The translations under genes were made by a program, and so were the position numbers. DNA of 64,000 bases. Source: an uncultured cyanobacterium (GTDB lineage Bacteria; Cyanobacteriota; Cyanobacteriia; PCC-6307; Cyanobiaceae). The stretch is from contig CAIJRN010000034.1 in NCBI GenBank assembly GCA_903823115.1, forward strand, positions 62,001 through 126,000, written 5' to 3'. Of the stretch, positions 1 through 64,000 are shown in pieces (positions within the stretch are counted from its first letter, which is position 1; each line of letters begins with the position of its first letter). A model generated the notes under the pieces. It had not been told where the DNA came from, did not search any database, and saw only the letters and a list, made by a program, of their open reading frames with translations.

Positions 1-231
1 GTTCCGGCCGGAGAAGGGGGCTGGTTGCCGGTCGCCTCGGCAGAGGCGGCGGCTCAAGGTGCCGATGCTGTGCTGATCCTCACCGAATGGGCTGCCTACC
101 GCCAGCTCGACTGGGTCGCCATTGCCGCCTTGATGCGTCGCCCGGCCTGGCTGTTCGACGCCCGGGCGATCGCCGATGCCGATGCCGCCCGTGCCGCCGG
201 CCTTACGGTCTGGCGGGTAGGAGAAGGCTGA
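1..231 (+). CDS. UDP-glucose/GDP-mannose dehydrogenase, C-terminal fragment (cut by window edge)
   Basis: Only the last 76 codons are in the window; the frame is open from base 1. The fragment has the typical end of the UDP-glucose 6-dehydrogenase family: an [13 protein letters not shown] block followed by a predicted strand with LFDAR (the usual wording is DxR near the C-terminus of the UDP-binding domain). The enzyme oxidises UDP-glucose to UDP-glucuronate in the cytosol. The next gene, one base after the stop, is a UDP-glucuronate decarboxylase, which uses that product, so the two probably form an operon for UDP-xylose or related surface-sugar precursors. The exact substrate cannot be fixed from the C-terminus alone. 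Confidence 0.8.
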
Positions 232-232
232 G

Positions 233-1174
233 ATGGCGATGCGCAATCTGATCACCGGTGGAGCCGGCTTCCTCGGCTCCCACCTGATCGATCGGCTGAT
301 GAAGGCCGATGAGGAGGTGATCTGCCTCGACAACTACTTCACCGGCCGCAAGGGCAACATTCGCCACTGGATCGGCCATCCCAGCTTTGAGTTGATCCGC
401 CACGACGTCACCGAGCCGATCCGGCTGGAGGTGGATCGCATCTGGCACCTGGCCTGTCCGGCCTCGCCGGTGCACTACCAGTTCAATCCGATCAAGACGG
501 CCAAGACCAGCTTTCTGGGCACCTACAACATGCTCGGTCTGGCCCGCCGGGTGGGGGCGCGGCTGCTGCTGGCCTCCACCAGTGAGGTCTATGGCGATCC
601 GGAGGTCCATCCCCAGCCCGAGAGCTACCGGGGCTGCGTCAACACGATCGGCATTCGCTCCTGCTACGACGAGGGCAAGCGCATCGCTGAAACCCTCTGT
701 TTCGACTATCAGCGCATGCATGGCACCGAGATCCGGGTGATGCGCATCTTCAACACCTACGGTCCGCGCATGTTGCCGGATGATGGCCGGGTGGTGAGCA
801 ATTTCATCGTCCAGGCCCTCAGGGGCGAACCGCTCACGCTCTACGGCGACGGCCGTCAGACCCGCTCCTTCTGCTATGTCGACGACCTGATCGAGGGCAT
901 GATCCGGTTGATGAACGGGGGGCACAGCGGTCCGATCAACATCGGCAATCCCGGCGAGTTCACGATCCGCCAACTGGCCGAATTGGTGCGGGATCGCATC
1001 AATCCCGCTCTGGAACTCGTCACCCGGCCCCTGCCCCAGGACGATCCGCTGCAGCGCCAACCGGTGATCGACCTGGCCCGCGCTGAGCTGGGCTGGGAGC
1101 CGACAGTCAGCCTGGAGCAGGGACTGGAAGCCACGATCGCCTACTTCCGCCAGTGCCTGGCGGAGGGCGCCTGA
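233..1174 (+). CDS. UDP-glucuronate decarboxylase (UDP-xylose synthase), SDR family
   Basis: 313 residues, full length for this extended-SDR family. The N-terminal Rossmann motif [10 protein letters not shown] lies at about residues 9-18. The catalytic STSEVYGDP block is near 115-123 and the YDEGKR motif (Tyr and Lys) near 145-150; YDEGKR rather than YxxxK in a generic context is typical of UXS enzymes. [10 protein letters not shown] near 238 is also characteristic. It converts UDP-glucuronate to UDP-xylose using bound NAD. The start is ATG at 233, or the second ATG at 239, immediately after the dehydrogenase stop, which suggests translational coupling. Confidence 0.9.
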
Positions 1175-1532
1175 GCCGCCCGATCCTGGTCACCGGTGTC
1201 GCCGGCTTCATCGGCGCCGCTGTGGCTGAGCGGCTGCTGGCCAGGGGCGAGCGCCTGATCGGCTCGACAACCTCAACAGCGGCGGTGCCCCACCGGCTGT
1301 TCAACATCGGCAACAGCCAGCCGATCCCGCTGCTGCGCTTCATCGAGGTGCAGGAGCAGGCCCTAGGCCGGCCGGCGATCCGAGATCTGCAGCCGGTGCA
1401 GCCCGGCGACGTGCCCGCCACCGCCGCGGACATCAGGCCCTGGAGGCCTGGGTGGGGTTCTGACCCACCGCGTCGATCGAGGTGGGCGTCGAGCGCTTCA
1501 GTGCCTGGTACCGCCGTCACTACGGGGCCTGA
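1171..1532 (+). pseudogene. Remnant of a UDP-glucuronate 4-epimerase-like SDR gene (internal deletion plus frameshifts)
   Basis: The first frame reads RPILVTGVAGFIGAAVAERL, a clear SDR nucleotide-binding start. Near 1258 a one-base loss shifts the reading: the neighbouring frame there reads LDNLN, as in intact epimerases. The text then jumps directly to HRLFNIGNSQP, normally about 200 residues further on, so the core including the catalytic Tyr-Lys is deleted. A second shift near 1437 moves the C-terminal text (EAWVGF, then [14 protein letters not shown]) to a third frame, which also contains a stop before the final one at 1530-1532. It overlaps the stop of the upstream decarboxylase and once belonged to the same sugar-nucleotide cluster. 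Confidence 0.8.
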
Positions 1533-1591
1533 ATCCGGAGCCGGCACCGCTGCAGGGCAAACTGACCCCCTGTACAGCCCGTCTCTTCCCC

Positions 1592-2854
1592 TTGGAACCG
1601 CTCCAGAGCCTGCGCGGCACGGTGGATCTGCTGCCCGCCCAGACCCCGTTCTGGCAGGGGGTCGAGGCCGTGGCCCGCGAACAGTTCCGTCGGGCCGGCA
1701 TCGCCGAGATCCGCACACCGCTGCTGGAGGTCACCGAGCTGTTCGCCCGCGGCATCGGTGAAGCCACCGATGTGGTCGGCAAGGAGATGTACACCTTCCT
1801 CGATCGCGGCGAGCGCAGCTGCACCCTGCGGCCGGAGGGCACGGCCTCGGTGGTGCGCGCCGCCATCCAGCACGGATTGCTCAGCCAGGGGCCCCAGCGC
1901 CTCTGGTACGGCGGGCCGATGTTCCGCTACGAGCGGCCCCAGGCGGGCCGGCAGCGCCAGTTCCATCAGATCGGTCTGGAGTTCCTCGGCTTCGCCGATC
2001 CCCGCAGCGACGCCGAGGCGATCGCCATCGCCTGGGATCTGCTGGCGGAGCTGGGCCTGGCCGGCCTGGCGCTGGAGCTCAACTCTCTTGGCAGCTCCGA
2101 CGATCGGCAGCGCTACCGCCAGGAGCTGGTGGCCTGGCTGGAGGGGCACCGTGAGCAGCTGGATCCCGACTCCCAGCAGCGCATCGTCACCAATCCGCTT
2201 CGCATCCTTGATTCCAAGAACCCGGCCACCCAGGCCCTGCTGGCCGGGGCTCCCACCCTGGCGGACTCCCTGGCACCCGAGAGCCAGGAGCGCTTCGAAC
2301 GGGTGCAGCAGGCCCTGACAGGCCTGGAGATTCCGTTTGTGATCAACCCTCGCCTGGTGCGGGGCCTGGATTATTACAGCCACACGGCCTTCGAGATCAC
2401 CAGCAGCCAGCTCGGCGCCCAGGCCACCGTCTGCGGTGGCGGCCGCTACGACGGTCTGGTGGGCCAACTGGGCGGGCCGGCCACTCCCGCCGTGGGCTGG
2501 GCCCTCGGCATGGAGCGGCTGGTGCTGCTGGCCCAGGCGGCTGCAGATCCAGCGGCCCTGCAGGCTGCGGTGCCCGATCTCTATGTGATCAGCCGCGGCG
2601 CCGAGGCCGAAGCCCTGGCCCTGCCGCTGGCCCGCCGCGCCCGCGCCCAGGGACTGGCTGTGGAGCTGGATCTGACGGCCGCCGCCTTCGGCAAGCAGTT
2701 CAAGCGCGCCGACCGCAGCGGTGCCCCCTGGGCGGCGGTGATCGGCGAGGCGGAAGCGAGCGAAGGGGTGGTGGTGCTCAAGGATCTGCGTGATCCCGAG
2801 GGTGGCGATCTGCGGCTGACTCCCGAGGAGCTGCTGGCGCGCCTGCTGGCCTGA
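1592..2854 (+). CDS. hisS: Histidyl-tRNA synthetase
   Basis: 420 residues, normal for a bacterial class II HisRS. Motif 2 ([16 protein letters not shown]) lies near 109-125. The histidine-binding signature [12 protein letters not shown] is near 253, and motif 3 (GWALGMERL) is near 302. The C-terminal anticodon-binding domain follows. It charges tRNA-His in the cytosol. The start is a TTG at 1592 giving an N-terminus beginning [14 protein letters not shown], the family's usual opening. No ATG exists nearby in frame, so TTG is the best choice but not certain. Confidence 0.93.
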
Positions 2855-2932
2855 AGCCGTTCCCGGCCAACCCAGGCCGGCAGGCCTTGTCCTGACTGTC
2901 GGCAAACCAACAAGCGACCCCTTTGGGGCCAT

Positions 2933-2958
2933 AAAAAAGCGGACCCGTTGGGGCCCGC
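2933..2958 (-). terminator. Rho-independent terminator of the psbEFLJ operon
   Basis: Read on the minus strand this is an 8-bp GC-rich stem (GCGGGCCC / GGGTCCGC, one G-U pair) with a CAAC loop, followed by six T residues. It lies about 40 bases downstream of the psbJ stop and fits transcription from psbE through psbJ. Confidence 0.75.
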
Positions 2959-2995
2959 TCCGGGGGTGTGAGGGTGGTGACGTGGGGGACCGGTT

Positions 2996-3196
2996 TCAGG
3001 CCGAACCCACGGCCACGTACGAGCCATAGAAAAACAGGCCAACCACGAAGATCACGGCCATGCCACCGGCGGTGGCCACGAGCCACAGGGGCAGTACGCC
3101 TTCGGTCCAGCGGCTCTTCCAGGCCACGGCCGGGCGACCATCAGGAAGACGGTCCGGGATCCGGCCGTCGGGGAGAGAGGATTTCTTGCCGCTCAT
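2996..3196 (-). CDS. psbJ: Photosystem II reaction centre protein J
   Basis: 66 residues with one hydrophobic helix near 39-60 ([22 protein letters not shown]) and the family's closing GSYVAVGSA. The soluble N-terminus is longer than the roughly 40-residue core protein, as often seen in marine and freshwater Synechococcus. PsbJ is a single-span thylakoid subunit next to cytochrome b559. It is the last gene of psbE-F-L-J; the terminator lies just downstream. Confidence 0.95.
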
Positions 3197-3211
3197 TCGG
3201 GTGCCTCCGGA

Positions 3212-3331
3212 TCAGTTGAAGAAGTAGCTGGAAAACAGCACGCCCGTGACGAACACGAACAGCAGCCCCAGGTAGAGGCTGGTGCGATTCAGTTCAACCG
3301 GGAGGTTGTTGGGGTTGTCGTTGCGTTGCAT
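3212..3331 (-). CDS. psbL: Photosystem II reaction centre protein L
   Basis: 39 residues, the exact family length. It opens [20 protein letters not shown] and ends in the conserved helix closing SSYFFN. The single membrane span is near 17-37. PsbL sits at the PSII dimer interface and supports the acceptor side. It lies 15 bases before psbJ and 79 bases after psbF in the operon. Confidence 0.96.
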
Positions 3332-3410
3332 GCCGATGATGGGGGGAATCGGGTGTCAGCTCAGGGTCGTCACCACAGCTGGACACTGCGGTGACGGGAT
3401 TGCAGCCCGA

Positions 3411-3548
3411 TCAGCGGCGGACGAACTGCATGGCGGCCAGGGCCCCAAGGAAGAAGACCGTGGGGATGCCGAGAGCATGAACCGACAGCCAGCGCACCGT
3501 GAAGATCGGGTAGTTGCGCGGCGTGGTGGGAGCGGGAGCTTGGGTCAT
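3411..3548 (-). CDS. psbF: Cytochrome b559 beta subunit
   Basis: 45 residues. The haem-ligand histidine is in RSLAVHALGIP (about residue 24), within a single helix that ends MQFVRR, the invariant C-terminus of PsbF. Together with PsbE it binds the b559 haem in the PSII core. The ATG at 3548 is 4 bases after the psbE stop, so the two subunits are translationally coupled. Confidence 0.97.
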
Positions 3549-3552
3549 GGCC

Positions 3553-3801
3553 TTATTTCATGCGCAGGTCGAGCTGGCTCTTGCCTTCGTAGCGCTGGCT
3601 GACGACGGGAGCCTTGGTCTCCTGAGCCTGGAAGTAGGCGTCAGGCCGGGGGGTGCCGAAGGCGTCATACGCCAGGCCGGTGGAAACGAACATGAAGCCG
3701 GCCAGGAAGATGGCAGGCAGGGTCACCGCATGGATGACCCAGTAACGGATGCTCGTGATGATTTCGAAGAACGGACGTTCCCCTGTAGAGCCGGCAGCCA
3801 T
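3553..3801 (-). CDS. psbE: Cytochrome b559 alpha subunit
   Basis: 82 residues, standard length. The opening [20 protein letters not shown] and the haem histidine in [10 protein letters not shown] (about residue 24) identify PsbE. The lumenal tail contains the conserved [10 protein letters not shown]. It is the first gene of psbEFLJ; the promoter should lie in the 131 bases between 3802 and 3932, but I see no convincing -35/-10 pair there. Confidence 0.97.
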
Positions 3802-3932
3802 GGTGTAGAGCGTTCAGCCAGAAGATCCTAGAGGTCGCTCTGCTGCCCCCGGGAGTGGACCGGGGGGTTGGTTACAGAGGGATGTAGTTCGGCCTGGGCA
3901 GGGCCTGACGATCGGCGTCAGCGGGGGCTGGT

Positions 3933-4961
3933 TCAGCCCACCCAGCGCAGCAGGGAGCCCCGTTCGCCCAGGACAAAGCCCTTGTCGCTGCCTTCGAAGT
4001 GGATGCGGGTGAAGTTGGTGGGTTGCTCAGCCCCCACCGGATCCCGCTGCCAGCTGCCGCCGCCATCGCGGCTCACCAGCAGGGTGCCGCTGCCGCCGCC
4101 GGTCCAGATGGCGCCACTGGGATCCCAGGCCAGGTCCAGATAGCCGAAGCCATTGGTGATCGGCACCACCGCCTTGCCCCAGGCCTCGAGGTCATCGGCG
4201 TCGGTGTTGAAGCGCAGCTGGGCACCCCGGGCCAGCATCCAGAGGTTGCCGTCCGGCTGGAAGCCCATCGACTGCAGCCGCTGGCTGCTCATCCGCTGAT
4301 GCACCTGCCAGGTCTCCTGGCCGGGGGTCCAGCTGGCGAAGAAATTGCCCAGGCCGCTCACGCTCACATAGCGGCCGTCAGTGGAGCGGCGCAGATCGCG
4401 CACGGCCCCGGCGGCGTCGCTGACCAGAGCCTGCCAGCTGCTGCCGGCGTTGCCGGTCTGGTAGACAGCCCCCACATTGGTGGCCAGCTCGGCCTGGTTC
4501 GGGCCCAGGGCCGTGATCAGGTAGGGCTCGCCGGGCAACTTGGTGTCCAGCAGCAGGCGACTCCAGCTCTTGCCGGCATCGTCGCTGTGCAGCAGCAGGC
4601 CGGGCTGGCCGACGATCCAGCCCTCATTGCCCTTGAAATCGATGCTGATCAGGCGGAAGTTCTCCTCCGGCGGCAGATCGAGCGCCCGGGTTTCCCAGCT
4701 GGCACCGCCGTCGTCGGTCTCCATGATCAGGCGGTTGCTGCCCACCAGAAAGCCGTGGTCGGCGCTGGTGAAGGCCAGGTCCAGCGGATTGGAGCTGGTG
4801 GCGAGCGGCACGGCCTGCCAGGGGCTGGCGCTGGCCGTCGGCAGACCGGTGGTGACGCAGCCGCTGAGGCCGAAGCCCAGGCTGACCACCAGCAGCAGGT
4901 TCAGCAGTGGAGAAAGCAGTCGGCCCAGTCGCCATTGGCGGGGCACGGAAATCCGGTTCAC
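3933..4961 (-). CDS. ycf48: Photosystem II assembly factor Ycf48 (HCF136 homologue), lipoprotein
   Basis: 342 residues with a bacterial lipoprotein signal: basic N-terminus, a hydrophobic stretch, and lipobox LSGC near 32-35. The body is a seven-bladed beta-propeller with recurring DDGGxSW and similar BNR-like repeats (TDDGGASWE, SDDAGKSW, RDGGGSWQ), as in Ycf48. The protein helps assemble the D1 precursor with PSII at the lumenal side of the membrane. It lies between rubA and psbE, the conserved cyanobacterial order in which all three serve PSII biogenesis. Six bases separate it from rubA. Confidence 0.95.
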   Translation of the reverse strand: MNRISVPRQWRLGRLLSPLLNLLLVVSLGFGLSGCVTTGLPTASASPWQAVPLATSSNPLDLAFTSADHGFLVGSNRLIMETDDGGASWETRALDLPPEENFRLISIDFKGNEGWIVGQPGLLLHSDDAGKSWSRLLLDTKLPGEPYLITALGPNQAELATNVGAVYQTGNAGSSWQALVSDAAGAVRDLRRSTDGRYVSVSGLGNFFASWTPGQETWQVHQRMSSQRLQSMGFQPDGNLWMLARGAQLRFNTDADDLEAWGKAVVPITNGFGYLDLAWDPSGAIWTGGGSGTLLVSRDGGGSWQRDPVGAEQPTNFTRIHFEGSDKGFVLGERGSLLRWVG

Positions 4962-4967
4962 GGGGGA

Positions 4968-5498
4968 TCAGCGCAGGGAATAGAGCGAGAGGAAGAAGGC
5001 GATCGCCAGGGCAAAGCCGCCGAAGATCAGCACGTTCTTTTGGCCCGGGGTGAGGCGGTTGACGCCGAGGCCGAAGTTGAGGTTCTCTTCGAAGCCGCTG
5101 GGCTTGTTGCGGGGACCGATGTCCTTGAAGGCCCCCACCCGGCTGCGGCAGACCGGGCAGCGGAAACCGATCGGATCGAGGTCGCTGAAGGGCGTGCCCT
5201 GGGGGATCGCCAGCTTTTTGATCCCTTCGCCCGGGTCATAGACGAAGCCGCAGCTGCGGCATTCAAAGCGGTGGCTGGCCGGGTCGCTGGTTGCCGGCTC
5301 AGCGTCGGGGGCGACCGATCCGGCTTCCTGCCCAGGGCTGGCGGCACTGTCGGCAGGGGCCAGCTCCGGCGTGCTGTCCTCTTCAGGCTCAGCGCTGGAA
5401 TCGGCGCCGAGATCGCTGGGGGACTGGGGCGGCGGGGCCTCCGTTGGCTGGCCGGATGGCTGGTCCGATGGCTGGTCCGTGGGAGCGTCCATGCTCAT
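4968..5498 (-). CDS. rubA: Membrane-anchored rubredoxin (PSII-associated RubA)
   Basis: The rubredoxin domain at about 77-128 carries both CxxC pairs (ECRSCGF and CPVCRSR) that bind one iron. A single C-terminal transmembrane helix (about 153-175) anchors it. RubA is required for PSII, and in some systems PSI, assembly. The first 75 residues are Pro/Ser/Glu-rich, low in complexity and longer than in most relatives, so the true start could be internal. ATG at 5498 is retained because the frame is open and compositionally consistent. Likely cotranscribed with ycf48. Confidence 0.92.
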   Translation of the reverse strand: MSMDAPTDQPSDQPSGQPTEAPPPQSPSDLGADSSAEPEEDSTPELAPADSAASPGQEAGSVAPDAEPATSDPASHRFECRSCGFVYDPGEGIKKLAIPQGTPFSDLDPIGFRCPVCRSRVGAFKDIGPRNKPSGFEENLNFGLGVNRLTPGQKNVLIFGGFALAIAFFLSLYSLR

Positions 5499-5746
5499 CC
5501 CGTGGCCGTTGCTTATTGAGAGGGAACTCTATCCAGGCCTGCCGCCGTGACTGAGACGCCCCCGCAGGCTGGGGCGTCGCCGTTGGACTGGGATCCAGCG
5601 CCGTCGGTTGGATCGGCTCGCGCGTTGGCCGGGGTTTTCGCTCCGCGGCAACACGTCGCTGGCGCTCCGATCGGGCCGTTGGTCAGCCGTGAACCGTCAG
5701 TGGCGGGCCATGGATGCCAGACTGCGCCGCAGGTTGGACCGGCTCG

Positions 5747-6109
5747 ATGTTCGTGCTCTCCGGCTACGACGCTTTTCTGGGTTTCTTGCTGCTTTCAGCA
5801 GCAGTCCCGGTACTGGCGCTGGTGGCCAACAAGCTGCTGTCGCCGAAGAGCCGGCAGGGGGAGCGGGAGCTCACCTATGAGTCCGGCATGGAGCCGATCG
5901 GCGGCGCCTGGATTCAGTTCAACATCCGCTACTACATGTTTGCCCTGGTCTTCGTCATCTTCGATGTCGAGACCGTCTTCCTCTATCCCTGGGCGGTGGC
6001 TTTCCACCGGCTGGGACTGCTGGCCTTCATCGAGGCCCTCATCTTTATTGCCATCCTCGTGGTGGCCCTCGCCTACGCCTGGCGCAAGGGCGCCCTCGAG
6101 TGGAGCTGA
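5747..6109 (+). CDS. ndhC: NAD(P)H-quinone oxidoreductase subunit 3
   Basis: 120 residues with three membrane helices. The loop between helices 1 and 2 contains the family signature ([15 protein letters not shown]), followed by [12 protein letters not shown]. It is a membrane-arm subunit of the thylakoid NDH-1 complex, used in respiration and cyclic electron flow. The ATG at 5747 gives the standard [12 protein letters not shown] opening; an in-frame ATG at 5714 gives an unrelated extension. First gene of ndhC-K-J, divergent from rubA across a 248-bp intergenic region. Confidence 0.96.
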
Positions 6110-6116
6110 CCCCGCC

Positions 6117-6890
6117 ATGACGCTGACTCCTCCTGCTTCCTCCACCCCATCGCTGACGGCGCTGCGGGATCTCCGGGCCGCCACCTGCGCTCCGGTCGGG
6201 GCACCGGCGGTCACCTCCGCTCTTTCGGAGAATGTGATCCTCACCAGCCTCGATGATCTGCACAATTGGGCCCGGCTCAGCAGCCTTTGGCCGCTGCTCT
6301 ACGGCACGGCCTGCTGCTTCATCGAGTTCGCCGCCCTGATCGGCTCCCGCTTCGACTTTGACCGCTTCGGTCTGGTGCCCCGCTCCAGCCCCCGCCAGGC
6401 TGATCTGCTGATCGTGGCCGGCACGGTGACGATGAAGATGGGCCCCGCCCTGGTGCGGCTCTATGAACAGATGCCCGAGCCCAAGTATGTGATCGCCATG
6501 GGGGCCTGCACGATCACCGGCGGCATGTTCTCGGCCGATTCCCCCACGGCCGTGCGGGGCGTCGACAAGCTGATTCCCGTGGATCTCTATCTGCCGGGCT
6601 GCCCGCCGCGGCCGGAGGCGATCTTTGACGCCGTGATCAAGCTGCGCAAGAAGGTGGGCAATGAGGCTCTGGCTGAGCGGGGCAATCTCCAGCAGACGCA
6701 CCGCTACTGCACGATCCCCCACCAGCTCAAGGCGGTGGTTCCGATCGTCGATGGCCGCTATCTGCGGGCCGAAACCCAGAAGGCGGCTCTGGCCGCGGCG
6801 GCCGCCTTGCCTCTAGCCAGCGTCCAGACAGCTTCGGCCGAGCCGGTGGCGGCCGCTGGGGCCTCCTCGGCGGCCGCCAGCCAGGACTGA
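6117..6890 (+). CDS. ndhK: NAD(P)H-quinone oxidoreductase subunit K (4Fe-4S, NuoB type)
   Basis: 257 residues from ATG 6117, seven bases after ndhC. The N2-cluster cysteines are visible in [18 protein letters not shown] and PGCPPRPE. The C-terminal 40 residues are Ala-rich and variable. NdhK carries the last iron-sulfur cluster before plastoquinone in NDH-1. The frame stays open upstream to 5547, but that extension overlaps ndhC in another frame and is not expected to be translated. Confidence 0.96.
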
Positions 6891-7089
6891 AGCCGGCGCC
6901 CAACGGGGCTCTGGGCAGCACCTGGCCTGGGCCGGCTTCCCTGAGCCCAGCCTGGGCAGAGCCAGCCAGTTTCATCGCCGAACCCCCAAGTCCCTTTGAC
7001 GTCGCCCTGCCGCAGACTCCCTCCCCAGGCGGGATCTGCTCCTGCCTCTGCCTCGCACCCCTCCGCCAGTTCTCCCCCAGCCACGAGCC

Positions 7090-7665
7090 ATGCCTGACGA
7101 CACCGCCGCCGTTACCGCTCCCGCTCTGGCGCCCGGCCCGGTGGGCACCTGGCTGAGCCAGCAGGGTTTTGACCATGAGCTGCTGCCGGCCGACCATCTG
7201 GGTGTGGAGATTCTGGGCATCGAGCCTGATGTCCTGCCTCTGGTGGTCACGGCGCTCAAGGCCAGTGGCTTTGATTACCTGCAGTGCCAGGGCGGCTACG
7301 ACGAGGGCCCCGGTGGTCGCCTGGTGAGCTTCTATCACCTCGTCAAGTTGGCCAGCGTGGCCCATCACATCGCCCCCGCCGCCGCTCCAGCCGGAACCAC
7401 CCAGACCCTCCCCGCTGACCTCCGCCTTGAGGAGGTGCGGCTCAAGGTGTTCCTGCAGCGCGATGGAGCCCTCACCATCCCCAGCCTCTATGGCCTGTTC
7501 CGTGGCGCTGACTGGCAGGAGCGCGAAACCTTCGACATGTTCGGCATCCAGTTCGCGGGCCATCCCCATCCCAAGCGGCTGCTGATGCCGGAGGACTGGA
7601 AGGGCTACCCGCTGCGCAAGGACTACGTGCAGCCCGATTTCTACGAGATGCAGGACGCCTACTGA
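7090..7665 (+). CDS. ndhJ: NAD(P)H-quinone oxidoreductase subunit J (NuoC type)
   Basis: 191 residues. The 30-kDa-subunit signature [10 protein letters not shown] is near 157, followed by [20 protein letters not shown]. It is a hydrophilic-arm subunit of NDH-1, bound next to NdhK and NdhH. It is separated from ndhK by 199 bases in which I see no gene or clear hairpin; cotranscription is likely but not shown. Confidence 0.95.
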
Positions 7666-7719
7666 CCTGCTGATCCAGAAGCCCTGATCCCGAAGCTCGC
7701 TCCAAGATCAGGGGAAAGC

Positions 7720-7776
7720 TTCTGCGCAGGCCTGCTGCTGAGTCTGCGCAGACTGCTCTTCTGCGCAGACCGGCCT
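7720..7776. repeat. CTGCGCAG palindrome cluster between convergent genes
   Basis: Three copies of TCTGCGCAG lie at 7720, 7743 and 7760, the central one inside a perfect 14-bp palindrome AGTCTGCGCAGACT (7741-7754). The cluster sits between the convergent ends of ndhJ and the amidohydrolase gene. It can form short hairpins and may act as a weak bidirectional terminator, but there is no T-tract. Confidence 0.4.
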
Positions 7777-9756
7777 TCAGCGCAGGCTGGCCTGAGAGGC
7801 CCGCATCAGGCGCCCCAGCGTGGCCCGATCACTCGCAGGCAAGGGCTTGGGCTGGGCCAGCGGATCCCCATGGTTGTGGGGTCCTTCCGGGCGGATGGCC
7901 GATGCAGCCGGGATACTGGCGAGTTCCTGGGCAGACATCCGGTAGACCGGCTGGCCTTCTTTGATCGTTTCCAGCACCCGGATCGTGCCGATGCTGCCAG
8001 GGTCCACCTTGAGTGGATTGCGCTCGATGATCACCAGATCGGCGAGCTTGCCGGTTTCCAGGCTGCCCTTGCTCTTCTCCTCCTTGATTTGATAGGCGGC
8101 CATCACGGTCACGGCGCGTAGGGCGTCGTAGGGGCTGATCCGTTCGGCCGGTCCTATGACCCGGCCGCTGGCGGTGCGGCGGTTCACGGCGGCATCCACC
8201 AGCCCCAGAATCGTCGGCTGGGGGGACACCGGGGCGTCGTGGGAGAGGGTGTATGGCAGGCCCGCCATCTGGAAGCTGTGGGCGGCGGCGGCCTTGGCGG
8301 CCCGCTCCGGGCCCCAGAACCGCTCCACCGCGTCACCGCCGGAGGAGATCGAGGCCACCAGGAAACTCGGCACGGCGCCGACCGCCTTCATGCGCTGGAT
8401 CTGATCAGGCCGCAGATAGCTGGCATGGATGAACACCGGACGGTGGTCGCTCCAGCCTTTTTTCTTGATCACCGCTTCGATCACGCGCAGGGCCTGATCG
8501 GCGGCGGCATCGCCATTCATGTGCATGTTGATCTGGATGCCGGTGTTCCAGAACCGCTCCACGCCGGCCAGCAGCACCGCATCCGGGATCTGTTCGTAGC
8601 CCCGATATTCGCCGGATTTACCCGGGGGGTTGGTGGTGTAGGGCTGGGTGAACCAGGCGGTGTCAATGCTGCCATCGAGCCAGTATTTGATGCCCCCCAG
8701 CCGCACGCGGTTGATGTAGCGGCGATCGAGATCCGGTCTGGCCGCCAGCAGCAGGGCGGCGGTGCCGGTGGAGGAGGGGGTGTAGGCCTGGGAGACGCCA
8801 TAGGCGGCATCGATCACCTCATTGGTGGCCGAATCCTTGGCACAGATGTAGAGATCGATCGGCAGCAGTTTCTTGTCGATCGCGTTGCGCACCACCGCGA
8901 TGTCGTCCGCGCCCAGACCGATGCCACAATCCTGGGCGGTGGTCTGGCCAAAGCGCGCCCAGGCGGCTGCTCCAGCCAGGATCGCGCCATCGGCCAGCTT
9001 GCCGGTGAAGGCGGGCCGTTGGCTGCGTACCAGATTGAGGGCCGTTTCCTCCATCGGGCCCGAGGGTTCCCGGCTGCCGCTCTGGCGGGCAAAGGCGCCA
9101 CCGGTGGGATCGGCCGTGGCTGCGGTGACTCCAGCCAGTTTGAGCAGGGCGCTGTTCGCCGATCCCAGGTGGCCGGAGGAATCGACGATCATCACGGGCC
9201 GATCGGGCGACACCCCATCCAGCTCGAGGGCGGTGGGCGTGCGCCCTTCTTTCAACGCTCTGGCCTGATAGCCAAAACCCACGATCCAGGCTCCCGCCGG
9301 CACCGAGGCGGCATGGGCCTTGAGACGGGCCACCAGCTCCGGGATGTCCTTGACACCTAAAAGATCGGCATCCATCTGGTTCTTGCCGTAATAGACCATG
9401 TGGCCGTGGGCATCAATGAACCCCGGCAACAGGGTGTGGCCGGCCAGATCGACCCGTTTGGCGCCAGCTCCGGCGGCCTTGATTGCTCCGGCCAGAGGGC
9501 CCACAAAGAGGATCCTGCCGCCCTTCTCCACCAGTGCTTCGGCGTAGACCGGCTTCGGGCCGGCCATGGTGAGGATGTCGCCGCCGCTGTACAGGGTGGC
9601 CGTGGCTGGGGGAAGGGGAACCGCTGCCCAGGCGGCACCGGTGGCGCTGATCAGGCCGAAGGCCAGGCCGAGGCTGCTGGCTAAGCCAAGGCTGCAGGCT
9701 AAGCCAAGGCTGCTGGCCCGAAGACGAACGCAAACCGGGGAAGGGAAAGTGGCCAT
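7777..9756 (-). CDS. Exported amidohydrolase, YtcJ-like (metal-dependent hydrolase)
   Basis: 659 residues from ATG 9756. It opens with a signal peptide (about residues 1-35) whose core contains a repeated SLGLA unit and ends near AAWA. The amidohydrolase metal motif DAHGHM is near 100; a later IHASYLR and a SHDAPVSP block supply further ligands. The C-terminus has KLADLVIIERNPL, typical of the composite beta-domain. Family members (amidohydrolase_3) hydrolyse C-N bonds in cyclic or acylated amides; the substrate is not predictable here. The export signal suggests periplasmic action. The frame extends 62 codons upstream of the chosen start, but without a secretion signal there. Confidence 0.82.
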   Translation of the reverse strand: MATFPSPVCVRLRASSLGLACSLGLASSLGLAFGLISATGAAWAAVPLPPATATLYSGGDILTMAGPKPVYAEALVEKGGRILFVGPLAGAIKAAGAGAKRVDLAGHTLLPGFIDAHGHMVYYGKNQMDADLLGVKDIPELVARLKAHAASVPAGAWIVGFGYQARALKEGRTPTALELDGVSPDRPVMIVDSSGHLGSANSALLKLAGVTAATADPTGGAFARQSGSREPSGPMEETALNLVRSQRPAFTGKLADGAILAGAAAWARFGQTTAQDCGIGLGADDIAVVRNAIDKKLLPIDLYICAKDSATNEVIDAAYGVSQAYTPSSTGTAALLLAARPDLDRRYINRVRLGGIKYWLDGSIDTAWFTQPYTTNPPGKSGEYRGYEQIPDAVLLAGVERFWNTGIQINMHMNGDAAADQALRVIEAVIKKKGWSDHRPVFIHASYLRPDQIQRMKAVGAVPSFLVASISSGGDAVERFWGPERAAKAAAAHSFQMAGLPYTLSHDAPVSPQPTILGLVDAAVNRRTASGRVIGPAERISPYDALRAVTVMAAYQIKEEKSKGSLETGKLADLVIIERNPLKVDPGSIGTIRVLETIKEGQPVYRMSAQELASIPAASAIRPEGPHNHGDPLAQPKPLPASDRATLGRLMRASQASLR

Positions 9757-10096
9757 CCAGGAAGCAGGCAGGATGCGATGGGAGAGCGGCCAAAACCTAG
9801 GGACGACAAGCGGCGGATGCCACGGGTTGGTGCTTTGGCCTGGCGCAAGGTGCTGCGCGGTTCGATCGAGCCCACCACAGCCGTAGGCGTGCGGCGTTCC
9901 TTGCTCAGCTGAAGATCCACTCGACTGCGCTGTACGTGGCAATCAGCCAGGCCTGTTCCGCTGTTCTTCATACACAGTGCCCGTTGTTCAACAGCTCCAG
10001 GAGCAGATCGCCGACTTCCTCCTGACCATAAAAGGGAACCGGAAGATCCTGCATCGCCAGAGCTGATGACCCAGATGACTCCGTAGGCCAAATCTC
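9757..10096. other. 340-bp region without a supportable gene; possible coding scraps
   Basis: No full gene is recognisable. On the minus strand, 9968-10054 reads a short open stretch starting MQDLPVPFYGQEEVGDLL and ending in TGA. The plus strand of the same bases also has a plausible short frame. Either could be the tail of a decayed gene. The promoter of the amidohydrolase gene should lie in the first 100 bases. Confidence 0.35.
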
Positions 10097-10801
10097 ATGG
10101 ACGCGCCCGGCCCTTGGCGGCGATCTCCAGGAACCAAGAACCCGCAATTCCACGCAAGCCATCCCCAAGGGTACGCACGTACCATCGCAGGACCGGCTCG
10201 GATCGCGCTCGCTACGGTGGTTTCAGAAAGCAAGGGTCTTGCTGCACGGTCGCTATGGACGTGGCTGGACCGATCCGGCATCGCTGCCCTGCTGGCCGGC
10301 ACCCTGATCATCCTGATCACGTTCTTCACCTCCTACAGCCATGTCGACATCCCCGGCCATGACAGCGTCGAAGTCAATCAGCAAATCGGAATTCCTCTCC
10401 TCATTGCCGCCCTGGCGGCGCTGGCTGGCGAAGTTAAACTGGCATCCAACAGTCGACGCGCAGATCAACGCGATCGAATCGAGGCAAGAATCCCAGCGAC
10501 TGAGGAACGAATCCGCTCAGCTGAAGAACGAAACCGCTCTGCTGAAGAACGAATCCGAGCAACTGAGGAGCGAATCCGAGCAACTGAGGAACGAAACCGA
10601 GCAACTGAGGAAAGAATCCGCGCAGCTGAAGATCGAAACCGAGCAACTGAAGATCGAGAATGCACGGCTCGCCGCGCTCGAATCCAAGCTCGACTCGCTG
10701 CTGCTCAGTGCCGATTCCTCCTCGCCGATTCCCCCCGCAACCGACTGCAACTGAGCGAGACCCTGGCCCTGTTTCTAGAGGATCTGGGCTTCTCGAAATA
10801 G
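10097..10801 (+). CDS. Membrane protein with Glu/Arg-rich heptad-repeat region
   Basis: Not assigned to a named family. In this frame a hydrophobic helix (GIAALLAGTLIILITFF) at about residues 54-70 and a second (IGIPLLIAALAALAG) near 91-105 are followed by a charged region of eight heptads of the type TEERIRA/AEERNRS. The end, RIQARLAAAQCRFLLADSP then ETLALFLEDLGF, looks genuinely coding. The same DNA is open in another plus frame (10341-10754) with a textbook leucine-heptad pattern, so frame choice is a judgement: I chose this one because the membrane helices and C-terminal domain are only coherent here. The first 40 residues are unconvincing and a downstream GTG may be the real start. Confidence 0.6.
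   Translation: MDAPGPWRRSPGTKNPQFHASHPQGYARTIAGPARIALATVVSESKGLAARSLWTWLDRSGIAALLAGTLIILITFFTSYSHVDIPGHDSVEVNQQIGIPLLIAALAALAGEVKLASNSRRADQRDRIEARIPATEERIRSAEERNRSAEERIRATEERIRATEERNRATEERIRAAEDRNRATEDRECTARRARIQARLAAAQCRFLLADSPRNRLQLSETLALFLEDLGFSK
10501..10668. repeat. 21-bp tandem repeat, eight copies
   Basis: Eight imperfect copies of TGARGAACGAAWCCGMKCARC begin at 10501, 10522, 10543, 10564, 10585, 10606, 10627 and 10648. Because 21 is a multiple of three, each copy encodes one heptad. Two plus-strand frames and all three minus-strand frames stay open through the repeat. Confidence 0.9.
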
Positions 10802-10896
10802 AAATCACGTTCAATGCCCAACAATTAAAGTGCTTGGTCTGTTGGGATTTTGTTGCCGGTTGTTTCGCGAAAGGATGCTCCTTTGCGAGGAACCAG

Positions 10897-10928
10897 GGCC
10901 AGCATGGTGAGTGCTGGCCTTGTTGTTG
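10897..10928 (+). terminator. Probable transcription terminator
   Basis: An 8-bp perfect stem GGCCAGCA / TGCTGGCC with a 7-base loop (10897-10919), followed by TTGTTGTT. It lies about 95 bases after the plus-strand membrane-protein gene and between convergent genes. The U-tract is interrupted, so strength is uncertain. Confidence 0.55.
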
Positions 10929-10977
10929 GAGGGGAGGATTTGGGCAGTTCATTGGCAATCAATCTGCAAGCGCCTAC

Positions 10978-12396
10978 TCATCCCTCCCTCCGGTGCTTCT
11001 TGTAAAACCTCATCACCGCCAGGGCGACACTGCGGGGATCGTGGCGGAGGGTGGCACTGGGGCGGGCTCCTTGCAATGGCGCTCGCATCACCTCGTAGCC
11101 CTGGCTGGCCAGGGTCCGGGCGTCGCAGGTCACCGGTTCGGCCCCCCGCATCCGGTAGTTCGTCACCAGAGGGGAATCGCCCAGATCCTCCTGAGCCAGG
11201 ACCGAGTTGAACAGTCGTTGCTCGATTCCCAGGCTGGCCAACTGGGCTTCGATTGCCCGCAGATGCCCGCCCACATCGAGGCCGTCGGTTTCGCCGGGCT
11301 GGGTCATCAGGTTGCAGATGTACAGGCGTGGGGCCTTGCTGCGGCTGATCGCGCTCACCAGTTCCGGCACCAGCAGATTGGGCAGCAGGGAGGTGTACAG
11401 GCTCCCCGGCCCCAGCACGATCAGATCGGCATGGGCGATCGCCTCCAGCGCCTTCGGTAGGGCCGGAGGGCGCTCCGGGATGCAACCCAGTCGCACGATC
11501 GGACTGGTGGCCTTGCCGATCTGCGATTCGCCCTCGATGCGCTCGCCGTTTTCCAGTTCGGCCCAGAGGCGTACATCCGCATTGGTGGCAGGCACCACCT
11601 GACCCTGCACCGCCAGCACCCGGCTGCTGGCGGTGATCGCCGATTCCAGGCTGCCGGTGATGGCGGTGAGGGCCGTGAGGAAAAGGTTGCCGAAGCTGTG
11701 TCCCTCCAGACCGGTGCCGGAGCGGAAGCGGTATTGAAAGAGGCGCGTCATCAGCGGCTCTTCGGTGGAGAGGGCCGCCAGGCAGTTGCGGATGTCGCCG
11801 GGAGGTGCGACGCCGAACTCCCGCCGCAGCACACCGCTGCTGCCGCCGTCATCGGCGACGGTGACGATGGCGGTGAGATTGGTGCTGTAGCGCTTCAGGC
11901 CCGAGAGCAGGGTGGAGAGGCCCGTGCCTCCGCCGATGGCGACGATCGCCGGACCGCGGTTGAGGCGGCGCTGGGCCAGCAGGGCATCCACCAGCACCGT
12001 GTCCTTTTCCGGAGCCAGGGCCTGCTGGATCGAGCCGAAGCTGCGGCTCTGGCCCAGCCAGATCAGGCCGCCGCCGATCAGCAGCACCAAGGGGCCGGTG
12101 ATGCTGCGGGGCAGCACCCGCGTCAGCTGGGCCAGGGCCATTTTGATCGCCTCCAGGATCCAGTAGATCGGCTGCAGGTCGGCCCAGACGGCGGCGCCGA
12201 GCAGCAGGATCAACAGGCCCAGGCCGGAGGTGAAAATCCAGCGCTTCACCACCAGCCCCGGTTGCAGCCAGCGGGCGGCCCGCCTGGAGCGGCTCACCAG
12301 ATCCTGACGGCGACGATCGCCACGGCCCACCCAGCTCGGTCGTGCGGCGGGTCGCCTCGACCTGGGAGCTTTGGCGCCGGAGCCGCGGACGGGCAA
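10978..12396 (-). CDS. YvcK/CofD-like protein (gluconeogenesis factor family) with N-terminal membrane anchor
   Basis: 472 residues. Two hydrophobic segments near 50-70 and 95-117 precede the CofD-like Rossmann domain, which opens IGGGTGLSTLL near 155 and has DDGGSSGVLRREF near 182. GHSFGNL and VLGPGSLYTSL are also family landmarks. YvcK proteins bind UDP-sugars and influence cell-wall and carbon metabolism in Firmicutes; in cyanobacteria a homologue is standard, often with this membrane extension. The related CofD is a 2-phospholactate transferase, but the cyanobacterial form is not expected to make F420 on its own. Confidence 0.88.
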   Translation of the reverse strand: MPVRGSGAKAPRSRRPAARPSWVGRGDRRRQDLVSRSRRAARWLQPGLVVKRWIFTSGLGLLILLLGAAVWADLQPIYWILEAIKMALAQLTRVLPRSITGPLVLLIGGGLIWLGQSRSFGSIQQALAPEKDTVLVDALLAQRRLNRGPAIVAIGGGTGLSTLLSGLKRYSTNLTAIVTVADDGGSSGVLRREFGVAPPGDIRNCLAALSTEEPLMTRLFQYRFRSGTGLEGHSFGNLFLTALTAITGSLESAITASSRVLAVQGQVVPATNADVRLWAELENGERIEGESQIGKATSPIVRLGCIPERPPALPKALEAIAHADLIVLGPGSLYTSLLPNLLVPELVSAISRSKAPRLYICNLMTQPGETDGLDVGGHLRAIEAQLASLGIEQRLFNSVLAQEDLGDSPLVTNYRMRGAEPVTCDARTLASQGYEVMRAPLQGARPSATLRHDPRSVALAVMRFYKKHRREG

Positions 12397-12525
12397 GAGG
12401 GGAGCGCCGGGACGCGGCGGGGACGTGGACGAACTGTACGGATGGAAACCGTTCGGGGAAAGCGAAAAGTGGTTGGGTCAACGGTTGGGCTGGAAGCTGA
12501 AAAAAACGGGGGCTGAAACGTCAGG

Positions 12526-13392
12526 ATGGGCTGGGAGCCCTTAACGCTCTCCCGTTGTCTTCCCCCAGAGCTCTTGGTCTCCAGTCTTGCCGACGTCGCC
12601 AATACCCCTCCGGACGCTCTCGTGGCCCAGATGGAGCAGCTCACGGTGCGCTGGGGCACCAAACCGCCGGTGCTGGAGTCGGTGGATCTGAATCTGTTCG
12701 CCGGCGAGCGCCTGGTGGTGATCGGCCCTTCCGGGGCCGGCAAATCCACGATCCTGCGACTGCTTTCTGGGCTGCTGCTGCCGTCTACCGGCAGCCTGAG
12801 CATCCACGGCGAGCAGCAGACCTACCTGCGCCTCGATCAGCGCCATCCCCCCGATGTGCGCCTGGTGTTCCAGAACCCGGCCCTGCTGGCCTCGTTGACA
12901 GTGCGCGAGAACGTCGGTTTTCTGCTCTATCGCTTCAGCAAGTTGAGTGATCGGGAGATTCGCGAGCGGGTGAGCCGGGCCCTGGAGGCCGTGGGCCTGG
13001 TGGGGATCGATGAGCTGCTGCCCGGCGAACTCAGCGGTGGCATGCAGAAGCGGGTCAGTTTCGCCCGGGCCCTGATCGATGATCCCGGTGCCGCCGGCGG
13101 CCGCGTGCCCCTGCTGCTGTTCGACGAACCCACGGCCGGCCTCGATCCGGTCGCCTGCACCCGGGTGGAAGATCTGATCGTGCGCACCACCGAGCTCACC
13201 AATGCCTCTTCGGTGGTGGTGAGCCATGTGATCAGCACGATCGAGCGCTGTGCCGAGCGGGTGATGCTCCTGTACGACGGCCATTTCCGCTGGAATGGCA
13301 GCATCGAGGAGTTCCGAGTCACCACCAATCCCTACGTGGTGCAGTTCCGGAGCGGTAGTCTGCGCGGACCCATGCAGCCGGCGGAGCTCTGA
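12526..13392 (+). CDS. ABC transporter ATP-binding protein of an MCE/Mla-type lipid transport system
   Basis: 288 residues. Walker A GPSGAGKST near 66-74, signature LSGGMQKRV near 169, and Walker B LLLFDEPTAGLDP near 198 are all intact. The LSGGMQKR wording is typical of MlaF-like ATPases that move lipids between membranes. The MlaD-like substrate protein follows after four bases, supporting this. No MlaE permease gene is in the window. The start at ATG 12526 gives about 35 extra residues; MEQLTVRWG at 12631 is a shorter alternative. Confidence 0.87.
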   Translation: MGWEPLTLSRCLPPELLVSSLADVANTPPDALVAQMEQLTVRWGTKPPVLESVDLNLFAGERLVVIGPSGAGKSTILRLLSGLLLPSTGSLSIHGEQQTYLRLDQRHPPDVRLVFQNPALLASLTVRENVGFLLYRFSKLSDREIRERVSRALEAVGLVGIDELLPGELSGGMQKRVSFARALIDDPGAAGGRVPLLLFDEPTAGLDPVACTRVEDLIVRTTELTNASSVVVSHVISTIERCAERVMLLYDGHFRWNGSIEEFRVTTNPYVVQFRSGSLRGPMQPAEL

Positions 13393-13396
13393 GCCC

Positions 13397-14434
13397 ATGC
13401 GCCGCAGTGTCCGCGAGGCTCTGGTCGGATTCTCACTGCTCGCAGCAGCCGGCAGTTGTTTCACCTTCTGGCTCTGGCTCAAGGGGGTGTCCCTGAGCCA
13501 GAACACCTGGACCATGCATGCCAGCTTTGCCGATGCGGCGGGTTTGGCGGACCGCTCCCCGGTGGTGTATCGCGGTGTGTTGGTGGGCAATGTCCGCAAG
13601 ATTCAGGTCACCGATCAGGCGGTTCTGGCCGATCTGGAGATCAGCGATTCCAGGCTGCGTCTCCCCAGGCCGGTGGTGGCCAGGGTGGGGGCTGGCTCCC
13701 TGCTCGGCGGCGATGCCCAGGTTTCGCTGATGAGCGCTGGCCAGCCCTTGCCGGCTGACGCCCCTTCGCCGCGGGATCGCAGCTGCAACAACAGCAGGAT
13801 GGTCTGCCAGAACGGCCTGGTGCAGGGCGTGGCCTCGGCCACCCTCACGTCGGTCACCGAAACGGTGCAGAAGATGCTCAATCAGGCCGACAGTGAGAAG
13901 CTCGTCGCCAAGCTGGTGGCCGCCACCGTGAGCTTTGAATCCACCGCTGACGAGACCAAGAAGCTCACCAAAGATGGTCAGGTGTTCATTCAGGATGCCC
14001 AGGTGCTGGTGAAGCAGCTGAACCGTTCGGCCACCAGGATCGATCCGATTATCACCAACATCAACGCTGCCAGCGTCGATACCGCCAAGGCCACCCGGCA
14101 CATCAAGAATCTCACCGCCGCCCTTGATAACCCCAGGACCGTGGCCGATCTGCAGGCCACCCTCACCAATGCCAAGCAGCTCACCGATCGCTGGAGTGCG
14201 GTCGGGGGGGACGTGCGCAAGCTCACCGATGATCCCAAGTTCATGGACGGCATCCGCAGCGTCTCGACGGGGCTCGGCAAGTTTTTCGGGGAGCTGTATC
14301 CAGCCCAGACCGAGGCTGCCAAGGAGCGGGACGATCGCCATCGCCAGGAGCGCCAGCAGGCTCATGAGCAGCCCCCCTCCAGCCGCTTCGCGCCGCGCTC
14401 CAATGCTCCGGCTCCCGTTGGTCCAAATCCTTAG
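13397..14434 (+). CDS. MCE/MlaD-family lipid-binding protein
   Basis: 345 residues from ATG 13397. One N-terminal membrane helix (about 8-28) is followed by the MCE domain (about 38-120), with the typical FADAAGLADRSPVVYRGVLVG stretch here interrupted as in cyanobacterial forms. A long helical region follows, with coiled-coil character to about 300. It anchors in the inner membrane and extends into the periplasm, feeding lipids to or from the ABC ATPase encoded upstream. The tail is Pro/Arg-rich. It forms an operon with 12526-13392. Confidence 0.88.
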   Translation: MRRSVREALVGFSLLAAAGSCFTFWLWLKGVSLSQNTWTMHASFADAAGLADRSPVVYRGVLVGNVRKIQVTDQAVLADLEISDSRLRLPRPVVARVGAGSLLGGDAQVSLMSAGQPLPADAPSPRDRSCNNSRMVCQNGLVQGVASATLTSVTETVQKMLNQADSEKLVAKLVAATVSFESTADETKKLTKDGQVFIQDAQVLVKQLNRSATRIDPIITNINAASVDTAKATRHIKNLTAALDNPRTVADLQATLTNAKQLTDRWSAVGGDVRKLTDDPKFMDGIRSVSTGLGKFFGELYPAQTEAAKERDDRHRQERQQAHEQPPSSRFAPRSNAPAPVGPNP

Positions 14435-14647
14435 GAGTTTACGGAAAAAAACCTTTTAAGTGGCGAAGATCGTGGCGCCAGCATATCCTACGAGTCAGTC
14501 ATTGACCGAGAGGCTGATGAGGCCTTCGCAAAGCTCAAGCCCAAAGACATCTTGATTTTGTCAGCCAGGCATTTCGCGATGTACGGCACTCCCTTCGTGC
14601 CCAATGGGCCCACATGCTATCTGGAAACAAAGGGGGATCATGGGTAG
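14435..14647 (+). pseudogene. 5'-truncated coding remnant, family unknown
   Basis: Directly after the MlaD stop, the same frame reads 70 sense codons with normal protein composition (SVIDREADEAFAKLKPKDIL, then HFAMYGTPFVPNGPTCYLET) and a TAG at 14645. There is no start codon at the front, and the first recognisable Met is internal. I cannot name the family. It looks like the C-terminal piece of a lost gene. Base composition is less GC-rich than the neighbours. Confidence 0.5.
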
Positions 14648-15183
14648 GGGCTATCCGCCAAGACTCTCTTGCTGCTTTGGCGGAAGAGAAGAAGCTTGGA
14701 GTGATCGCAAAACTTGCAGTCAATCGCGAGTCAACTGCCTGAATTCGCGATGCAACCTCTCGAATTCAGGCAGGAATTGGCCTCCAGTCTATTGTGTTTC
14801 AAGCAATGGTATGGACCTTGTTTGAGCTCGGATTGCATCTTGACTGTGGATAGGGGCAGTTTGCGTCATGGATTTTTCGTCGGCATGGAAAGGATTCTCT
14901 CCGGCCTCCAAGTGGCAAGCTCCAATTTCTTTGCCTATGATCTATTGGATAAACTTTGCCCACGGCGAAGAAAAAGTGCTCCACCAATGCCAAGGAGCTG
15001 CCTCACTTCTCAGCCAATGATCATCTTTCAAAGGATGGATCTATGCTGCTAGAGGATGACCTTGTCGTGTTGATTGTGCGTCGCAATCTGGTCTTGGGTA
15101 GGTCTATGTAAATATCGCCTTTTGTCGGCTGGGGTTGATATTGTGATAGCCAGATCTTGCTTGCCTTGTTGCCACAAACTAAA
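14648..15183. other. Gene-poor stretch with degraded coding scraps
   Basis: No intact gene in 536 bases. A second remnant is readable on the plus strand at 14953-15111 (ELPHFSANDHLSKDGSMLLE, then DLVVLIVRRN), open for 53 codons from a stop with no start. The region has lower GC than either flank. With the preceding remnant it looks like one or two horizontally acquired genes in decay. Confidence 0.5.
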
Positions 15184-16626
15184 TCACCCCGCCCCGTTCA
15201 GTCCCCGCTCCGCCTCCTCGGCCAGGACGGTGCACCAGTGATTCACCTGCTCCTGCTCCGCCGCCTCCACCATCACGCGCAGTAATGGTTCGGTGCCGCT
15301 GGCCCGCACCAGCACGCGGCCGGATCCGGCCATGGCTGTTTCGGCCTGCTCGACGGCCTGGCTCAGGGAATCGCACTGGTGCCACTGGGTGCGTTTCTGC
15401 TTGTCCGGCACGGTCACGTTGACCAGTTTCTGGGGATAGGAGCTCCAACTGCCATCCATCCACTCCGCCAGATCCTGGCCGCGGCCGTGCACCAGGGTGG
15501 CCACCTGCAGGGCGGTGAGCAGGCCATCGCCGCTCATGCCGTGCTCGGCCGAGAGGATGTGGCCCGACTGCTCGCCGCCCAGGCCCGCCCCCAGCTCCTG
15601 CATCGCCGCATGCACGTACTGATCGCCCACGGCCGTGCGCTCCAGTACCCCTCCGGATTCTGTCCAGGCCCGCTCGAAGCCCAGGTTGGACATCACCGTG
15701 GCGACGATGCGGTTGTCGGGTAGCTGCCCCGCCTGCCTCAGGGCCGTACCCCAGAGATAGAGAATCTGATCGCCATCGACGCTGCGGCCGCGGCCGTCCA
15801 CCGCCAGCACCCGATCGGCATCGCCATCGAAGGCGAATCCCATCGCCGCCTGTTGCTCGAGCACCGCCTGCCTGAGCGGCTCCAGATGGGTGCTGCCGCA
15901 GCCTTGATTGATGCGGGCGCCATCGGGCTGGCCGTGCAGAACGGTGAGATCAGCGCCCAGCTCCCGGAACACCGCTTCGCCGCAGGCTGTGGCCGACCCC
16001 CAGCAGAGATCGAGCACCACCTTGACGCCATCAAGCCGGCGGCCCTTCGTGCTTTGCAGCAGCGAATCGCGGTAGGAATCCAGTAAGTCATGGCGTTGGT
16101 GGGCGGTGCCCTGGCCGTCGAAGGCCGGTGCCCGGGCCTCGCCGCGCAGCCCCGCTTCGATCGCCTGCTGCTGCTCTCGCTGCAACTTGGCGCCGCTGGC
16201 CCCGAACACCTTGATGCCGTTGTCGTGCGGCGGGTTATGGCTGGCGGACACCATCAGGCCACCGGCAGCCCCCAGGCGCCGGATCGTGCCCGGGATCGCC
16301 GGGGTGGGGCACAGGCCCAGCTGCCAGACCTCGCGGCCGGCGGCCGTCAGCCCGGCCGTCAGGGCCGCCACCAGCATCGGCCCGCTGCTGCGCGAGTCCG
16401 TGCCGATCAGCACCGGCCCTGCGGCCGGCAGCACCAGGCCGCACCAGTAGCCCACCTGCAGCGCCAACGCCGGTGTCACCGCCGTGCCGACGCGGCCGCG
16501 GATGCCATCGGTGCCGAAGCCGGCCACGGCCGCTCCGAGGCTGGCTCCGAGCGGCGAGGCGGCCTTCACCTCGCTGACGGTTGTGCTCACCTTGCTGCTG
16601 CTGCCCACGTCGCGGCCCTCGCTCAT
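15184..16626 (-). CDS. glmM: Phosphoglucosamine mutase
   Basis: 480 residues from ATG 16626. The phosphoserine loop VSASHNPPHDNG is near 128, the Mg-binding DGDADR near 270, and the phosphate-binding RASGTEP near 438. It converts glucosamine-6-phosphate to glucosamine-1-phosphate for UDP-GlcNAc, the precursor of peptidoglycan and surface polysaccharides. The N-terminal 35 residues before FGTDGIRG are variable. The frame extends upstream to 16791, but ATG 16626 fits the family length. Confidence 0.95.
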   Translation of the reverse strand: MSEGRDVGSSSKVSTTVSEVKAASPLGASLGAAVAGFGTDGIRGRVGTAVTPALALQVGYWCGLVLPAAGPVLIGTDSRSSGPMLVAALTAGLTAAGREVWQLGLCPTPAIPGTIRRLGAAGGLMVSASHNPPHDNGIKVFGASGAKLQREQQQAIEAGLRGEARAPAFDGQGTAHQRHDLLDSYRDSLLQSTKGRRLDGVKVVLDLCWGSATACGEAVFRELGADLTVLHGQPDGARINQGCGSTHLEPLRQAVLEQQAAMGFAFDGDADRVLAVDGRGRSVDGDQILYLWGTALRQAGQLPDNRIVATVMSNLGFERAWTESGGVLERTAVGDQYVHAAMQELGAGLGGEQSGHILSAEHGMSGDGLLTALQVATLVHGRGQDLAEWMDGSWSSYPQKLVNVTVPDKQKRTQWHQCDSLSQAVEQAETAMAGSGRVLVRASGTEPLLRVMVEAAEQEQVNHWCTVLAEEAERGLNGAG

Positions 16627-16717
16627 CGCACGTCCCGTCCAGGCGGATCCAGGGCGAAGGCTACGCGGAGCGATTCCAGGGCTCTTCCCCGTGCTCCCGG
16701 CGAGGCCCCGGCGCTGC

Positions 16718-16996
16718 TCAACGCCAGCGCCGGGGCCAGACCAAGCAGCCCAGCAGCTCGACCAGGGCCCAGAGCAGCAAGCCGCCCACACACCAGCCAG
16801 GCAGCCAAAGGAATGGCGGCCAGGGCCGCAGCAGGATCGCCAGGGCGGCCAGAGCCACCGCCAACAGGGCCCGGCGACGCTGCTCGGCCCCCGGCAAGGT
16901 GCTCAGCAACGGCGGCAAGGTCGGCAACCAGGACAGCGGCCAACGTGTCAGGCGCTGCGGCAGGAACGGCAGGGACACCAAGGCGGAGCAGGGCAA
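16718..16996 (-). CDS. Small hydrophobic membrane protein, conserved-type hypothetical
   Basis: No named family recognised. The frame encodes LVSLPFLPQRLTRWPLSWLP followed by two strongly hydrophobic segments (ALLAVALAALAILLRPW and WLPGWCVGGLLLWALVELLG) and ends in WPRRWR. Composition and two clear membrane helices argue that it is real. No ATG suits it; TTG at 16996 or 16981 or GTG at 16978 are candidate starts, and the frame itself is open up to an ATG at 17146 inside the next gene. It lies between glmM and the divergent transglycosylase gene. Confidence 0.55.
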   Translation of the reverse strand: MPCSALVSLPFLPQRLTRWPLSWLPTLPPLLSTLPGAEQRRRALLAVALAALAILLRPWPPFLWLPGWCVGGLLLWALVELLGCLVWPRRWR

Positions 16997-17015
16997 TGTC
17001 CAGAATGCTCCCCGA

Positions 17016-19097
17016 TTGTCCGCACCAGAGCGATTGACGCGCCTCTCCCTGCTATTGGCCGTCTCCTGCCTGGGCACCGGTGTGGTGATGGTGGGAGCTC
17101 GGGCGCTGCTGCAGGGCCTGCCCCCGCTCACCCCGGACACCCCCACTACGACCCTGGAGCGGTTCAGGCGCTGGGCTCCCGATCCGGCGACCCGGCGTGA
17201 CGCCAGCCTGCTGCTGGAGCGTCAGGCCGAAGCGGCGGCGGATCCGAGGCTGCAGAACCGCCTGCTGGCCAGCCAGGGCTGGGGCCCGGACCCCCTGGCG
17301 GCGCTCGTGCTCAAACACCAGGCCCTGGCCGCCGAAACCCTCGGGCTTCCGGCCCGGGCCCGCAGCCTGTGGCAGCAGTTGCTGCACCGCTTCCCCAGCG
17401 ATGCCGCCAGTGCCGATGCCCTCTATGCCCTGGGCCGCCGGAACCCGCGGCTGCGCCAGCAACTGCTTCAGCGCTTCCCCGCCCATCCCGCCGCTCTCGC
17501 GGCCGCCCTGGAGGCCGGCCCCTCGCTGACGGCATCCAGGACGGGAGCCCTGCATCTGGCGCGCTGGGGCGCCCGTTGGCCCGGGGCTCAGGCGAAGCTC
17601 GAAAGCAGTTGCACAGCCGGCCCCCAGGGGCCCAGTGCCGCGCAGCGCAGCCAGCTGGCGGCGGCCCTGGCCGAGCTGGGCGACCCCGAGGCCGCCCTCA
17701 CCTGCCTGGGCAAGGACGCCCAGCTGCCGTCCCGCGGTCAGCTGGCCCTGGCCAGGGCCTGGCTGCAGGGGGATGAAACGGAACAGAACCGGGCCTTGAA
17801 GCTGCTGGTGGCGCTGGTGGGCCAAGCCCCCTCCAGTCCTGAGGCCGAAGAGGCCGTGCGGCTGCTCAGCCAGCAGGAGGGGCCCGCGAGTGACGCGGCC
17901 CTGCGTCAGTTGCCCGAACGCTGGCGAGCCAGTGCCGCGGTGGCGGCCCACCAGGCTCTGGCGGCGGCTGGTGGTGGCGAGCAGAAAACCAGCAGCGAGG
18001 CGGTGACACCGGGCGCCAGCGTTGCCGCCCTGCAGGTGCTGCGCCGCTGGCCGGAGGATGCCGCCAGCTGGGACCTGCAATGGGATCTCAGCCGCCGTCA
18101 GCTCCTGGCTGGCCAGTGGGGCGCAGTTCAGACTCTCTTACAGGCCATCCCCGCCGAGCGCCTGCCGCCACCGTTGGCGGCCCGGCAGCGCTTCTGGCTG
18201 GGCTATGTGCAGCGCCAGCTCGGCCAGGAGAGCGCGGCCAGGGCCAGCTGGCAGGAGCTGCTGCGGCGCAGTCCCGGCGGCTACTACGGCTGGCGCGCGG
18301 CCTTGCACCTGGGCAAGGGCGATCGGAACCGGGAGGCCAGCGCCCAACAACCCCCGGCCCCGTCAGCGGTCAGCTGGCAGCCCCTGGCCAGCGGCGATGC
18401 CGGCCTCGATCGGCTCTGGCGCCTGAATCAGAACACCGAGGCCTGGGAAAGCTGGCGTCTGCGCCGCGCCAACATGCCGCCTGAGCAGAGTCCGGAGCTG
18501 CTGGTGGAGGGACGCCTGCGCCAGGGGGTGGGTGATGACTGGACCGGCCTGGCCCAGCTCGATCGGGCCGCCCTGCGCCTGAAGCCCGACCAGTGCCGGC
18601 TGCTGCCCCAGCTGGAGCGCAGCCTCCATCCGCCCCGCTTTGAGGCGATCTTCGCTGCGGCCGGCCGCCAACAGAACCTGCCCATGGCCCTGCTGCAGGG
18701 GCTGGCGAAACAGGAATCGCGTTTCACGCCGGCCGTGCGTTCAGCCGTGGGGGCGGTGGGTCTGATGCAGCTGATGCCTGACACCGCCTCCGAGCTGGCG
18801 GGACGACCAGTCAGCCCGGCGGAGCTGGAAGATCCCAGCCGCAATGTGGAGCTCGGCAGTCGCTATCTGCGGGGACTGCTGCGGCAATGGCAGGAGGAAC
18901 CCATCCTGGCCGTCGCCAGCTACAACGCCGGCCCGGGAGCGGTGCAGCGCTGGCGAGCGGAGCAGCTCAAGCGCGCCCCCGAACTCTGGGTGGAAGCGAT
19001 TCCCTATCCGGAAACACGCCTGTACGTGAAGAAAGTGCTCGGCAATGCCTGGAGTTACCAGCAGCAGGAGCGGGGGATCGAACCGAGCTGTCAGTGA
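17016..19097 (+). CDS. Soluble lytic murein transglycosylase-like protein
   Basis: 693 residues from TTG 17016. An N-terminal membrane/signal helix (about 10-32) is followed by a long superhelical region of alpha-helical repeats. The C-terminal SLT domain begins near 545 with the catalytic glutamate in KQESRFTPAVRSAVGAVGLM; SYNAGPGAVQRW near 638 is the second SLT signature. It cleaves the glycan strands of peptidoglycan in the periplasm, producing 1,6-anhydro ends. No in-frame ATG exists near the start; TTG is inferred. Confidence 0.88.
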   Translation: MSAPERLTRLSLLLAVSCLGTGVVMVGARALLQGLPPLTPDTPTTTLERFRRWAPDPATRRDASLLLERQAEAAADPRLQNRLLASQGWGPDPLAALVLKHQALAAETLGLPARARSLWQQLLHRFPSDAASADALYALGRRNPRLRQQLLQRFPAHPAALAAALEAGPSLTASRTGALHLARWGARWPGAQAKLESSCTAGPQGPSAAQRSQLAAALAELGDPEAALTCLGKDAQLPSRGQLALARAWLQGDETEQNRALKLLVALVGQAPSSPEAEEAVRLLSQQEGPASDAALRQLPERWRASAAVAAHQALAAAGGGEQKTSSEAVTPGASVAALQVLRRWPEDAASWDLQWDLSRRQLLAGQWGAVQTLLQAIPAERLPPPLAARQRFWLGYVQRQLGQESAARASWQELLRRSPGGYYGWRAALHLGKGDRNREASAQQPPAPSAVSWQPLASGDAGLDRLWRLNQNTEAWESWRLRRANMPPEQSPELLVEGRLRQGVGDDWTGLAQLDRAALRLKPDQCRLLPQLERSLHPPRFEAIFAAAGRQQNLPMALLQGLAKQESRFTPAVRSAVGAVGLMQLMPDTASELAGRPVSPAELEDPSRNVELGSRYLRGLLRQWQEEPILAVASYNAGPGAVQRWRAEQLKRAPELWVEAIPYPETRLYVKKVLGNAWSYQQQERGIEPSCQ

Positions 19098-19681
19098 ACC
19101 GGCGCCTTCTGAGCCTGGTTGAGGAGGCGGTTGGCGTGGGGGATCATCCGATTGGGGACCGCACGGTTGTCGCTGGCCCTGCCCGCCTGCGGTGGTGTCG
19201 GCAGGGGTTGAGCTCGGGCTTCAAGCGTGCGTCCCAGCCCGGCTCCGCCGAGCACCAGCAGGCTGAGCAGGGCAGCCAGCAGCAGGGGCTGGGGCTGCAC
19301 CCGGATGCGTGCCAGATCGAGCCTGGCCAGCAGGACCGAGGAGCCAAGAATCAGCACATTGGAGAGCACATCCATGTGCAGCAGATAGAGTCCGCCGGTG
19401 ATCACCAGCAACAAGGTGACCACCAGGCTCATCACCCGACTGGCGGCCATCATGGTCGAGATCTGGCGCAGCAGCAGATCGGGCATCGTGCAGACCACCA
19501 CCACCACCAGGGCCTGCAGGCATTCCGCTGACCAGATCAGCGTGCCCAGGGAGGCCAGCTCGCTGGCCTCGACCGTGATCGGCCGGCTCCAGTGCATGCC
19601 GAGATAGGTGCTGACCGCGAACAGCAGCAGCAGCATCGGGGCCTGCACGGGGAGGATCGTCAGCCTCAGAAAGGATTTCAT
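19091..19681 (-). CDS. Four-helix integral membrane protein, function unknown
   Basis: 196 residues from ATG 19681 with four hydrophobic helices at about 12-30, 46-66, 78-100 and 120-140, then a short polar tail. No catalytic motif is seen. Its ATG overlaps the stop of the NIL-domain ferredoxin gene (ATGA), implying translational coupling, so it may be a membrane partner of that electron carrier; this is inference from position only. Its 3' end overlaps the transglycosylase stop by 7 bases. Confidence 0.7.
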   Translation of the reverse strand: MKSFLRLTILPVQAPMLLLLFAVSTYLGMHWSRPITVEASELASLGTLIWSAECLQALVVVVVCTMPDLLLRQISTMMAASRVMSLVVTLLLVITGGLYLLHMDVLSNVLILGSSVLLARLDLARIRVQPQPLLLAALLSLLVLGGAGLGRTLEARAQPLPTPPQAGRASDNRAVPNRMIPHANRLLNQAQKAPVH

Positions 19682-20091
19682 CGCGTCTCCAGGACCAGAT
19701 CGATGGCCTCCAGTGGGCAACTGGGAATGCACTGCTCACAGACCAGGCAGTGGGGAGCCTGGAAGGTGAGCCGTGCCGTCGGACCATCAAAGCTCAGGGC
19801 GCCACTGGGGCAGACACTGGAGCAGATGCCGCAGTCCACGCAGAGCAGGGGATTGACGCGAATCTCGCCCTGGGCGCGGTTCAGGGCCAGCCCCTGGCGC
19901 TCCAGCCAGAGTTCGGCCGCATCGAGTTCGTCGATGTCGCCGGAGAGCTCCACCACCATGGTGCCGCTCTGATTCGGGGCGATCTGGGCGCGCAGGATCT
20001 TGGCGGCGATGTCGAAATCGACAGCCAACCGGTAGGTGATCGGCTGATGCACCGCCTCGCGGGGGAAGTGGAGAGTGAGGCGCCGCTTCAC
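19678..20091 (-). CDS. NIL-domain 4Fe-4S ferredoxin
   Basis: 137 residues from GTG 20091. Residues 1-75 form a NIL domain (LTLHFPREAVHQPITYRLA onwards), otherwise known from methionine ABC transporters. The C-terminal half carries two cluster-binding motifs, CVDCGICSSVCPSG and CLVCEQCIPSCP, for a bacterial-type two-cluster ferredoxin. This two-domain architecture occurs widely in cyanobacteria; its partner is not established. The frame extends far upstream without family similarity, so the GTG is preferred. Confidence 0.85.
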   Translation of the reverse strand: MKRRLTLHFPREAVHQPITYRLAVDFDIAAKILRAQIAPNQSGTMVVELSGDIDELDAAELWLERQGLALNRAQGEIRVNPLLCVDCGICSSVCPSGALSFDGPTARLTFQAPHCLVCEQCIPSCPLEAIDLVLETR

Positions 20092-20209
20092 ACATCCATG
20101 GCCCTGGGATTGGACGCTAGCAAGCTTGATCCGCGCGCCAACGTCGCCATGCCTGTTCCCCCGTGCCCCAGTGCTGCCAGAGTGCCTGCGGCCCGCCCGC
20201 TTGGCCCCC

Positions 20210-20797
20210 ATGCCCGCCAATCCGCCGGAAACTCCCACCGTCCTCTCTGATCCCACCAGCCCCCTCGGCCGGCGCGAGCGCATGCTGCTGGCGGCCGTGG
20301 CCGCGATCCTGGCCCTGTTGTTGCTGTGGATGCGGGGGGGGCTGAACCCCGCCGGCCAGCTGGAGCAGTTGGCGCGCCAATCGCCGCCGCTGCCGGTGGC
20401 CCTGGCCGATGGGCATCCCACCCTGGTGGAGTTCTACGCCGATTGGTGTGAGGCCTGTCGCTCGATGGCCCCCGCCATGGAAAAGCTGGAACAGCGGCAT
20501 CGCGGCAGCCTCGATGTGGTGATGCTCAACGTCGACAATCCGCGCTGGCAGCCCGAAGTGGAGCGCTATGAGGTCAACGGCATTCCCCAGCTCGAGCTCT
20601 TCGATGCGGCCGGCCAACCGGTGGGTCGTTCCCTCGGGGCCCGCAGCGCCGGCGAACTGGAGAGCCTGGTGGGCGCCCTGCTCAGCGACGCCCCCCTGCC
20701 CGCGCTGGCTGGCGTCGGAGCCACCAGCCGCCTCGGCAGCGAAGAGCAGGGCGGAGCCCCCGCCCCGGCCATGGCCAACCCCCGCAGCCACGGCTGA
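20210..20797 (+). CDS. txlA: Thioredoxin-like membrane protein (TxlA/HCF164 type)
   Basis: 195 residues from ATG 20210. One N-terminal membrane helix (about 26-43) is followed by a thioredoxin fold with the active site WCEAC near 86-90 and the cis-proline GIPQLELFD. This membrane-tethered thioredoxin family transfers reducing power across the thylakoid or plasma membrane for cytochrome and PSII assembly. The C-terminal 30 residues are low-complexity. Divergent from the NIL ferredoxin gene. Confidence 0.88.
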   Translation: MPANPPETPTVLSDPTSPLGRRERMLLAAVAAILALLLLWMRGGLNPAGQLEQLARQSPPLPVALADGHPTLVEFYADWCEACRSMAPAMEKLEQRHRGSLDVVMLNVDNPRWQPEVERYEVNGIPQLELFDAAGQPVGRSLGARSAGELESLVGALLSDAPLPALAGVGATSRLGSEEQGGAPAPAMANPRSHG

Positions 20798-20917
20798 TCC
20801 CCGATCACGAACCAGCCAGCTCGGCCCTGGCCCAGGGGCCCGGGTCAGGCTGGCGCCAGAATCCGAACCCGAACTTCAGTGGCAATCCCGCCTGCTGAAC
20901 GTCGCCCCCCTGCCGCC

Positions 20918-21643
20918 ATGGATCCCCGCTTCCGGGTCGCCCTGATCGCCGCCACCCCCAACCCCCAGCAATGCGTCTACGCGGGCATGCACCAGGACTA
21001 CAGCGAGGGCTTCGTGCTGGCCGACCGGGCCGACTGGCCCGATGAGAGCCAGGCCGGTGCGATCTGCGTCAAGCGGCTGCTGGCCGGCGAACGGGGGCAT
21101 TACGGCCCCCTCGAACACGCCCAGATCGTGCTCAACGTCGGCTGGTTTCCCCATTCGGTGATGCAGCAGGCCCGCACCCACCGGGTCGGGGTCAGTTTCG
21201 ACGTGCAGTCGATGCGTTACACCGGCGATCGCATCCGCAAGGCTGCAGGCGGGGAGCTGGAGCTGGAGGAGGTGTTCTATCTGCGGCCGGTGGGCGACTA
21301 CAGCGATCGCCAGGGCAAGAAGTATCACTACGGCGCCGACCAGCGGGCCATCGATCTGCAGCTCTGCCGTGCCGCCGCCGACCGCTATCGCGATCTGCTT
21401 GATGCCGGCTTCGCTGAAGAACACGCCCGCGGCATCCTGCCCTTCGACTACCGCCAGCACTTTGTGGTGAGTTTCACCCTGCGGGCCTTTCTGCACTTTC
21501 TCGATCTGAGGGCCAAGCTCGATGCCCAGCAGGAGATCCGCGAACTCTGCGATCTGATGTGGCCCCATCTGCAGGCCTGGGTGCCCGAATTCGCCGACTG
21601 GTATCAGAAGAGCCGCTTGCACCGCGCCCGCCTGGCCCCATGA
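20918..21643 (+). CDS. thyX: Flavin-dependent thymidylate synthase
   Basis: 241 residues from ATG 20918. The ThyX signature appears as RTHRVGVSFDVQSMRYTG near 90-107, with the FAD/dUMP-binding RxHRxxS arrangement. GILPFDYRQHFVVSFTLRAF near 175-194 is the second conserved region. It makes dTMP from dUMP using FAD, NADPH and methylene-folate, replacing ThyA. An upstream GTG (20879) would add 13 residues. The stop overlaps the next start (ATGA). dcd, which supplies dUTP, lies 5 kb downstream. Confidence 0.94.
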   Translation: MDPRFRVALIAATPNPQQCVYAGMHQDYSEGFVLADRADWPDESQAGAICVKRLLAGERGHYGPLEHAQIVLNVGWFPHSVMQQARTHRVGVSFDVQSMRYTGDRIRKAAGGELELEEVFYLRPVGDYSDRQGKKYHYGADQRAIDLQLCRAAADRYRDLLDAGFAEEHARGILPFDYRQHFVVSFTLRAFLHFLDLRAKLDAQQEIRELCDLMWPHLQAWVPEFADWYQKSRLHRARLAP

Positions 21644-22344
21644 AACCCACCCCCCAGCTGCAGCGCCTGGCTGCCGACATGGTGGTGCTCTGCGCCGATC
21701 CCGGCGATGTCCCCTGTGCCCTGGATCTGCTCACCGCCAGCTATGCCACGCCGGCTGCCGAGGCGGCCCGGGCTCGGCTCAGGGCCGACCCCGCCATCGC
21801 CCCGTTGATCGCCGAGCGCTACTGGGGCCCCTGGCCAGACCTGGCCAGCCTGGCGGCCCTGCCGGCGGGCAGCCTCGGCCATGCCTACGGCCACCTGCTG
21901 ATCGATCAGGGCCTGGAGCCCCTGCCGGCGCCGGTGCTGCCGCCGGGAGCCGATGGCGACACCACCTACCTGCAGCTGCGCATCCGCCACAGCCATGACG
22001 TCTGGCACGCCATCGCCGGCTGCCCAACCACCCTGGCCGGCGAGGCGGCCATGAACGGCCTCACCACCGAGCAGCTGCGCTGGCCGGGCTGTGCCCTGTT
22101 GCTCGCCGCCGATCTGATCCATCGCGTCCACGACGACCCCGACCCCAGCGGCCCTGCCGGGGTGGATGTCGGCCGGGCGATCGCCTACGGGCTGGACCTG
22201 GGGGCCAGCACCAGCGCCCCGCTGCTGGCCCAGCGCTGGGAGGAGGGCTGGCAACGTCCCCTGGCCGAGTGGCGCGAGCAGCTGGGCCTGAGCGCCTTGA
22301 TGGTGCGCAATCCCTTCGCCGCGGCGAAGGGCCAAGGGGACTGA
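21640..22344 (+). CDS. Coq4-family protein
   Basis: 234 residues. It contains the Coq4 metal-binding signature HDxxHx11E exactly (HDVWHAIAGCPTTLAGE, about 117-133), plus GHAYGHLLIDQGL near 82-94. In mitochondria COQ4 acts on the ubiquinone head group. Cyanobacteria use plastoquinone, and the role of their Coq4-like proteins is not settled. The 4-base overlap with thyX suggests cotranscription. I see no membrane helix. Confidence 0.85.
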   Translation: MKPTPQLQRLAADMVVLCADPGDVPCALDLLTASYATPAAEAARARLRADPAIAPLIAERYWGPWPDLASLAALPAGSLGHAYGHLLIDQGLEPLPAPVLPPGADGDTTYLQLRIRHSHDVWHAIAGCPTTLAGEAAMNGLTTEQLRWPGCALLLAADLIHRVHDDPDPSGPAGVDVGRAIAYGLDLGASTSAPLLAQRWEEGWQRPLAEWREQLGLSALMVRNPFAAAKGQGD

Positions 22345-22372
22345 ACGGGGCGGCCCCGGCGCCAGCACCAGT

Positions 22373-25300
22373 TCAGATCACCGCCAGATTGCGCAGATCG
22401 CCGCCGTACCCCGTGATCTCCAGCAGTGCATCGCTCGTGGCCTGGAAGCCAGCCACCCCATCGTTCAAGGCCAGGAACGTGCGGGTTGTGGGCCCTGCGC
22501 CGACGGTGAAGGTGGCCGCCTGATTGGCCAGGAAGCTGGTCGCCGTGAGCACGCTGACCAGGCCTGCTTCGTTGAGAGCCGCCACTGATCCCAGCTTGGC
22601 CACCTGGGCGGCGGCCATCGCTGTCGGGCCATCGAGGCTGTCGACGCCGATGCTGAAATCGGTGAGGCGATCCATCCCCCCCAGCAGCGAGTGCCCCAGG
22701 CTGGTCAGCCGGAACACGTCCTTGCCGGCGAGGCCCGTGAGCAGATCGGCGCCAGGGCCGGACTTGAGCAGATTGGCCGCGGCGTCGCCGCTCTGGTAAC
22801 TGGGATTGCCCGTGGAGGCCGCCAGCTGGGCGGCGCTGCTGGAGAACAGCGCTGGTCCTGTGAGGGTGCCACCATCGCCCAGGCCCAGACCCTGGTTGGC
22901 GTTGAAGCCCACGGTCACCGAGGCTCCCGCCGCCAGATTCGCGCCCCAGTCCTTGCCGCTCAGGGTGGAGCGATAGAGCCCGCCGCCCAGATTCACCTGG
23001 CTCAACGTCGCTCCCCAGGGGGTGCCACTGAGCGCATGGGTGGTGTCGAATGTCAGGCTCCAGCTGCCCAGGGCCGTCGTTCCGGTGTTGGTCACGGTGA
23101 TCTGGGCGGTGAGACCGTGGTACCAGAGCGAGCCGGCCACGCTCACCTTCAGGAAGGGCGAGCTGGGGGTTGGGACGGCTGGCTTGAGGGCGCCGCCGGG
23201 ATCGAAGATCGGCTGATCCGCTGAGGGCGCCGGGGGTACCGGTGGCAGCGGAACGGCCACGGTGTTGCTGGAAACGGTTTCGGCAAATCCCTGACGATCC
23301 TGATAGCTGAGCTGCAGTCGCAGGCTCTGGCCCTGCTGGGCCGTGCCTGGCACGAAACTGGCACCATTGGCCCCGGCAATCGCCTGCCAGGAGCCACTGC
23401 CGCTGACCTGAGCCTGCCACTGATAGGCGAGGCTGCCATCGCCGTCGGGATCGACCTGGGTTTCGCTGGCGCTGAGCACCTGCCCCACAGCTCCCGAGCC
23501 GATCAGCGCAAACATCGCCTGACCATCATTGACGAACGGCACGATCTGTGAGGTCGTGAAGACGGTCTCGGTGAAATTGGCGGCATCGAGGTAGGCCACC
23601 TTCAGGCGTACGGCCTGGCCTTCCTCCGCATGGCTCAGCAGCAGGGACGGGGCATTGGCGCCGAGGGGACTCCAGCTCTGGCCGCCATCGCCGGAGGCCT
23701 GCCACTGGTAGCTGAAACCACCACTGCCCTGACCATCGGGATCGGCGGCACTCTGGATCGCCGTCAGGGTCTGGCCAACGGCCACTGTGCCGCTGATGGC
23801 AAAACGGGCCGCTCCCTGATTCACCGGTGCAGGGGTTGGTGTGGGTGTCGGCGTTGGCGTGGGAGTTGGGGTGGCAGTCAGCCCATGAACGGTGATGCCG
23901 GGCAGAGCATCGAGCTCCGCATCGGTGAGCGCAACACCACCTTTGAGTTCAACGCTGCGGGCGAAGGCACCTGTGAGGCCGGCGTTGTAATCCAGTGCCA
24001 CCTCATTGGAGACGTAATCACTGCGGACATCGCTGTAGGAGGTGTCATTCGGCTGGGTGGGACCACCCACCAAGGCGCCGAAATCGATATGGGCATTCGG
24101 CAGCCCATTCCTGAAGCCATCCCAGCCCACCCCCGAGGCTTCCCGGCTGTGGGGCTGCTGGGGGAAATTATTGCCATAGCCCACCAGATAACTGGACTGG
24201 CGGGGGTTGGCTCCGAGAATATAGTCGACAGTCTGCTGGGCCAGGGCGGTGTAGGTGCCATTGGGATCGTTGACAGTGCTGGCATAGACATCGGCCAGGA
24301 AGGCTGTATTGGCGGCATAGCGAAGCGAGCCCCACTGGCTGATCCAGCGCAGGCCTCCTGCTGTGATCTGGACGCCATTGCCACCCGTCACCCAGTTGTT
24401 CAGCCAGCCCTCGACCTGCTGCTTGATCGCGGCTGAGCCACTCTGCTGAGCCAGCAACACGGCTGTGGCATAGGAGCTGTCGTCCCAATTCCCTGTCCAG
24501 CCCTTGTTGATGCCACCGATATTGGTGTTGTAAATATTGAGTGCCTTGTTCAAATAGGCTGAACCATCTCCTCCCTGGGCCTTCACAGCCTGGGCCAGCC
24601 AGACGGCACCGTTGGCGAGCTCATCATAATAACCACTATAGGAATTATAAAAGCCCTGAACTACGGGGATCGAGTCTGAATACTTGCCCCGATAGGTGTC
24701 GGCGAACTGATACAGCGCGATTGCGCTGCTCAGCAGCTTGTCGGCATAGGCCACATCGCCATTGCGGCGAAACAGAATTGAAGCGGAGGCCATGGCCGCG
24801 GCACTGCCGCCGGCCACATCGGAGCCCGGCTTGCTGGCCGTCACCGCCATCGCGGGACGAAGAATGGTTTCGGTTTCAGCGGGTTGCCAGAGGGCGTGGT
24901 CGGCATCGGCATCGCCCACCTGGGCCACAAAAAAGGAGGTCTTGCCTGAGGCATCCAGCACATTGCACTTGAGCAGATAGTCGGTGCCCCACTTCACGGC
25001 AGCCAGCAGATCATCGCTTTGCCCTGAGGCGGCATAACCCTTGGCGAATTGCAGGCCGCCCCAGGCCAGGTTGGTGAGACTGGAAGCCAGTGGCAGGCCG
25101 AACTTGCCATAATCACCGGCATCGTGATAGCCACCGCTGAGATCCAGCTTCAGGCCTGCCTGGAGATTGGCGCTGGTGTTATTGCCGAAATAAACACCAT
25201 CGAGTCCATCGTGGAGGCCGGAATCTCCCCGCCAGTCAATGCGATTGCTGGCTTCATCGAGATTGCCGGAACGCTGGGCCTCATAGAACAGAAACGACTT

Positions 25301-25810
25301 TTGCAGGGCCTCGGCATAATTGGTGCCACCACCCTTGACGGCAAAAGAGCTGGGGTTCACCTCGCCCGTTGCGGCGGGCACCGGGGGTGTTGGCGTGGGG
25401 CTTGGAGATGGCGTTGGGGTCGCTGTTGGCGCCGGCGATGCTGCCGCGCTCAGCACCGGCTTGGTGACGAACAGATCGGAGGCCTGCAGCGCGCCGCTGG
25501 CAGCGCCGGCGGCGCGGCTGGCCGTGAAACCGACCGTGACCGAGCCGCCGGCTGACAGGGCCGAACCCCAGTCAATGCCAGTGAGCGTATAGCCGTAATG
25601 ACCATCGGCCAGGGTGGTGACGCTGAAGGTCAATCCCCAGGGGGCGCCACTGATCAGGACATCACTTTCAAAGGAAAGGCTCCAATCCTCCAACGGTGTT
25701 GAGCCCGTGTTCGTGATCGTCAATTGGGCTGTCAGCCCGCCATCCCAGATGGATCCATCCAGGAGCAACTTGAGAGCGGAATCTCCTGCACTGGTAATCA
25801 AGGAGGACAT
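22373..25810 (-). CDS. Multidomain GH9 cellulase (endoglucanase) with two CBM2 modules and RTX-like C-terminus
   Basis: 1145 residues. In order: a CBM2 cellulose-binding module (about 1-115, QLTITNTGSTPLEDWSL type); a Pro-Thr linker (about 126-147); a GH9 (alpha/alpha)6 catalytic domain (about 155-625) with GYHDAGDYGKF (227-237), PHSREASG (553-560) and NEVALDYNAG (602-611), which hold the catalytic Asp, His and proton-donor Glu; a second PT linker; two repeated Ig-like segments with ISGTVAVGQTL/YQWQ text (about 665-865); a second CBM2 (about 885-990); and a C-terminal region with GPGADLLTGLAGKDVFR, like RTX/serralysin tails. No Sec signal is visible, so export by a type I system via the C-terminus is likely. 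A cellulase is unusual in a picocyanobacterium. Confidence 0.9.
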   Translation of the reverse strand: MSSLITSAGDSALKLLLDGSIWDGGLTAQLTITNTGSTPLEDWSLSFESDVLISGAPWGLTFSVTTLADGHYGYTLTGIDWGSALSAGGSVTVGFTASRAAGAASGALQASDLFVTKPVLSAAASPAPTATPTPSPSPTPTPPVPAATGEVNPSSFAVKGGGTNYAEALQKSFLFYEAQRSGNLDEASNRIDWRGDSGLHDGLDGVYFGNNTSANLQAGLKLDLSGGYHDAGDYGKFGLPLASSLTNLAWGGLQFAKGYAASGQSDDLLAAVKWGTDYLLKCNVLDASGKTSFFVAQVGDADADHALWQPAETETILRPAMAVTASKPGSDVAGGSAAAMASASILFRRNGDVAYADKLLSSAIALYQFADTYRGKYSDSIPVVQGFYNSYSGYYDELANGAVWLAQAVKAQGGDGSAYLNKALNIYNTNIGGINKGWTGNWDDSSYATAVLLAQQSGSAAIKQQVEGWLNNWVTGGNGVQITAGGLRWISQWGSLRYAANTAFLADVYASTVNDPNGTYTALAQQTVDYILGANPRQSSYLVGYGNNFPQQPHSREASGVGWDGFRNGLPNAHIDFGALVGGPTQPNDTSYSDVRSDYVSNEVALDYNAGLTGAFARSVELKGGVALTDAELDALPGITVHGLTATPTPTPTPTPTPTPAPVNQGAARFAISGTVAVGQTLTAIQSAADPDGQGSGGFSYQWQASGDGGQSWSPLGANAPSLLLSHAEEGQAVRLKVAYLDAANFTETVFTTSQIVPFVNDGQAMFALIGSGAVGQVLSASETQVDPDGDGSLAYQWQAQVSGSGSWQAIAGANGASFVPGTAQQGQSLRLQLSYQDRQGFAETVSSNTVAVPLPPVPPAPSADQPIFDPGGALKPAVPTPSSPFLKVSVAGSLWYHGLTAQITVTNTGTTALGSWSLTFDTTHALSGTPWGATLSQVNLGGGLYRSTLSGKDWGANLAAGASVTVGFNANQGLGLGDGGTLTGPALFSSSAAQLAASTGNPSYQSGDAAANLLKSGPGADLLTGLAGKDVFRLTSLGHSLLGGMDRLTDFSIGVDSLDGPTAMAAAQVAKLGSVAALNEAGLVSVLTATSFLANQAATFTVGAGPTTRTFLALNDGVAGFQATSDALLEITGYGGDLRNLAVI

Positions 25811-25824
25811 GATGAAGTTGTATC

Positions 25825-25876
25825 TCCCTGGGATTCAAATCCCAGGGACCGGCAGCTGACGATCCCCCAAAGGGGA
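25825..25876 (-). promoter_or_regulatory. Tandem hairpins in the 5' leader of the GH9 gene
   Basis: A perfect 10-bp inverted repeat TCCCTGGGAT / ATCCCAGGGA with a 4-base loop occupies 25825-25848, 15 bases upstream of the cellulase ATG. A second weaker one (ATCCCC / GGGGAT) follows at about 25862-25876. They could control translation or mark a transcription-factor site. No U-tract follows, so a terminator is less likely. Confidence 0.5.
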
Positions 25877-26175
25877 TACCTGCAAGGTCAATCAGCCGTG
25901 TGTTGCCTTGAACAGAGCAGCAGAGCGGATCTGGTCGATCTGAAGCAGACCTGGCATCAGCATCGGCCTGCAGGCGTTCACCGTTCGTTTGCTGCACTGG
26001 CCCGTTGGCTTCTGGTCAGGGGGCCTGGCAGCGGTTGAATGGATCCAGGCAACATCGTGCCGGCTTCGCCACCAGCCATGACGCGTTCCGCTCAGCAACA
26101 AGGCCAAAGGCACTCTCGCCAGCTTGAAGGCTGTCGGCCGAGTCGCAGTAAAAGATCGCTAGAATCGACGGATTA
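25877..26175. other. Intergenic region between the GH9 gene and the LuxR regulator
   Basis: About 300 bases with no gene I can support; short open frames here have no recognisable protein features. The promoters of both divergent genes must lie here or immediately beside it. Confidence 0.5.
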
Positions 26176-26187
26176 GTCAAGCTTGAC
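26176..26187. promoter_or_regulatory. 12-bp perfect palindrome at the start of the LuxR regulator gene
   Basis: GTCAAGCTTGAC ends two bases before the GTG start at 26190, where a ribosome-binding site would be expected. It may be an operator for autoregulation. A single 12-bp palindrome can also occur by chance. Confidence 0.35.
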
Positions 26188-26189
26188 CA

Positions 26190-26882
26190 GTGGATTTAAC
26201 TTATAAAATTCCGTCGTTGATTCAGAGTCGCAAAGTCATACTTGAGGCCATAGCCAGAAGCGGAAGCGAGCCCAGTGTCGCCATCGCCATGCAACGGGAA
26301 GAGCAGCTGCTTCCCTTGGTGATGGGTTTCAGGGATCCCAAGTTGATGCGCTATATGGGAACCGATGCCAGCAGCTGCCTTGGGGCCTTCAGCCAAAGGC
26401 CGATCGGTTTCCTGATCTGCACGGATCTCCTCGAGCAGGGCGACGGCTTTCACCTCTGCCAGGCCATCAAGACCATCAGCCCAGCCACCAAGACTCTGCT
26501 GATCTGCACGGGCCATCAGATTGACCAACGTGCTTTTGATGCCGATGAAATCAATGGCATCTTGTGCTATCAGGAACTGATTGAAGCCAGGGGCGTCCTC
26601 GGTGCCGCGATTCTGGCGGCCAGCGGCGGCAGGCGCTATCGCAGCCAGCGCATTCGCGACATCTCGGAAAAAACATCCAGCCTGGATCTCAAAGAGAGGG
26701 ACTACGACATTCTCCACTGCCTGGCCGATGGCATGAGCAATCGCGAAATTGCCGATGCCCTGCAGATCAGCGAACAGACAGCCAAAACTTATACCAAGCG
26801 CCTGATTGGCAATCTGAGCGCCAAGAACCGCCTCCATGCCCTGATTCTCGGCCTGCGCTACGGCCTCACCAGCATCCGCTGA
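26190..26882 (+). CDS. LuxR/NarL-family response regulator
   Basis: 230 residues from GTG 26190. Residues about 25-145 resemble a receiver domain (GFLICTDLLEQGDGFHLC at the usual phospho-Asp strand, then LLICTGHQ). The C-terminal LuxR HTH at about 165-225 reads LKERDYDILHCLADGMSNREIADALQI...KTYTKRLIGNLSAKNR. No histidine kinase gene is nearby. It is divergent from the GH9 gene with 379 bases between, so it is a candidate regulator of that cellulase by position only. The GTG start lacks a good Shine-Dalgarno; an internal ATG is possible. Confidence 0.82.
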   Translation: MDLTYKIPSLIQSRKVILEAIARSGSEPSVAIAMQREEQLLPLVMGFRDPKLMRYMGTDASSCLGAFSQRPIGFLICTDLLEQGDGFHLCQAIKTISPATKTLLICTGHQIDQRAFDADEINGILCYQELIEARGVLGAAILAASGGRRYRSQRIRDISEKTSSLDLKERDYDILHCLADGMSNREIADALQISEQTAKTYTKRLIGNLSAKNRLHALILGLRYGLTSIR

Positions 26883-26910
26883 GTGTCGGCCAGCGGGCCC
26901 AACGCCTGAA

Positions 26911-27504
26911 TCACACCTTGGCCAGGGTGACGCGCTCGGGCTGGTGTTGATACTTGCCGGAGCGATCCTGATAGGTGGTGTCGCAGGGATCCCCTTCGAA
27001 GAACAACAGCTGGCAGATGCCTTCGTTGGCGTAGATGCGGCAATCGGCGCCGGAGGAGTTGCTGAACTCCAGAGTCAGATGCCCCTCCCAGCCGGCTTCG
27101 GCGGGAGTGGTGTTGACGATGATGCCCAGGCGGGCATAGGTGCTCTTGCCCAGGCAGATCACCGTGATGTTGGTCGGCACCTTCATGTGCTCCAGGGCCA
27201 CGCCCAGGCCATAGGAATGGGCTGGCAGGATGAAATAGTCGCCGTCCTCGTCGACGTGCAGCGGCGCCGGCTCCAGATTGGCCGGATTGAACCGCTTCGG
27301 GTTCATCACCGTGCCGGGCACATGGCGGAAGATCAGAAACTCCTTGCTGGAGAGTCGCAGGTCGTAGCCGTAGGAGGAACAGCCGAAACTCAGCACCGGC
27401 CCGCTGCGGGCTTCGGGATCGAGATGGCGCACCAGGGTGGACTGGAAGGGCTCCAGCATGCCGGCGGCGGCCTGCTCCTTGATCCAGCGGTCGTTCTTGA
27501 GCAT
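26911..27504 (-). CDS. dcd: dCTP deaminase
   Basis: 197 residues, full length. HSYGLGVALEHMKVP near 107 and TPAEAGWEGHLTLEFSNSS near 138-156 are conserved active-site regions of the dUTPase-like trimer, with Glu in LEFSN as catalytic base. It converts dCTP to dUTP, leading through dUMP to thymidylate; this fits the use of ThyX rather than ThyA in this genome. Confidence 0.94.
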   Translation of the reverse strand: MLKNDRWIKEQAAAGMLEPFQSTLVRHLDPEARSGPVLSFGCSSYGYDLRLSSKEFLIFRHVPGTVMNPKRFNPANLEPAPLHVDEDGDYFILPAHSYGLGVALEHMKVPTNITVICLGKSTYARLGIIVNTTPAEAGWEGHLTLEFSNSSGADCRIYANEGICQLLFFEGDPCDTTYQDRSGKYQHQPERVTLAKV

Positions 27505-27536
27505 CGGCGTGGAGAGAGGACGGCCGGCAGGAGTGC

Positions 27537-28271
27537 CTAGGGGGCGCGGCGCAGCTGGGTGACCTGATCCGCCATCGCCATCAGCGCCGCTGGCATCGAG
27601 GGTCCCGTCAGGATGACATCCAGCTGGGCGGGCCTCCGCTCCAGGGTGGCGGTGACGTCATCCGCCGCCAGATAGCCCAGCTCGATCGCCAGGCCCAGCT
27701 CATCGAGCACCATCAGATCCACCGAACCCTCCAGCAGACAGGTGCGGCTGTAGGCCCAGACCTCGGCCACGGCCTCCAGGGTCTGGGCCAGGGCTGAGGC
27801 CGTCGCCAGTTCCCCGTCAGCGGCCTCATGGGGGCTCACCAGCCCAGCACTGGCCACGCCAGCACTGGCCACGCCGCCGCTGCCGGCTTCAGGCCGATAC
27901 GTGCTGGGCTGAAGCGGGGAGAGCGTCAACGGGGTATCGATGCACTGCAGGGTGGCGGGCCGCAGCCACTCCAGCCGGCCGCACAGGCGCAGGCTGCCGG
28001 CCACCCCCTGATCGACCCCCCCCTTGAGGAACTGGCTCACCAGCACCCGACTGCCCAGACCGGCCGTACGCAGGGCCTGGCTGAACACCGTCGCGAAACT
28101 GCCCCGGAAGGGGGCGGTATGGATCTGCAACAGGCCTTCCGCCTGGGGCACCAGGCGCGGGGGCGGCAGCGGCGCCGGCAGATGGGCCGGCCCTCCATGG
28201 GCGGAGGACTCAAGCCGACCAGCAGCGGAAGGCCTCGGGCTCTGGCGATGGCTGGCGAGGCTGACGGTCAT
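27537..28271 (-). CDS. CobO/BtuR-like P-loop family protein with degenerate P-loop
   Basis: 244 residues from ATG 28271. The fold matches cob(I)alamin adenosyltransferase ([12 protein letters not shown], then [17 protein letters not shown] for the Walker B side). The P-loop position reads [17 protein letters not shown], without the GKGKT-type lysine-threonine of CobO. Picocyanobacterial relatives share such wording, so it may be a non-catalytic or divergent member. A small tandem repeat encodes [11 protein letters not shown] near 152-165. ATG 28271 was picked because the 140 residues upstream in frame do not resemble the family. Confidence 0.75.
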
Positions 28272-28458
28272 GGCGATGCTGTTCACAGACCTGGGACGCA
28301 AGGGCAAGGCGGGCCTGCCGGTGGTCCCGATGGCGAATGTAGCGGCATCGACAAGCCGCGCACACCACCAGTGGTGCAAACAGACGTACCACTGCCGGGG
28401 CCTAGCCTGCTGCCGGCGCGCCTTTGGCCGCCCCATTCCCCTGTGTTGCCGCGCCGCC

Positions 28459-29244
28459 GTGACCTCCAGCCCCGATGCCAACCTGCGGCGCGATGGCCGC
28501 ACGGCCACGAGCCAACGTCCCGTCCGGTTCCAGTGGGATCCGATGGGCTTCGCCCTCAGTTCGGTGCTGATCGCCACGGGGCAGACGCGGGTGCTCTGCA
28601 GCGTCTGCGTGCAGGAGGAGGTGCCCCGTTGGCGACGGGGCAGCGGTAGTGGCTGGCTCAGCGCCGAATACCGCCTGCTGCCGGCCTCCACCCCCAGCCG
28701 TCAGTCCAGGGAGCTGATGAAGCTCTCAGGGCGTACCCAGGAAATCCAGCGCCTGATCGGCCGCAGCCTGCGGGCCGCCCTTGATCTCGAGGCCCTGGGC
28801 GAGCGCACCTTGCTGGTGGATTGCGATGTGCTGCAGGCCGATGCCGGCACCCGTACGGCCTCGATCACCGGTGCCTGGGTCGCCCTGGCGGCGGCGATCG
28901 AACGGCTGCAGCGCCAGCAACTGCTGAGCGGCTCGCCCCTGAAGCAGCAGGTGACGGCCATCTCGGTGGGCCTGGTGGAGGGCGCGGCCTTGCTGGATCT
29001 CGACTACAGCGAAGACAGCCGGGCTGAGGTGGATCTGAATGTGGTCATGGACGATCAGCTGCGGCTGCTGGAAATCCAGGGCACTGCCGAAGGGGCTCCG
29101 TTCAGCCGCAGCCAGCTGGATGCGCTGCTGGATCTGGCCGATGGCGGCATCCGCAGCCTGCAGCAGGCCCAGCGCCAGGCTCTCGCCGTGGCTCCTGCCG
29201 GGCCCCCGGCAGGGTCGGAGCCGCTGGCGGGCGGGGCCGCTTGA
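28459..29244 (+). CDS. rph: Ribonuclease PH
   Basis: 261 residues from GTG 28459. Conserved blocks: [13 protein letters not shown] at the start, the phosphate/substrate region [20 protein letters not shown] near 93-112, and [20 protein letters not shown] near 125-144. It trims tRNA 3' ends phosphorolytically. The frame is open far upstream across the divergent CobO-like gene, but that part does not match the family. ntcA follows on the same strand. Confidence 0.93.
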
Positions 29245-29350
29245 GGCGCCAGACTGTGCCCTGGCGAACTGTGCCGTGGTAAACAGTGTGGATTGCTACA
29301 AGCCGGGGGGCAACCGCTCCTTAGCTTCCAAATCAACTCGGCAGCCCGTC

Positions 29351-30091
29351 ATGGTCGGCGCCACACGCGGATTCAGCCGTTACGCCAGCACCCCGTCGAC
29401 GGGGGCCCCGGGAGCGGTGGCGTCCATCGGCAGCGCCGCCACGGCAGGGCCCACCCTGATGGAGGTGATTCGCGGCCTCTCCGGCAGCAACGTCGAAACC
29501 ATCGAACGGGGCAAGACGATTTTTTTCCCCGGCGATCCGGCCGAACGGGTGTATCTGCTGCGCCGCGGCGCCGTACGCCTGTCCCGGGTCTATGAATCGG
29601 GGGAAGAGATCACCGTGGCCCTGCTGCGCGAGAACAGCCTGTTCGGCGTGCTCTCCCTGCTCACCGGTCAGCGCTCCGATCGCTTTTATCACGCCATCGC
29701 CTTCACCCGCGTCGAGATGGTGACGGCGCCGGCCACCTCAGTGCGGCGGGCGATCGAGCAGGACGCCAGTGTCGGGCTGCTGCTGCTGCAGGGGCTCTCC
29801 TCCCGCATCCTGCAGACGGAGACCATGATCGAAACCCTCACCCACCGGGACATGTCCTCACGGCTGGTGAGCTTCCTGCTGGTGCTCTGCCGCGATTTCG
29901 GCGTGCCCAGCAGCGAGGGCATCACGATCGATCTGCGCCTTTCTCACCAGGCGATCGCCGAGGCGATCGGCTCCACCCGTGTCACGATCACGCGCCTGCT
30001 CGGCGATCTGCGCAATGAAGGTCTGGTTCAGATCGATCGCAAGAAAATCACCGTGTTCGATCCCATCGCTCTGGCCAAGCGCTTCAGCTGA
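29351..30091 (+). CDS. ntcA: Global nitrogen regulator NtcA (CRP/FNR family)
   Basis: 246 residues from ATG 29351; roughly 20 residues longer at the N-terminus than many NtcA proteins. The effector-binding beta-roll spans about 45-160 ([20 protein letters not shown]). The C-terminal helix-turn-helix reads [25 protein letters not shown], the NtcA recognition helix. NtcA senses 2-oxoglutarate and activates nitrogen-assimilation promoters with GTA-N8-TAC sites. I do not see a canonical site in the short region upstream. Confidence 0.96.
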
Positions 30092-30169
30092 GTTCAGCTT
30101 CCAGAGCCGCACCCCCTCGGGCCAGAACGGCACGGCCATGACGATACTGAGACGTTCCGGGAGCGTGGC

Positions 30170-31426
30170 GTGTCGGCCTGGCTGCTGATCCTGACCTTGC
30201 TGATTCTCGGGGGTGTGCTGTCCACCCTCGGCGATCGACTGGGGACCCAGGTGGGGAAGGCACGGTTGAGGCTGTTCGGGCTCAGGCCGAAGAACACCGC
30301 CGTGGTGATCACCGCTCTCACCGGCGCCCTGATCAGTGCCCTGTCCCTCGGACTGATGCTGCTGGTCAGCGAGCGCCTGCGGGTGGGTCTGTTCGAACTC
30401 GACCAGATCCAGGCGCGGCTGCGGGACAGCCGCAGCGCCCTGCGCCAGAGCCAGGTCGCTCTGGACCGCAGCCGCGGCGAACTCAGCCGGGCGGAGCTGG
30501 GCCGCACCCAGGCGATCGCCGGCCGCCAGCGGGCTCTCGACAGCCAGCACAAGGCGGAGGGCCAGCTCAAGGCGGCCGAGTCGCGGATCGCGGCCCTGCG
30601 GCGGGAACTGCAACCCCTGCAACTGGAACGCAGCCGCCTGGAGAGCGAGCGCCTGCGGCTCAGTCGCGAGGTCAGGGGGCGGGATGCGGAAATCCGCCGC
30701 ACCGAAGCCGAACTGGCCAGCGTGCGCCAGCGGATCGCTGCGGGCGAGAAGGAACTCAAGGGTCTTGAGGGCAACGTGATCGCCTTGCGCCGCGGCGACG
30801 TGGTGATCGCCAGCGGCCAGCCCCTGGCCACCGCCAAGGTGAAGCTCGACAAATCCAGCCAGGCTCAGGCGGTGATCGAGGCCCTGCTGCAGCAGGCCAA
30901 CCTGACGGCTTTCCAAAGGCTGCTGCCCGATCAGAAGCCGGACCGCCAGATCCTGCTGGTGCCCCGCAATGACATCGAACGGCTCAAGACCCTGCTGGCC
31001 AAGCCCGGCACCTGGGTGGTGAGCATCCGCTCGGCGGCCAACGTGCTGCGGGGTGAGCAACGGGTGCTGGCCTTCCCGGATCTGCGACCCAATCGCCAGG
31101 TGGTGCGCAAGGGCGAGGTGCTCTCCCGCACCACGTTGGAAGGCGATGCCAGGGGTGCGGAGGTGGTGCGCAGCCGGCTGAATCTGCTGCTGGCCGCCGC
31201 CTTCGCTCGAGCCCAGCGTCAGGGCACCCTGGTGGACGGCCTCCAGTTCGACGTCAACGACTTCAACGAGCTCGGCCGGGCCCTGGCAGATCGGCCAGCC
31301 GGCCAGGAGGCCACCCTGGAGGCCACGGCCCGTGGCAACGCCGATACTCCCGATCCGATCGTGGTCGATCTGCACTGGCTGACCTCGGGCAAGGGCAGTG
31401 ATCAACGCCGCGAACGGCAGCCATGA
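30170..31426 (+). CDS. DUF3084 membrane protein with long coiled coil
   Basis: 418 residues from GTG 30170. Two N-terminal membrane helices (about 3-21 and 41-65) are followed by an Arg/Leu/Glu-rich coiled coil at about 70-200 and a globular C-terminal half with VIASGQPLATAKV and LVPRNDIERLK. This is the cyanobacterial DUF3084 architecture; function is unknown, probably at the cell envelope. The last four bases overlap the start of the next gene (ATGA), indicating coupling. Confidence 0.85.
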   Translation: MSAWLLILTLLILGGVLSTLGDRLGTQVGKARLRLFGLRPKNTAVVITALTGALISALSLGLMLLVSERLRVGLFELDQIQARLRDSRSALRQSQVALDRSRGELSRAELGRTQAIAGRQRALDSQHKAEGQLKAAESRIAALRRELQPLQLERSRLESERLRLSREVRGRDAEIRRTEAELASVRQRIAAGEKELKGLEGNVIALRRGDVVIASGQPLATAKVKLDKSSQAQAVIEALLQQANLTAFQRLLPDQKPDRQILLVPRNDIERLKTLLAKPGTWVVSIRSAANVLRGEQRVLAFPDLRPNRQVVRKGEVLSRTTLEGDARGAEVVRSRLNLLLAAAFARAQRQGTLVDGLQFDVNDFNELGRALADRPAGQEATLEATARGNADTPDPIVVDLHWLTSGKGSDQRRERQP

Positions 31427-31899
31427 GCCCCGTCGTCCGAGTGCCCGGCCCTGGGCCGCTGGCCGGTCTCGATCCAGGCCGCAGCAAATGCGGCCTGGTG
31501 CTCACCGACCCGGAGCGCCAGCAGATCGTCATCGCCGGCGTGCTGCCTCCCGAACAAGCCCTGGAGCTGCTGGGATGCTGGCAAGGCGGCGTCGGTCTGG
31601 CCGCGGTGGTGCTGGGCAATGGCACCGGCTCGGGTTTCTGGCAGCAACGGCTGGAACCGGGCCTGCTGGTCCTGCCGGTGGAGGAACGGGGCAGCACCCT
31701 GGCCGCCAGGGAGCGCTACTGGCAGTTGCACCCGGTCCGCGGCTGGCGCCGTCTGCTGCCCGAGGGTCTGCGCCAGCCCCCCCGGGACTGGGACGATGTG
31801 GTGGCCCAGCTGCTGCTGGAGCGCTGGCTGGGTCACCCCCTGATCCGCCCTGCGACCCTGGTCGAGCCTCAGAAGCTGGCGCGCACCGTGAAGGCGTAG
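31423..31899 (+). CDS. YqgF/RuvX-like RNase H-fold nuclease
   Basis: 158 residues. The first strand LAGLDPGRSKCGLVLTD carries the catalytic Asp of the YqgF fold. VEERGSTLAARERYWQLHP and WDDVVAQLLLERWL supply the further acidic positions of this cyanobacterial subgroup. Canonical YqgF matures the 5' end of 16S rRNA; a RuvC-like resolvase role is the older proposal. Cotranscribed with the DUF3084 gene. Confidence 0.8.
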   Translation: MSPVVRVPGPGPLAGLDPGRSKCGLVLTDPERQQIVIAGVLPPEQALELLGCWQGGVGLAAVVLGNGTGSGFWQQRLEPGLLVLPVEERGSTLAARERYWQLHPVRGWRRLLPEGLRQPPRDWDDVVAQLLLERWLGHPLIRPATLVEPQKLARTVKA

Positions 31900-32126
31900 T
31901 CGCCGCCGGCTTCCAGCTGGTAATCGGCCTGGAGCAGAAAGCGCAGCAGGGCGTCCTGAATCAGGGCCCGTCCCAGTGAGGGCTCGACGCTCAGTTCGCC
32001 GCGATCGAAGGCCCAGCGAAAACTCCACTGGAAGCCACCGGCGCTCACCTCCCCCTCCAGCAGGCAGGGACTGAAGCTCTGGCGCAGCACCCGCAGCCTG
32101 GCCGTGGTGGTCGGTAGACGGCTCAT
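31869..32126 (-). CDS. DUF3146 family protein
   Basis: 85 residues, matching the small cyanobacterial DUF3146 family (EGEVSAGGFQWSFRWAFDRGEL, interrupted here as pieces, and GRALIQDALLRFLLQADYQLEAGGDY near 52-77). No known function. Its ATG overlaps the pth stop (ATGA), so it is translated with pth. Its 3' end overlaps the convergent YqgF-like gene by 31 bases. Confidence 0.8.
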   Translation of the reverse strand: MSRLPTTTARLRVLRQSFSPCLLEGEVSAGGFQWSFRWAFDRGELSVEPSLGRALIQDALLRFLLQADYQLEAGGDYAFTVRASF

Positions 32127-32740
32127 GCTCCTGAGGATGCCGCCACGCCGGCCCGAAAACTGTTCAGCCGGTTGCCGGCCCGCTCCAGGCCCGAACGGCG
32201 GATCAGGTCGATCCCGGCTGCCACCTCCACCAACACGGCCTCCAGCAACGGCCGCTCCTCGGCCGAAAAGCGGCCCAGCACATGGGACACCGTGCGCTCG
32301 CGGCGCTCCTGGGGGTTGTCAGCGGGGGCACCGATGCCGATGCGCAGCCGGGGGAAGTCCTGGGTGCCGAGATGCTGGATGGTGCTGCGCAGCCCGTTAT
32401 GGCCGCCGGCGCTGCCCGAGGCCCGCAGGCGCAGCCGGCCCAGGGGCAGGTCCATGTCATCCACCAGCACCAGCATCTGGCCGGGGCTGAGGCGGTACCA
32501 GTCGAGGGCGGAGCGAATCGAGCGGCCGCTCTCGTTCATGTAGGTCTGGGGCATCAGCAAGCGCAGACGCTGCTCACCACTGCCGATCTCGGCGAGCTGG
32601 CCCTGCAGGCGGGCCTGCAGGCGGAAGGGGGCTGGGGCGGCTGCCGCCAGGCGCTCCAGCACCATGAAGCCGACGTTGTGACGGGTGTCGGCATAGCGAT
32701 CGCCGGGATTGCCAAGTCCAACCAGCAGTTGCAGATCCAC
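32123..32740 (-). CDS. pth: Peptidyl-tRNA hydrolase
   Basis: 205 residues from GTG 32740. VGLGNPGDRYADTRHNVGFM near 7-26 holds the catalytic His, and VDDMDLPLGRLRLR then SAGGHNGLRS near 95-118 hold the Asp and substrate-binding residues. It frees tRNA from prematurely released peptidyl-tRNA. It lies downstream of tatA with 19 bases between and upstream of DUF3146. Confidence 0.95.
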   Translation of the reverse strand: MDLQLLVGLGNPGDRYADTRHNVGFMVLERLAAAAPAPFRLQARLQGQLAEIGSGEQRLRLLMPQTYMNESGRSIRSALDWYRLSPGQMLVLVDDMDLPLGRLRLRASGSAGGHNGLRSTIQHLGTQDFPRLRIGIGAPADNPQERRERTVSHVLGRFSAEERPLLEAVLVEVAAGIDLIRRSGLERAGNRLNSFRAGVAASSGA

Positions 32741-32759
32741 GCGGGGTTGAGCGAGCCTT

Positions 32760-33086
32760 TCAGCCGAGAGTTTCGGCAGGCTGGGGGCTCACCTCGACAG
32801 GAGTGTTGGAGGCCTCGATCGCTGTCGCTGCGTGCTCCGTCGCCGCGTCGTCCGTCGCCGCGTCGTGAGTGGCAGGGAGGGAGGTTGCAGCGGTTGTGGT
32901 CGCCACATCCGAGGTGGCGATGGCGCTGCGGAACTCCTGCTCGAATTCCTGGGAGGCCGACTGGAAACCCCTGAGGGTGCGTCCCAGGGTCTTGCCGAGC
33001 TCAGGCAGGCGCTTGGGCCCGAAGACCAGCAGGCCGATGGCGGCGATAACCGCCATCTCGGGGAGTCCGATGCCGAAGATGTTCAT
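32760..33086 (-). CDS. tatA: Twin-arginine translocase subunit TatA/E
   Basis: 108 residues. The N-terminal membrane helix and hinge read FGIGLPEMAVIAAIGLLVFG then PKRLPELGKTLGRTLRGF, the TatA amphipathic helix. The tail from about residue 60 is Ala/Thr/Asp/Glu-rich with recurring AAT/ATD units and has no fold. It forms the Tat pore for folded proteins, including thylakoid Rieske protein. Next to psbH, the usual picocyanobacterial order. Confidence 0.93.
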   Translation of the reverse strand: MNIFGIGLPEMAVIAAIGLLVFGPKRLPELGKTLGRTLRGFQSASQEFEQEFRSAIATSDVATTTAATSLPATHDAATDDAATEHAATAIEASNTPVEVSPQPAETLG

Positions 33087-33116
33087 GGGGTTGCTGGTGC
33101 GGAAACCGCCGAGGGA

Positions 33117-33317
33117 TCAGCCGAAGCCGTTCCAGTTGACGGTGATGCCCTCGAGCAGCAGGGACTTGTTGTACAGCTGCAGGATCACCAGCAGGAAGAC
33201 CAGGAACAGGGCCATGAAGATTCCCATCACCGGCGTGGTGCCCCAACCGGGGACAACCTTGCCGTATTCGGAGTTCAGTGGACGCAGGATGTCTCCCAGG
33301 CGGGTGCGTTGAGCCAT
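33117..33317 (-). CDS. psbH: Photosystem II protein H
   Basis: 66 residues. It opens [20 protein letters not shown] and has one helix (about 29-49) ending in the conserved [13 protein letters not shown]. PsbH is a single-span PSII subunit needed for CP47 assembly. It is divergent from psbN across 142 bases. Confidence 0.96.
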
Positions 33318-33459
33318 GGCAGATCGGTGCTCTCGAGCCGAAGATCGTTCTGGCTACTGTAAGGGCCTTGCAGGCCGCACCGAGGCGGGCTGTCGAGAGT
33401 TGTGACGCAGCCTCCCCTGCGCACCCCGGCCACCTCGCGTCCCGCCCTCTTTCTCCTCC

Positions 33460-33609
33460 ATGGATCCCTCCACCAGCGGCTCCCCTGCCCTCTCCGTTGC
33501 GATCGCCGTTCTGGCGGTGCTGCTGGCCCTCACCGGCTTCGGGGTCTACACGGCCTTCGGCCCCCCCTCCAAGCAGCTCACCGACCCCTTCGACGACCAC
33601 GAGGACTGA
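33460..33609 (+). CDS. psbN: PsbN (PSII assembly factor)
   Basis: 49 residues, too short for most gene finders. One helix (about 12-32, SVAIAVLAVLLALTGFGVY) is followed by the invariant TAFGPPSKQLTDPFDDHED. Opposite strand to psbH, as in all cyanobacteria and plastids. PsbN assists early PSII assembly and is not a PSII subunit. Confidence 0.96.
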   Translation: MDPSTSGSPALSVAIAVLAVLLALTGFGVYTAFGPPSKQLTDPFDDHED

Positions 33610-33828
33610 AAAAGGCAGCGAGCCAGCCCTGTCAAGTCAGGGCAGCGCTGGCCAACCTCTTTGGTTCTGCCGGATCGGACGACTCGGATCCCATGCCCGC
33701 ACGGCGCCCAGAGGCCATCCACGGCGCTGTCCAGAGCTCGCCGGGCGGCCTGCTGTAGGGGTTGGCATCAACCTCTGCAGCGCCAGAGAACTGCCGCCGG
33801 AATGAGACCAGCTGCGAGGGCTGCCGGC

Positions 33829-36800
33829 TCACGCCGGAGCCGGTCGCCAGCGAATGCGCCAGAAGGCCAGCTGCCAGGGTCCCAGCACTAGGTGGTCCCC
33901 GCCTGAGTCCCAGGGGCGATCGAGCCCATCGAGCCGCTCCAGCACCTGCCAGTTCGCGTCCAGCTCCAGCCGGCGCCGGCAGGGCCCCTCGTTCTGGACG
34001 CTGAGCACCAGGTCAATCCCGGCGTGATCGCCGGCGCCGCCGAACGGATCCACCCCGGCCTGATCCACTCCGGGTTGATCCACTCCGGGTTCATCCATTG
34101 TGGGTTGATCCACCGCAACCGGTTCAGCACCGGAGGCCTGGGCGTGGGCGGGGCGCAGTCCCACCAGCCGCAGATCGTCCTGCAGGGGCGGAACGAACGG
34201 CCCCGCCGCGGACCGGGGCTCAGGCGGCTGGGCCCCGGTCCGTTCGGGGGACGACCAAGGGGGGCCGCCTGCTCGCGAGCCAGGCGACTGGCGGGGCCGC
34301 AGCCACAGGGGTTCGCGCAGCCGGCGGGCCTGTTGGGGCACCCGGGCCGGCCGCCAGCCTGCCGGCGTTGCCATCAGGCCCAGGCGCTGGCGCTGCCAGC
34401 CGTTGTCGGCGCCGGGATCGGGCCAGGTGGGGCCCCGCAGCAGCGAGACGCTGAGGCGATCGGCCGTCGCCGAAACTCCCTGGGGCCCATCCAGAAGCAC
34501 CGCCAGATCAGCGGCAGCGGCCCAGCTGATCGCCGGCACCTCCCAGCGGGCCTGCTCCCGCGGTGTGCATGCCACGGCGGGTCGTTCGATCACGCCGGCA
34601 CTCGTGTCTGCGGCCCAGCGCTCGGCCTTGCCGGCCAGGGGGATCTCCAGCTGCAACAGCTCATGGCGCTGGCGCCACTGCTGGCAGAGCACCAGCTCCA
34701 GCCAGGGGCTGCCGGCCAGCAGGCGCAGCTCCAGTCGCACCGGGCTCTCGCCGACGACGCCGCGCCAGCGGAACGAGGCAGCCAGGGGGCCGGCGCTGAC
34801 CAGCTCCGGGGCTCCCTGCCAATCCCAGGGCAGCGGATGGCGGCGGTGATCGGCGGCCAGATCCCAGGCATCCCAGAACTCGCCCCGATCGGCCCAGCGC
34901 TGCCAGCGCAAGGGGGCCGCCAGCAGGGATTTGCCCTCGCCAGTGCTCGAGCCGGCCACCAGCTGCTCCAGTCCTGCCGGGCCGATCACGGCTTCGATCA
35001 GGCCATTGCCGAGGCGCCAGTGGTCGGGCCCGAGCTCCTCGGCGCCGATCAGGTGCACAGGCTGGTGGAGCCGGGTTGCAGGCAGGGGCTGCACTGCGGC
35101 CAGGGACTGCCTGGAAGGCGGCGGCAGCGCGGACGGCGGGGTTGGCTGTTGGGGCTGCCCGGGCTGGGCGGCCGGCCAGGCTGGCAGAGGCTCGACGGCT
35201 GGCGCCATCGACCGCAAGCGCTCTGGAGCCAGGGCCCCCTGGCTGGCCGAGGCCAGGCCCGCCGCTGTGGCGGCTCGGCGTCGCAGCGCCAGGGCCGTCA
35301 CACCGGCGGGCACGGGCAGCTGGATCCAGACGCCCCCCTCGGCAGCGGCCTGGGCCGGCAGGCTCCACTCCTGGCCGTCGGCCTGGATCAGGCTCCACTC
35401 ACCTGGGGGCAGCCTCAGGGTGCGGCGGGCGGCCGGCAGCGCCTGCAGCTGGGCCAGCCACCAGAGCTGGTCGCAGGCCGCCTGCGAGGGCTGGTCATGG
35501 GGGAGATCGCTGCCCATGTCGCTGATCTCCGGGCCGCTCCGCCGGCTGGGGAGCCCGCCACCAGCCCCGATGGGCTCCAGCAGCGGGCTTGCCGGCAACC
35601 CCTGGTCCTGCGCTGCTGTCCCTGGCGAGGGCTGCGGGAAGGCTGCCTCCGCACGGGCGGGAGCTGCCGCAGCGCCGCTCGCCCCGGCCAGGAGTGCCTG
35701 CAGATCCCGGTCGCGCTGCCTGCTGCTGCGGCGACGGGCCGCCCGCCACTGGGGTTCGGCCTGCTCGAACACCTCCGGGATCGACGTGCCCGGCAGGATG
35801 TCGTGAAACTGCTGGAACAGCAGGGGGCGCCAGTCGATCGCCGTCGCGCCGCCGGCGTCAGTCGCGCCCACCAGCGGGTCAGCAACAGCCGCCAGATCAG
35901 CGGCAGCCCCATCCCAGGCCAGCAGCAGGGCCCGGGCCAGTTCCGCCTCCCGCAGCAGCCGTTCCAGGCTGCGGTTGTGTCGCTTCTGATCCGGCCGACT
36001 GGTGGCACAGCCCCGATGCAGCTCCAGGTAGAGCTCATCCCGCCAGACCGGCAACTGGGGCGCCAGGGGCTCCAGTCGTTCGAGATAGGAGCGCAGGCTG
36101 CCGTGCTGCTGGGGCACAGCCTGGGGTTGCTGCTGCCAGAGGGCCAGCTGCTCCAGCATCTCGGCGGTGGGGCCGCCGCCGTGATCGCCGACCCCCGGCA
36201 ACCAGAGGGCGTCAGCAACCCCGGTGGCCCGCTGCCAGTCGAGGCGGTAGGTCTCGATCGGCAGCGGATCGCCATCGGTGCCGATCGGCGCGCTCATCAG
36301 GGCCAGCACCTCGCTGCCGCAGCGGCTGCGCCAGCGGAACAGGCGATGGGGGAAGGGATTGGTGGCGTTCCAGGCCAGCTTGTGGGTGCAGAACCAATGC
36401 ACTCCGGTGGCTGCCGCCACGGCCGGAAGGCCCGCGGCGAAGCCGAAGCTGTCCGGTAACCAGGCCAGGTTGTGGTCCCATTCCGGGAAGGTCCGCTGGC
36501 TGTAGTGCTGCCCCTCCTGGAACTGGCGCAGCAGCGAGGCGGTGTCGAGCAGCACGCAGTCGCTCTCGACCCAGGGGCCATTGAGCGGTTCCCAGCGGCC
36601 GGCCCGCATCGCCGAGCGGATGCGCTCGAACAGGGCCGGCCGTTGCTGCTCCAGCCAGGCATACAGGGCCGGGGTGGACTGGCCGAAATGGAGCTGCGGA
36701 AAGCGCTCCATCAGATCCAGGGTGGAGACGAAGGTGCGCTCGGCCGCCCGCCAGGTGTCGGCCACCGGCCAGAGCCAGGCGAGATCGAGATGGGCATGGC

Positions 36801-37428
36801 CCAGCACCTGGACGGATCCGGCGGGGGTGCCCTCGGGCCAGCCCCGTTGCCGTCGCAAGGCCGCCAGGTCCTCCAGGGTGGGGGCCAGCAGACCGTCGGG
36901 ATCGCTGGGATCGCGCGGCTCGAGTTCCAGCCGGCTGTGGATCAGGGCGCCATCGTCGTGGCAGGGACTGCGCAGATCCAGCTCCATCTCCAGGGGTTCA
37001 CCGGCCCACCAGCGCTCGGGCAGGGGCCAGCGACAGGCGGTATCGAACAGATCGCCGCCATGGATCGGTTCAGCGTCGACGCGCAACACCATCGCCTCGG
37101 CCCACCAGCGCAGGCAGAGCCGTGCCACCGCCTTGGCGGGGCCAAGGGAGCGCCAGGGCTCCGGGCAGGTCAGGGTCAACCGCAACCGCCGCCACTGGCC
37201 GCCCCGGGGCCAGATGATCAGTCGGCGGGCCGCCCAGTCGGGCCGATGGACGCCTCCCCATGGATCCTCAAGCGCCGGCAGGGGGACGGAATCCCCTTGT
37301 GGCAAAAGCCAGAGGGGCTGAAGATCAAGGGTCGGGTCCAAGGGCAAACGTGACTGAAACGTTTCAATCCGGGCGGGAAGGCACTGCTCCAGGCCCCCCG
37401 GCATCTTGGATGGCCATTCAAGCCCCAT
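33829..37428 (-). CDS. Alpha-mannosidase, glycoside hydrolase family 38
   Basis: 1199 residues, long for the family (about 1000). The GH38 catalytic domain opens at about 210 with the zinc site [34 protein letters not shown] near 283-304 contains the nucleophile Asp, and [13 protein letters not shown] and [18 protein letters not shown] follow. The beta-sandwich half (about 700-1199) has Pro/Ala/Gln-rich inserts and a short tandem repeat [12 protein letters not shown] near 1105-1130. It removes alpha-mannose from glycans or mannosylglycerate-like solutes; no signal peptide is seen, so it is probably cytosolic. It sits between psbN and psbI, which are neighbours in many picocyanobacteria. Confidence 0.88.
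34047..34121. repeat. 15-bp tandem repeat inside the GH38 gene
   Basis: Five imperfect copies of GATCCACTCCGGGTT start at 34047, 34062, 34077, 34092 and 34107. On the coding strand they encode five-residue units of the type VDQPG/MDEPG in a linker near the C-terminus. The copies differ by point changes, so the tract is not brand new. Confidence 0.85.
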
Positions 37429-37503
37429 AGGATGACGCGGCTGCCGTTGGGTCCACCAGACCCCACCCGGCGCCTGTCACTCCCTGTCACCCGCCGGACA
37501 GCC

Positions 37504-37623
37504 ATGCTCGCCCTCAAGATCTCGGTCTACTCGGTCGTTTTCTTCTTCATCGGGATCTTCGTGTTCGGCTTCCTGGCCAGCGATCCCAGCCGCACCCCGA
37601 GCCGCAAGGATCTCGAGGACTGA
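37504..37623 (+). CDS. psbI: Photosystem II protein I
   Basis: 39 residues from ATG 37504: [20 protein letters not shown] followed by [19 protein letters not shown], diagnostic for PsbI. One membrane helix. It stabilises D1 in the PSII core. The longer open frame from 37432 adds an unrelated N-terminus. Divergent from the GH38 gene, so the 75-base gap must hold the psbI promoter. Confidence 0.96.
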
Positions 37624-37732
37624 GACAATTGCCCAGCACGCTCTCCCGGCTGAGGTCGGGCAGCACCCATCACAACAACCGGTCTGAGCTGATCGCGTCC
37701 CTGTCCACTCACGTGGCAGGATCGCCGGCGAT

Positions 37733-40700
37733 GTGACCCACGATTTCCGGTTTCCTGTGCTGCCTCCCCCCCGGACAGTTCTCAGGGCCAAGACCGCTGC
37801 TGGACTCGTTCTGGCCGGATCCCTGCTGCTGGTGGGGCCCCAGTCGGCCCGGGCCCAGGAATCCAATCAACTGGCGCCGGCGGTCCCCGCCCATCCGATC
37901 GGGCCGCCGCCGCCCCTGCCACCGCTCGACGGGACAGTGCCGCAGGCCCTGGCTCAGGCCCCTCTCGGCAGCGGCCAGGACAGCCCTCCCAGCCCCACGC
38001 GGCTGCCGGCCGATCTCAATCCCTTCGCCTCGACAGCCGCTCCGCTGGCGCCGGCAGCTCCGGCCCCCGCCCCAGGCGCTGATGCTGTGGCCCCTGGGGC
38101 TGCCGCCGCTGCAACCGGGCCCGCCCCCGCGGCAGCCAGCGGCACCAAGAGCCAATCAGCGACGACTCCGGCCGCCGGCGTCCTGACACCGGGTGTGCCG
38201 ATTGATCTGGAGTTGCGGGCCGATCACCAGGGCTACGACGCCCAGATGCGTCGGTTCGTCGGCAGCGGCCATGTCTCGGCCCGACTGGCGGGCGCCAGGT
38301 TGCTGGCGGATCGGATCGAGATCGACACCGAATCCAGCACGCTCTACGCCTACGGCAGCGTCCGCCTGCAGCGGGGCATGCAGTACATGCAGGCCAGCCG
38401 CCTGCGCTACAGCCTGCTGGAGGGCAGGGGCGAGCTGGAGGACGTCTACGGCGTGCTCGATCTCGACGGCAGCGAAACGGACTTCAACCTGGCCTCGATG
38501 CCCTCGGTGCCGCTGACGCCGGCCGAGCCGATCGCCTGCCCGCCGGCCTTGCCGGGCCCAGTCCAGTGGCATCCCTATCCCTGGGCGGTGACCACCTGGG
38601 CGGGCCAGATGTTCGCGGCCAACTTCGGCGACACCTTCATTTTCAAAGGTCGCCTGCGGCCGGAATACCTCACCGGTCTGGGCCTGGAGCGTCGCCTGAT
38701 CGATGCCGGCCCCCTGGCCCTGGAGCTGGACGCCAACCTGCTCGGCCACCGGGCCGCCCAGCAGCCCGGGGGGCCCTACAACCAGGCGGTGGCCTTTGCC
38801 GACACACCCGCCCAGACCTTCGCCGAGGGGACCGTGGGCCTCGGTGGGCGCCTGTGGCTGCAGCCCTGGCTGAACCTGTATTTCGTCGAGGGCGTCAGCC
38901 TGCTGAGCCAGCCCAGCAACTACGAGAAGACCTTCCGCCAGAACTACTCCGTCTTCCTCAACTACCTGGCCTTTGAGGTCGAGGCTCTGGTCAGTCCCCA
39001 GTGGTCGGTCGTCGGTCGCATCCATCACCGCTCCGGCGCCTATGGGCTCTATTTCGGTGTCAGTGAAGGCAGCAACGCCTACATGCTGGGCCTGCGCTAT
39101 CGCTTTGGTCAGGCCAAACCCCTGGTGCCGCCGCTGGAGCTGCCGCCAGCCCAGGGTTGCCCAGGGGCACCGGAACCTGGCCAGGAACGGCCGGAAACCC
39201 TGGCAGAACAACTTCAGGTGGTGACGATGGGCCCCAGGCGCCTGGCCCAGGCCCCAGCGGCTGAAACGGCTCCAGCTCCAACAGGAATCTCTCCTGGTAC
39301 GAGCGTCAGCCCCCAGCCCGCCAGCCGCCAGGGGGTCTGGGCTGCGGCCCGGCAACAGGAGCGGGAACGTCGTGCGGCGATCGCCGCCCTCGATCAGCGC
39401 GTCACCGACGTGAAGTTCGAGCAGAGCCTGGTCGCCGAGCGGCGCCGGGGCTTCCCCAATGCCTCCCTCTCCACCGATGCCGCCAACAACTACGGCGGGA
39501 TCCGGCCCAGCCAGCTCAACAGTCTCTCCACCTCCAGCAACAAGCAGCTGGTGCGCGGCACGATCAGCCGCTGGCGCTTCCAGGCCCGGCGCCTGCGCAT
39601 CACGCCCACCACGCTCAGCGGCGATCGCGTCGGCTTCAGCAACGACCCCTTCACCCCCGCCCAGTCGTGGCTGGATTCGGAGAACGTGGTGGCCACCCTG
39701 CAGCCGAATGGCGACACGGTGATCACGGCCTCCCGCAATCGCCTGCGGCTGGAGGATCGCCTGCCGATCTCGGTGACCCGCAGCACCACGATCAAAAAGC
39801 AGGAGGAGGTCAATCACCGCCTGGTGTTCAGCTACGACAAGGACGACCGCGACGGTTACTACACGGGTTACAAGATCCCGATCGCCTTCGGCTCGCAGGG
39901 CACCACCAGGCTGGTGCTGGAACCCCAGTTTCTGGTGCAGCGGGCTATCAACGGCAGCACCTCGGTCTACCCCCTGCCCGGCCAGCCGGTGCAATCCGCC
40001 GGGGTCTATCAACCGGCCACCAGCAGCGACCTGTTCGGCCTCCAGGCCAAGCTGACGGGGCCGCTGCTGGGCTTCGACAGCCAGGTCCAGCTGGAGATGT
40101 CCACCTTCAACCCGGAGAACATCCCCGATGGCACCCGCAGCTGGGGTGATCTCTCGCGCAACATCCATGTGCCCCTGCTGGGGGACGCCACCGCGCGGCT
40201 GTTCGGGGCCTATCGCTATCGCACCTGGAACGGCACCCTCGGCCAGCAGGACGTCTACACCGCCTATGGCCTGTCCTTCGATCACAGCGGCGCGCTGCCC
40301 AGCTGGGGCCGCCTGAGCAGCAGCTACTACTGGCGCACCGGCATCGGCAACTACCAGAGCAACCCCTACCAGAGCACCAATCTCAGCGATCTCTGGCGGG
40401 CCAATGCCATCGGCTCCCTCAACTTCAGCTACAACCTCTGGACCGGTAAGCCGGCTCCACTCACCGTCGACAAAGCCTTCCTCAACACCGCCCAACCGGT
40501 GATACCCGGCTTGAGCCTCAACGCCAATGTGCTCGGCACCATGGCGTATTACGGCGATGGCACCAACCAGAACACCATCGGCCTCTCGGGTGGCCCCACC
40601 CTCACCCTGGGCCACTTCGTGCGCCCCTTCCTCGATTTCACCCAGCTCACGATCACCGGCGGCGGCACCCTCAAGCAGGGCATCAGCCCCCTGAGCTTTG

Positions 40701-41008
40701 ACCGGGCGGTGGACCTCAACACCCTCGGTATCGGCCTCACCCAGCAACTGGTGGGCCCGCTGGTGTTCAGCGGCGGCATCGGTATCAACGTCGATCCCAG
40801 GTCGGGAAACTATGGCGGCGTCACCGGTTCCTACGTCGAGCTGCGCTGGCAGCGGCGCTCCTACGAGATCGGCCTTTTCTACAGCCCCTACGACGGCCTC
40901 GGCGGCCTGCGGATCAAACTCAACGACTTCAATTTCAAGGGCACGGGACGCCCCTTTGTTCCCTACACCTACAACCCCAGCCAGGCGATCTTGAACCGCC
41001 CGTTCTGA
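37733..41008 (+). CDS. DUF3769 outer-membrane protein with OstA-like N-terminal region
   Basis: 1091 residues (start GTG 37733). A signal peptide (about 18-42, ending SARAQ) precedes a Pro/Ala-rich linker. About 160-250 resembles LptA/OstA-type beta repeats (SGHVSARLAGARLLADRIEI, YAYGSVRLQRG). About 270-470 is a beta-rich unit with VVGRIHHRSGAYGLYFGVSE and LGLRYRFG. The C-terminal half is the DUF3769 beta-barrel, ending in an aromatic residue (RPF), the usual outer-membrane signal. DUF3769 is thought to be the cyanobacterial counterpart of LptD, which places lipopolysaccharide in the outer membrane; that role is inferred. Confidence 0.85.
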   Translation: MTHDFRFPVLPPPRTVLRAKTAAGLVLAGSLLLVGPQSARAQESNQLAPAVPAHPIGPPPPLPPLDGTVPQALAQAPLGSGQDSPPSPTRLPADLNPFASTAAPLAPAAPAPAPGADAVAPGAAAAATGPAPAAASGTKSQSATTPAAGVLTPGVPIDLELRADHQGYDAQMRRFVGSGHVSARLAGARLLADRIEIDTESSTLYAYGSVRLQRGMQYMQASRLRYSLLEGRGELEDVYGVLDLDGSETDFNLASMPSVPLTPAEPIACPPALPGPVQWHPYPWAVTTWAGQMFAANFGDTFIFKGRLRPEYLTGLGLERRLIDAGPLALELDANLLGHRAAQQPGGPYNQAVAFADTPAQTFAEGTVGLGGRLWLQPWLNLYFVEGVSLLSQPSNYEKTFRQNYSVFLNYLAFEVEALVSPQWSVVGRIHHRSGAYGLYFGVSEGSNAYMLGLRYRFGQAKPLVPPLELPPAQGCPGAPEPGQERPETLAEQLQVVTMGPRRLAQAPAAETAPAPTGISPGTSVSPQPASRQGVWAAARQQERERRAAIAALDQRVTDVKFEQSLVAERRRGFPNASLSTDAANNYGGIRPSQLNSLSTSSNKQLVRGTISRWRFQARRLRITPTTLSGDRVGFSNDPFTPAQSWLDSENVVATLQPNGDTVITASRNRLRLEDRLPISVTRSTTIKKQEEVNHRLVFSYDKDDRDGYYTGYKIPIAFGSQGTTRLVLEPQFLVQRAINGSTSVYPLPGQPVQSAGVYQPATSSDLFGLQAKLTGPLLGFDSQVQLEMSTFNPENIPDGTRSWGDLSRNIHVPLLGDATARLFGAYRYRTWNGTLGQQDVYTAYGLSFDHSGALPSWGRLSSSYYWRTGIGNYQSNPYQSTNLSDLWRANAIGSLNFSYNLWTGKPAPLTVDKAFLNTAQPVIPGLSLNANVLGTMAYYGDGTNQNTIGLSGGPTLTLGHFVRPFLDFTQLTITGGGTLKQGISPLSFDRAVDLNTLGIGLTQQLVGPLVFSGGIGINVDPRSGNYGGVTGSYVELRWQRRSYEIGLFYSPYDGLGGLRIKLNDFNFKGTGRPFVPYTYNPSQAILNRPF

Positions 41009-41044
41009 GCCGCTCCAGCCTGGCCATCAACAGCCAGCCAGCTT

Positions 41045-41716
41045 TCAGCTGGCCGCGCTGCCAAAGCCGCTCAGATAGGGGAGCCTGGCGGCGGTGCGCC
41101 TGAGTTCGGCGTCATGGGCCACCAGCTGGCCGGTGCCATCCCACTGGCCACTCACCAACATGCGATGGGGCCCCTGGGCCAGGCTGAACGGCCAGCTGCG
41201 CTCCCCGGCAGCAACCGGGCTGCCCAGCAGGCTCACCTGAAGCGCCTCGAGATCGAGCACCAGCTCAGCGGCGCGATCGGCGGTGATCGCCTGCTGCAGG
41301 GCCAGGACATCGTCATGGCCGGCGGTGAGGCAGGGGATGCCCATCGCCAGGCAATTGCCGAAGAAGATCTCTGAATAGCTCTCGCCGATCAGGGCCCGGA
41401 TCCCCCAGCGCATCAGCGCCTGGGGGGCGTGTTCGCGGCTGGAGCCACAGCCGAAGTTGCGATTGACCACCAGGATCGTGGCGCCCTGATGCTCGGGGTG
41501 ATCAAAGGGGTGGTCGCCGGCCAGCTCGGCGCGATCATCGGCGAAGGCACCGATGGCCAGCCCTTCAAAACTGACGCACTTGAGGAAGCGGGCCGGGATG
41601 ATCCGGTCGGTGTCGATGTCGTCACCGACCACGGCCACCGCCTGACCACGGCAGAGGCGAATCGCACCGATCGGGAACGGGGCGGGGCTGGCTGGGGGGC
41701 TCGAGGCGGAGCTCAT
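41045..41716 (-). CDS. leuD: 3-isopropylmalate dehydratase small subunit
   Basis: 223 residues. The swivel-domain signature DDIDTDRIIPARFLK is near 32-46 and the conserved NFGCGSSREHAPQAL near 85-99. With LeuC it isomerises 2-isopropylmalate to 3-isopropylmalate in leucine synthesis. It follows leuC on the same strand after 64 bases. The C-terminus ends SGFGSAAS. Confidence 0.95.
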   Translation of the reverse strand: MSSASSPPASPAPFPIGAIRLCRGQAVAVVGDDIDTDRIIPARFLKCVSFEGLAIGAFADDRAELAGDHPFDHPEHQGATILVVNRNFGCGSSREHAPQALMRWGIRALIGESYSEIFFGNCLAMGIPCLTAGHDDVLALQQAITADRAAELVLDLEALQVSLLGSPVAAGERSWPFSLAQGPHRMLVSGQWDGTGQLVAHDAELRRTAARLPYLSGFGSAAS

Positions 41717-41780
41717 CGGAGTGGGGAGGGGAAAGGGCGCGTCGGAGCGGGGCTGGCAGCCAGCTCGCGTGGGCAGCGAA

Positions 41781-43238
41781 TCAGCCAGGAATGTCCATGA
41801 CAGCCGGGCGAACAGCGCCAGCAGCCGTGGGTGCTGTCAGCAGTTCGCGGACATCGACGACATGGCCGGCAACGGCGGCGGCCGCCACCATCGCCGGGCT
41901 CATCAGCAGGGTGCGGCCACTGGCAGAGCCCTGGCGACCCTTGAAGTTGCGGTTGGAGGAGCTGGCGCTGATCTGGCGGCCCTCGAGGCGGTCGGGGTTC
42001 ATGGCCAGGCACATCGAACAGCCCGGTTCGCGCCATTCGAAGCCGGCGGCGCGAAACACCGCATCGAGGCCCTCGGCTTCGGCTTCGGCGGCCACCTGCT
42101 CCGATCCCGGCACCACGAAGGCCTTGATGCCAGGAGCCACCTGGCGGCCTTTGGCCACGGCGGCGGCGGCCCGCAGATCGCTGAGGCGGCCGTTGGTGCA
42201 GCTGCCGATGAAGCAGACATCCACCGGTACGCCGGCAATCGGCACCCCCGGCTGCAGGTCCATGTAGCGATAGGCCTCCTCGGCAATCGGTCGCTCGTCG
42301 GGATGGAGCTGCTCGGCGATCGGCACGGTCTCGTCGACACCGATCCCCTGGCCCGGGGTGATGCCCCAGGTGACGGTGGGCGCAATCCCGGAGGCATCGA
42401 ACAGCACCTCATCGTCGAAGACGGCCTCAGGGCCACTGGCCAGGGAGCGCCACCAGTCCACCGCCCGGGCCCAGGCCTCACCCACCGGCGCCTGGGGCCG
42501 GCCCTGCAGGTAAGCGAAGGTGGTGGCATCGGGGTTGACGTAGCCGCAGCGAGCGCCGCCCTCGATCGCCATGTTGCAGAGGGTCATGCGCTCTTCCATC
42601 GAGAGCGCCTCGATCGTTTCACCGGCGAACTCATAGGCGTAGCCCACGCCCCCCTTGACTCCGAGCACCCGAATGATGTGCAGGATCAGATCCTTGGCGG
42701 AGACACCGCTCTGCAGGACGCCCTGCACCCGGATGCGACGCACCTTGAGCTTGTTCATCGCCAGGCTCTGGCTGGCGAGCACATCGCGCACCTGGCTGGT
42801 GCCGATACCGAAGGCGATGGCGCCGAAGGCCCCGTGGGTGGAGGTGTGGGAATCACCGCAGGCCACCGTCATGCCCGGCTGGGTGAGCCCGAGTTCCGGC
42901 GCGATCACGTGCACGATGCCCTGGCTGCCGCTGCCGAGGCCGTGCAGGGTGATGCCGTGCTCGGCGCAGTTGCGCTCCAGGGTGACCAGCATCTCCTCGG
43001 CCAGCGGATCGGCGAAGGGCCGCGCCTGGGAGGTGGTGGGCACGATGTGATCCACCGTGGCCACGGTGCGCTCGGGATGGCGAACCCCCAGGCCCAGATC
43101 GCGCAGGGCGGAAAAGGCCTGGGGACTGGTCACCTCATGGATGAGGTGCAGGCCGATGAACAGCTGGGTGGCACCGCCGGGCAGTTCGGCGACCCGGTGC
43201 AGCTCCCAGACCTTGTCGTAGAGGGTGCCGGCGCTCAC
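41781..43238 (-). CDS. leuC: 3-isopropylmalate dehydratase large subunit
   Basis: 485 residues from GTG 43238 giving the family opening [15 protein letters not shown]. The 4Fe-4S ligands are in [11 protein letters not shown] and [28 protein letters not shown] and [11 protein letters not shown] are further aconitase-family signatures. Forms the enzyme with LeuD. The open frame extends to 43331, but those residues are not family-like. Confidence 0.96.
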
Positions 43239-43340
43239 CGTGGCTTCGCAGGGGATAGAGCATCCTAAAACCGGGCGGGAGTGAAGCCCCCGGGACGCCG
43301 CTGCGGCTGGGGATCGGTTATCCCCCCGCAAGACAACGTC

Positions 43341-44303
43341 TCAGGCCCCGTTGACCACATGGATCGGCCGGCCGGCCAGCAGGGCCGCGACATTGCGGGC
43401 GCTGACGGCGATCAGGCGCTGGCGGGCCGCTCGGGTGGCCCAGGCCACATGGGGCGTGATCAGACAGTTGGGGGCGCTCAGCAGGGGATGGTCGGCCCGG
43501 GGCGGCTCCAGGCTGAGCACATCGAGGCCGGCTCCACCCAGGTGACCGCTGGCCAGGGCCGCCGCCAGATCGGCCTCGTTGATCAGGGCGCCGCGGCCGG
43601 TGTTGATCAGCATGGCGCCGGGCTTGATCCGCTGCAGCCGTTCAGCGTCGATCAGGCCCTGGGTCTCGGCAGTGAGGGGACAGTGCAGGCTGATCACGTC
43701 GCTCTCCAGCAGCAGCTGATCGAGAGGCACCGACGCCGGATCGGGCCTGCGGCGATGGCAGAGCACCCGCATGCCGAAGGCCTCGGCGATGCGGCTCACC
43801 GCCGTACCGATCCGCCCCATGCCCACCACCCCGAGGGTCTGCCCGGCCAGCTCCACCAGGGGCTGATCCCAGTAGCAGAAATCGGGCCCCGCCGACCAGC
43901 GGCCCTGGCGCACCGAGGCCGCCAGGGCGCCGGTGTGGTTGGTGAGTTCCAACAGCAGGGCGAAGACGGCCTGGGCCACCGACGGCGTTCCGTACTCCGG
44001 CACGTTGCAGACCGGAATGCCCAGCTTGCGGGCCGCCGCCGCATCGACCACATCAAATCCGGTGGCCAGCACGGCCACCCCCTTCAGGCCCGGGACCGTC
44101 GCCAGGGTGGTGGCATCGAGCCGGGTCTTGTTGGTGAGCACCACATCGGCGCTGGCGATGGACGCGGCCACCCGCTCGGGAGCCGTGCGCTCGTGCACCG
44201 TCAGCTCCCCGAGCCGCTGCAGGGGCTCCCAGTCGAGATCGCCGGGATTGCTGGTGTAGCCATCGAGCACCACCAGGTGCGGCCGAGGGGAGGGGGAAAC
44301 CAT
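43341..44303 (-). CDS. D-isomer-specific 2-hydroxyacid dehydrogenase (glycerate dehydrogenase-like)
   Basis: 320 residues. The NAD-binding motif GVVGMGRIGTAV is near 145-156; INTGRGALINEADL near 232 carries the catalytic Arg region, and PHVAWATRAARQRL near 286 the catalytic His. The sequence style (WDQPLVELAGQTLGVVG) is that of glycerate/hydroxypyruvate reductases, which fits photorespiratory 2-phosphoglycolate salvage; glyA, from the same pathway, lies 3 kb away. Substrate assignment is by similarity of wording only. Confidence 0.88.
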   Translation of the reverse strand: MVSPSPRPHLVVLDGYTSNPGDLDWEPLQRLGELTVHERTAPERVAASIASADVVLTNKTRLDATTLATVPGLKGVAVLATGFDVVDAAAARKLGIPVCNVPEYGTPSVAQAVFALLLELTNHTGALAASVRQGRWSAGPDFCYWDQPLVELAGQTLGVVGMGRIGTAVSRIAEAFGMRVLCHRRRPDPASVPLDQLLLESDVISLHCPLTAETQGLIDAERLQRIKPGAMLINTGRGALINEADLAAALASGHLGGAGLDVLSLEPPRADHPLLSAPNCLITPHVAWATRAARQRLIAVSARNVAALLAGRPIHVVNGA

Positions 44304-44315
44304 CTCAGTCGGGGC

Positions 44316-44564
44316 TCAGGAGCGATAGGGGGAGGCATTGGACGAGGGCTCTCGCCGGAACAGGCCGTCCAGGTAGTGACGGGCCACGGAGCGATCCTGG
44401 CAACCCTGCTGGAACAGGAAGCCCGCCAGCGCCGCCTGCATCAGCCGGTACTGATCCCACTGGGGATGGATGCGGATGAATTCCGCCATGGCTTCAAACA
44501 GGTCCTGGGGCATCTGGTTCTCGATGCTGACGAACTGGGGGGAATGGTCGGGGATCTGGCTCAA
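44316..44564 (-). CDS. DUF2811 family protein
   Basis: 82 residues matching the small cyanobacterial DUF2811 family: VSIENQMPQDLFEAMAEFIRIHPQWDQYRLMQAAL in the first half (text spans about 12-46) and FLFQQGCQDRSVARHYLDGLF in the second. Function unknown. It lies 12 bases upstream of the dehydrogenase gene and is probably cotranscribed. Confidence 0.85.
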   Translation of the reverse strand: MSQIPDHSPQFVSIENQMPQDLFEAMAEFIRIHPQWDQYRLMQAALAGFLFQQGCQDRSVARHYLDGLFRREPSSNASPYRS

Positions 44565-45061
44565 GCGGCGTCCTTCGCGATGTCGTCCCCATCACCCCAC
44601 GGCGCCCCCCATCCCGTCAAAGTGCCCCCCGGAGCCGCCGTCCCATCGGACCCGCGGCTGGACCTGAGCCAGGCCAGGCCCTCAGGCGCAGGCTGCTGGC
44701 GGCGCCCGCCGACGGGCCGCTCTGGTCCGCCCTGGTCAAGGGGAGAGGCCGTTTTCCCCAGAAGAAATCAACACCCTTGTCGCAGCCAGGGATTTTCCCT
44801 CGGCAAACCGGGGAAAAGCCTGGGCGCCCTGTTGAAAACCCCCGAGGTGAAGCGGAAAACTCCACCCGTCAGCATTGGTGATCGTTCGGCCGCCGGGCTG
44901 CAGGGATGCCGATCACCGCCAGCTGGTTCGAGGCCTGGCGGGGGATCCCGGCCGCCTCAATTCGGCCGCAGCGGCAGAAGCTTCGGCTTGGTACTGAGGA
45001 CGCAGCGGGGTGAGCCCCCCCACCGGCCAAGGGCCAGGCCAGGCGCTCCCTGGGCGCGACC
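44565..45061. other. Intergenic region of about 500 bp, no gene seen
   Basis: No coding frame here has recognisable protein character. A slightly AT-richer patch lies near 44750-44880, the likely promoter zone for the DUF2811 operon and possibly an unannotated small RNA. I could not identify any known RNA motif. Confidence 0.5.
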
Positions 45062-46330
45062 TCAGTCCAGGGCCAGCCGCAGGCGGTTCAGGGACTCACC
45101 GATGCTGAGGGTCTGGATCCAGCTGCGGCCGCGGCTGGCGCCGAAGCGCACCCCCTCGCTGCTGCAGCCCCGCGGGCCGGCCAAGGCCAGATGCACCAGG
45201 CCCACCGGTTTGCCGGGGCTGCCGCCCCCCGGTCCGGCGATGCCGGAAACCGCCAGGGCCCAGGTGCTTCCGGTCAGGCGCTGGACGCCCTCGGCCATGG
45301 CCCTGGCCACCGGATCACTGACGGCGCCATGCTCCCGCAGCAGCTCGGCAGGAACCCCCAGTAGCTGCTGCTTGACGGCATTGGCGTAGGCGATCACGCC
45401 ACCGAGGAACACATCCGAAGCCCCCGGCACCGCCGCCAGGGCCGCTCCCAGGCCGCCGCCGGTGCAGGATTCGGCCACCGCCAGGGTCTGGCCCCGCTGC
45501 CGCAATCCCGCCAGCACCACCGAGGCCAGGCTGTCCTCGTCGCCCCCGAAGCAGGTCGAGCCCGTGCGGGCCCGCACCTCGGCCTCCAGGGGCTCCAGCA
45601 GGGCCTCGGCTGCGCCCTGATCCGCTGCCGCCGCCGTCAGCCGCAGGGTCACCTCACCGGCACCGGCATAGGGGGCCACGGTGGGGTTGGCGCTGGCCAG
45701 CAGGTCCTCGAGCTGCTCGGCCAGGCTCGATTCGCTCACCCCCCAGAAGCGCAGGATGCGACTGGCAAACACCCCCTGGGCCAGGCCGGACTGCCGCAGC
45801 CAGGGAGCGGCGGTGGTGCGCCACATCGCCTTCATTTCACTGGGCACCCCCGGAAAGGTGAGCAGGGTGAAGCCCGGAACCGGCGTCCAGATCATCCCCG
45901 GGGCGGTGCCGGTGGGATTGGGCAGCACGCTGGCGCCAACCGGCAGCAGGGCTTGGCGGCGCACGGCCTGCGAAGGGGGGCGGCCGCGGCTGGCCAGCTT
46001 GGCCTCGATGTCGGCCCAGACCTCGGGGCGCTCCTGGAGGGGGGTGTCAAAGGCAGCGGCGATCGCCTCGGTGGTGAGGTCGTCGGGGGTGGGTCCGAGG
46101 CCGCCGGTGGTGATCAGCAGCCGGCAGCGCCTTGAGGCCGACTGCACGGCGGCGATCAGGCGGGCGCGGTGATCCCCCACCACCTGCTGGCGATGGTGGG
46201 GGATGCCGAGGGATGCCAGCTGCTCAGCCAGCCAGCGGGCGTTGCTGTTGACGATGTTGCCCAGCAGCAGTTCGCTGCCGACGCAGAGGATCTCGGCGGC
46301 AGCCTGATCAGCCGGCGCTGGCTGGCTCAC
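45062..46330 (-). CDS. cinA: CinA-like protein (nicotinamide-nucleotide amidase)
   Basis: 422 residues from GTG 46330. The N-terminal molybdopterin-binding-like domain has [25 protein letters not shown] (about 12-36) and [11 protein letters not shown] near 75. The C-terminal amidase domain has [13 protein letters not shown] near 285 and [22 protein letters not shown] near 360-381. It hydrolyses nicotinamide mononucleotide to recycle NAD by-products and is linked to competence in some bacteria. The start overlaps the stop of the wecA-like gene (GTGA). Confidence 0.93.
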
Positions 46331-47409
46331 CCGGCCTCCTGCTGCATCTGGCGGCGGAAGACCACCACCACGGCGATCAGCACCGCTGTGGCCAGAGCCA
46401 GCCAGAGAAAACGCAGCTCGGCATCGGCGACCACCAGGGCCAGGGCCGCCAGCCACTGGGTGAAGGCATAGATCAGGACCACGGTGCGGCGATGGCTGAA
46501 GCCCGCCCGCAACAGGCGATGGTGCAGATGGCGGCGATCGGGATAGAAGGGCGAGCGCCCCTCACTGAGGCGGCCCATGATCACCGCCGACATGTCGGCC
46601 AGCGGCAGGGAAAGAATCAGCAGCGGCAACAGCAGGCTCACCCCCGTGAGCCCCTTGGCCGGGCCGACGATGCTGATCGCCGCCAGGGCGAAACCGAGGA
46701 AATAGGAGCCGCCATCGCCCATGAAGATGCGGGCCGGATTGAAGTTGTGGCGCAGGAAGCCGAGGCAGGCCCCCGCCAGGGCCGCCGCCAGCAGGCCGGC
46801 GGCGGGTTGGTGCAGGCTGTAACTGACGGAGAGCAGGCCCACTGCGGCAATGCCGCTGACACCGGCCGCCAGTCCATCAAGGCCATCGAGCCAGTTGATG
46901 GCATTGGTGATGCCCACCAGCCAGATCACGGTGGCCAGGAGGCTCAGGGGAGCCGCCAGCGTCAGGTTCGGACTGTGCCCGAACAGGGGAAAGGGGAAAT
47001 CGATGTTGCTGATGCGGACCCCCTGGCTCCAGACCGCCATCGCCACGGCCAGCTGACCGGCCAGCCTGGGCAACGGCGGCAGGGCGAACAGGTCGTCGGC
47101 GAGGCCGATGACAAAGAAGCAAAGGGCCCCGGCCAGGGTGGTCCAGATCAACTGATCCTTGTCCGGAGCCAGGTTCGCGAAGCCCCCCAGCAGCCAGGTG
47201 AGGGTCAGGGCCAGGCTGAATCCGACCACGATGCCGACGCCGCCGAGGCGCACCATCGGCAGGGTGTGCTGCTTGCGTGGATCGGGCGCATCCACCAGAC
47301 CCCAGTGCAGGCCGAACATCCGCACCAGCGGCACCACCAGCGCCGTGAGCAGGGCTGCAACGGCGAGGGTGAGCAAAGCTGCCGCAATGGGACTGGAGGC
47401 GAGCGTCAC
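46327..47409 (-). CDS. WecA/TagO-like undecaprenyl-phosphate GlcNAc-1-phosphate transferase
   Basis: 360 residues with about ten membrane helices. Conserved loops: [18 protein letters not shown] (Asp pair), [31 protein letters not shown] and [10 protein letters not shown]. It transfers a sugar-1-phosphate from its UDP carrier to the lipid undecaprenyl phosphate, the first step of many surface polysaccharides. MraY is the nearest alternative but lacks this HLHHRL wording. Coupled to cinA downstream. Confidence 0.92.
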
Positions 47410-47467
47410 AGGTGAAGGACGGGAAGCAGCAGGCCGATGGGCGCCACCTTACGGGCGTCGCTGAAGC

Positions 47468-48745
47468 TCAGATGTTCTGAAGCTGACGTTGTGGCGCGTA
47501 GAGCGGAAAACGCCGACACAGATCGGCGACACGCTCGCGGCAGCGCTGCTCCACAGCGGCGTCCTCCCGCTCGATCAGCCGGTCGGCAATCACATCGGCC
47601 ACTTCGTGGAAAGCCGCCGCGTCGAAGCCGCGGGTGGTGAGGGCCGCACTGCCCAGGCGCAGGCCGCTGGTCACGAACGGGGACTCGGGATCGAACGGCA
47701 CCGTGTTCTTGTTGGCGGTGATGTGGACATCGCTGACCAGCAGATCGGCCACCTTGCCGGTGAGACCGATCGAGCGCAGATCGAGCAGCACGATGTGGTT
47801 GTCGGTGCCGCCGGAGACCACCGTGATGCCCCGCTCCTGCAGCCGGGCTGCCAGGGCCTGGGCATTGACCACCACCTGCTCGCTGTAGGTGCGGAACGAG
47901 GGCTGCAGGGCCTCACCGAACGCCACCGCCTTGGCGGCGATCACATGTTCGAGCGGGCCGCCCTGGCTGCCGGGGAAGACCGCCTTGTCGAACTGCTTGC
48001 CGAAGGCCTCGTCATTGCAGAGGATCAGACCACCGCGCGGACCGCGCAGGGTCTTGTGGGTGGTGGTGGTGACCACATGGCAGTGGGGCAGGGGGCTGGG
48101 ATGGACTTCGGCCGCCACCAGCCCGGCGATGTGGGCCATGTCGGCGAGCAGATAGGCCCCCACTTCGTCGGCAATGGCGCGGAAGGCGGCGAAATCGATC
48201 GTGCGGGGATAGGCGGAGGCGCCGCAGATGATCAGCTTGGGGCGATGCTCCAGGGCCAGCTCGCGGATCTGGGCGTAGTCGAGAGTCTGGGTCTGGGGAT
48301 CGACGCCGTAATGGACGGGCTTGAACCACTTGCCCGAGACATTCACCGGCGAGCCATGGCTGAGATGGCCCCCGTGGGCGAGGTCCATGCCCAGGATCGT
48401 GTCGCCGGGCTTGAGCAGGGCCAGGAACACGGCGAAGTTGGCCTGGGCACCGCTGTGGGGCTGGACATTGGCCCAGGCGGCACCGAACAGCTGCCTGGCC
48501 CGCTTGATCGCCAGCTCCTCGATCGCATCAACATGCTCACAGCCGCCGTAGTAGCGCTTGTGGGGCAGGCCCTCGGCGTACTTGTTGGTGAGCACCGAGC
48601 CCTGGGCCTCCATCACGGCCCGGGAGGCGAAGTTCTCACTGGCGATCAGCTCCAGATGGGTCTGCTGACGTTCCAGTTCCTTGGCGATCAGGGTGGCGAT
48701 GGCCGGATCAGCACTGCTGAGGGGGGTGTCGATCAGGTCCGCCAT
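47468..48745 (-). CDS. glyA: Serine hydroxymethyltransferase
   Basis: 425 residues from ATG 48745. The PLP-lysine motif is in [17 protein letters not shown] near 226-242. [20 protein letters not shown] and [18 protein letters not shown] are further landmarks. It interconverts serine and glycine and supplies one-carbon units, also acting in photorespiration. The longer open frame to 49048 runs through a tRNA gene and is not real. Confidence 0.97.
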
Positions 48746-48844
48746 GGGAGCAGTACGGAAGTGGCTTGATGGTAGGCATTGGCGAGGCGGGCCCCGCGGC
48801 CGTGTGCCCCTCCGCACTGGCCAGAGGTCAGGGCCTGCTGAGAC

Positions 48845-48871
48845 AAAAAAAAGCCGCCCCGGAGGACGGCT
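48845..48871 (-). terminator. Terminator downstream of tRNA-Arg
   Basis: On the minus strand AGCCGTCC / GGGGCGGCT forms a GC-rich stem with a short loop, followed by seven or eight T residues. It lies 11 bases after the tRNA 3' end and before glyA, separating the two transcripts. Confidence 0.75.
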
Positions 48872-48881
48872 GATGGAAGGA

Positions 48882-48955
48882 CGCGCCTGGAGAGATTCGA
48901 ACTCCCGACCCTCTGATCCGTAGTCAGATGCTCTAATCCGCTGAGCTACAAGCGC
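48882..48955 (-). tRNA. tRNA-Arg, anticodon ACG
   Basis: A full cloverleaf is readable on the minus strand: acceptor GCGCTTG / CAGGCGC (with one G-U pair), D arm GCTC...GAGC, anticodon stem TCTGA / TCAGA with loop CTACGGA (anticodon ACG), and T arm with GTTCGAATC. The discriminator base is G and the CCA end is not encoded. The anticodon first base is expected to be deaminated to inosine. Confidence 0.95.
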
Positions 48956-49065
48956 CTGCCTGCTCATTCTCACCGCATAGGGTGCCCATCCGTCAACCAG
49001 GCTGGTCCCCGGGTCTCCCCCAGCGGGCCGGCCCCCGCGCCCCCTCACCCCCCTCGTACGACCCC

Positions 49066-49317
49066 ATGCCGATCCGTTGGTACGGCCCCGCCGATCCCGC
49101 CGACCCCACCTACCACCACTACGAACGCATCGTCAATTTCACCCTGCACGCGATGGCCTTCGCGGCCCTCAACAGCGGCCTCTGGTTCGTGCAGGAGCTG
49201 CGCCATCCCTGGCCCCATCTCAGCTGGCTGACCCTGGGCTGGGGGGCGGCCCTGCTGGTCCATGGCAGCGTGGTGGTGGCTCTGCGCCCCCAGTCCGCCA
49301 GCGAACCCTCCCGATGA
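49066..49317 (+). CDS. Two-helix (2TM domain) membrane protein
   Basis: 83 residues from ATG 49066. [20 protein letters not shown] (about 20-39) starts helix 1 with the 2TM-domain style, and [21 protein letters not shown] forms helix 2. Function unknown. The stop overlaps the next ATG (ATGA), so it is translated with the DUF3181 gene. Confidence 0.75.
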
Positions 49318-49610
49318 CGATCGACGCCCGATCCCTCGACGATCTCAGCCGCTCGATCGCGGATCGCCTCTATGTCCAGATCGCCGGCTGGCATCTCTAT
49401 CTGGGGGATGCGGGCCTGGCCGAGACCCTGGCGATCGAATGCGCCGGCCGCCTCAGCCAGGGGGCTGAGATCTGCGCCCGCCAGTCGCTGGAGGCGGTGC
49501 AGGTGCCGATCGGCGGCGGCGCCACCCGACTGCCCCTGGCCCGTCTGGTGCCGCCCGGCCAGTTGCGCGATCTGGAGGAACTGCTGGAGCCTTTCTGCGG
49601 ATTAGGGTGA
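49314..49610 (+). CDS. DUF3181 family protein
   Basis: 98 residues. LSRSIADRLYVQIAGWHLYLGDAGLAE (about 11-37) and VPIGGGATRLPLARLVPPGQLRDLEELL (about 63-90) match the small cyanobacterial DUF3181 family. Function unknown. Coupled to the upstream 2TM gene. Confidence 0.85.
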   Translation: MTIDARSLDDLSRSIADRLYVQIAGWHLYLGDAGLAETLAIECAGRLSQGAEICARQSLEAVQVPIGGGATRLPLARLVPPGQLRDLEELLEPFCGLG

Positions 49611-49629
49611 CAGCCCACGCAAATGGGCC

Positions 49630-49887
49630 GTGCTGATCATTGAGGTCACCAACGCCCGGGAAGTCGTGCGACAGAGGATTGGTCGCCTCGGCGGCCGCCT
49701 GATCGGCAAGGTGGTGGACGCCGAGGCTCAGGTGGAGAAGGCGCTGATCCAGGAACTGGAATCGGCCTTCCGCGATTTCGGCATCGAGGCCCGCATCTAT
49801 TCCGTCGATGGCCCCAAGATGCTCGGGCGCTCCCACCTCGAGATCCCCCTGCAGGTGCGCGAAGAGCGCCAGATCAAGCAGCCCTGA
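49630..49887 (+). CDS. Conserved-type cyanobacterial hypothetical protein
   Basis: 85 residues from GTG 49630. It opens LIIEVTNAREVVRQRIGRLG and contains DAEAQVEKALIQELESAF and LGRSHLEIPLQVREERQI. An alternating strand-helix-strand pattern suggests a small soluble fold. I know similar proteins from other picocyanobacteria but no function. Third gene of the 2TM-DUF3181 group. Confidence 0.7.
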   Translation: MLIIEVTNAREVVRQRIGRLGGRLIGKVVDAEAQVEKALIQELESAFRDFGIEARIYSVDGPKMLGRSHLEIPLQVREERQIKQP

Positions 49888-49931
49888 GCTGGATCGCCAC
49901 GGCGCTAGGAAGCCAGCGTCTCAGCCCTCGC

Positions 49932-51539
49932 TCAGCCCCCGGTCCGCCGCTGCACCAGCTGCAGCAACTGGGCCGCCTCCGGCACCCGGAAGACATTGGC
50001 CAGCAGGCCGTAGACCCCCAGGGCCAGCCCTGCACTGAGGCCGTTCTGCAGCAGCAGGCCCAGCAGCCCAGCCGGCCAGGTCACGCCATGGGCCAGGAGC
50101 CAGCCCAGCAGCGCCCCCAGCAGGGCCGCCAGGGCCAGCAGTCCGGTATCGCGCATCCAGACCCGCAGGGGCAGCGCCCCCAGCCTGGCCTGCAGGGCCA
50201 GCAGCAGCCCCAGGCAGGTGATCACATTCACCGAAACCGTCGCCAGCACCAGGCCGGGGGCGCCGAAGTTGAGCGCCGGCAGCTGCAGACCCCAGGGCGT
50301 TGGGGCCCCGACAAGCAGCCAGTCGAGAACAGCATTCAGGCCGATGCCGGCCATCGACCAGCGGAACGGTGTCACGCCGTCACCGAGGGCATAGAAGACC
50401 CGCACCAGCACATCGCGGGCCAGATAGGCGGGCATCCCGAGTCCGTAGGCCATCAGCAGGCCCCCCACCAGGGAGGCGGCGTGGTGATCAAAGGCGCCAC
50501 GCTCGTAGACCAGCGACACGATTGGTCCGGCCAGGGCCACCATCACCGCCCCCAGGGGCAACATGCTGGCGTTGGACAGCATCAGCCCCTGGCGGATCCG
50601 GGCGATCAGCTCGGGGCGATCGGCGCGGGCCGTGAGCCGCGCATACACCGGCAACAACGGCACCAGCAGCGCATTCGAGAGCAGACCCAGAGGGGTCTGC
50701 ACCAGCAGGTTGGCGTAACCCAGGCCGGCCGCCGCGCCGATGATGCCGGAGGCGAAGAACAGATCGACGAACACGTTGATCTGCAGCATCCCCGAGGAGA
50801 GGGTGGCCGGGCCCATCACCTGCAGCACCTCGCGCACGCCGGGATCCTTCCAGTCCCAGACCAGCTGGAATTTGTGCAGGCCCTCCTTGGCCAGAGCCGG
50901 CAGCTGAATCAACCACTGCAGCACCGCCCCCACGGTGGTGCTGGCCGCCAGCACCACGCCGCCGATCACGGCCCATTGCGGCAGCACGATCGCCGCGCCG
51001 AGCTGCCACCAGAGAAGGCCGATGCCGCCGATCACGGCGACGCTGGACAGCAGCGGGCTCACTGAGGGCAGCCAGAAGACATCGGCGGCATTGAGGGCAC
51101 CGAAACCGAGGCCGATCAGGCCGGCGAACAGGGCCATCGGCGCCATCCAGCGCAATTGCAGCACCGCCAGCTCATGGCGGGTGCCATCGAGGCCCGGCCC
51201 CACCAGGGTGACCAGCGGATCGGCCGCCAGGATCAGCACCAGGGTCACCCCGATCAAGGCCGCCCCCACCAGGGTGTTGATGGCGGCCAGCACATGGGCC
51301 CCCTCCTGCCGCGGCCGCCGCGCCAGCACGCTGACCATGGCGCTGTGGAAGGGGCCGTTGATGCCCCCCAGCAGGATCAGCAGAAAGCCCGGCAGCACAT
51401 AGGCGTAGTTGTAGGCGTCGTAGGCGGCGCCCACCCCGAAGGCGGCGGCGATCACCTGCTGACGCAGCAGGCCGGCCACCTTGCTGAGGGCGGTGGCCAG
51501 GGCCACGATCAGAGCAATCCTCTTGAGCGATCTCGCCAT
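49932..51539 (-). CDS. murJ: Lipid II flippase MurJ
   Basis: 535 residues from ATG 51539 with 13-14 membrane helices. Family landmarks: SKVAGLLRQQVIAAAFG near 19-35, PGFLLILLGGINGPFHSAMVS near 50-70, and LARDVLVRVFYALGDGVTPF near 380. It moves the peptidoglycan precursor lipid II across the plasma membrane. The MOP-superfamily fold excludes other flippases such as FtsW. The frame open to 51665 is longer than the family. Confidence 0.94.
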   Translation of the reverse strand: MARSLKRIALIVALATALSKVAGLLRQQVIAAAFGVGAAYDAYNYAYVLPGFLLILLGGINGPFHSAMVSVLARRPRQEGAHVLAAINTLVGAALIGVTLVLILAADPLVTLVGPGLDGTRHELAVLQLRWMAPMALFAGLIGLGFGALNAADVFWLPSVSPLLSSVAVIGGIGLLWWQLGAAIVLPQWAVIGGVVLAASTTVGAVLQWLIQLPALAKEGLHKFQLVWDWKDPGVREVLQVMGPATLSSGMLQINVFVDLFFASGIIGAAAGLGYANLLVQTPLGLLSNALLVPLLPVYARLTARADRPELIARIRQGLMLSNASMLPLGAVMVALAGPIVSLVYERGAFDHHAASLVGGLLMAYGLGMPAYLARDVLVRVFYALGDGVTPFRWSMAGIGLNAVLDWLLVGAPTPWGLQLPALNFGAPGLVLATVSVNVITCLGLLLALQARLGALPLRVWMRDTGLLALAALLGALLGWLLAHGVTWPAGLLGLLLQNGLSAGLALGVYGLLANVFRVPEAAQLLQLVQRRTGG

Positions 51540-51610
51540 CGGGGGCCTGGGCTCGAAGCTCAAACGGAGACAGGGCAGTATGGCGGGCGTTCCGGTGCGC
51601 GCCAGACCAG

Positions 51611-52414
51611 ATGCCCAGGGCCGCCCACCCGTCCAGTCCGCCGATTCCCGGGGCCGCCACGGCACCGTTGGCCGTTCTGGCGACCGGCCCGCTGGTGGAG
51701 GGGGTGCTGCTGAAGCGTTACAAGCGCTTTCTGGCCGATGTAGCCCTCGACAGCGGCGAGCAGGTCACCGCTCACTGCGCCAACACCGGCCCGATGACCG
51801 GCGTGCTGCATCCGGGCGGGCGGGTGCGCCTGCGCCACGATCCCTCGCCCAGCCGCAAGCTCGCCTGGACCTGGGAGCAGGCCGAGGTGCCCGGCGCCGA
51901 TGGCAGCCCCATCTGGGTGGGTATCAACACCGCCCTGCCGAACCGACTGGTGCGCGCCACGATCGAGGCCGGCTGTCTGGAGCCCTGGCTGGGCCCGATC
52001 GGCGCGATCAGGGCTGAAGTGCCCTACGGCGAGGGCCGCCGCAGTCGCATCGACCTGCTGCTGAGCCCGAGCGAAGGGGCCGCCGATCCGCGGCCGATCT
52101 GGCTGGAGGTGAAGAACACCACCTGGAGCGACGGCCGCCTGGCCCTGTTCCCCGACACGGTCACCGAACGGGGTCAGAAACACCTGGTGGAGCTGATGGC
52201 GCTGCTGCCGCAGGCTCGGGCCGTGCTGGTGCCGTGCCTGAGCCGCTGCGATGTGGATCGTTTCGCCCCGGGTGATGCGGCCGATCCCCGCTATGGCGAG
52301 CTGTTCCGCCAGGCCCTGAGCGCCGGCGTCGAGGTGCTGCCCTGCCGCTACCACTTCGGAAACGACGCCATCGACTTTCTGGGGCTGGCGGCGGTGCAGG
52401 CGCAGCAGGGCTGA
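51611..52414 (+). CDS. sfsA: SfsA family nuclease-like protein
   Basis: 267 residues. [33 protein letters not shown] (about 33-65), [21 protein letters not shown] (about 161-181) and [11 protein letters not shown] (about 186-196) are SfsA signatures; EVKN is the PD-(D/E)XK-type active site. First described as a sugar-fermentation regulator in E. coli; the real role is uncertain. The 20-residue N-terminus is variable, so an internal start is possible. Confidence 0.9.
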
Positions 52415-52426
52415 GCCGGGGGCCGC

Positions 52427-52503
52427 GGGGTTGCGCCTGCGGCATCGGGGTTCGCCTGCGGCAGCGGGGTTCGCCTGCGGCAGCGGGGTGCGCCTGCGGC
52501 AGC
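52427..52503. repeat. 19-bp tandem repeat between sfsA and ispH
   Basis: Four copies of GGGGTTCGCCTGCGGCAGC (the first 20 bp) at 52427, 52447, 52466 and 52485. They fill nearly all of the gap between sfsA and ispH. Each unit can form a short GCCTGCGGC-type fold. Confidence 0.9.
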
Positions 52504-52560
52504 GGTGGCCGCGCAACGGCCAGGCCCCATAGAGTTCCGACGAGCCGATCAGCAGCAGCC

Positions 52561-53784
52561 GTGGATACCCGAGCCTTCAAGCGTTCCCTGCACCATTCGG
52601 AGCGCTACAACCGCCGCGGTTTCGGCCTCGGTGAGGAGGTGGCCGGCAGCCTCAAGACCGCCTATCAGAGCGATCTGGTCGCCTCGCTGCGCACCAACGG
52701 TCACGAGCTGCGCGAAGGCCGGCTGACGGTGCGGCTGGCCGAGGCCTTCGGCTTCTGCTGGGGTGTGGAGCGGGCCGTGGCGATGGCCTACGAAACCCGC
52801 CGCCATTACCCGAGCGAACGGATCTGGATCACCAACGAAATCATCCACAACCCTTCCGTCAACGACCATCTGCGCGAGATGGACGTGCAGTTCATCGATG
52901 TCAAGGATGGCTGCAAGGATTTTTCTGAGGTGGGCACCGGTGATGTGGTGATCCTGCCGGCCTTCGGCGCCACGGTGCAGGAAATGCAGCTGCTCAATGA
53001 GCGGGGCTGTCACATCGTCGACACCACCTGTCCCTGGGTGTCCAAGGTGTGGAACACGGTGGAGAAACACAAGAAACATGCCTTCACTTCGATCATTCAC
53101 GGCAAGGTGAAGCATGAGGAAACCCTGGCCACCAGCTCCTTTGCCGGCACCTATCTGGTGGTGCTCGATCTGGCCGAAGCCCAGATGGTGAGCGACTACA
53201 TCCTCGCCAGTGCCGACAACAAGGGCCAACCCAGTCCTGAGGAGCGACAGGCCTTCATGACCCGCTTCCAGCACGCCTGCTCGCCCGGTTTTGATCCGGA
53301 TCGTGATCTGATCCGCGTCGGGGTGGCCAACCAGACCACCATGCTCAAGAGCGAAACCGAGGACATCGGCCGTCTGTTTGAGCGCACCATGCTGCAGCGC
53401 TACGGCCCAGCCGGGCTCAATGACCACTTTCTGGCCTTCAACACCATCTGCGACGCCACCCAGGAGCGGCAGGACGCCATGTTCTCCCTGGTGGACGAAC
53501 CGCTCGATCTGATGGTGGTCATCGGCGGCTACAACTCCTCCAACACCACCCACCTGCAGGAGATCGCCGTCTCCCGCGGCATCCACTCGTTCCACATCGA
53601 CACCCCCGAGCGGATCGGCCCCGGCAATCGCATCGAGCACAAACCCCTGGGTGGGGAGCTGGAAACCCTTGAGCCTTTCCTCCCCGCTGGCCCGATCCGG
53701 GTGGGTATCACCTCCGGCGCTTCCACCCCGGATCGGGTGGTGGAAGACGTGATCCGGCGCCTGGTGGAGCTCAGCGAGAGCTGA
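52561..53784 (+). CDS. ispH: 4-hydroxy-3-methylbut-2-enyl diphosphate reductase
   Basis: 407 residues from GTG 52561. The three iron-sulfur cysteines are in [24 protein letters not shown] and [14 protein letters not shown]. The first 65 residues ([19 protein letters not shown]) are the extension typical of cyanobacterial and plastid IspH. It makes IPP and DMAPP, the last step of the MEP isoprenoid pathway that feeds carotenoids and chlorophyll. Confidence 0.96.
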
Positions 53785-53876
53785 AGCGTCCGATCGCGCT
53801 GTCACGGTCGCGACGGTGGGTTTGGTGCGGGGCTTTACATTCCCTTGCGGTCGTCAGTCCAAGGTGTCCTGAACCG

Positions 53877-54674
53877 ATGAGCCACGACCACCACGCTTCG
53901 CCCAACCCGGTCGCGCCATCCATCCAGGGCCCATTCCCCGGATCGGCCGGCCCCCCTCACCCCCATCCCGCCGCGATCGTTCCGATTCCGAATTCCGCCG
54001 CAATCACCCGAACCTCCGGCACCAGCGTGACGGCCGATTCCCTCCCCCAGTTGATCCATCTGCGTTCCAGCGATGATTCGCGGGTGCATCGCTATGCCAG
54101 TGCCTTCGCCGATCTGATGGAGATGCGGGCACCGGCCTCGGTGGTGGCGGCCTACCTGGATTGTCATGAGGGCTGGTTCCGCCGCTGTGCGGCGCCGATG
54201 GCGGTCACGCCCCTGGGGGCCAACGGTTACGTGCTCACCCTCGGCCGCTTCGGCAACTTCGGTTTCGAAGTGGAGCCGACAATCGGCCTCGAATTGCTGC
54301 CCCAGGACGCGGGCGTTTATCGGATCACCACCGAGAGGGTGCCCGATGCCGATCCGGCCTTGCAGGCCTTCTACGACGTGGAGTTCAACGCCTCGCTGCG
54401 GCTCGATGAAACCACCGGGCCGGAGGTGTCCCACGAGGAGGTGGATCGGATGATGCTCCACACCCTGGTGCGCTGGCAGCTGGAGCTTGCGGTGTGGATC
54501 CGACTGCCGAGCATGATCAATCTGCTGCCCGACAACCTGGTGCAGAGCAGCGGCGACCATCTGTTGCGCCAGATCGTGCGCCAGATTTCCCGGCGGCTCA
54601 CCTGGAAGGTGCAGGAGGACTTCCACTCCAGCCACGGCATCCCCTGCCCGCCGCGGCGCCGGGCCCAGTTCTGA
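53877..54674 (+). CDS. DUF1997 family protein
   Basis: 265 residues from ATG 53877. Residues from about 60 match the cyanobacterial DUF1997 family (VVAAYLDCHEGWFRRCAAPM, LGRFGNFGFEVEPTIGLELLP, SRRLTWKVQEDFHSSHGI). The first 55 residues are low-complexity His/Pro/Ala, longer than usual, so a later start is possible. Plant relatives are plastid-located. Function unknown. Confidence 0.85.
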   Translation: MSHDHHASPNPVAPSIQGPFPGSAGPPHPHPAAIVPIPNSAAITRTSGTSVTADSLPQLIHLRSSDDSRVHRYASAFADLMEMRAPASVVAAYLDCHEGWFRRCAAPMAVTPLGANGYVLTLGRFGNFGFEVEPTIGLELLPQDAGVYRITTERVPDADPALQAFYDVEFNASLRLDETTGPEVSHEEVDRMMLHTLVRWQLELAVWIRLPSMINLLPDNLVQSSGDHLLRQIVRQISRRLTWKVQEDFHSSHGIPCPPRRRAQF

Positions 54675-54757
54675 GCCACGCGGCCGCCGGCGGGCGGCTG
54701 CCCGATCCAGGGCGGTGTGCCACCACCCTGAGCTGAGTTGCGATGAGCTGGGAAGCC

Positions 54758-55231
54758 TCAGGCCGCCGGCGTCAGCAGCTTCTGCACGATCTGCATGCCG
54801 GTGAGGGCCTGCCAGAGAAACAGGGTGACCACGCTCATGTTCAGGCCCACATGGATCTTGCGGGCGATCAGGTTGCCGGCCTGCATCTGGGGCGAGAGGG
54901 CAGCGGCCACCGCCAGCAGGCTGGTCATGGCGATGCCCACCAGCAGATGGGGGCCGACGAACAACTTGCCGTTGTTGAGGTAGGTGACGGCCATGCCGCC
55001 GAAGGTGCCGAGCACCATCAGGGCCAGCACCAGACTGGCGATCTGGAAATGGCGCTTGCCGAACTGCCCCTTCACCAGCTCCTTGCGCTGCTCGGGCGTG
55101 CCCTGCCGGGTCTTCTTGGCCTTGATGCCGAGCACCATCGAATAGAGCGACAGCCCCAGCACCGCCCACATCAGCAGCGGATGCAGAAAGTTGAGGTTGA
55201 AGGCGAGCGCTTCGGGAATCTCAAAAGGCAT
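54758..55231 (-). CDS. DUF4079 membrane protein
   Basis: 157 residues with four membrane helices and the DUF4079 text FLHPLLMWAVLGLSLYSMVLGI near 15-36, FGKRHFQIASLVLALMVLGT near 57-76 and KIHVGLNMSVVTLFLWQALTG near 126-146. Several conserved His residues in helices suggest a b-type haem-like scaffold, but that is only a possibility. Convergent with the DUF1997 gene. Confidence 0.85.
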   Translation of the reverse strand: MPFEIPEALAFNLNFLHPLLMWAVLGLSLYSMVLGIKAKKTRQGTPEQRKELVKGQFGKRHFQIASLVLALMVLGTFGGMAVTYLNNGKLFVGPHLLVGIAMTSLLAVAAALSPQMQAGNLIARKIHVGLNMSVVTLFLWQALTGMQIVQKLLTPAA

Positions 55232-55481
55232 GGAGAGGGCCGTACCGGACTGGAAGCGAAACTACAACTGGCCAGGGCTGGGCTGTCTGACTCCCGGCAG
55301 AAGCCGGGGTTGGCAGCACCCTCTCTCCGGCGCTAACCGGCGCCGGTGGAGCCTGAACCGGCATCCCCACCAGCACCCCGCCCAGGCCCCCACCGGGTGA
55401 TCGGAACCAACCCTGGCCTGCGCAACGCCAGCGGTGTGAACGGAGTAGCCCTACGGCCACCACCGCTCAGCCACGGCGTTC

Positions 55482-57068
55482 TCAGTGCAGGAAATGGCGC
55501 CGACCCGTCGCCAGCATCGCCAGGCCCAGTTCGTCGCAGGCCGTGATCGAATCCCCATCGCGCAGGCTGCCGCCGGGGTGAATCACCGCGGTGATGCCAT
55601 GGCCCGCCGCCAGCCGCACGGTGTCGTCAAAGGGGAAGAAGCCATCACTGGCCAGCACCGCCCCTCGGGCCCGCTCGCCGGCGGCGGCCAGGGCCAGCTG
55701 GGCTGAACCCACCCGGTTGGTCTGGCCGGCGCCGATGCCCAGGGTCTGACCGCCCGCCGCGACGGCAATGGCGTTGGAGCGCACGTGGCGCACCACTTGC
55801 CAGGCGAAGCGCAGATCCGCCAGCTCCTGCGGTGTGGGCTGGCGGCGGCTGACCACCTGCCAGCTGCCTGGGTCGATCGGCTGGTCATCGAGCTCCTGCA
55901 CCAGCACGCCGCCGAGCACGCTGCGCAACTGCCGCCGCTGGGCGCGGCCGATGGCCGCCGCTGGCAGCGCCAGCAGTCGCAGGTTGGTCTTGGCCGCCAG
56001 GCGCTGGCGGGCCTCGGCACTGAAGGCCGGCGCCACCACGCACTCCAGGAACAGGCCGGCCAGGTGCTCGGCCGCAGCCCCATCCACCTCGCCATTGAGC
56101 GCCACGATGCCGCCGAAGGCCGACACCCGATCGGCGTCGAGGGCCCGCAGCAGGGCTTCGGCCGTGGTGGCAGCGGTGGCCACGCCACATGGATTGGTGT
56201 GTTTGATCACCACAGCGGCCGGCTGGGCCGCCGCCCCGAGCTGGCCGGCGGTTTCCGGGGCCTGGCCGTAGCCGAATTCGCGCACGGTGGCGAGGGCCGC
56301 CTCGAGATCAATGAGGTTGTTGTAGCTGAGTTCCTTGCCCTGCAGCTGCTCGGCGCCGCCCCAGCCCGCCTCCGCCTCGCCGTACCAGGTGGCGCTCTGG
56401 TGGGGATTTTCGCCGTAGCGCAGGCTCTGCTGGGCCGGCAGGTCCAGGCGGAGCGGCGCTGCCCCTGCTCCCTCGGCGGGGTCGGCTTCGATGCGGCTGG
56501 CCAGCCAGGCGGCGATCGCGGCGTCGTAGCTGGCGGTGTGGCGGAAGGCGGCCAGGGCCAGTTGGCGCCGCAGGGCCTCATTCACCTGCCCGGCGTCCAG
56601 GGCCGCCAGGAAATCGCTGTATTGGCCGGGATCGGTGAGCACCGCCACATCGGCATGGTTCTTGGCCGCGGCGCGCACCATCGCCGGCCCACCGATGTCG
56701 ATGGTCTCGACGGCGGTCTCCCAGCTCACCGCCGGATCGGCGACGGCCTGGCGGAAGGGATAGAGGTTGACCACCACGACATCAATGGCATCGATCCCCT
56801 GGGCCGCCAGATCAGCCTGGTGGGCCGGATCGGAGCGGCGGGCCAGGATGCCGCCGTGGATGCGGGGATGGAGGGTCTTGACCCGTCCGCCCAGGATCTC
56901 CGGAGCGCCGGTGTGATCCGCCACCTTGGTGACGCTCAGCCCGGCGGCCGCCAGGGCCGCGGCGGTGCCGCCACTGGAGAGCAGCCGATAGCCATGGCGC
57001 AGCAGGCCCTCGGCCAGGGGCAGCAGGTCGTGCTTGTCGGAAACGCTCAGGAGAGCCGTGGGGGCCAT
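55482..57068 (-). CDS. purH: Bifunctional AICAR transformylase / IMP cyclohydrolase
   Basis: 528 residues. The N-terminal IMP cyclohydrolase has [20 protein letters not shown] and [17 protein letters not shown] (about 80-96). The C-terminal transformylase has the KHTNPCG motif near 288 and [25 protein letters not shown] near 485. It catalyses the last two steps of purine synthesis to IMP. Full length with ATG 57068. Confidence 0.96.
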
Positions 57069-57122
57069 GACGGCAGCGGAGGCGGTTCAGGGGCCAACCT
57101 ACGCAGCAGCAGCACAAGTGGC

Positions 57123-57806
57123 ATGAGCCTTTCCGACCTTCCGACCCGCTCCACAGACGGGCAGCCCCACGACGACGGCAGCGCGATCCGGGTGGGACCG
57201 GAGCACGCCGAACGGCGCCTGGTGCTGCTGCATGGCTGGGGCGCAGACGCCGATGACCTCCTCGATCTGGGGCAGGAGCTGGTGGATGGGACGGTGGATC
57301 TGGTGGCGCTTCGGGCGCCGGGGATCCATCCCGCCGGCATGGGCCGCCAGTGGTATGGACTGGCGCCGGCGCCGGACTGGCAGGAGCTGCCCAGCGCCCG
57401 GGAGGCGCTGTGGCAGCGGCTGGAGCAGCTGGCGCAGACGGTGCCGCTGCAGCACACGGTCCTGCTGGGCTTCTCTCAGGGAGGGGCGATGGCGGTGGAT
57501 GTGGCCACCGGCGGCGGCCATCCGTCAGCGGCGGCGCTGCCGTTGGCGGCACTGATCTCCTGCAGTGGCTATCCCCATCCGGGCTGGAGCCCCAGGGCCG
57601 AAGGTCTGAAGGTGCTGCTCACCCATGGCCTGCAGGATTCGGTGGTGCCCGCCGAGGCCAGCGAAGCCCTGGAGCAGGAGCTGCAGGCCGCCGGAGCCAG
57701 CGTCAAGCGCCAGCTGTTCACCGGTGGCCATGGCATCGATCCCGATCTGCTGCCGCTGATGCGTGAGTTCCTGGCGAGGGCCTGGGAGGCTGCCGGGGCG
57801 GGGTGA
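57123..57806 (+). CDS. Alpha/beta-hydrolase, carboxylesterase/phospholipase type
   Basis: 227 residues from ATG 57123. The oxyanion region LVLLHGWGADADDL is near 33-46, the nucleophile serine in GFSQGG near 118-123, the acid in HGLQDSVVP near 175, and the histidine in GGHGI near 207. This is the phospholipase/carboxylesterase-2 family. It is divergent from purH with 54 bases between, an arrangement common in picocyanobacteria. It is the last core gene before the cassette region. Confidence 0.88.
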   Translation: MSLSDLPTRSTDGQPHDDGSAIRVGPEHAERRLVLLHGWGADADDLLDLGQELVDGTVDLVALRAPGIHPAGMGRQWYGLAPAPDWQELPSAREALWQRLEQLAQTVPLQHTVLLGFSQGGAMAVDVATGGGHPSAAALPLAALISCSGYPHPGWSPRAEGLKVLLTHGLQDSVVPAEASEALEQELQAAGASVKRQLFTGGHGIDPDLLPLMREFLARAWEAAGAG

Positions 57807-57907
57807 GCGGGGGCCTTTCCGGATCTGAGCAGCGCTGCCCGCGATCGTCACGACTTCCACAAGCGACGCCCGAACCGTGCGCAACCACCGGCGATGAGGG
57901 TGATTGA

Positions 57908-58051
57908 TGGGGTTGGGCCCTTGCGTTCAACGGCTGTGCAGAAGCCTTCGGCTACGGATTCACCCAGCTCTGTCTGGTTGCCAGGGATCCGAACAGCATG
58001 ACCGGGCCGCTGGCGGAACCGCTCAAAGCCCAGCTTCCAGTCAGCGTCTGA
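57908..58051 (+). pseudogene. Short coding remnant, family unknown
   Basis: The frame after a stop at 57905 reads GCAEAFGYGFTQLCLVARDP then MTGPLAEPLKAQLPVSV and ends at TGA 58049. It has no proper start and is 47 codons long. Protein-like composition suggests the tail of a lost gene. Low certainty. Confidence 0.35.
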
Positions 58052-58189
58052 GGGGCTGCGGCACCCTGGAGCTCAGCGCCCTGAATCGATGTCACCTCAG
58101 CCGGAGGCGGCAGGGTGGATGGAGCTCTCGAGCTGCAAACATGCCGCGGCGGATTCCCAATTTCCGAGATGGGCGGCGCGCATCAATTC

Positions 58190-58477
58190 TGGCGGCGAGG
58201 GTCTCCACCAGCGGCGTATCACCGGCTCCAGTTGCTCGCATTCGGCCAACAGGGCAAAGGGCACCTGCTGGCGCAGATCGCCCAGGCCGGCCACGCTCGT
58301 TGTGCCGTTGGGGTGGTTCACAAAGGTGGCCTTGATCTGATTCCTCAGCGCTTCTGGGTTGTTGATGTTGGCCTCCAGCACGGAGCGGTAGACAAAGAAG
58401 CTAAGGGCCTCAAAGCCTGCCTCGGCTTGCTGCTGCTTGCGGTCTTCGTTCAGGGAGAGTTCGGCGAGCCGATTGTC
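58190..58477 (-). pseudogene. Fragment of a type I restriction enzyme HsdR C-terminal domain
   Basis: Within an open frame (58097-58537) the stretch DNRLAELSLNEDRKQQQAEA, then ALSFFVYRSVLEANINNPEA, then GLGDLRQQVPFALLAECEQLEP resembles the helical C-terminus of type I restriction (R) subunits. The preceding helicase/nuclease domains, HsdM and HsdS are absent. The frame's beginning and end do not look coding. Probably a relic of a restriction system at the edge of the cassette region. Confidence 0.55.
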
Positions 58478-58496
58478 GAGGGGATTATGTGTTGGG

Positions 58497-58582
58497 GCTA
58501 GCGCTCCAGATCGGTGGCGGGCAGTGGCTCTCCGCACTTAAAAGGTATTCGTGCTTCCGACTGTTGAATCTTGACGCTCAGC
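58497..58582 (-). other. Degenerate attC-like site (site A)
   Basis: An imperfect inverted repeat of 86 bp: GCTAGCGCTCCAGATC at the left pairs with the right arm ending GAATCTTGACGCTCAGC. Its arms are related to those of sites B and D (shared GAATCTTGA and CAAGATC-like text), but the RYYYAAC/GTTRRRY boxes have decayed. It lies 11 bases after the methyltransferase stop, where the 3' end of that cassette would be. Confidence 0.5.
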
Positions 58583-58593
58583 TATAAATAAGA

Positions 58594-59469
58594 CTATTTG
58601 CCAAGGTTTGGTGTCTTCTGCGCAATGTGATACGTTGATAGGTATGAAAGGCGAATCTCCCCGGCCCCCTTCTCCAGGATGCATTGCCTAAGCCCGGCAA
58701 ATAAGACATTTCTCGTGCGGTGATCAAGCTTTAGGTATGATGAGTACGTGCCGAGCAGGGATATGTATTGATCAGATGTATAGGTCAAAGAGGTTTCCAT
58801 GGTTTCTGTGGCCAGGTTTCGAAACCTGCCAGAGTCAAGCATCATTTGACCAAGCCCAATCAGAATGGCTTCCTGTGTTTTCCTGTCTTCGTATCGGCCA
58901 AGAGAGGGGGCATGAAGTTTATATACATCTGAAAGCGCATCCTGCATCGACTTGCAGGGTTGCAGCTCTTTGTTCCACAAGAGTATTAAATGGCCGTCCT
59001 CCCTCAGTGCGCTACTGGCCTTGGCATAGCTAATCTCGGCAGGGATCCAATGCATGGAGATTGCGGCGAGAACTGCATCAAATGCTTCAGGCTCTAGGTT
59101 CCATTCTTCGAAGGATTTGTTGATCACTTCTACTGTTGGATAAGATTTGCAATTCATTCTTGCTAAGTTGCAAAAATCTGGATTGGGCTCAATACAGACC
59201 ATCCGGCATCCGAGTTCTGCAAAGGAGGTTGTGGCTGTTCCCGGGCCACTCCCAATTTCAAGAATTCTTGAGGATGAAGACAGCTCGGCTGCGTTGACCG
59301 CCTTTCCAACAAGTTCGCTGGGGTATTTCGGCCTTGTGGAGTTGTAGTCCTCTGCGGCGGGAGAGTACCAATTCTTTCTCTCTTCAAGATCTGTACTTGC
59401 GATACACTTAACTGCTTGCCTAAGCTCCTTGTAGTCCATCCTCGGTTTTATGTTCGGCTTAGGAGTCAA
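58594..59469 (-). CDS. Class I SAM-dependent methyltransferase
   Basis: 291 residues (ATG 59469; a second ATG at 59439). The SAM-binding motif I is ILEIGSGPGTATTSFAELG near 69-87. Motif II/III text FDAVLAAISMHWIP near 129-142 and the post-SAM LILLWNKE follow, as in the Methyltransf_11/25 group. The substrate is unknown. Base composition and codon use are less GC-rich than the core genes, indicating transfer. It is followed by site A and preceded by site B, so it forms one putative cassette. Confidence 0.82.
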   Translation of the reverse strand: MTPKPNIKPRMDYKELRQAVKCIASTDLEERKNWYSPAAEDYNSTRPKYPSELVGKAVNAAELSSSSRILEIGSGPGTATTSFAELGCRMVCIEPNPDFCNLARMNCKSYPTVEVINKSFEEWNLEPEAFDAVLAAISMHWIPAEISYAKASSALREDGHLILLWNKELQPCKSMQDALSDVYKLHAPSLGRYEDRKTQEAILIGLGQMMLDSGRFRNLATETMETSLTYTSDQYISLLGTYSSYLKLDHRTRNVLFAGLRQCILEKGAGEIRLSYLSTYHIAQKTPNLGK

Positions 59470-59500
59470 TTGATGCTTGCGTTTCTTCCAAGATTAATCA

Positions 59501-59587
59501 GTCTAACGCTCAAGATCAGAAGCGGGCAGTTGCGCTTTGCATTCATCAGGCATTCTGGGCCCCGCCCGCTGAATCTTGATGTTGGAC
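59501..59587 (-). other. attC-type recombination site (site B)
   Basis: 87 bp. On the cassette-sense (minus) strand it begins GTCCAAC (RYYYAAC) and ends GCGTTAGAC (GTTRRRY). The arms CATCAAGATTCAGCGGGC and GCCCGCTTCTGATCTTGA pair with unpaired bases (an extra T in one arm, AG in the other), the asymmetry expected of attC folded as single strand. It lies 15 bases after the hicA stop. Confidence 0.78.
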
Positions 59588-59601
59588 AGCTGTAGATTTC
59601 G

Positions 59602-59826
59602 TCATAGAAGATCTTGCAATTGCTCTCTTGAGATCTTGGTATCCCGAAGGATGCTTGCCAAAAGGCCAGGCCCTAATGTTTCACCCGAGTGAACGGGAAC
59701 AACTGTTATGCGTCCGTCTGGATGCTTGAGTAAGTGGTGGCTACCTTTGACCCTGATCACTTCAAAGCCGATTCCTTTGAAGGCTGCGATGATTGTCCTT
59801 CCTGAAACCGCAGAAAATCTCGTCAC
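59602..59826 (-). CDS. hicA: HicA-type mRNA interferase toxin
   Basis: 74 residues. The dsRBD-like HicA fold shows in IIAAFKGIGFEVIRVKGSHH then LKHPDGRITVVPVHSGE and TLGPGLLASILRD; the catalytic His is in GSHHLLKH (about 29-30). It cleaves mRNA and is neutralised by HicB. Its ATG overlaps the upstream HicB stop by 4 bases. The order here is antitoxin first, then toxin. Confidence 0.9.
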   Translation of the reverse strand: MTRFSAVSGRTIIAAFKGIGFEVIRVKGSHHLLKHPDGRITVVPVHSGETLGPGLLASILRDTKISREQLQDLL

Positions 59827-60047
59827 ACTTCAACGGTAACTCGTTGAACGCCTACAAAGTCAAGTGACTCGTGACCAGTGCCCGCCACCTCAAGGCAGAG
59901 CTCAATTGCTTCCTTGATGCGCTCCATCAACTGATCCAATGATTTCGCCTGCGTGTGACAGCCAGGTAGAGCAGGCACAGTCGCAACGAAGTACCCTTCT
60001 GAATCCTTTTCGACCACTACATCAAAATGTCTAGACATTGAGGTCAC
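59823..60047 (-). CDS. hicB: HicB-type antitoxin
   Basis: 74 residues. The partial RNase H-like HicB fold is seen in FDVVVEKDSEGYFVATVPAL then PGCHTQAKSLDQLMERIKEAIEL. A C-terminal DNA-binding domain is not evident, so autoregulation may be weak. A strong purine-rich ribosome site GAGGAGG lies just upstream. ATG 60047, with ATG 60038 as alternative. Forms one cassette with hicA between sites B and C. Confidence 0.88.
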   Translation of the reverse strand: MTSMSRHFDVVVEKDSEGYFVATVPALPGCHTQAKSLDQLMERIKEAIELCLEVAGTGHESLDFVGVQRVTVEV

Positions 60048-60049
60048 CT

Positions 60050-60095
60050 CCTCAACTCATGGTAGCTGCTTTGCCGCTGCATGCCGGGGTTAGGC
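60050..60095 (-). other. Short attC-like element (site C), uncertain
   Basis: 46 bp. On the minus strand it starts with a perfect GCCTAAC box and ends GTTGAGG; between them CATGCAGC and GCTACCATG pair imperfectly. It sits 30 bases after the glycosyltransferase stop, the expected position, but is only half the length of the other sites and partly overlaps the hicB leader. Confidence 0.45.
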
Positions 60096-60125
60096 TCGGG
60101 CGTGGTCGCCTTCCGGTCGCGGAAG

Positions 60126-61427
60126 CTACTGGGAGGAAGGATGGTCGAATGTCGCATCGAGACGGGACTCGATGAGAGTTACCGCTGCCTTTACTCCGTT
60201 CTCTCTCCCCATTGCTGCCCCGATTTTCGAGGCTCGGACCGCCATCTCCGGGCATGCGAGTACCTGTGCGATTGCGTTGGCCAGTTCCCTCGACGACAGA
60301 CCCTTGCGTGTCTGCGTCTCTCCAGCAACCCGAAGTCGCTCCAACTCGGAGCCCCAGAAGAACTGGTCGGACATGTGTGCGACGACGAGGGACGGGCGAC
60401 CTGAGAGCAAGCTCGACTGGGTCGTTCCGGCTCCTCCGTGGTGAACAATGACGGAGCACCTCGGAAAGACTCGCCTGTACGGAGCCATCCTTACTTTGAA
60501 GACCGGCCCCTCGACCGGAATGTCTTTGAGATCTTCCCACGGGAGTTGGAACACCGCGCGACACCCGAGCCGCTTGACCGTTGACTCCCAGATTGCCGCC
60601 GCCTCCCGGATGTACTTCAGGTCGTGGAGCATCATGCTTCCGAATGTGAAGTAGACGGGCGGGGTACCCTGCGAAAGGAACTCGTTGAGCCCGTCGGGGA
60701 GATTCTCACCGGACAAGAGACATGGAGGATTCAGAAAGCCACACACCCTGTTGTTCTCCCCCCAGTCTCCGGGCGCCCGACAGATCTCGGGGCTGACTGC
60801 CAGGAGGTTGAGCTGCTCGGAGGCCCATGTCTGCGTCATGACATCTGAGTTCGGTTCGAGACCCTCCCTCGTGCGTAGTGCGTTCACCCTCGGGAGGAAT
60901 ATCCGGTTGATCATCGAGCGCACGAGCCGCCATCCCAACGGGTAGGACCATCGCCCGAGGTCCGGCAGACCGGGAGGGTGAATCTCGCGGGACGGGAGGC
61001 AGTTGTGGACGACGTTGACTGTTGCCATTGGGAGTCGCGCTTGTTCCGCTGCGATGCGCAATGGGAAAACGAAGAAGTGGCCCACGACGCAGTCGTTGGA
61101 TGCGCAGAGGTCCTTCGCTGCCGAGAACATGGATTCCATGACGGGGTCGAAGCCGTACTTCATGACGAGTTCGGCTTGCCGGATCGGGTTGCCGACCTGG
61201 ATGATCTGCCGCCAGACCTCGGCGACCCTCTCGGGAGAAGCCGACACCGGGCTTGGTAGAGCTTGGAGGCTATATCCGGATTCCCTGGCCAGGCCGCTGT
61301 AGTCCCGACCGACGTTGTCGGTGACAACCAACGTGACCTCGTGACCCGCATGAGTCAGCCCTGCGGCAAGAGCGGTGAAGGGTTGAACATCTCCCTCGCT
61401 GCCCCAAGTCTGCAGACCGATCTTCAT
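60126..61427 (-). CDS. GT1/GT28-type glycosyltransferase (sterol/macrolide glucosyltransferase-like)
   Basis: 433 residues from ATG 61427. The N-terminal GT28-like domain opens KIGLQTWGSEGDVQPFTALA then GLTHAGHEVTLVV. The donor-binding C-terminal domain has YFTFGSM near 275 and VIVHHGGAGTTQSSLLSGRP near 345-364, the sugar-nucleotide site of the UGT superfamily. Relatives glucosylate lipids, sterols or antibiotics; the acceptor cannot be predicted. It is GC-richer than the neighbouring cassettes, suggesting a different donor. Confidence 0.87.
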   Translation of the reverse strand: MKIGLQTWGSEGDVQPFTALAAGLTHAGHEVTLVVTDNVGRDYSGLARESGYSLQALPSPVSASPERVAEVWRQIIQVGNPIRQAELVMKYGFDPVMESMFSAAKDLCASNDCVVGHFFVFPLRIAAEQARLPMATVNVVHNCLPSREIHPPGLPDLGRWSYPLGWRLVRSMINRIFLPRVNALRTREGLEPNSDVMTQTWASEQLNLLAVSPEICRAPGDWGENNRVCGFLNPPCLLSGENLPDGLNEFLSQGTPPVYFTFGSMMLHDLKYIREAAAIWESTVKRLGCRAVFQLPWEDLKDIPVEGPVFKVRMAPYRRVFPRCSVIVHHGGAGTTQSSLLSGRPSLVVAHMSDQFFWGSELERLRVAGETQTRKGLSSRELANAIAQVLACPEMAVRASKIGAAMGRENGVKAAVTLIESRLDATFDHPSSQ

Positions 61428-61479
61428 TTCAGCGCCTTTGGTCTGAAAGTGCAGGGTTACCGAGAACCAGGCCTTCAAA

Positions 61480-61564
61480 GCCTAACGTTCAAGATCAGAA
61501 GGGGGGAGTCACTTTGGCTAAGGGGACAGCCTTCGCCCCCGTCTTCTGAATCTTGATGTTAGGC
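61480..61564 (-). other. attC-type recombination site (site D)
   Basis: 85 bp with perfect terminal boxes GCCTAAC and GTTAGGC. The arms CATCAAGATTCAGAAGACGG and TTCTGATCTTGAACGTTAGG pair, with an extra T and other extrahelical bases in one arm. The cassette-sense end ACGTTAGGC matches the canonical attC 1R box. It overlaps the brnA stop codon and precedes the glycosyltransferase gene. Confidence 0.85.
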
Positions 61565-61837
61565 ACCCTTCGCATCGCCAGTGGAGTGAGCTTCGATATA
61601 GTCCTTCAGAACAGCATCCATGCGGGCTTGCCAACCAGCTCCAGAAGCCCTGAAATAGTCAATAACCTCAGGACTATACCGGATTGAAACCAGCTGCTTT
61701 TTATTTGCCAACTTTGGGCGGCCGCGCAGCACCCGCATGGGGACCATCGCGCTCATCTGCTCGTCTGTAAGCGGAAGGGCATCAGGATCTGATTCCGCTG
61801 CCGATGTAATCAACCGATCTTCCTCAAGCGTCGGCAT
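61559..61837 (-). CDS. brnA: BrnA-type antitoxin
   Basis: 92 residues from ATG 61837. An acidic N-terminal part (EEDRLITSAAESDPDALPLTD) is followed by RGRPKLANKKQLVSIRYSPE then VIDYFRASGAGWQARMDAVL, the ribbon-helix-helix region of BrnA. It binds BrnT and its own promoter. An ATG at 61885 would add 16 residues. It overlaps brnT by 14 bases. The stop lies inside attC site D. Confidence 0.87.
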   Translation of the reverse strand: MPTLEEDRLITSAAESDPDALPLTDEQMSAMVPMRVLRGRPKLANKKQLVSIRYSPEVIDYFRASGAGWQARMDAVLKDYIEAHSTGDAKGA

Positions 61838-62123
61838 CTTCAGGTTGACCTTTCGCAATGGCTTTGACACAGTGATTGGCCTCACGGCGATTGGCTCTGC
61901 GTAGGCTAATAATTCGCCTTACTGGCTCGCGATCAACAAAGGCTACAAAAAAGAGTATGTCTTCAATTGGAGCCAAGGCAACCATCCTTGCTTCACAATA
62001 GTCAGCCCGATCATCAATCCAGACGAGTGCTGCGTCCCAGCTGAGGTCAGCTGCGGCCGCCAAGGAGAGGCCGTGCTTGCTCAGATTGGTCGCGTCCTTG
62101 CCAGGGTCGAAATCGAACTCCAC
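61824..62123 (-). CDS. brnT: BrnT-type ribonuclease toxin
   Basis: 99 residues. The family opening FDFDPGKDATNLSKHGLSLA is near 3-22, followed by RMVALAPIEDILFFVAFVDR and RIISLRRANRREA near 70-82, the BrnT (DUF497) core. It cleaves RNA like a RelE-fold toxin. First gene of brnTA, with a palindrome immediately upstream. Confidence 0.9.
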   Translation of the reverse strand: MEFDFDPGKDATNLSKHGLSLAAAADLSWDAALVWIDDRADYCEARMVALAPIEDILFFVAFVDREPVRRIISLRRANRREANHCVKAIAKGQPEDADA

Positions 62124-62129
62124 ACTTTA

Positions 62130-62141
62130 CCGTAGCTACGG
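62130..62141. promoter_or_regulatory. Perfect 12-bp palindrome upstream of brnT
   Basis: CCGTAGCTACGG lies 6 bases from the brnT ATG. BrnA-type RHH antitoxins bind palindromes in their own promoters, so this is a candidate autoregulatory operator. The role is inferred from position. Confidence 0.45.
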
Positions 62142-62186
62142 AAAGGCGGCCCGTCAACTTCGCCACAACAAGCGGCCTTTAGTTGG

Positions 62187-62275
62187 GCCTAACGCTGCCC
62201 CTGAGTGGCAGGCAAGGACTCTAGAGCGCGAGCCGGGAATCGGTGGTGGCCTGTCCACTCAAGGGGCTTGTATCC
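62187..62275 (-). other. attC-type recombination site (site E)
   Basis: 89 bp. Cassette-sense end GCGTTAGGC is perfect. The arms GCCCCTTGAGTGGACAGGC and GCCTGCCACTCAGGGGC pair over 17 bp with two unpaired bases (T and A) in one arm, a clear attC-like bulge pattern. The opposite terminal box (GGATACAA) has decayed from RYYYAAC. It lies 6 bases after the second hicB stop. Confidence 0.72.
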
Positions 62276-62281
62276 GTTCAT

Positions 62282-62614
62282 CTATGCCGTGACACTTCCC
62301 TGGAGTGCTTCCTGAACGAGCGTGTTGAGACTCTTTCCCTGAGCCTCGGCAGTCATCGCTAATTTCTCGTGTAGTTCAGGCGGAATCCGAAGATTGAATT
62401 TGCCTGAAAAGTGTCTGCGGGGCTCGATTCCTTGCTCCTTGCAGACGTCAAGAAAGACTTCCAATGACTTTTTGAACTCACGGCGAAGCTCATCTGGACT
62501 AGATCCATAGAAGTCCGCTCCTCCAGAAAGCCCAAGAATTTCCCCACGAAATTGATCTGTTTCCTCGTCGTACTCAATTTTGGCGTGGTAGCCATCCACT
62601 TTCATCAGATTCAT
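62282..62614 (-). CDS. hicB: HicB-family antitoxin with C-terminal ribbon-helix-helix
   Basis: 110 residues. Residues about 1-60 are the HicB core (GYHAKIEYDEETDQFRGEIL, then SPDELRREFKKSLEVFLDVC). Residues about 68-105 are an RHH DNA-binding domain (FNLRIPPELHEKLAMTAEAQ then GKSLNTLVQEAL). It should repress its own operon. Its ATG overlaps the hicA stop by 4 bases; here the toxin gene comes first. Confidence 0.9.
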   Translation of the reverse strand: MNLMKVDGYHAKIEYDEETDQFRGEILGLSGGADFYGSSPDELRREFKKSLEVFLDVCKEQGIEPRRHFSGKFNLRIPPELHEKLAMTAEAQGKSLNTLVQEALQGSVTA

Positions 62615-62865
62615 GGTGTCACTCCGTGTTCTTCAAACCACTTGCGGATTGAAGCAACAGCACCCTTGTCTGTATCGGGCGAGGGATGGGGTCTGTGGAA
62701 GACCCTGACTTCGCCAAACAGAACGACCGCGACTCGGCTGCCCGCCCTTTCACTGACATCCCCACCAAGCTCCTGAAACAGGGCTTCGATGTCCCTCCAC
62801 GGCAAGCTGCCGCTTATGGGACGGGAGAAGATCAGCTCAAGAGTGCGCTGGTGCTTCCGCTTCAT
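62611..62865 (-). CDS. hicA: HicA-type toxin
   Basis: 84 residues: HQRTLELIFSRPISGSLPWR then DIEALFQELGGDVSERAGSR and VRVFHRPHPSPDTDKGAVAS. This is the longer HicA type, in which GSR/FHRPHP replaces the compact GSHH motif of the first pair. First gene of the second hic pair in the array, unrelated in detail to the one at 59602-60047. Confidence 0.88.
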   Translation of the reverse strand: MKRKHQRTLELIFSRPISGSLPWRDIEALFQELGGDVSERAGSRVAVVLFGEVRVFHRPHPSPDTDKGAVASIRKWFEEHGVTP

Positions 62866-63009
62866 CCCAGGATAGTACTGCCCCTCGGTACCAGATGCGG
62901 CTTCCGGTCAACGGCTTGCTGGATACGGATAAGGTTCAGCATCAGCATCAGCATCAGCGCTTACCATCACCTGGCCGCCGAGAGAATGGCTACGTTCTGC
63001 TCAATGGCA
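62866..63009. other. Inter-cassette region with no clear attC
   Basis: An attC would be expected here after the DUF2442 gene, but I find no matching box pair. A 6-bp repeat CAGCAT runs from about 62937 to 62958. The site may have been lost or replaced, or these two gene pairs entered as one cassette. Confidence 0.4.
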
Positions 63010-63306
63010 TCAGTGCGTAACAGGTGGAGGCTCAGGTGAATGGCATGGTTGGAAAGTGCTCTTCGCTCTCAGCGGAAACCTCTCAGGATGGCGTATCGAC
63101 TCAACAGATAAGTCAACGTCCAAAGCAGGCCAATGGAGATGATCGGCCGTCGGTCGCAGGACATTAAGGATCTGCTGTATAGTGGCCGACCTGAACCAGG
63201 GAAAATCTGAATAAGGCAGAGCTAGCTCTTCATCGTCAATGAGTATCCAGATGCAATGACCGGATACATTGGTTACCTCAGCCCCTAAAGTGGTTGTTCC
63301 AGGCAT
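63010..63306 (-). CDS. DUF2442 family protein
   Basis: 98 residues. DDEELALPYSDFPWFRSATI then QQILNVLRPTADHLHWPALD and VDLSVESIRHPERFPLRAKS match DUF2442, usually found beside DUF4160 as a toxin-antitoxin-like pair. The last 15 residues diverge from the family. It overlaps the DUF4160 gene by 29 bases. Confidence 0.85.
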   Translation of the reverse strand: MPGTTTLGAEVTNVSGHCIWILIDDEELALPYSDFPWFRSATIQQILNVLRPTADHLHWPALDVDLSVESIRHPERFPLRAKSTFQPCHSPEPPPVTH

Positions 63307-63517
63307 TGATGATCTCCTGTTGGCGTGACTCGACCAGGCGCTCTGCGTCTTTAGCCTTTGCTGAGCTTAGCCCAATGTTGTGTGCGAGTTCGATGGTCGG
63401 CCTGAGCCAGAACTTCGCCTCACCATCTGGATGACTGACATGTATATGAATACGGCTTTCCTCTCGAGAGAAGAAGAAAAAACGAAATTCGCCATCCCGG
63501 AAGACTGTTGGTGACAA
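63278..63517 (-). CDS. DUF4160 family protein
   Basis: 79 residues: SPTVFRDGEFRFFFFSREES then RIHIHVSHPDGEAKFWLRPT and a helical end. This is DUF4160, the usual partner of DUF2442; the pair behaves like a type II toxin-antitoxin module in context, though activity is not established. First gene of the pair. Confidence 0.87.
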   Translation of the reverse strand: MSPTVFRDGEFRFFFFSREESRIHIHVSHPDGEAKFWLRPTIELAHNIGLSSAKAKDAERLVESRQQEIINAWNNHFRG

Positions 63518-63640
63518 GCAGGCTCCCCTATTAGTTCGTCAGCATAGCCTCGTTCCCAGTGCGGTGACAGGACAGCAGCTGCAGCGACAAGTCATTGATG
63601 CTCAGAATTCGGGCTGGACCCGGAACGGCTGTCCGCATCT

Positions 63641-63730
63641 TTCCAACGCTCGCCATCACCAGGTCGCAAGGAGCCTGGGAGGAAAACATATAGTGAACGG
63701 AGGAGGCCCTGGTGCATGGCGGTGTTAGGT
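63641..63730 (-). other. attC-type recombination site (site G)
   Basis: 90 bp. Cassette-sense start ACCTAAC is perfect, and the end is GCGTTGGAA. The arms CGCCATGCACCAGG and CCTGGTGATGGCG pair with one unpaired G. It overlaps the original stop codon of the Mrr-type gene (63725-63727), as is common for cassettes. Its arms differ from sites A, B and D. Confidence 0.75.
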
Positions 63731-64000
63731 AGCCTCCTCATCGAAGTAATCACTATCAATTTTGGGAATACGCAAAACACGTGCGTTGACTCCAATCTCA
63801 TGGTCAATCATCAAACCTTAGAGACGTAGGCCGTCAACAAGGACGATTCCCTCAACAGAGCGGGCAAAATCCAATGCCTGCGCAGTATATGTCGATGTGG
63901 TAATAAAGACTCCTTTTCTGGCTTTATGTCCCGCCAGTGCGCCGTAAAAAGCCTGCAAATCTGGTCTGCCAACACTGCTCTGCCAACGTTTTGCTTGAAC
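63725..64000 (-). pseudogene. mrr: Mrr-type restriction endonuclease, C-terminal part, with in-frame stop (cut by window edge)
   Basis: The minus frame entering at base 64000 reads VQAKRWQSSVGRPDLQAFYG then GVFITTSTYTAQALDFARSV and GIVLVDGLRL, the Mrr catalytic core with the QAKRW active-site strand. A TAA at 63818-63820 interrupts it, after which the same frame continues GLMIDHEIGVNARVLRIPKI and stops at 63725-63727. So the enzyme lacks its last 30 residues unless the stop is read through or is a sequencing error. The N-terminal part is outside the window. Confidence 0.78.

Follow-up and report, generated by a model that had tools for sequence, protein, structure and literature searches.

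A cassette-borne Mrr-type restriction gene with a premature in-frame stop, probably inactivating, in a Cyanobium-like cyanobacterium

The window analyzed here is a stretch of 64,000 nucleotides from an uncultured cyanobacterium of the Cyanobiaceae, and it corresponds to positions 62001-126000 of contig C34 (CAIJRN010000034.1). A minus-strand Mrr-type gene enters it at the high-numbered end and shows an in-frame TAA after codon 279 (Table 1). As most of this gene lies beyond the window, an adjoining stretch (L002) was fetched for the rest of it. The earlier note on this DNA had called for the part beyond position 64000, and the gene proved to be complete upstream: the ORF of 279 codons (L002:7819-8658, minus strand) starts with an ATG. 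Pfam analysis of the truncated protein indicated an Mrr_N domain (PF14338) at residues 6-92 (profile positions 1-86 of 87, E 3.4e-23) and an Mrr_cat nuclease domain (PF04471) at residues 167-279 (profile positions 3-111 of 115, E 2.9e-36), and the ORF was matched by the PADLOC profile mREase_IV (7.1e-104). Asp205, Gln221, and Lys223 were invariant in two homologue alignments, one of which contained the window row, and all three are retained before the stop. Residues of the PD-QxK type are described as catalytic in passages of two publications (PMC12707154, PMC3874153); on our reading, Asp205 is the D of the D...QxK nuclease residues.

Past the premature TAA, the reading frame continued without a frameshift for 30 further codons, GLMIDHEIGVNARVLRIPKIDSDYFDEEAT, to a second TAA located inside ACCTAAC, the R'' box of the attC site of the cassette. 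The mREase_IV profile spanned the stop, matching over positions 1-316 of its 317 with "1 TAA" inside, and the tail aligned residue by residue with the C-termini of intact homologues, so that the continuation is more than chance. On the homologue ends compared below, the second stop is the normal end of mrr. These results agreed in position, frame, and kind with the earlier note, which had described a single nonsense change about 30 codons before an original stop lying inside an attC site.

Table 1 Features in and beside the window
Feature	Position	Strand	Basis or remark
ORF with HsdR C-terminal relic	58097..58537	-	match to G002 frame; shared with G011
Weak, degenerate last attC	58497..58582	-	covariance model, 24.7 bits, E 0.00023
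attC of array	59501..59587	-	attC scan, covariance model
attC of array	61480..61564	-	attC scan, covariance model
Window part of mrr-holding block (to about 65503)	62932..64000	-	other cassettes here in G011
attC of mrr cassette	63641..63730	-	attC scan; covariance model 54.5 bits (one of four building sites)
Original stop codon TAA, in attC R'' box	63725..63727	-	same place in closest intact copy
Orphaned 30-codon C-terminal tail	63728..63817	-	conserved in homologues
Premature in-frame TAA after codon 279	63818..63820	-	frame; mREase_IV profile through stop
3' part of mrr ORF, Mrr_cat nuclease domain	63818..64000	-	ATG at equivalent of window position 64657, outside window
attC upstream of mrr, beyond window	64692-64778		scan allowing extrahelical base

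The ends of homologous proteins were compared. tblastn matches at 1e-10 or better were found at 111 loci; after two repeat fetches of the window locus (L001 and L003) were dropped, the alignment consisted of 109 rows, window included, and three loci present twice reduced these to 106 distinct proteins. Of the rows, 102 ran on for 25-33 residues, 5 stopped short, and 2, which are one locus fetched twice, left their contig still open after 20 residues, giving one distinct protein of this kind. Among the distinct proteins, 100 of 106 continued for 25-33 residues to their own stop, in a set biased towards good matches, since it draws on the best 80 of 121 matches of a genome scan. Five of the 106, window included, stopped short, and the window copy was the only one with a stop exactly here. 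The others were a mrr relic in Cyanobium G025 that stops at codon 31 and of which the remainder is largely missing (L013), a copy whose tail lies in a different frame beyond about codon 274 (L039), a copy interrupted in frame by a stop codon at the QxK motif (L062), and a copy on a viral contig whose best match was broken up (L116). The proposal that homologues normally end at the position of the premature TAA was therefore discarded. Because the window copy ends at residue 279 and lacks the full-length C-terminus of the subfamily, whereas 100 of 106 proteins run on, we class it as truncated, a probable pseudogene, and not as a functional Mrr.

Some mrr match was found in 25 of the 60 genomes searched, and the 36 same-genus relatives contained four copies of the subfamily with at least 70% identity: G029 (94%), G016 (73%), G026 (71%), and a fragment in G025 (71%). 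A more decayed mrr relic was observed near attC sites in this last Cyanobium genome (L130; G025:C17, about 7605-7916). Short Mrr-like pieces, about 53% identical to the query, also lie near contig ends in the window's own genome (C6:22-242 and C55:13-120), and are perhaps a further copy broken by assembly.

The closest copy was that of Cyanobium sp. FGCU6 (G029:C68; JANWUR010000052.1), with 94% protein and 88% DNA identity. It lies on the same cassette: DNA similarity stops at both borders of the cassette, and the original stop is likewise in the attC site. Its frame, in contrast to that of the window, is intact and encodes 310 residues. The 30 tail codons of the two copies showed 6 synonymous and 0 amino-acid-changing differences, whereas in the 279-codon body 74 differences were synonymous and 16 codons were changed. 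The chance of 6/6 synonymous changes in an unconstrained tail was between about 7e-5 and 6e-4, according to the transition bias, or about 0.009-0.025 if the window branch received just 3 of them. A tail without sign of decay fits a young nonsense change; as the test covers the window and FGCU6 branches together, and tail and body did not differ (Fisher p 0.59), this sequence comparison gives the youth of the change moderate support.

The exclusively synonymous tail differences would also agree with readthrough, or with a restart just after the stop, in which case the tail would still be made, either attached to the protein or as a separate piece. Indeed, TAAGGTTTGATG provides a same-frame TTG and ATG within nine bases past the stop, behind AAGG. 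However, the closest intact copy has identical TTG and ATG codons, so that nothing unusual is required to explain them, and the synonymy follows equally well from a young mutation. We regard translation of the tail in either way as highly improbable.

The residues removed by the premature stop were then considered. Filtering at a length of 295 residues left 75 sequences, of which 57 intact ones were chosen; in these, Gly289, Pro298, Asp301, and Phe305 of the tail were invariant and several neighbors were nearly invariant. In the rows of the wider alignment, the same residues were found in 106/106 (Gly289), 85/104 (Pro298), 102/102 (Asp301), and 102/103 (Phe305). A PDB search by sequence gave no relative at E 0.01, and the FGCU6 protein was modelled with AlphaFold2 (mean pLDDT 76.8, pTM 0.47). 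The last well-predicted helix of this model comprised residues 276-285, and residues 292-302 and 304-310 were below pLDDT 50. AspBHI aligned over model residues 154-295 (Z 11.8) and MspJI over residues 154-296 (Z 11.0). According to the model, truncation after residue 279 interrupts the nuclease domain in its last helix and takes away a tail that is conserved, though structurally uncertain. The loss of half of this helix together with the tail suggests that the truncated Mrr is probably inactive, and residual or altered activity is possible.

A 279-residue protein that is still an active nuclease, with a dispensable or regulatory tail, would be consistent with the nearly complete Mrr_N and Mrr_cat matches, with the retained Asp205, Gln221, and Lys223, and with the low confidence of the modelled tail. 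In passages of a review, the activity of E. coli Mrr is described as controlled by its oligomeric state (PMC12707154), which makes a regulatory end conceivable. We nevertheless consider an active truncated protein unlikely: the tail is conserved, no end at this position was seen among the other 105 distinct homologues, and the cut falls inside a predicted helix. A bolder version, in which the tail regulates the enzyme or controls its oligomers and the window gene encodes a functional variant, tail-less or made in two pieces through a translational restart, that is kept for altered timing of the nuclease, seems very doubtful to us. Inactivation of the shortened protein is the reading that we retain.

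Integron core sites follow a known consensus, and attC sites contain an extrahelical base; the scan that found the four sites given next permitted this base. A covariance model was built from four attC sites (59501-59587, 61480-61564, 63641-63730, and 64692-64778), and these were re-found by construction; beyond them, it detected the weak site at 58497-58582 and further sites in relatives. The mrr cassette is bordered upstream by a GTTAGGT core at the end of the attC site 64692-64778 and downstream by its own attC site. Core sites, attC, and the borders of similarity to FGCU6 agree: mrr sits on an integron gene cassette, flanked by core sites and followed 3' by an attC, as had been claimed. 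Ten other ORFs of the array had Pfam matches: a methyltransferase, HicA and HicB twice each, a glycosyltransferase, BrnT, BrnA, DUF2442, and DUF4160. Their frames are open, one HicB-like ORF covering only 48 of 123 profile positions, and mrr appears to be the one clearly interrupted gene among the array ORFs with Pfam matches.

This comparison bears on whether the stop is itself a base-call or assembly error in an intact mrr. The assembly is a draft of 86 contigs, a single base difference creates the stop, and the tail has not decayed, all of which an error would explain. However, the stop lies well inside a contig of 187,848 bases, and with the ten other ORFs open, nothing argues for a local error. 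We judge an error to be quite unlikely, and a genuine substitution is assumed in what follows.

A close relative, G011, carries a related array at the same chromosomal site. The two could be aligned over window-based positions 56000-59508 (93.7%), 60074-62932 (98.8%), and 65503-68237 (94.7%), whereas the block 62932-65503, which holds mrr, is replaced by other cassettes in G011. G011 also lacks, at the corresponding place, the HicAB cassette of 59508-60074 (near 59.6-60.05 kb), a difference in presence or absence that has the size of one cassette. A GTTAG core marks the junction at 65.5 kb; that at 62.93 kb is a core in G011 and degenerate in the window. The absence of the mrr block from the G011 site fits a recent gain in the window's lineage, and a loss from G011 instead is possible. 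At the leading edge of the array (L002:9502-9508, equivalent to window positions 65501-65507), the flank is common to both genomes as far as GAGTTAG and is followed by differing first cassettes. This arrangement suggests an attI-like insertion point without a neighboring integrase.

No integron integrase was detected on contig C34 (TIGR02249, E 0.001), and the array accordingly does not constitute a complete integron. The best integrase match of the genome (C38:7413-8204, 371 bits) has an internal TAG, with its N-terminal part in another frame, and shares its contig with attC sites at 2339-4376; a second, short integrase fragment is located on C40. An integrase above the family cut-off was present in 28 of the 42 genomes of the genus, this one included. 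In integrons, the integrase and the attC sites are usually divergent. In contrast, on G029:C17 we observed an integrase (+, 94128-95060) and attC sites (+, 96571-101154) on the same strand.

A second restriction gene fragment lies near the other end of the array. Query residues 15-106 of the ORF 58097-58537 showed 51% identity to the C-terminal region of an HsdR-like frame of 985 aa in G002. The ORF had no Pfam or PADLOC match of its own at 0.01, a plasmid search with the piece gave no match, and matches were found in 3 of 40 genomes searched, the window's own included. G011 has an 87% identical HsdR relic, with a TGA, beside the same flank, flank and fragment falling within one 93.7% alignment. 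Since the relic is common to both genomes at the same place, it is older than their split and separate from the mrr event. The earlier note had taken mrr and the HsdR fragment as two broken restriction genes at the ends of the array. Both the mrr stop and the fragment are real; the relic, however, is located beyond the last attC found, and with its presence in G011 this led us to reject a joint loss at both ends. The same note had suggested that restriction was acquired and then lost. For mrr, a gain fits and a loss is probable, whereas the HsdR relic is older and other restriction gene frames appear to have been kept. One frame of the genome matches a Type I REase (positions 3-997 of the 1029 in the profile, over the part examined), and Type III mod and res frames share one contig; a general loss of restriction finds no support.

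A possible cost of mrr was also considered. A conflict with a Type III methyltransferase, an idea taken from what is reportedly the title of a 2011 paper by Tesfazgi Mebrhatu et al., was examined as a reason for the loss, and was set aside. With PF01555 at E 1e-8 in six genomes, the window's genome gave one match, G029 two, G026 four, G011 one, and G016 (64% complete) and G025 (which has a mrr relic) none; all eight matched frames also matched PADLOC MTase_III, two as part-length pieces. The comparison did not discriminate, because G029 and G026, with intact mrr cassettes, carry Type III methyltransferase genes. A cost is plausible in principle, since E. coli Mrr, according to passages of one publication, was discovered because foreign adenine methyltransferases provoke the SOS response through it (PMC3874153).

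Here, we propose that the gene is a Type IV restriction gene of the Mrr type on an integron cassette, and that in a Cyanobium-like lineage one substitution made a stop 30 codons before its normal end. The shortened protein keeps the N-terminal domain and the D...QxK nuclease residues and lacks half of the last well-predicted helix and the conserved C-terminal tail, and is probably inactive. We assign this reading a probability of roughly 0.75; it draws on direct observation of the stop, of the borders of the cassette, of tail conservation, and of an intact close relative, whereas the youth of the change and the loss of activity are inferred. The mrr of the window is probably an ordinary cassette pseudogene. 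It adds a case and no principle: in a genus rich in integron integrases, a defence gene on a cassette has probably been silenced by a single substitution, and the example is a clean one. The conserved tail, whose role is uncertain, offers a testable point about Mrr.

Among the literature matches listed for Mrr pseudogenes and for premature stops in integron restriction cassettes, no title concerned the present case, and none combining Cyanobium with integrons concerned Cyanobium integrons by title, which does not imply absence from print. Passages of one publication place restriction among the commonly reported cassette functions and Cyanobacteria among the integron-bearing phyla (PMC8618304). 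Compared with known cassette restriction genes, the gene is interrupted here, on a contig without an integrase. The protein shares with MspJI and AspBHI, which are modification-dependent nucleases, the nuclease-domain fold seen in the Mrr model (Z 11.0 and 11.8, respectively), whereas their N-terminal domain is described as different and SRA-like in parts of PMC3874153 and PMC12707154. Among the closest known systems is the EcoKMrr-type Type IV restriction endonuclease, whose architecture is given as Mrr_N plus Mrr_cat in a section of PMC12707154. The window copy has the same order of domains, the QxK-type residues, and the PADLOC mREase_IV match, and differs from this type in the loss of the conserved last 30-31 residues.
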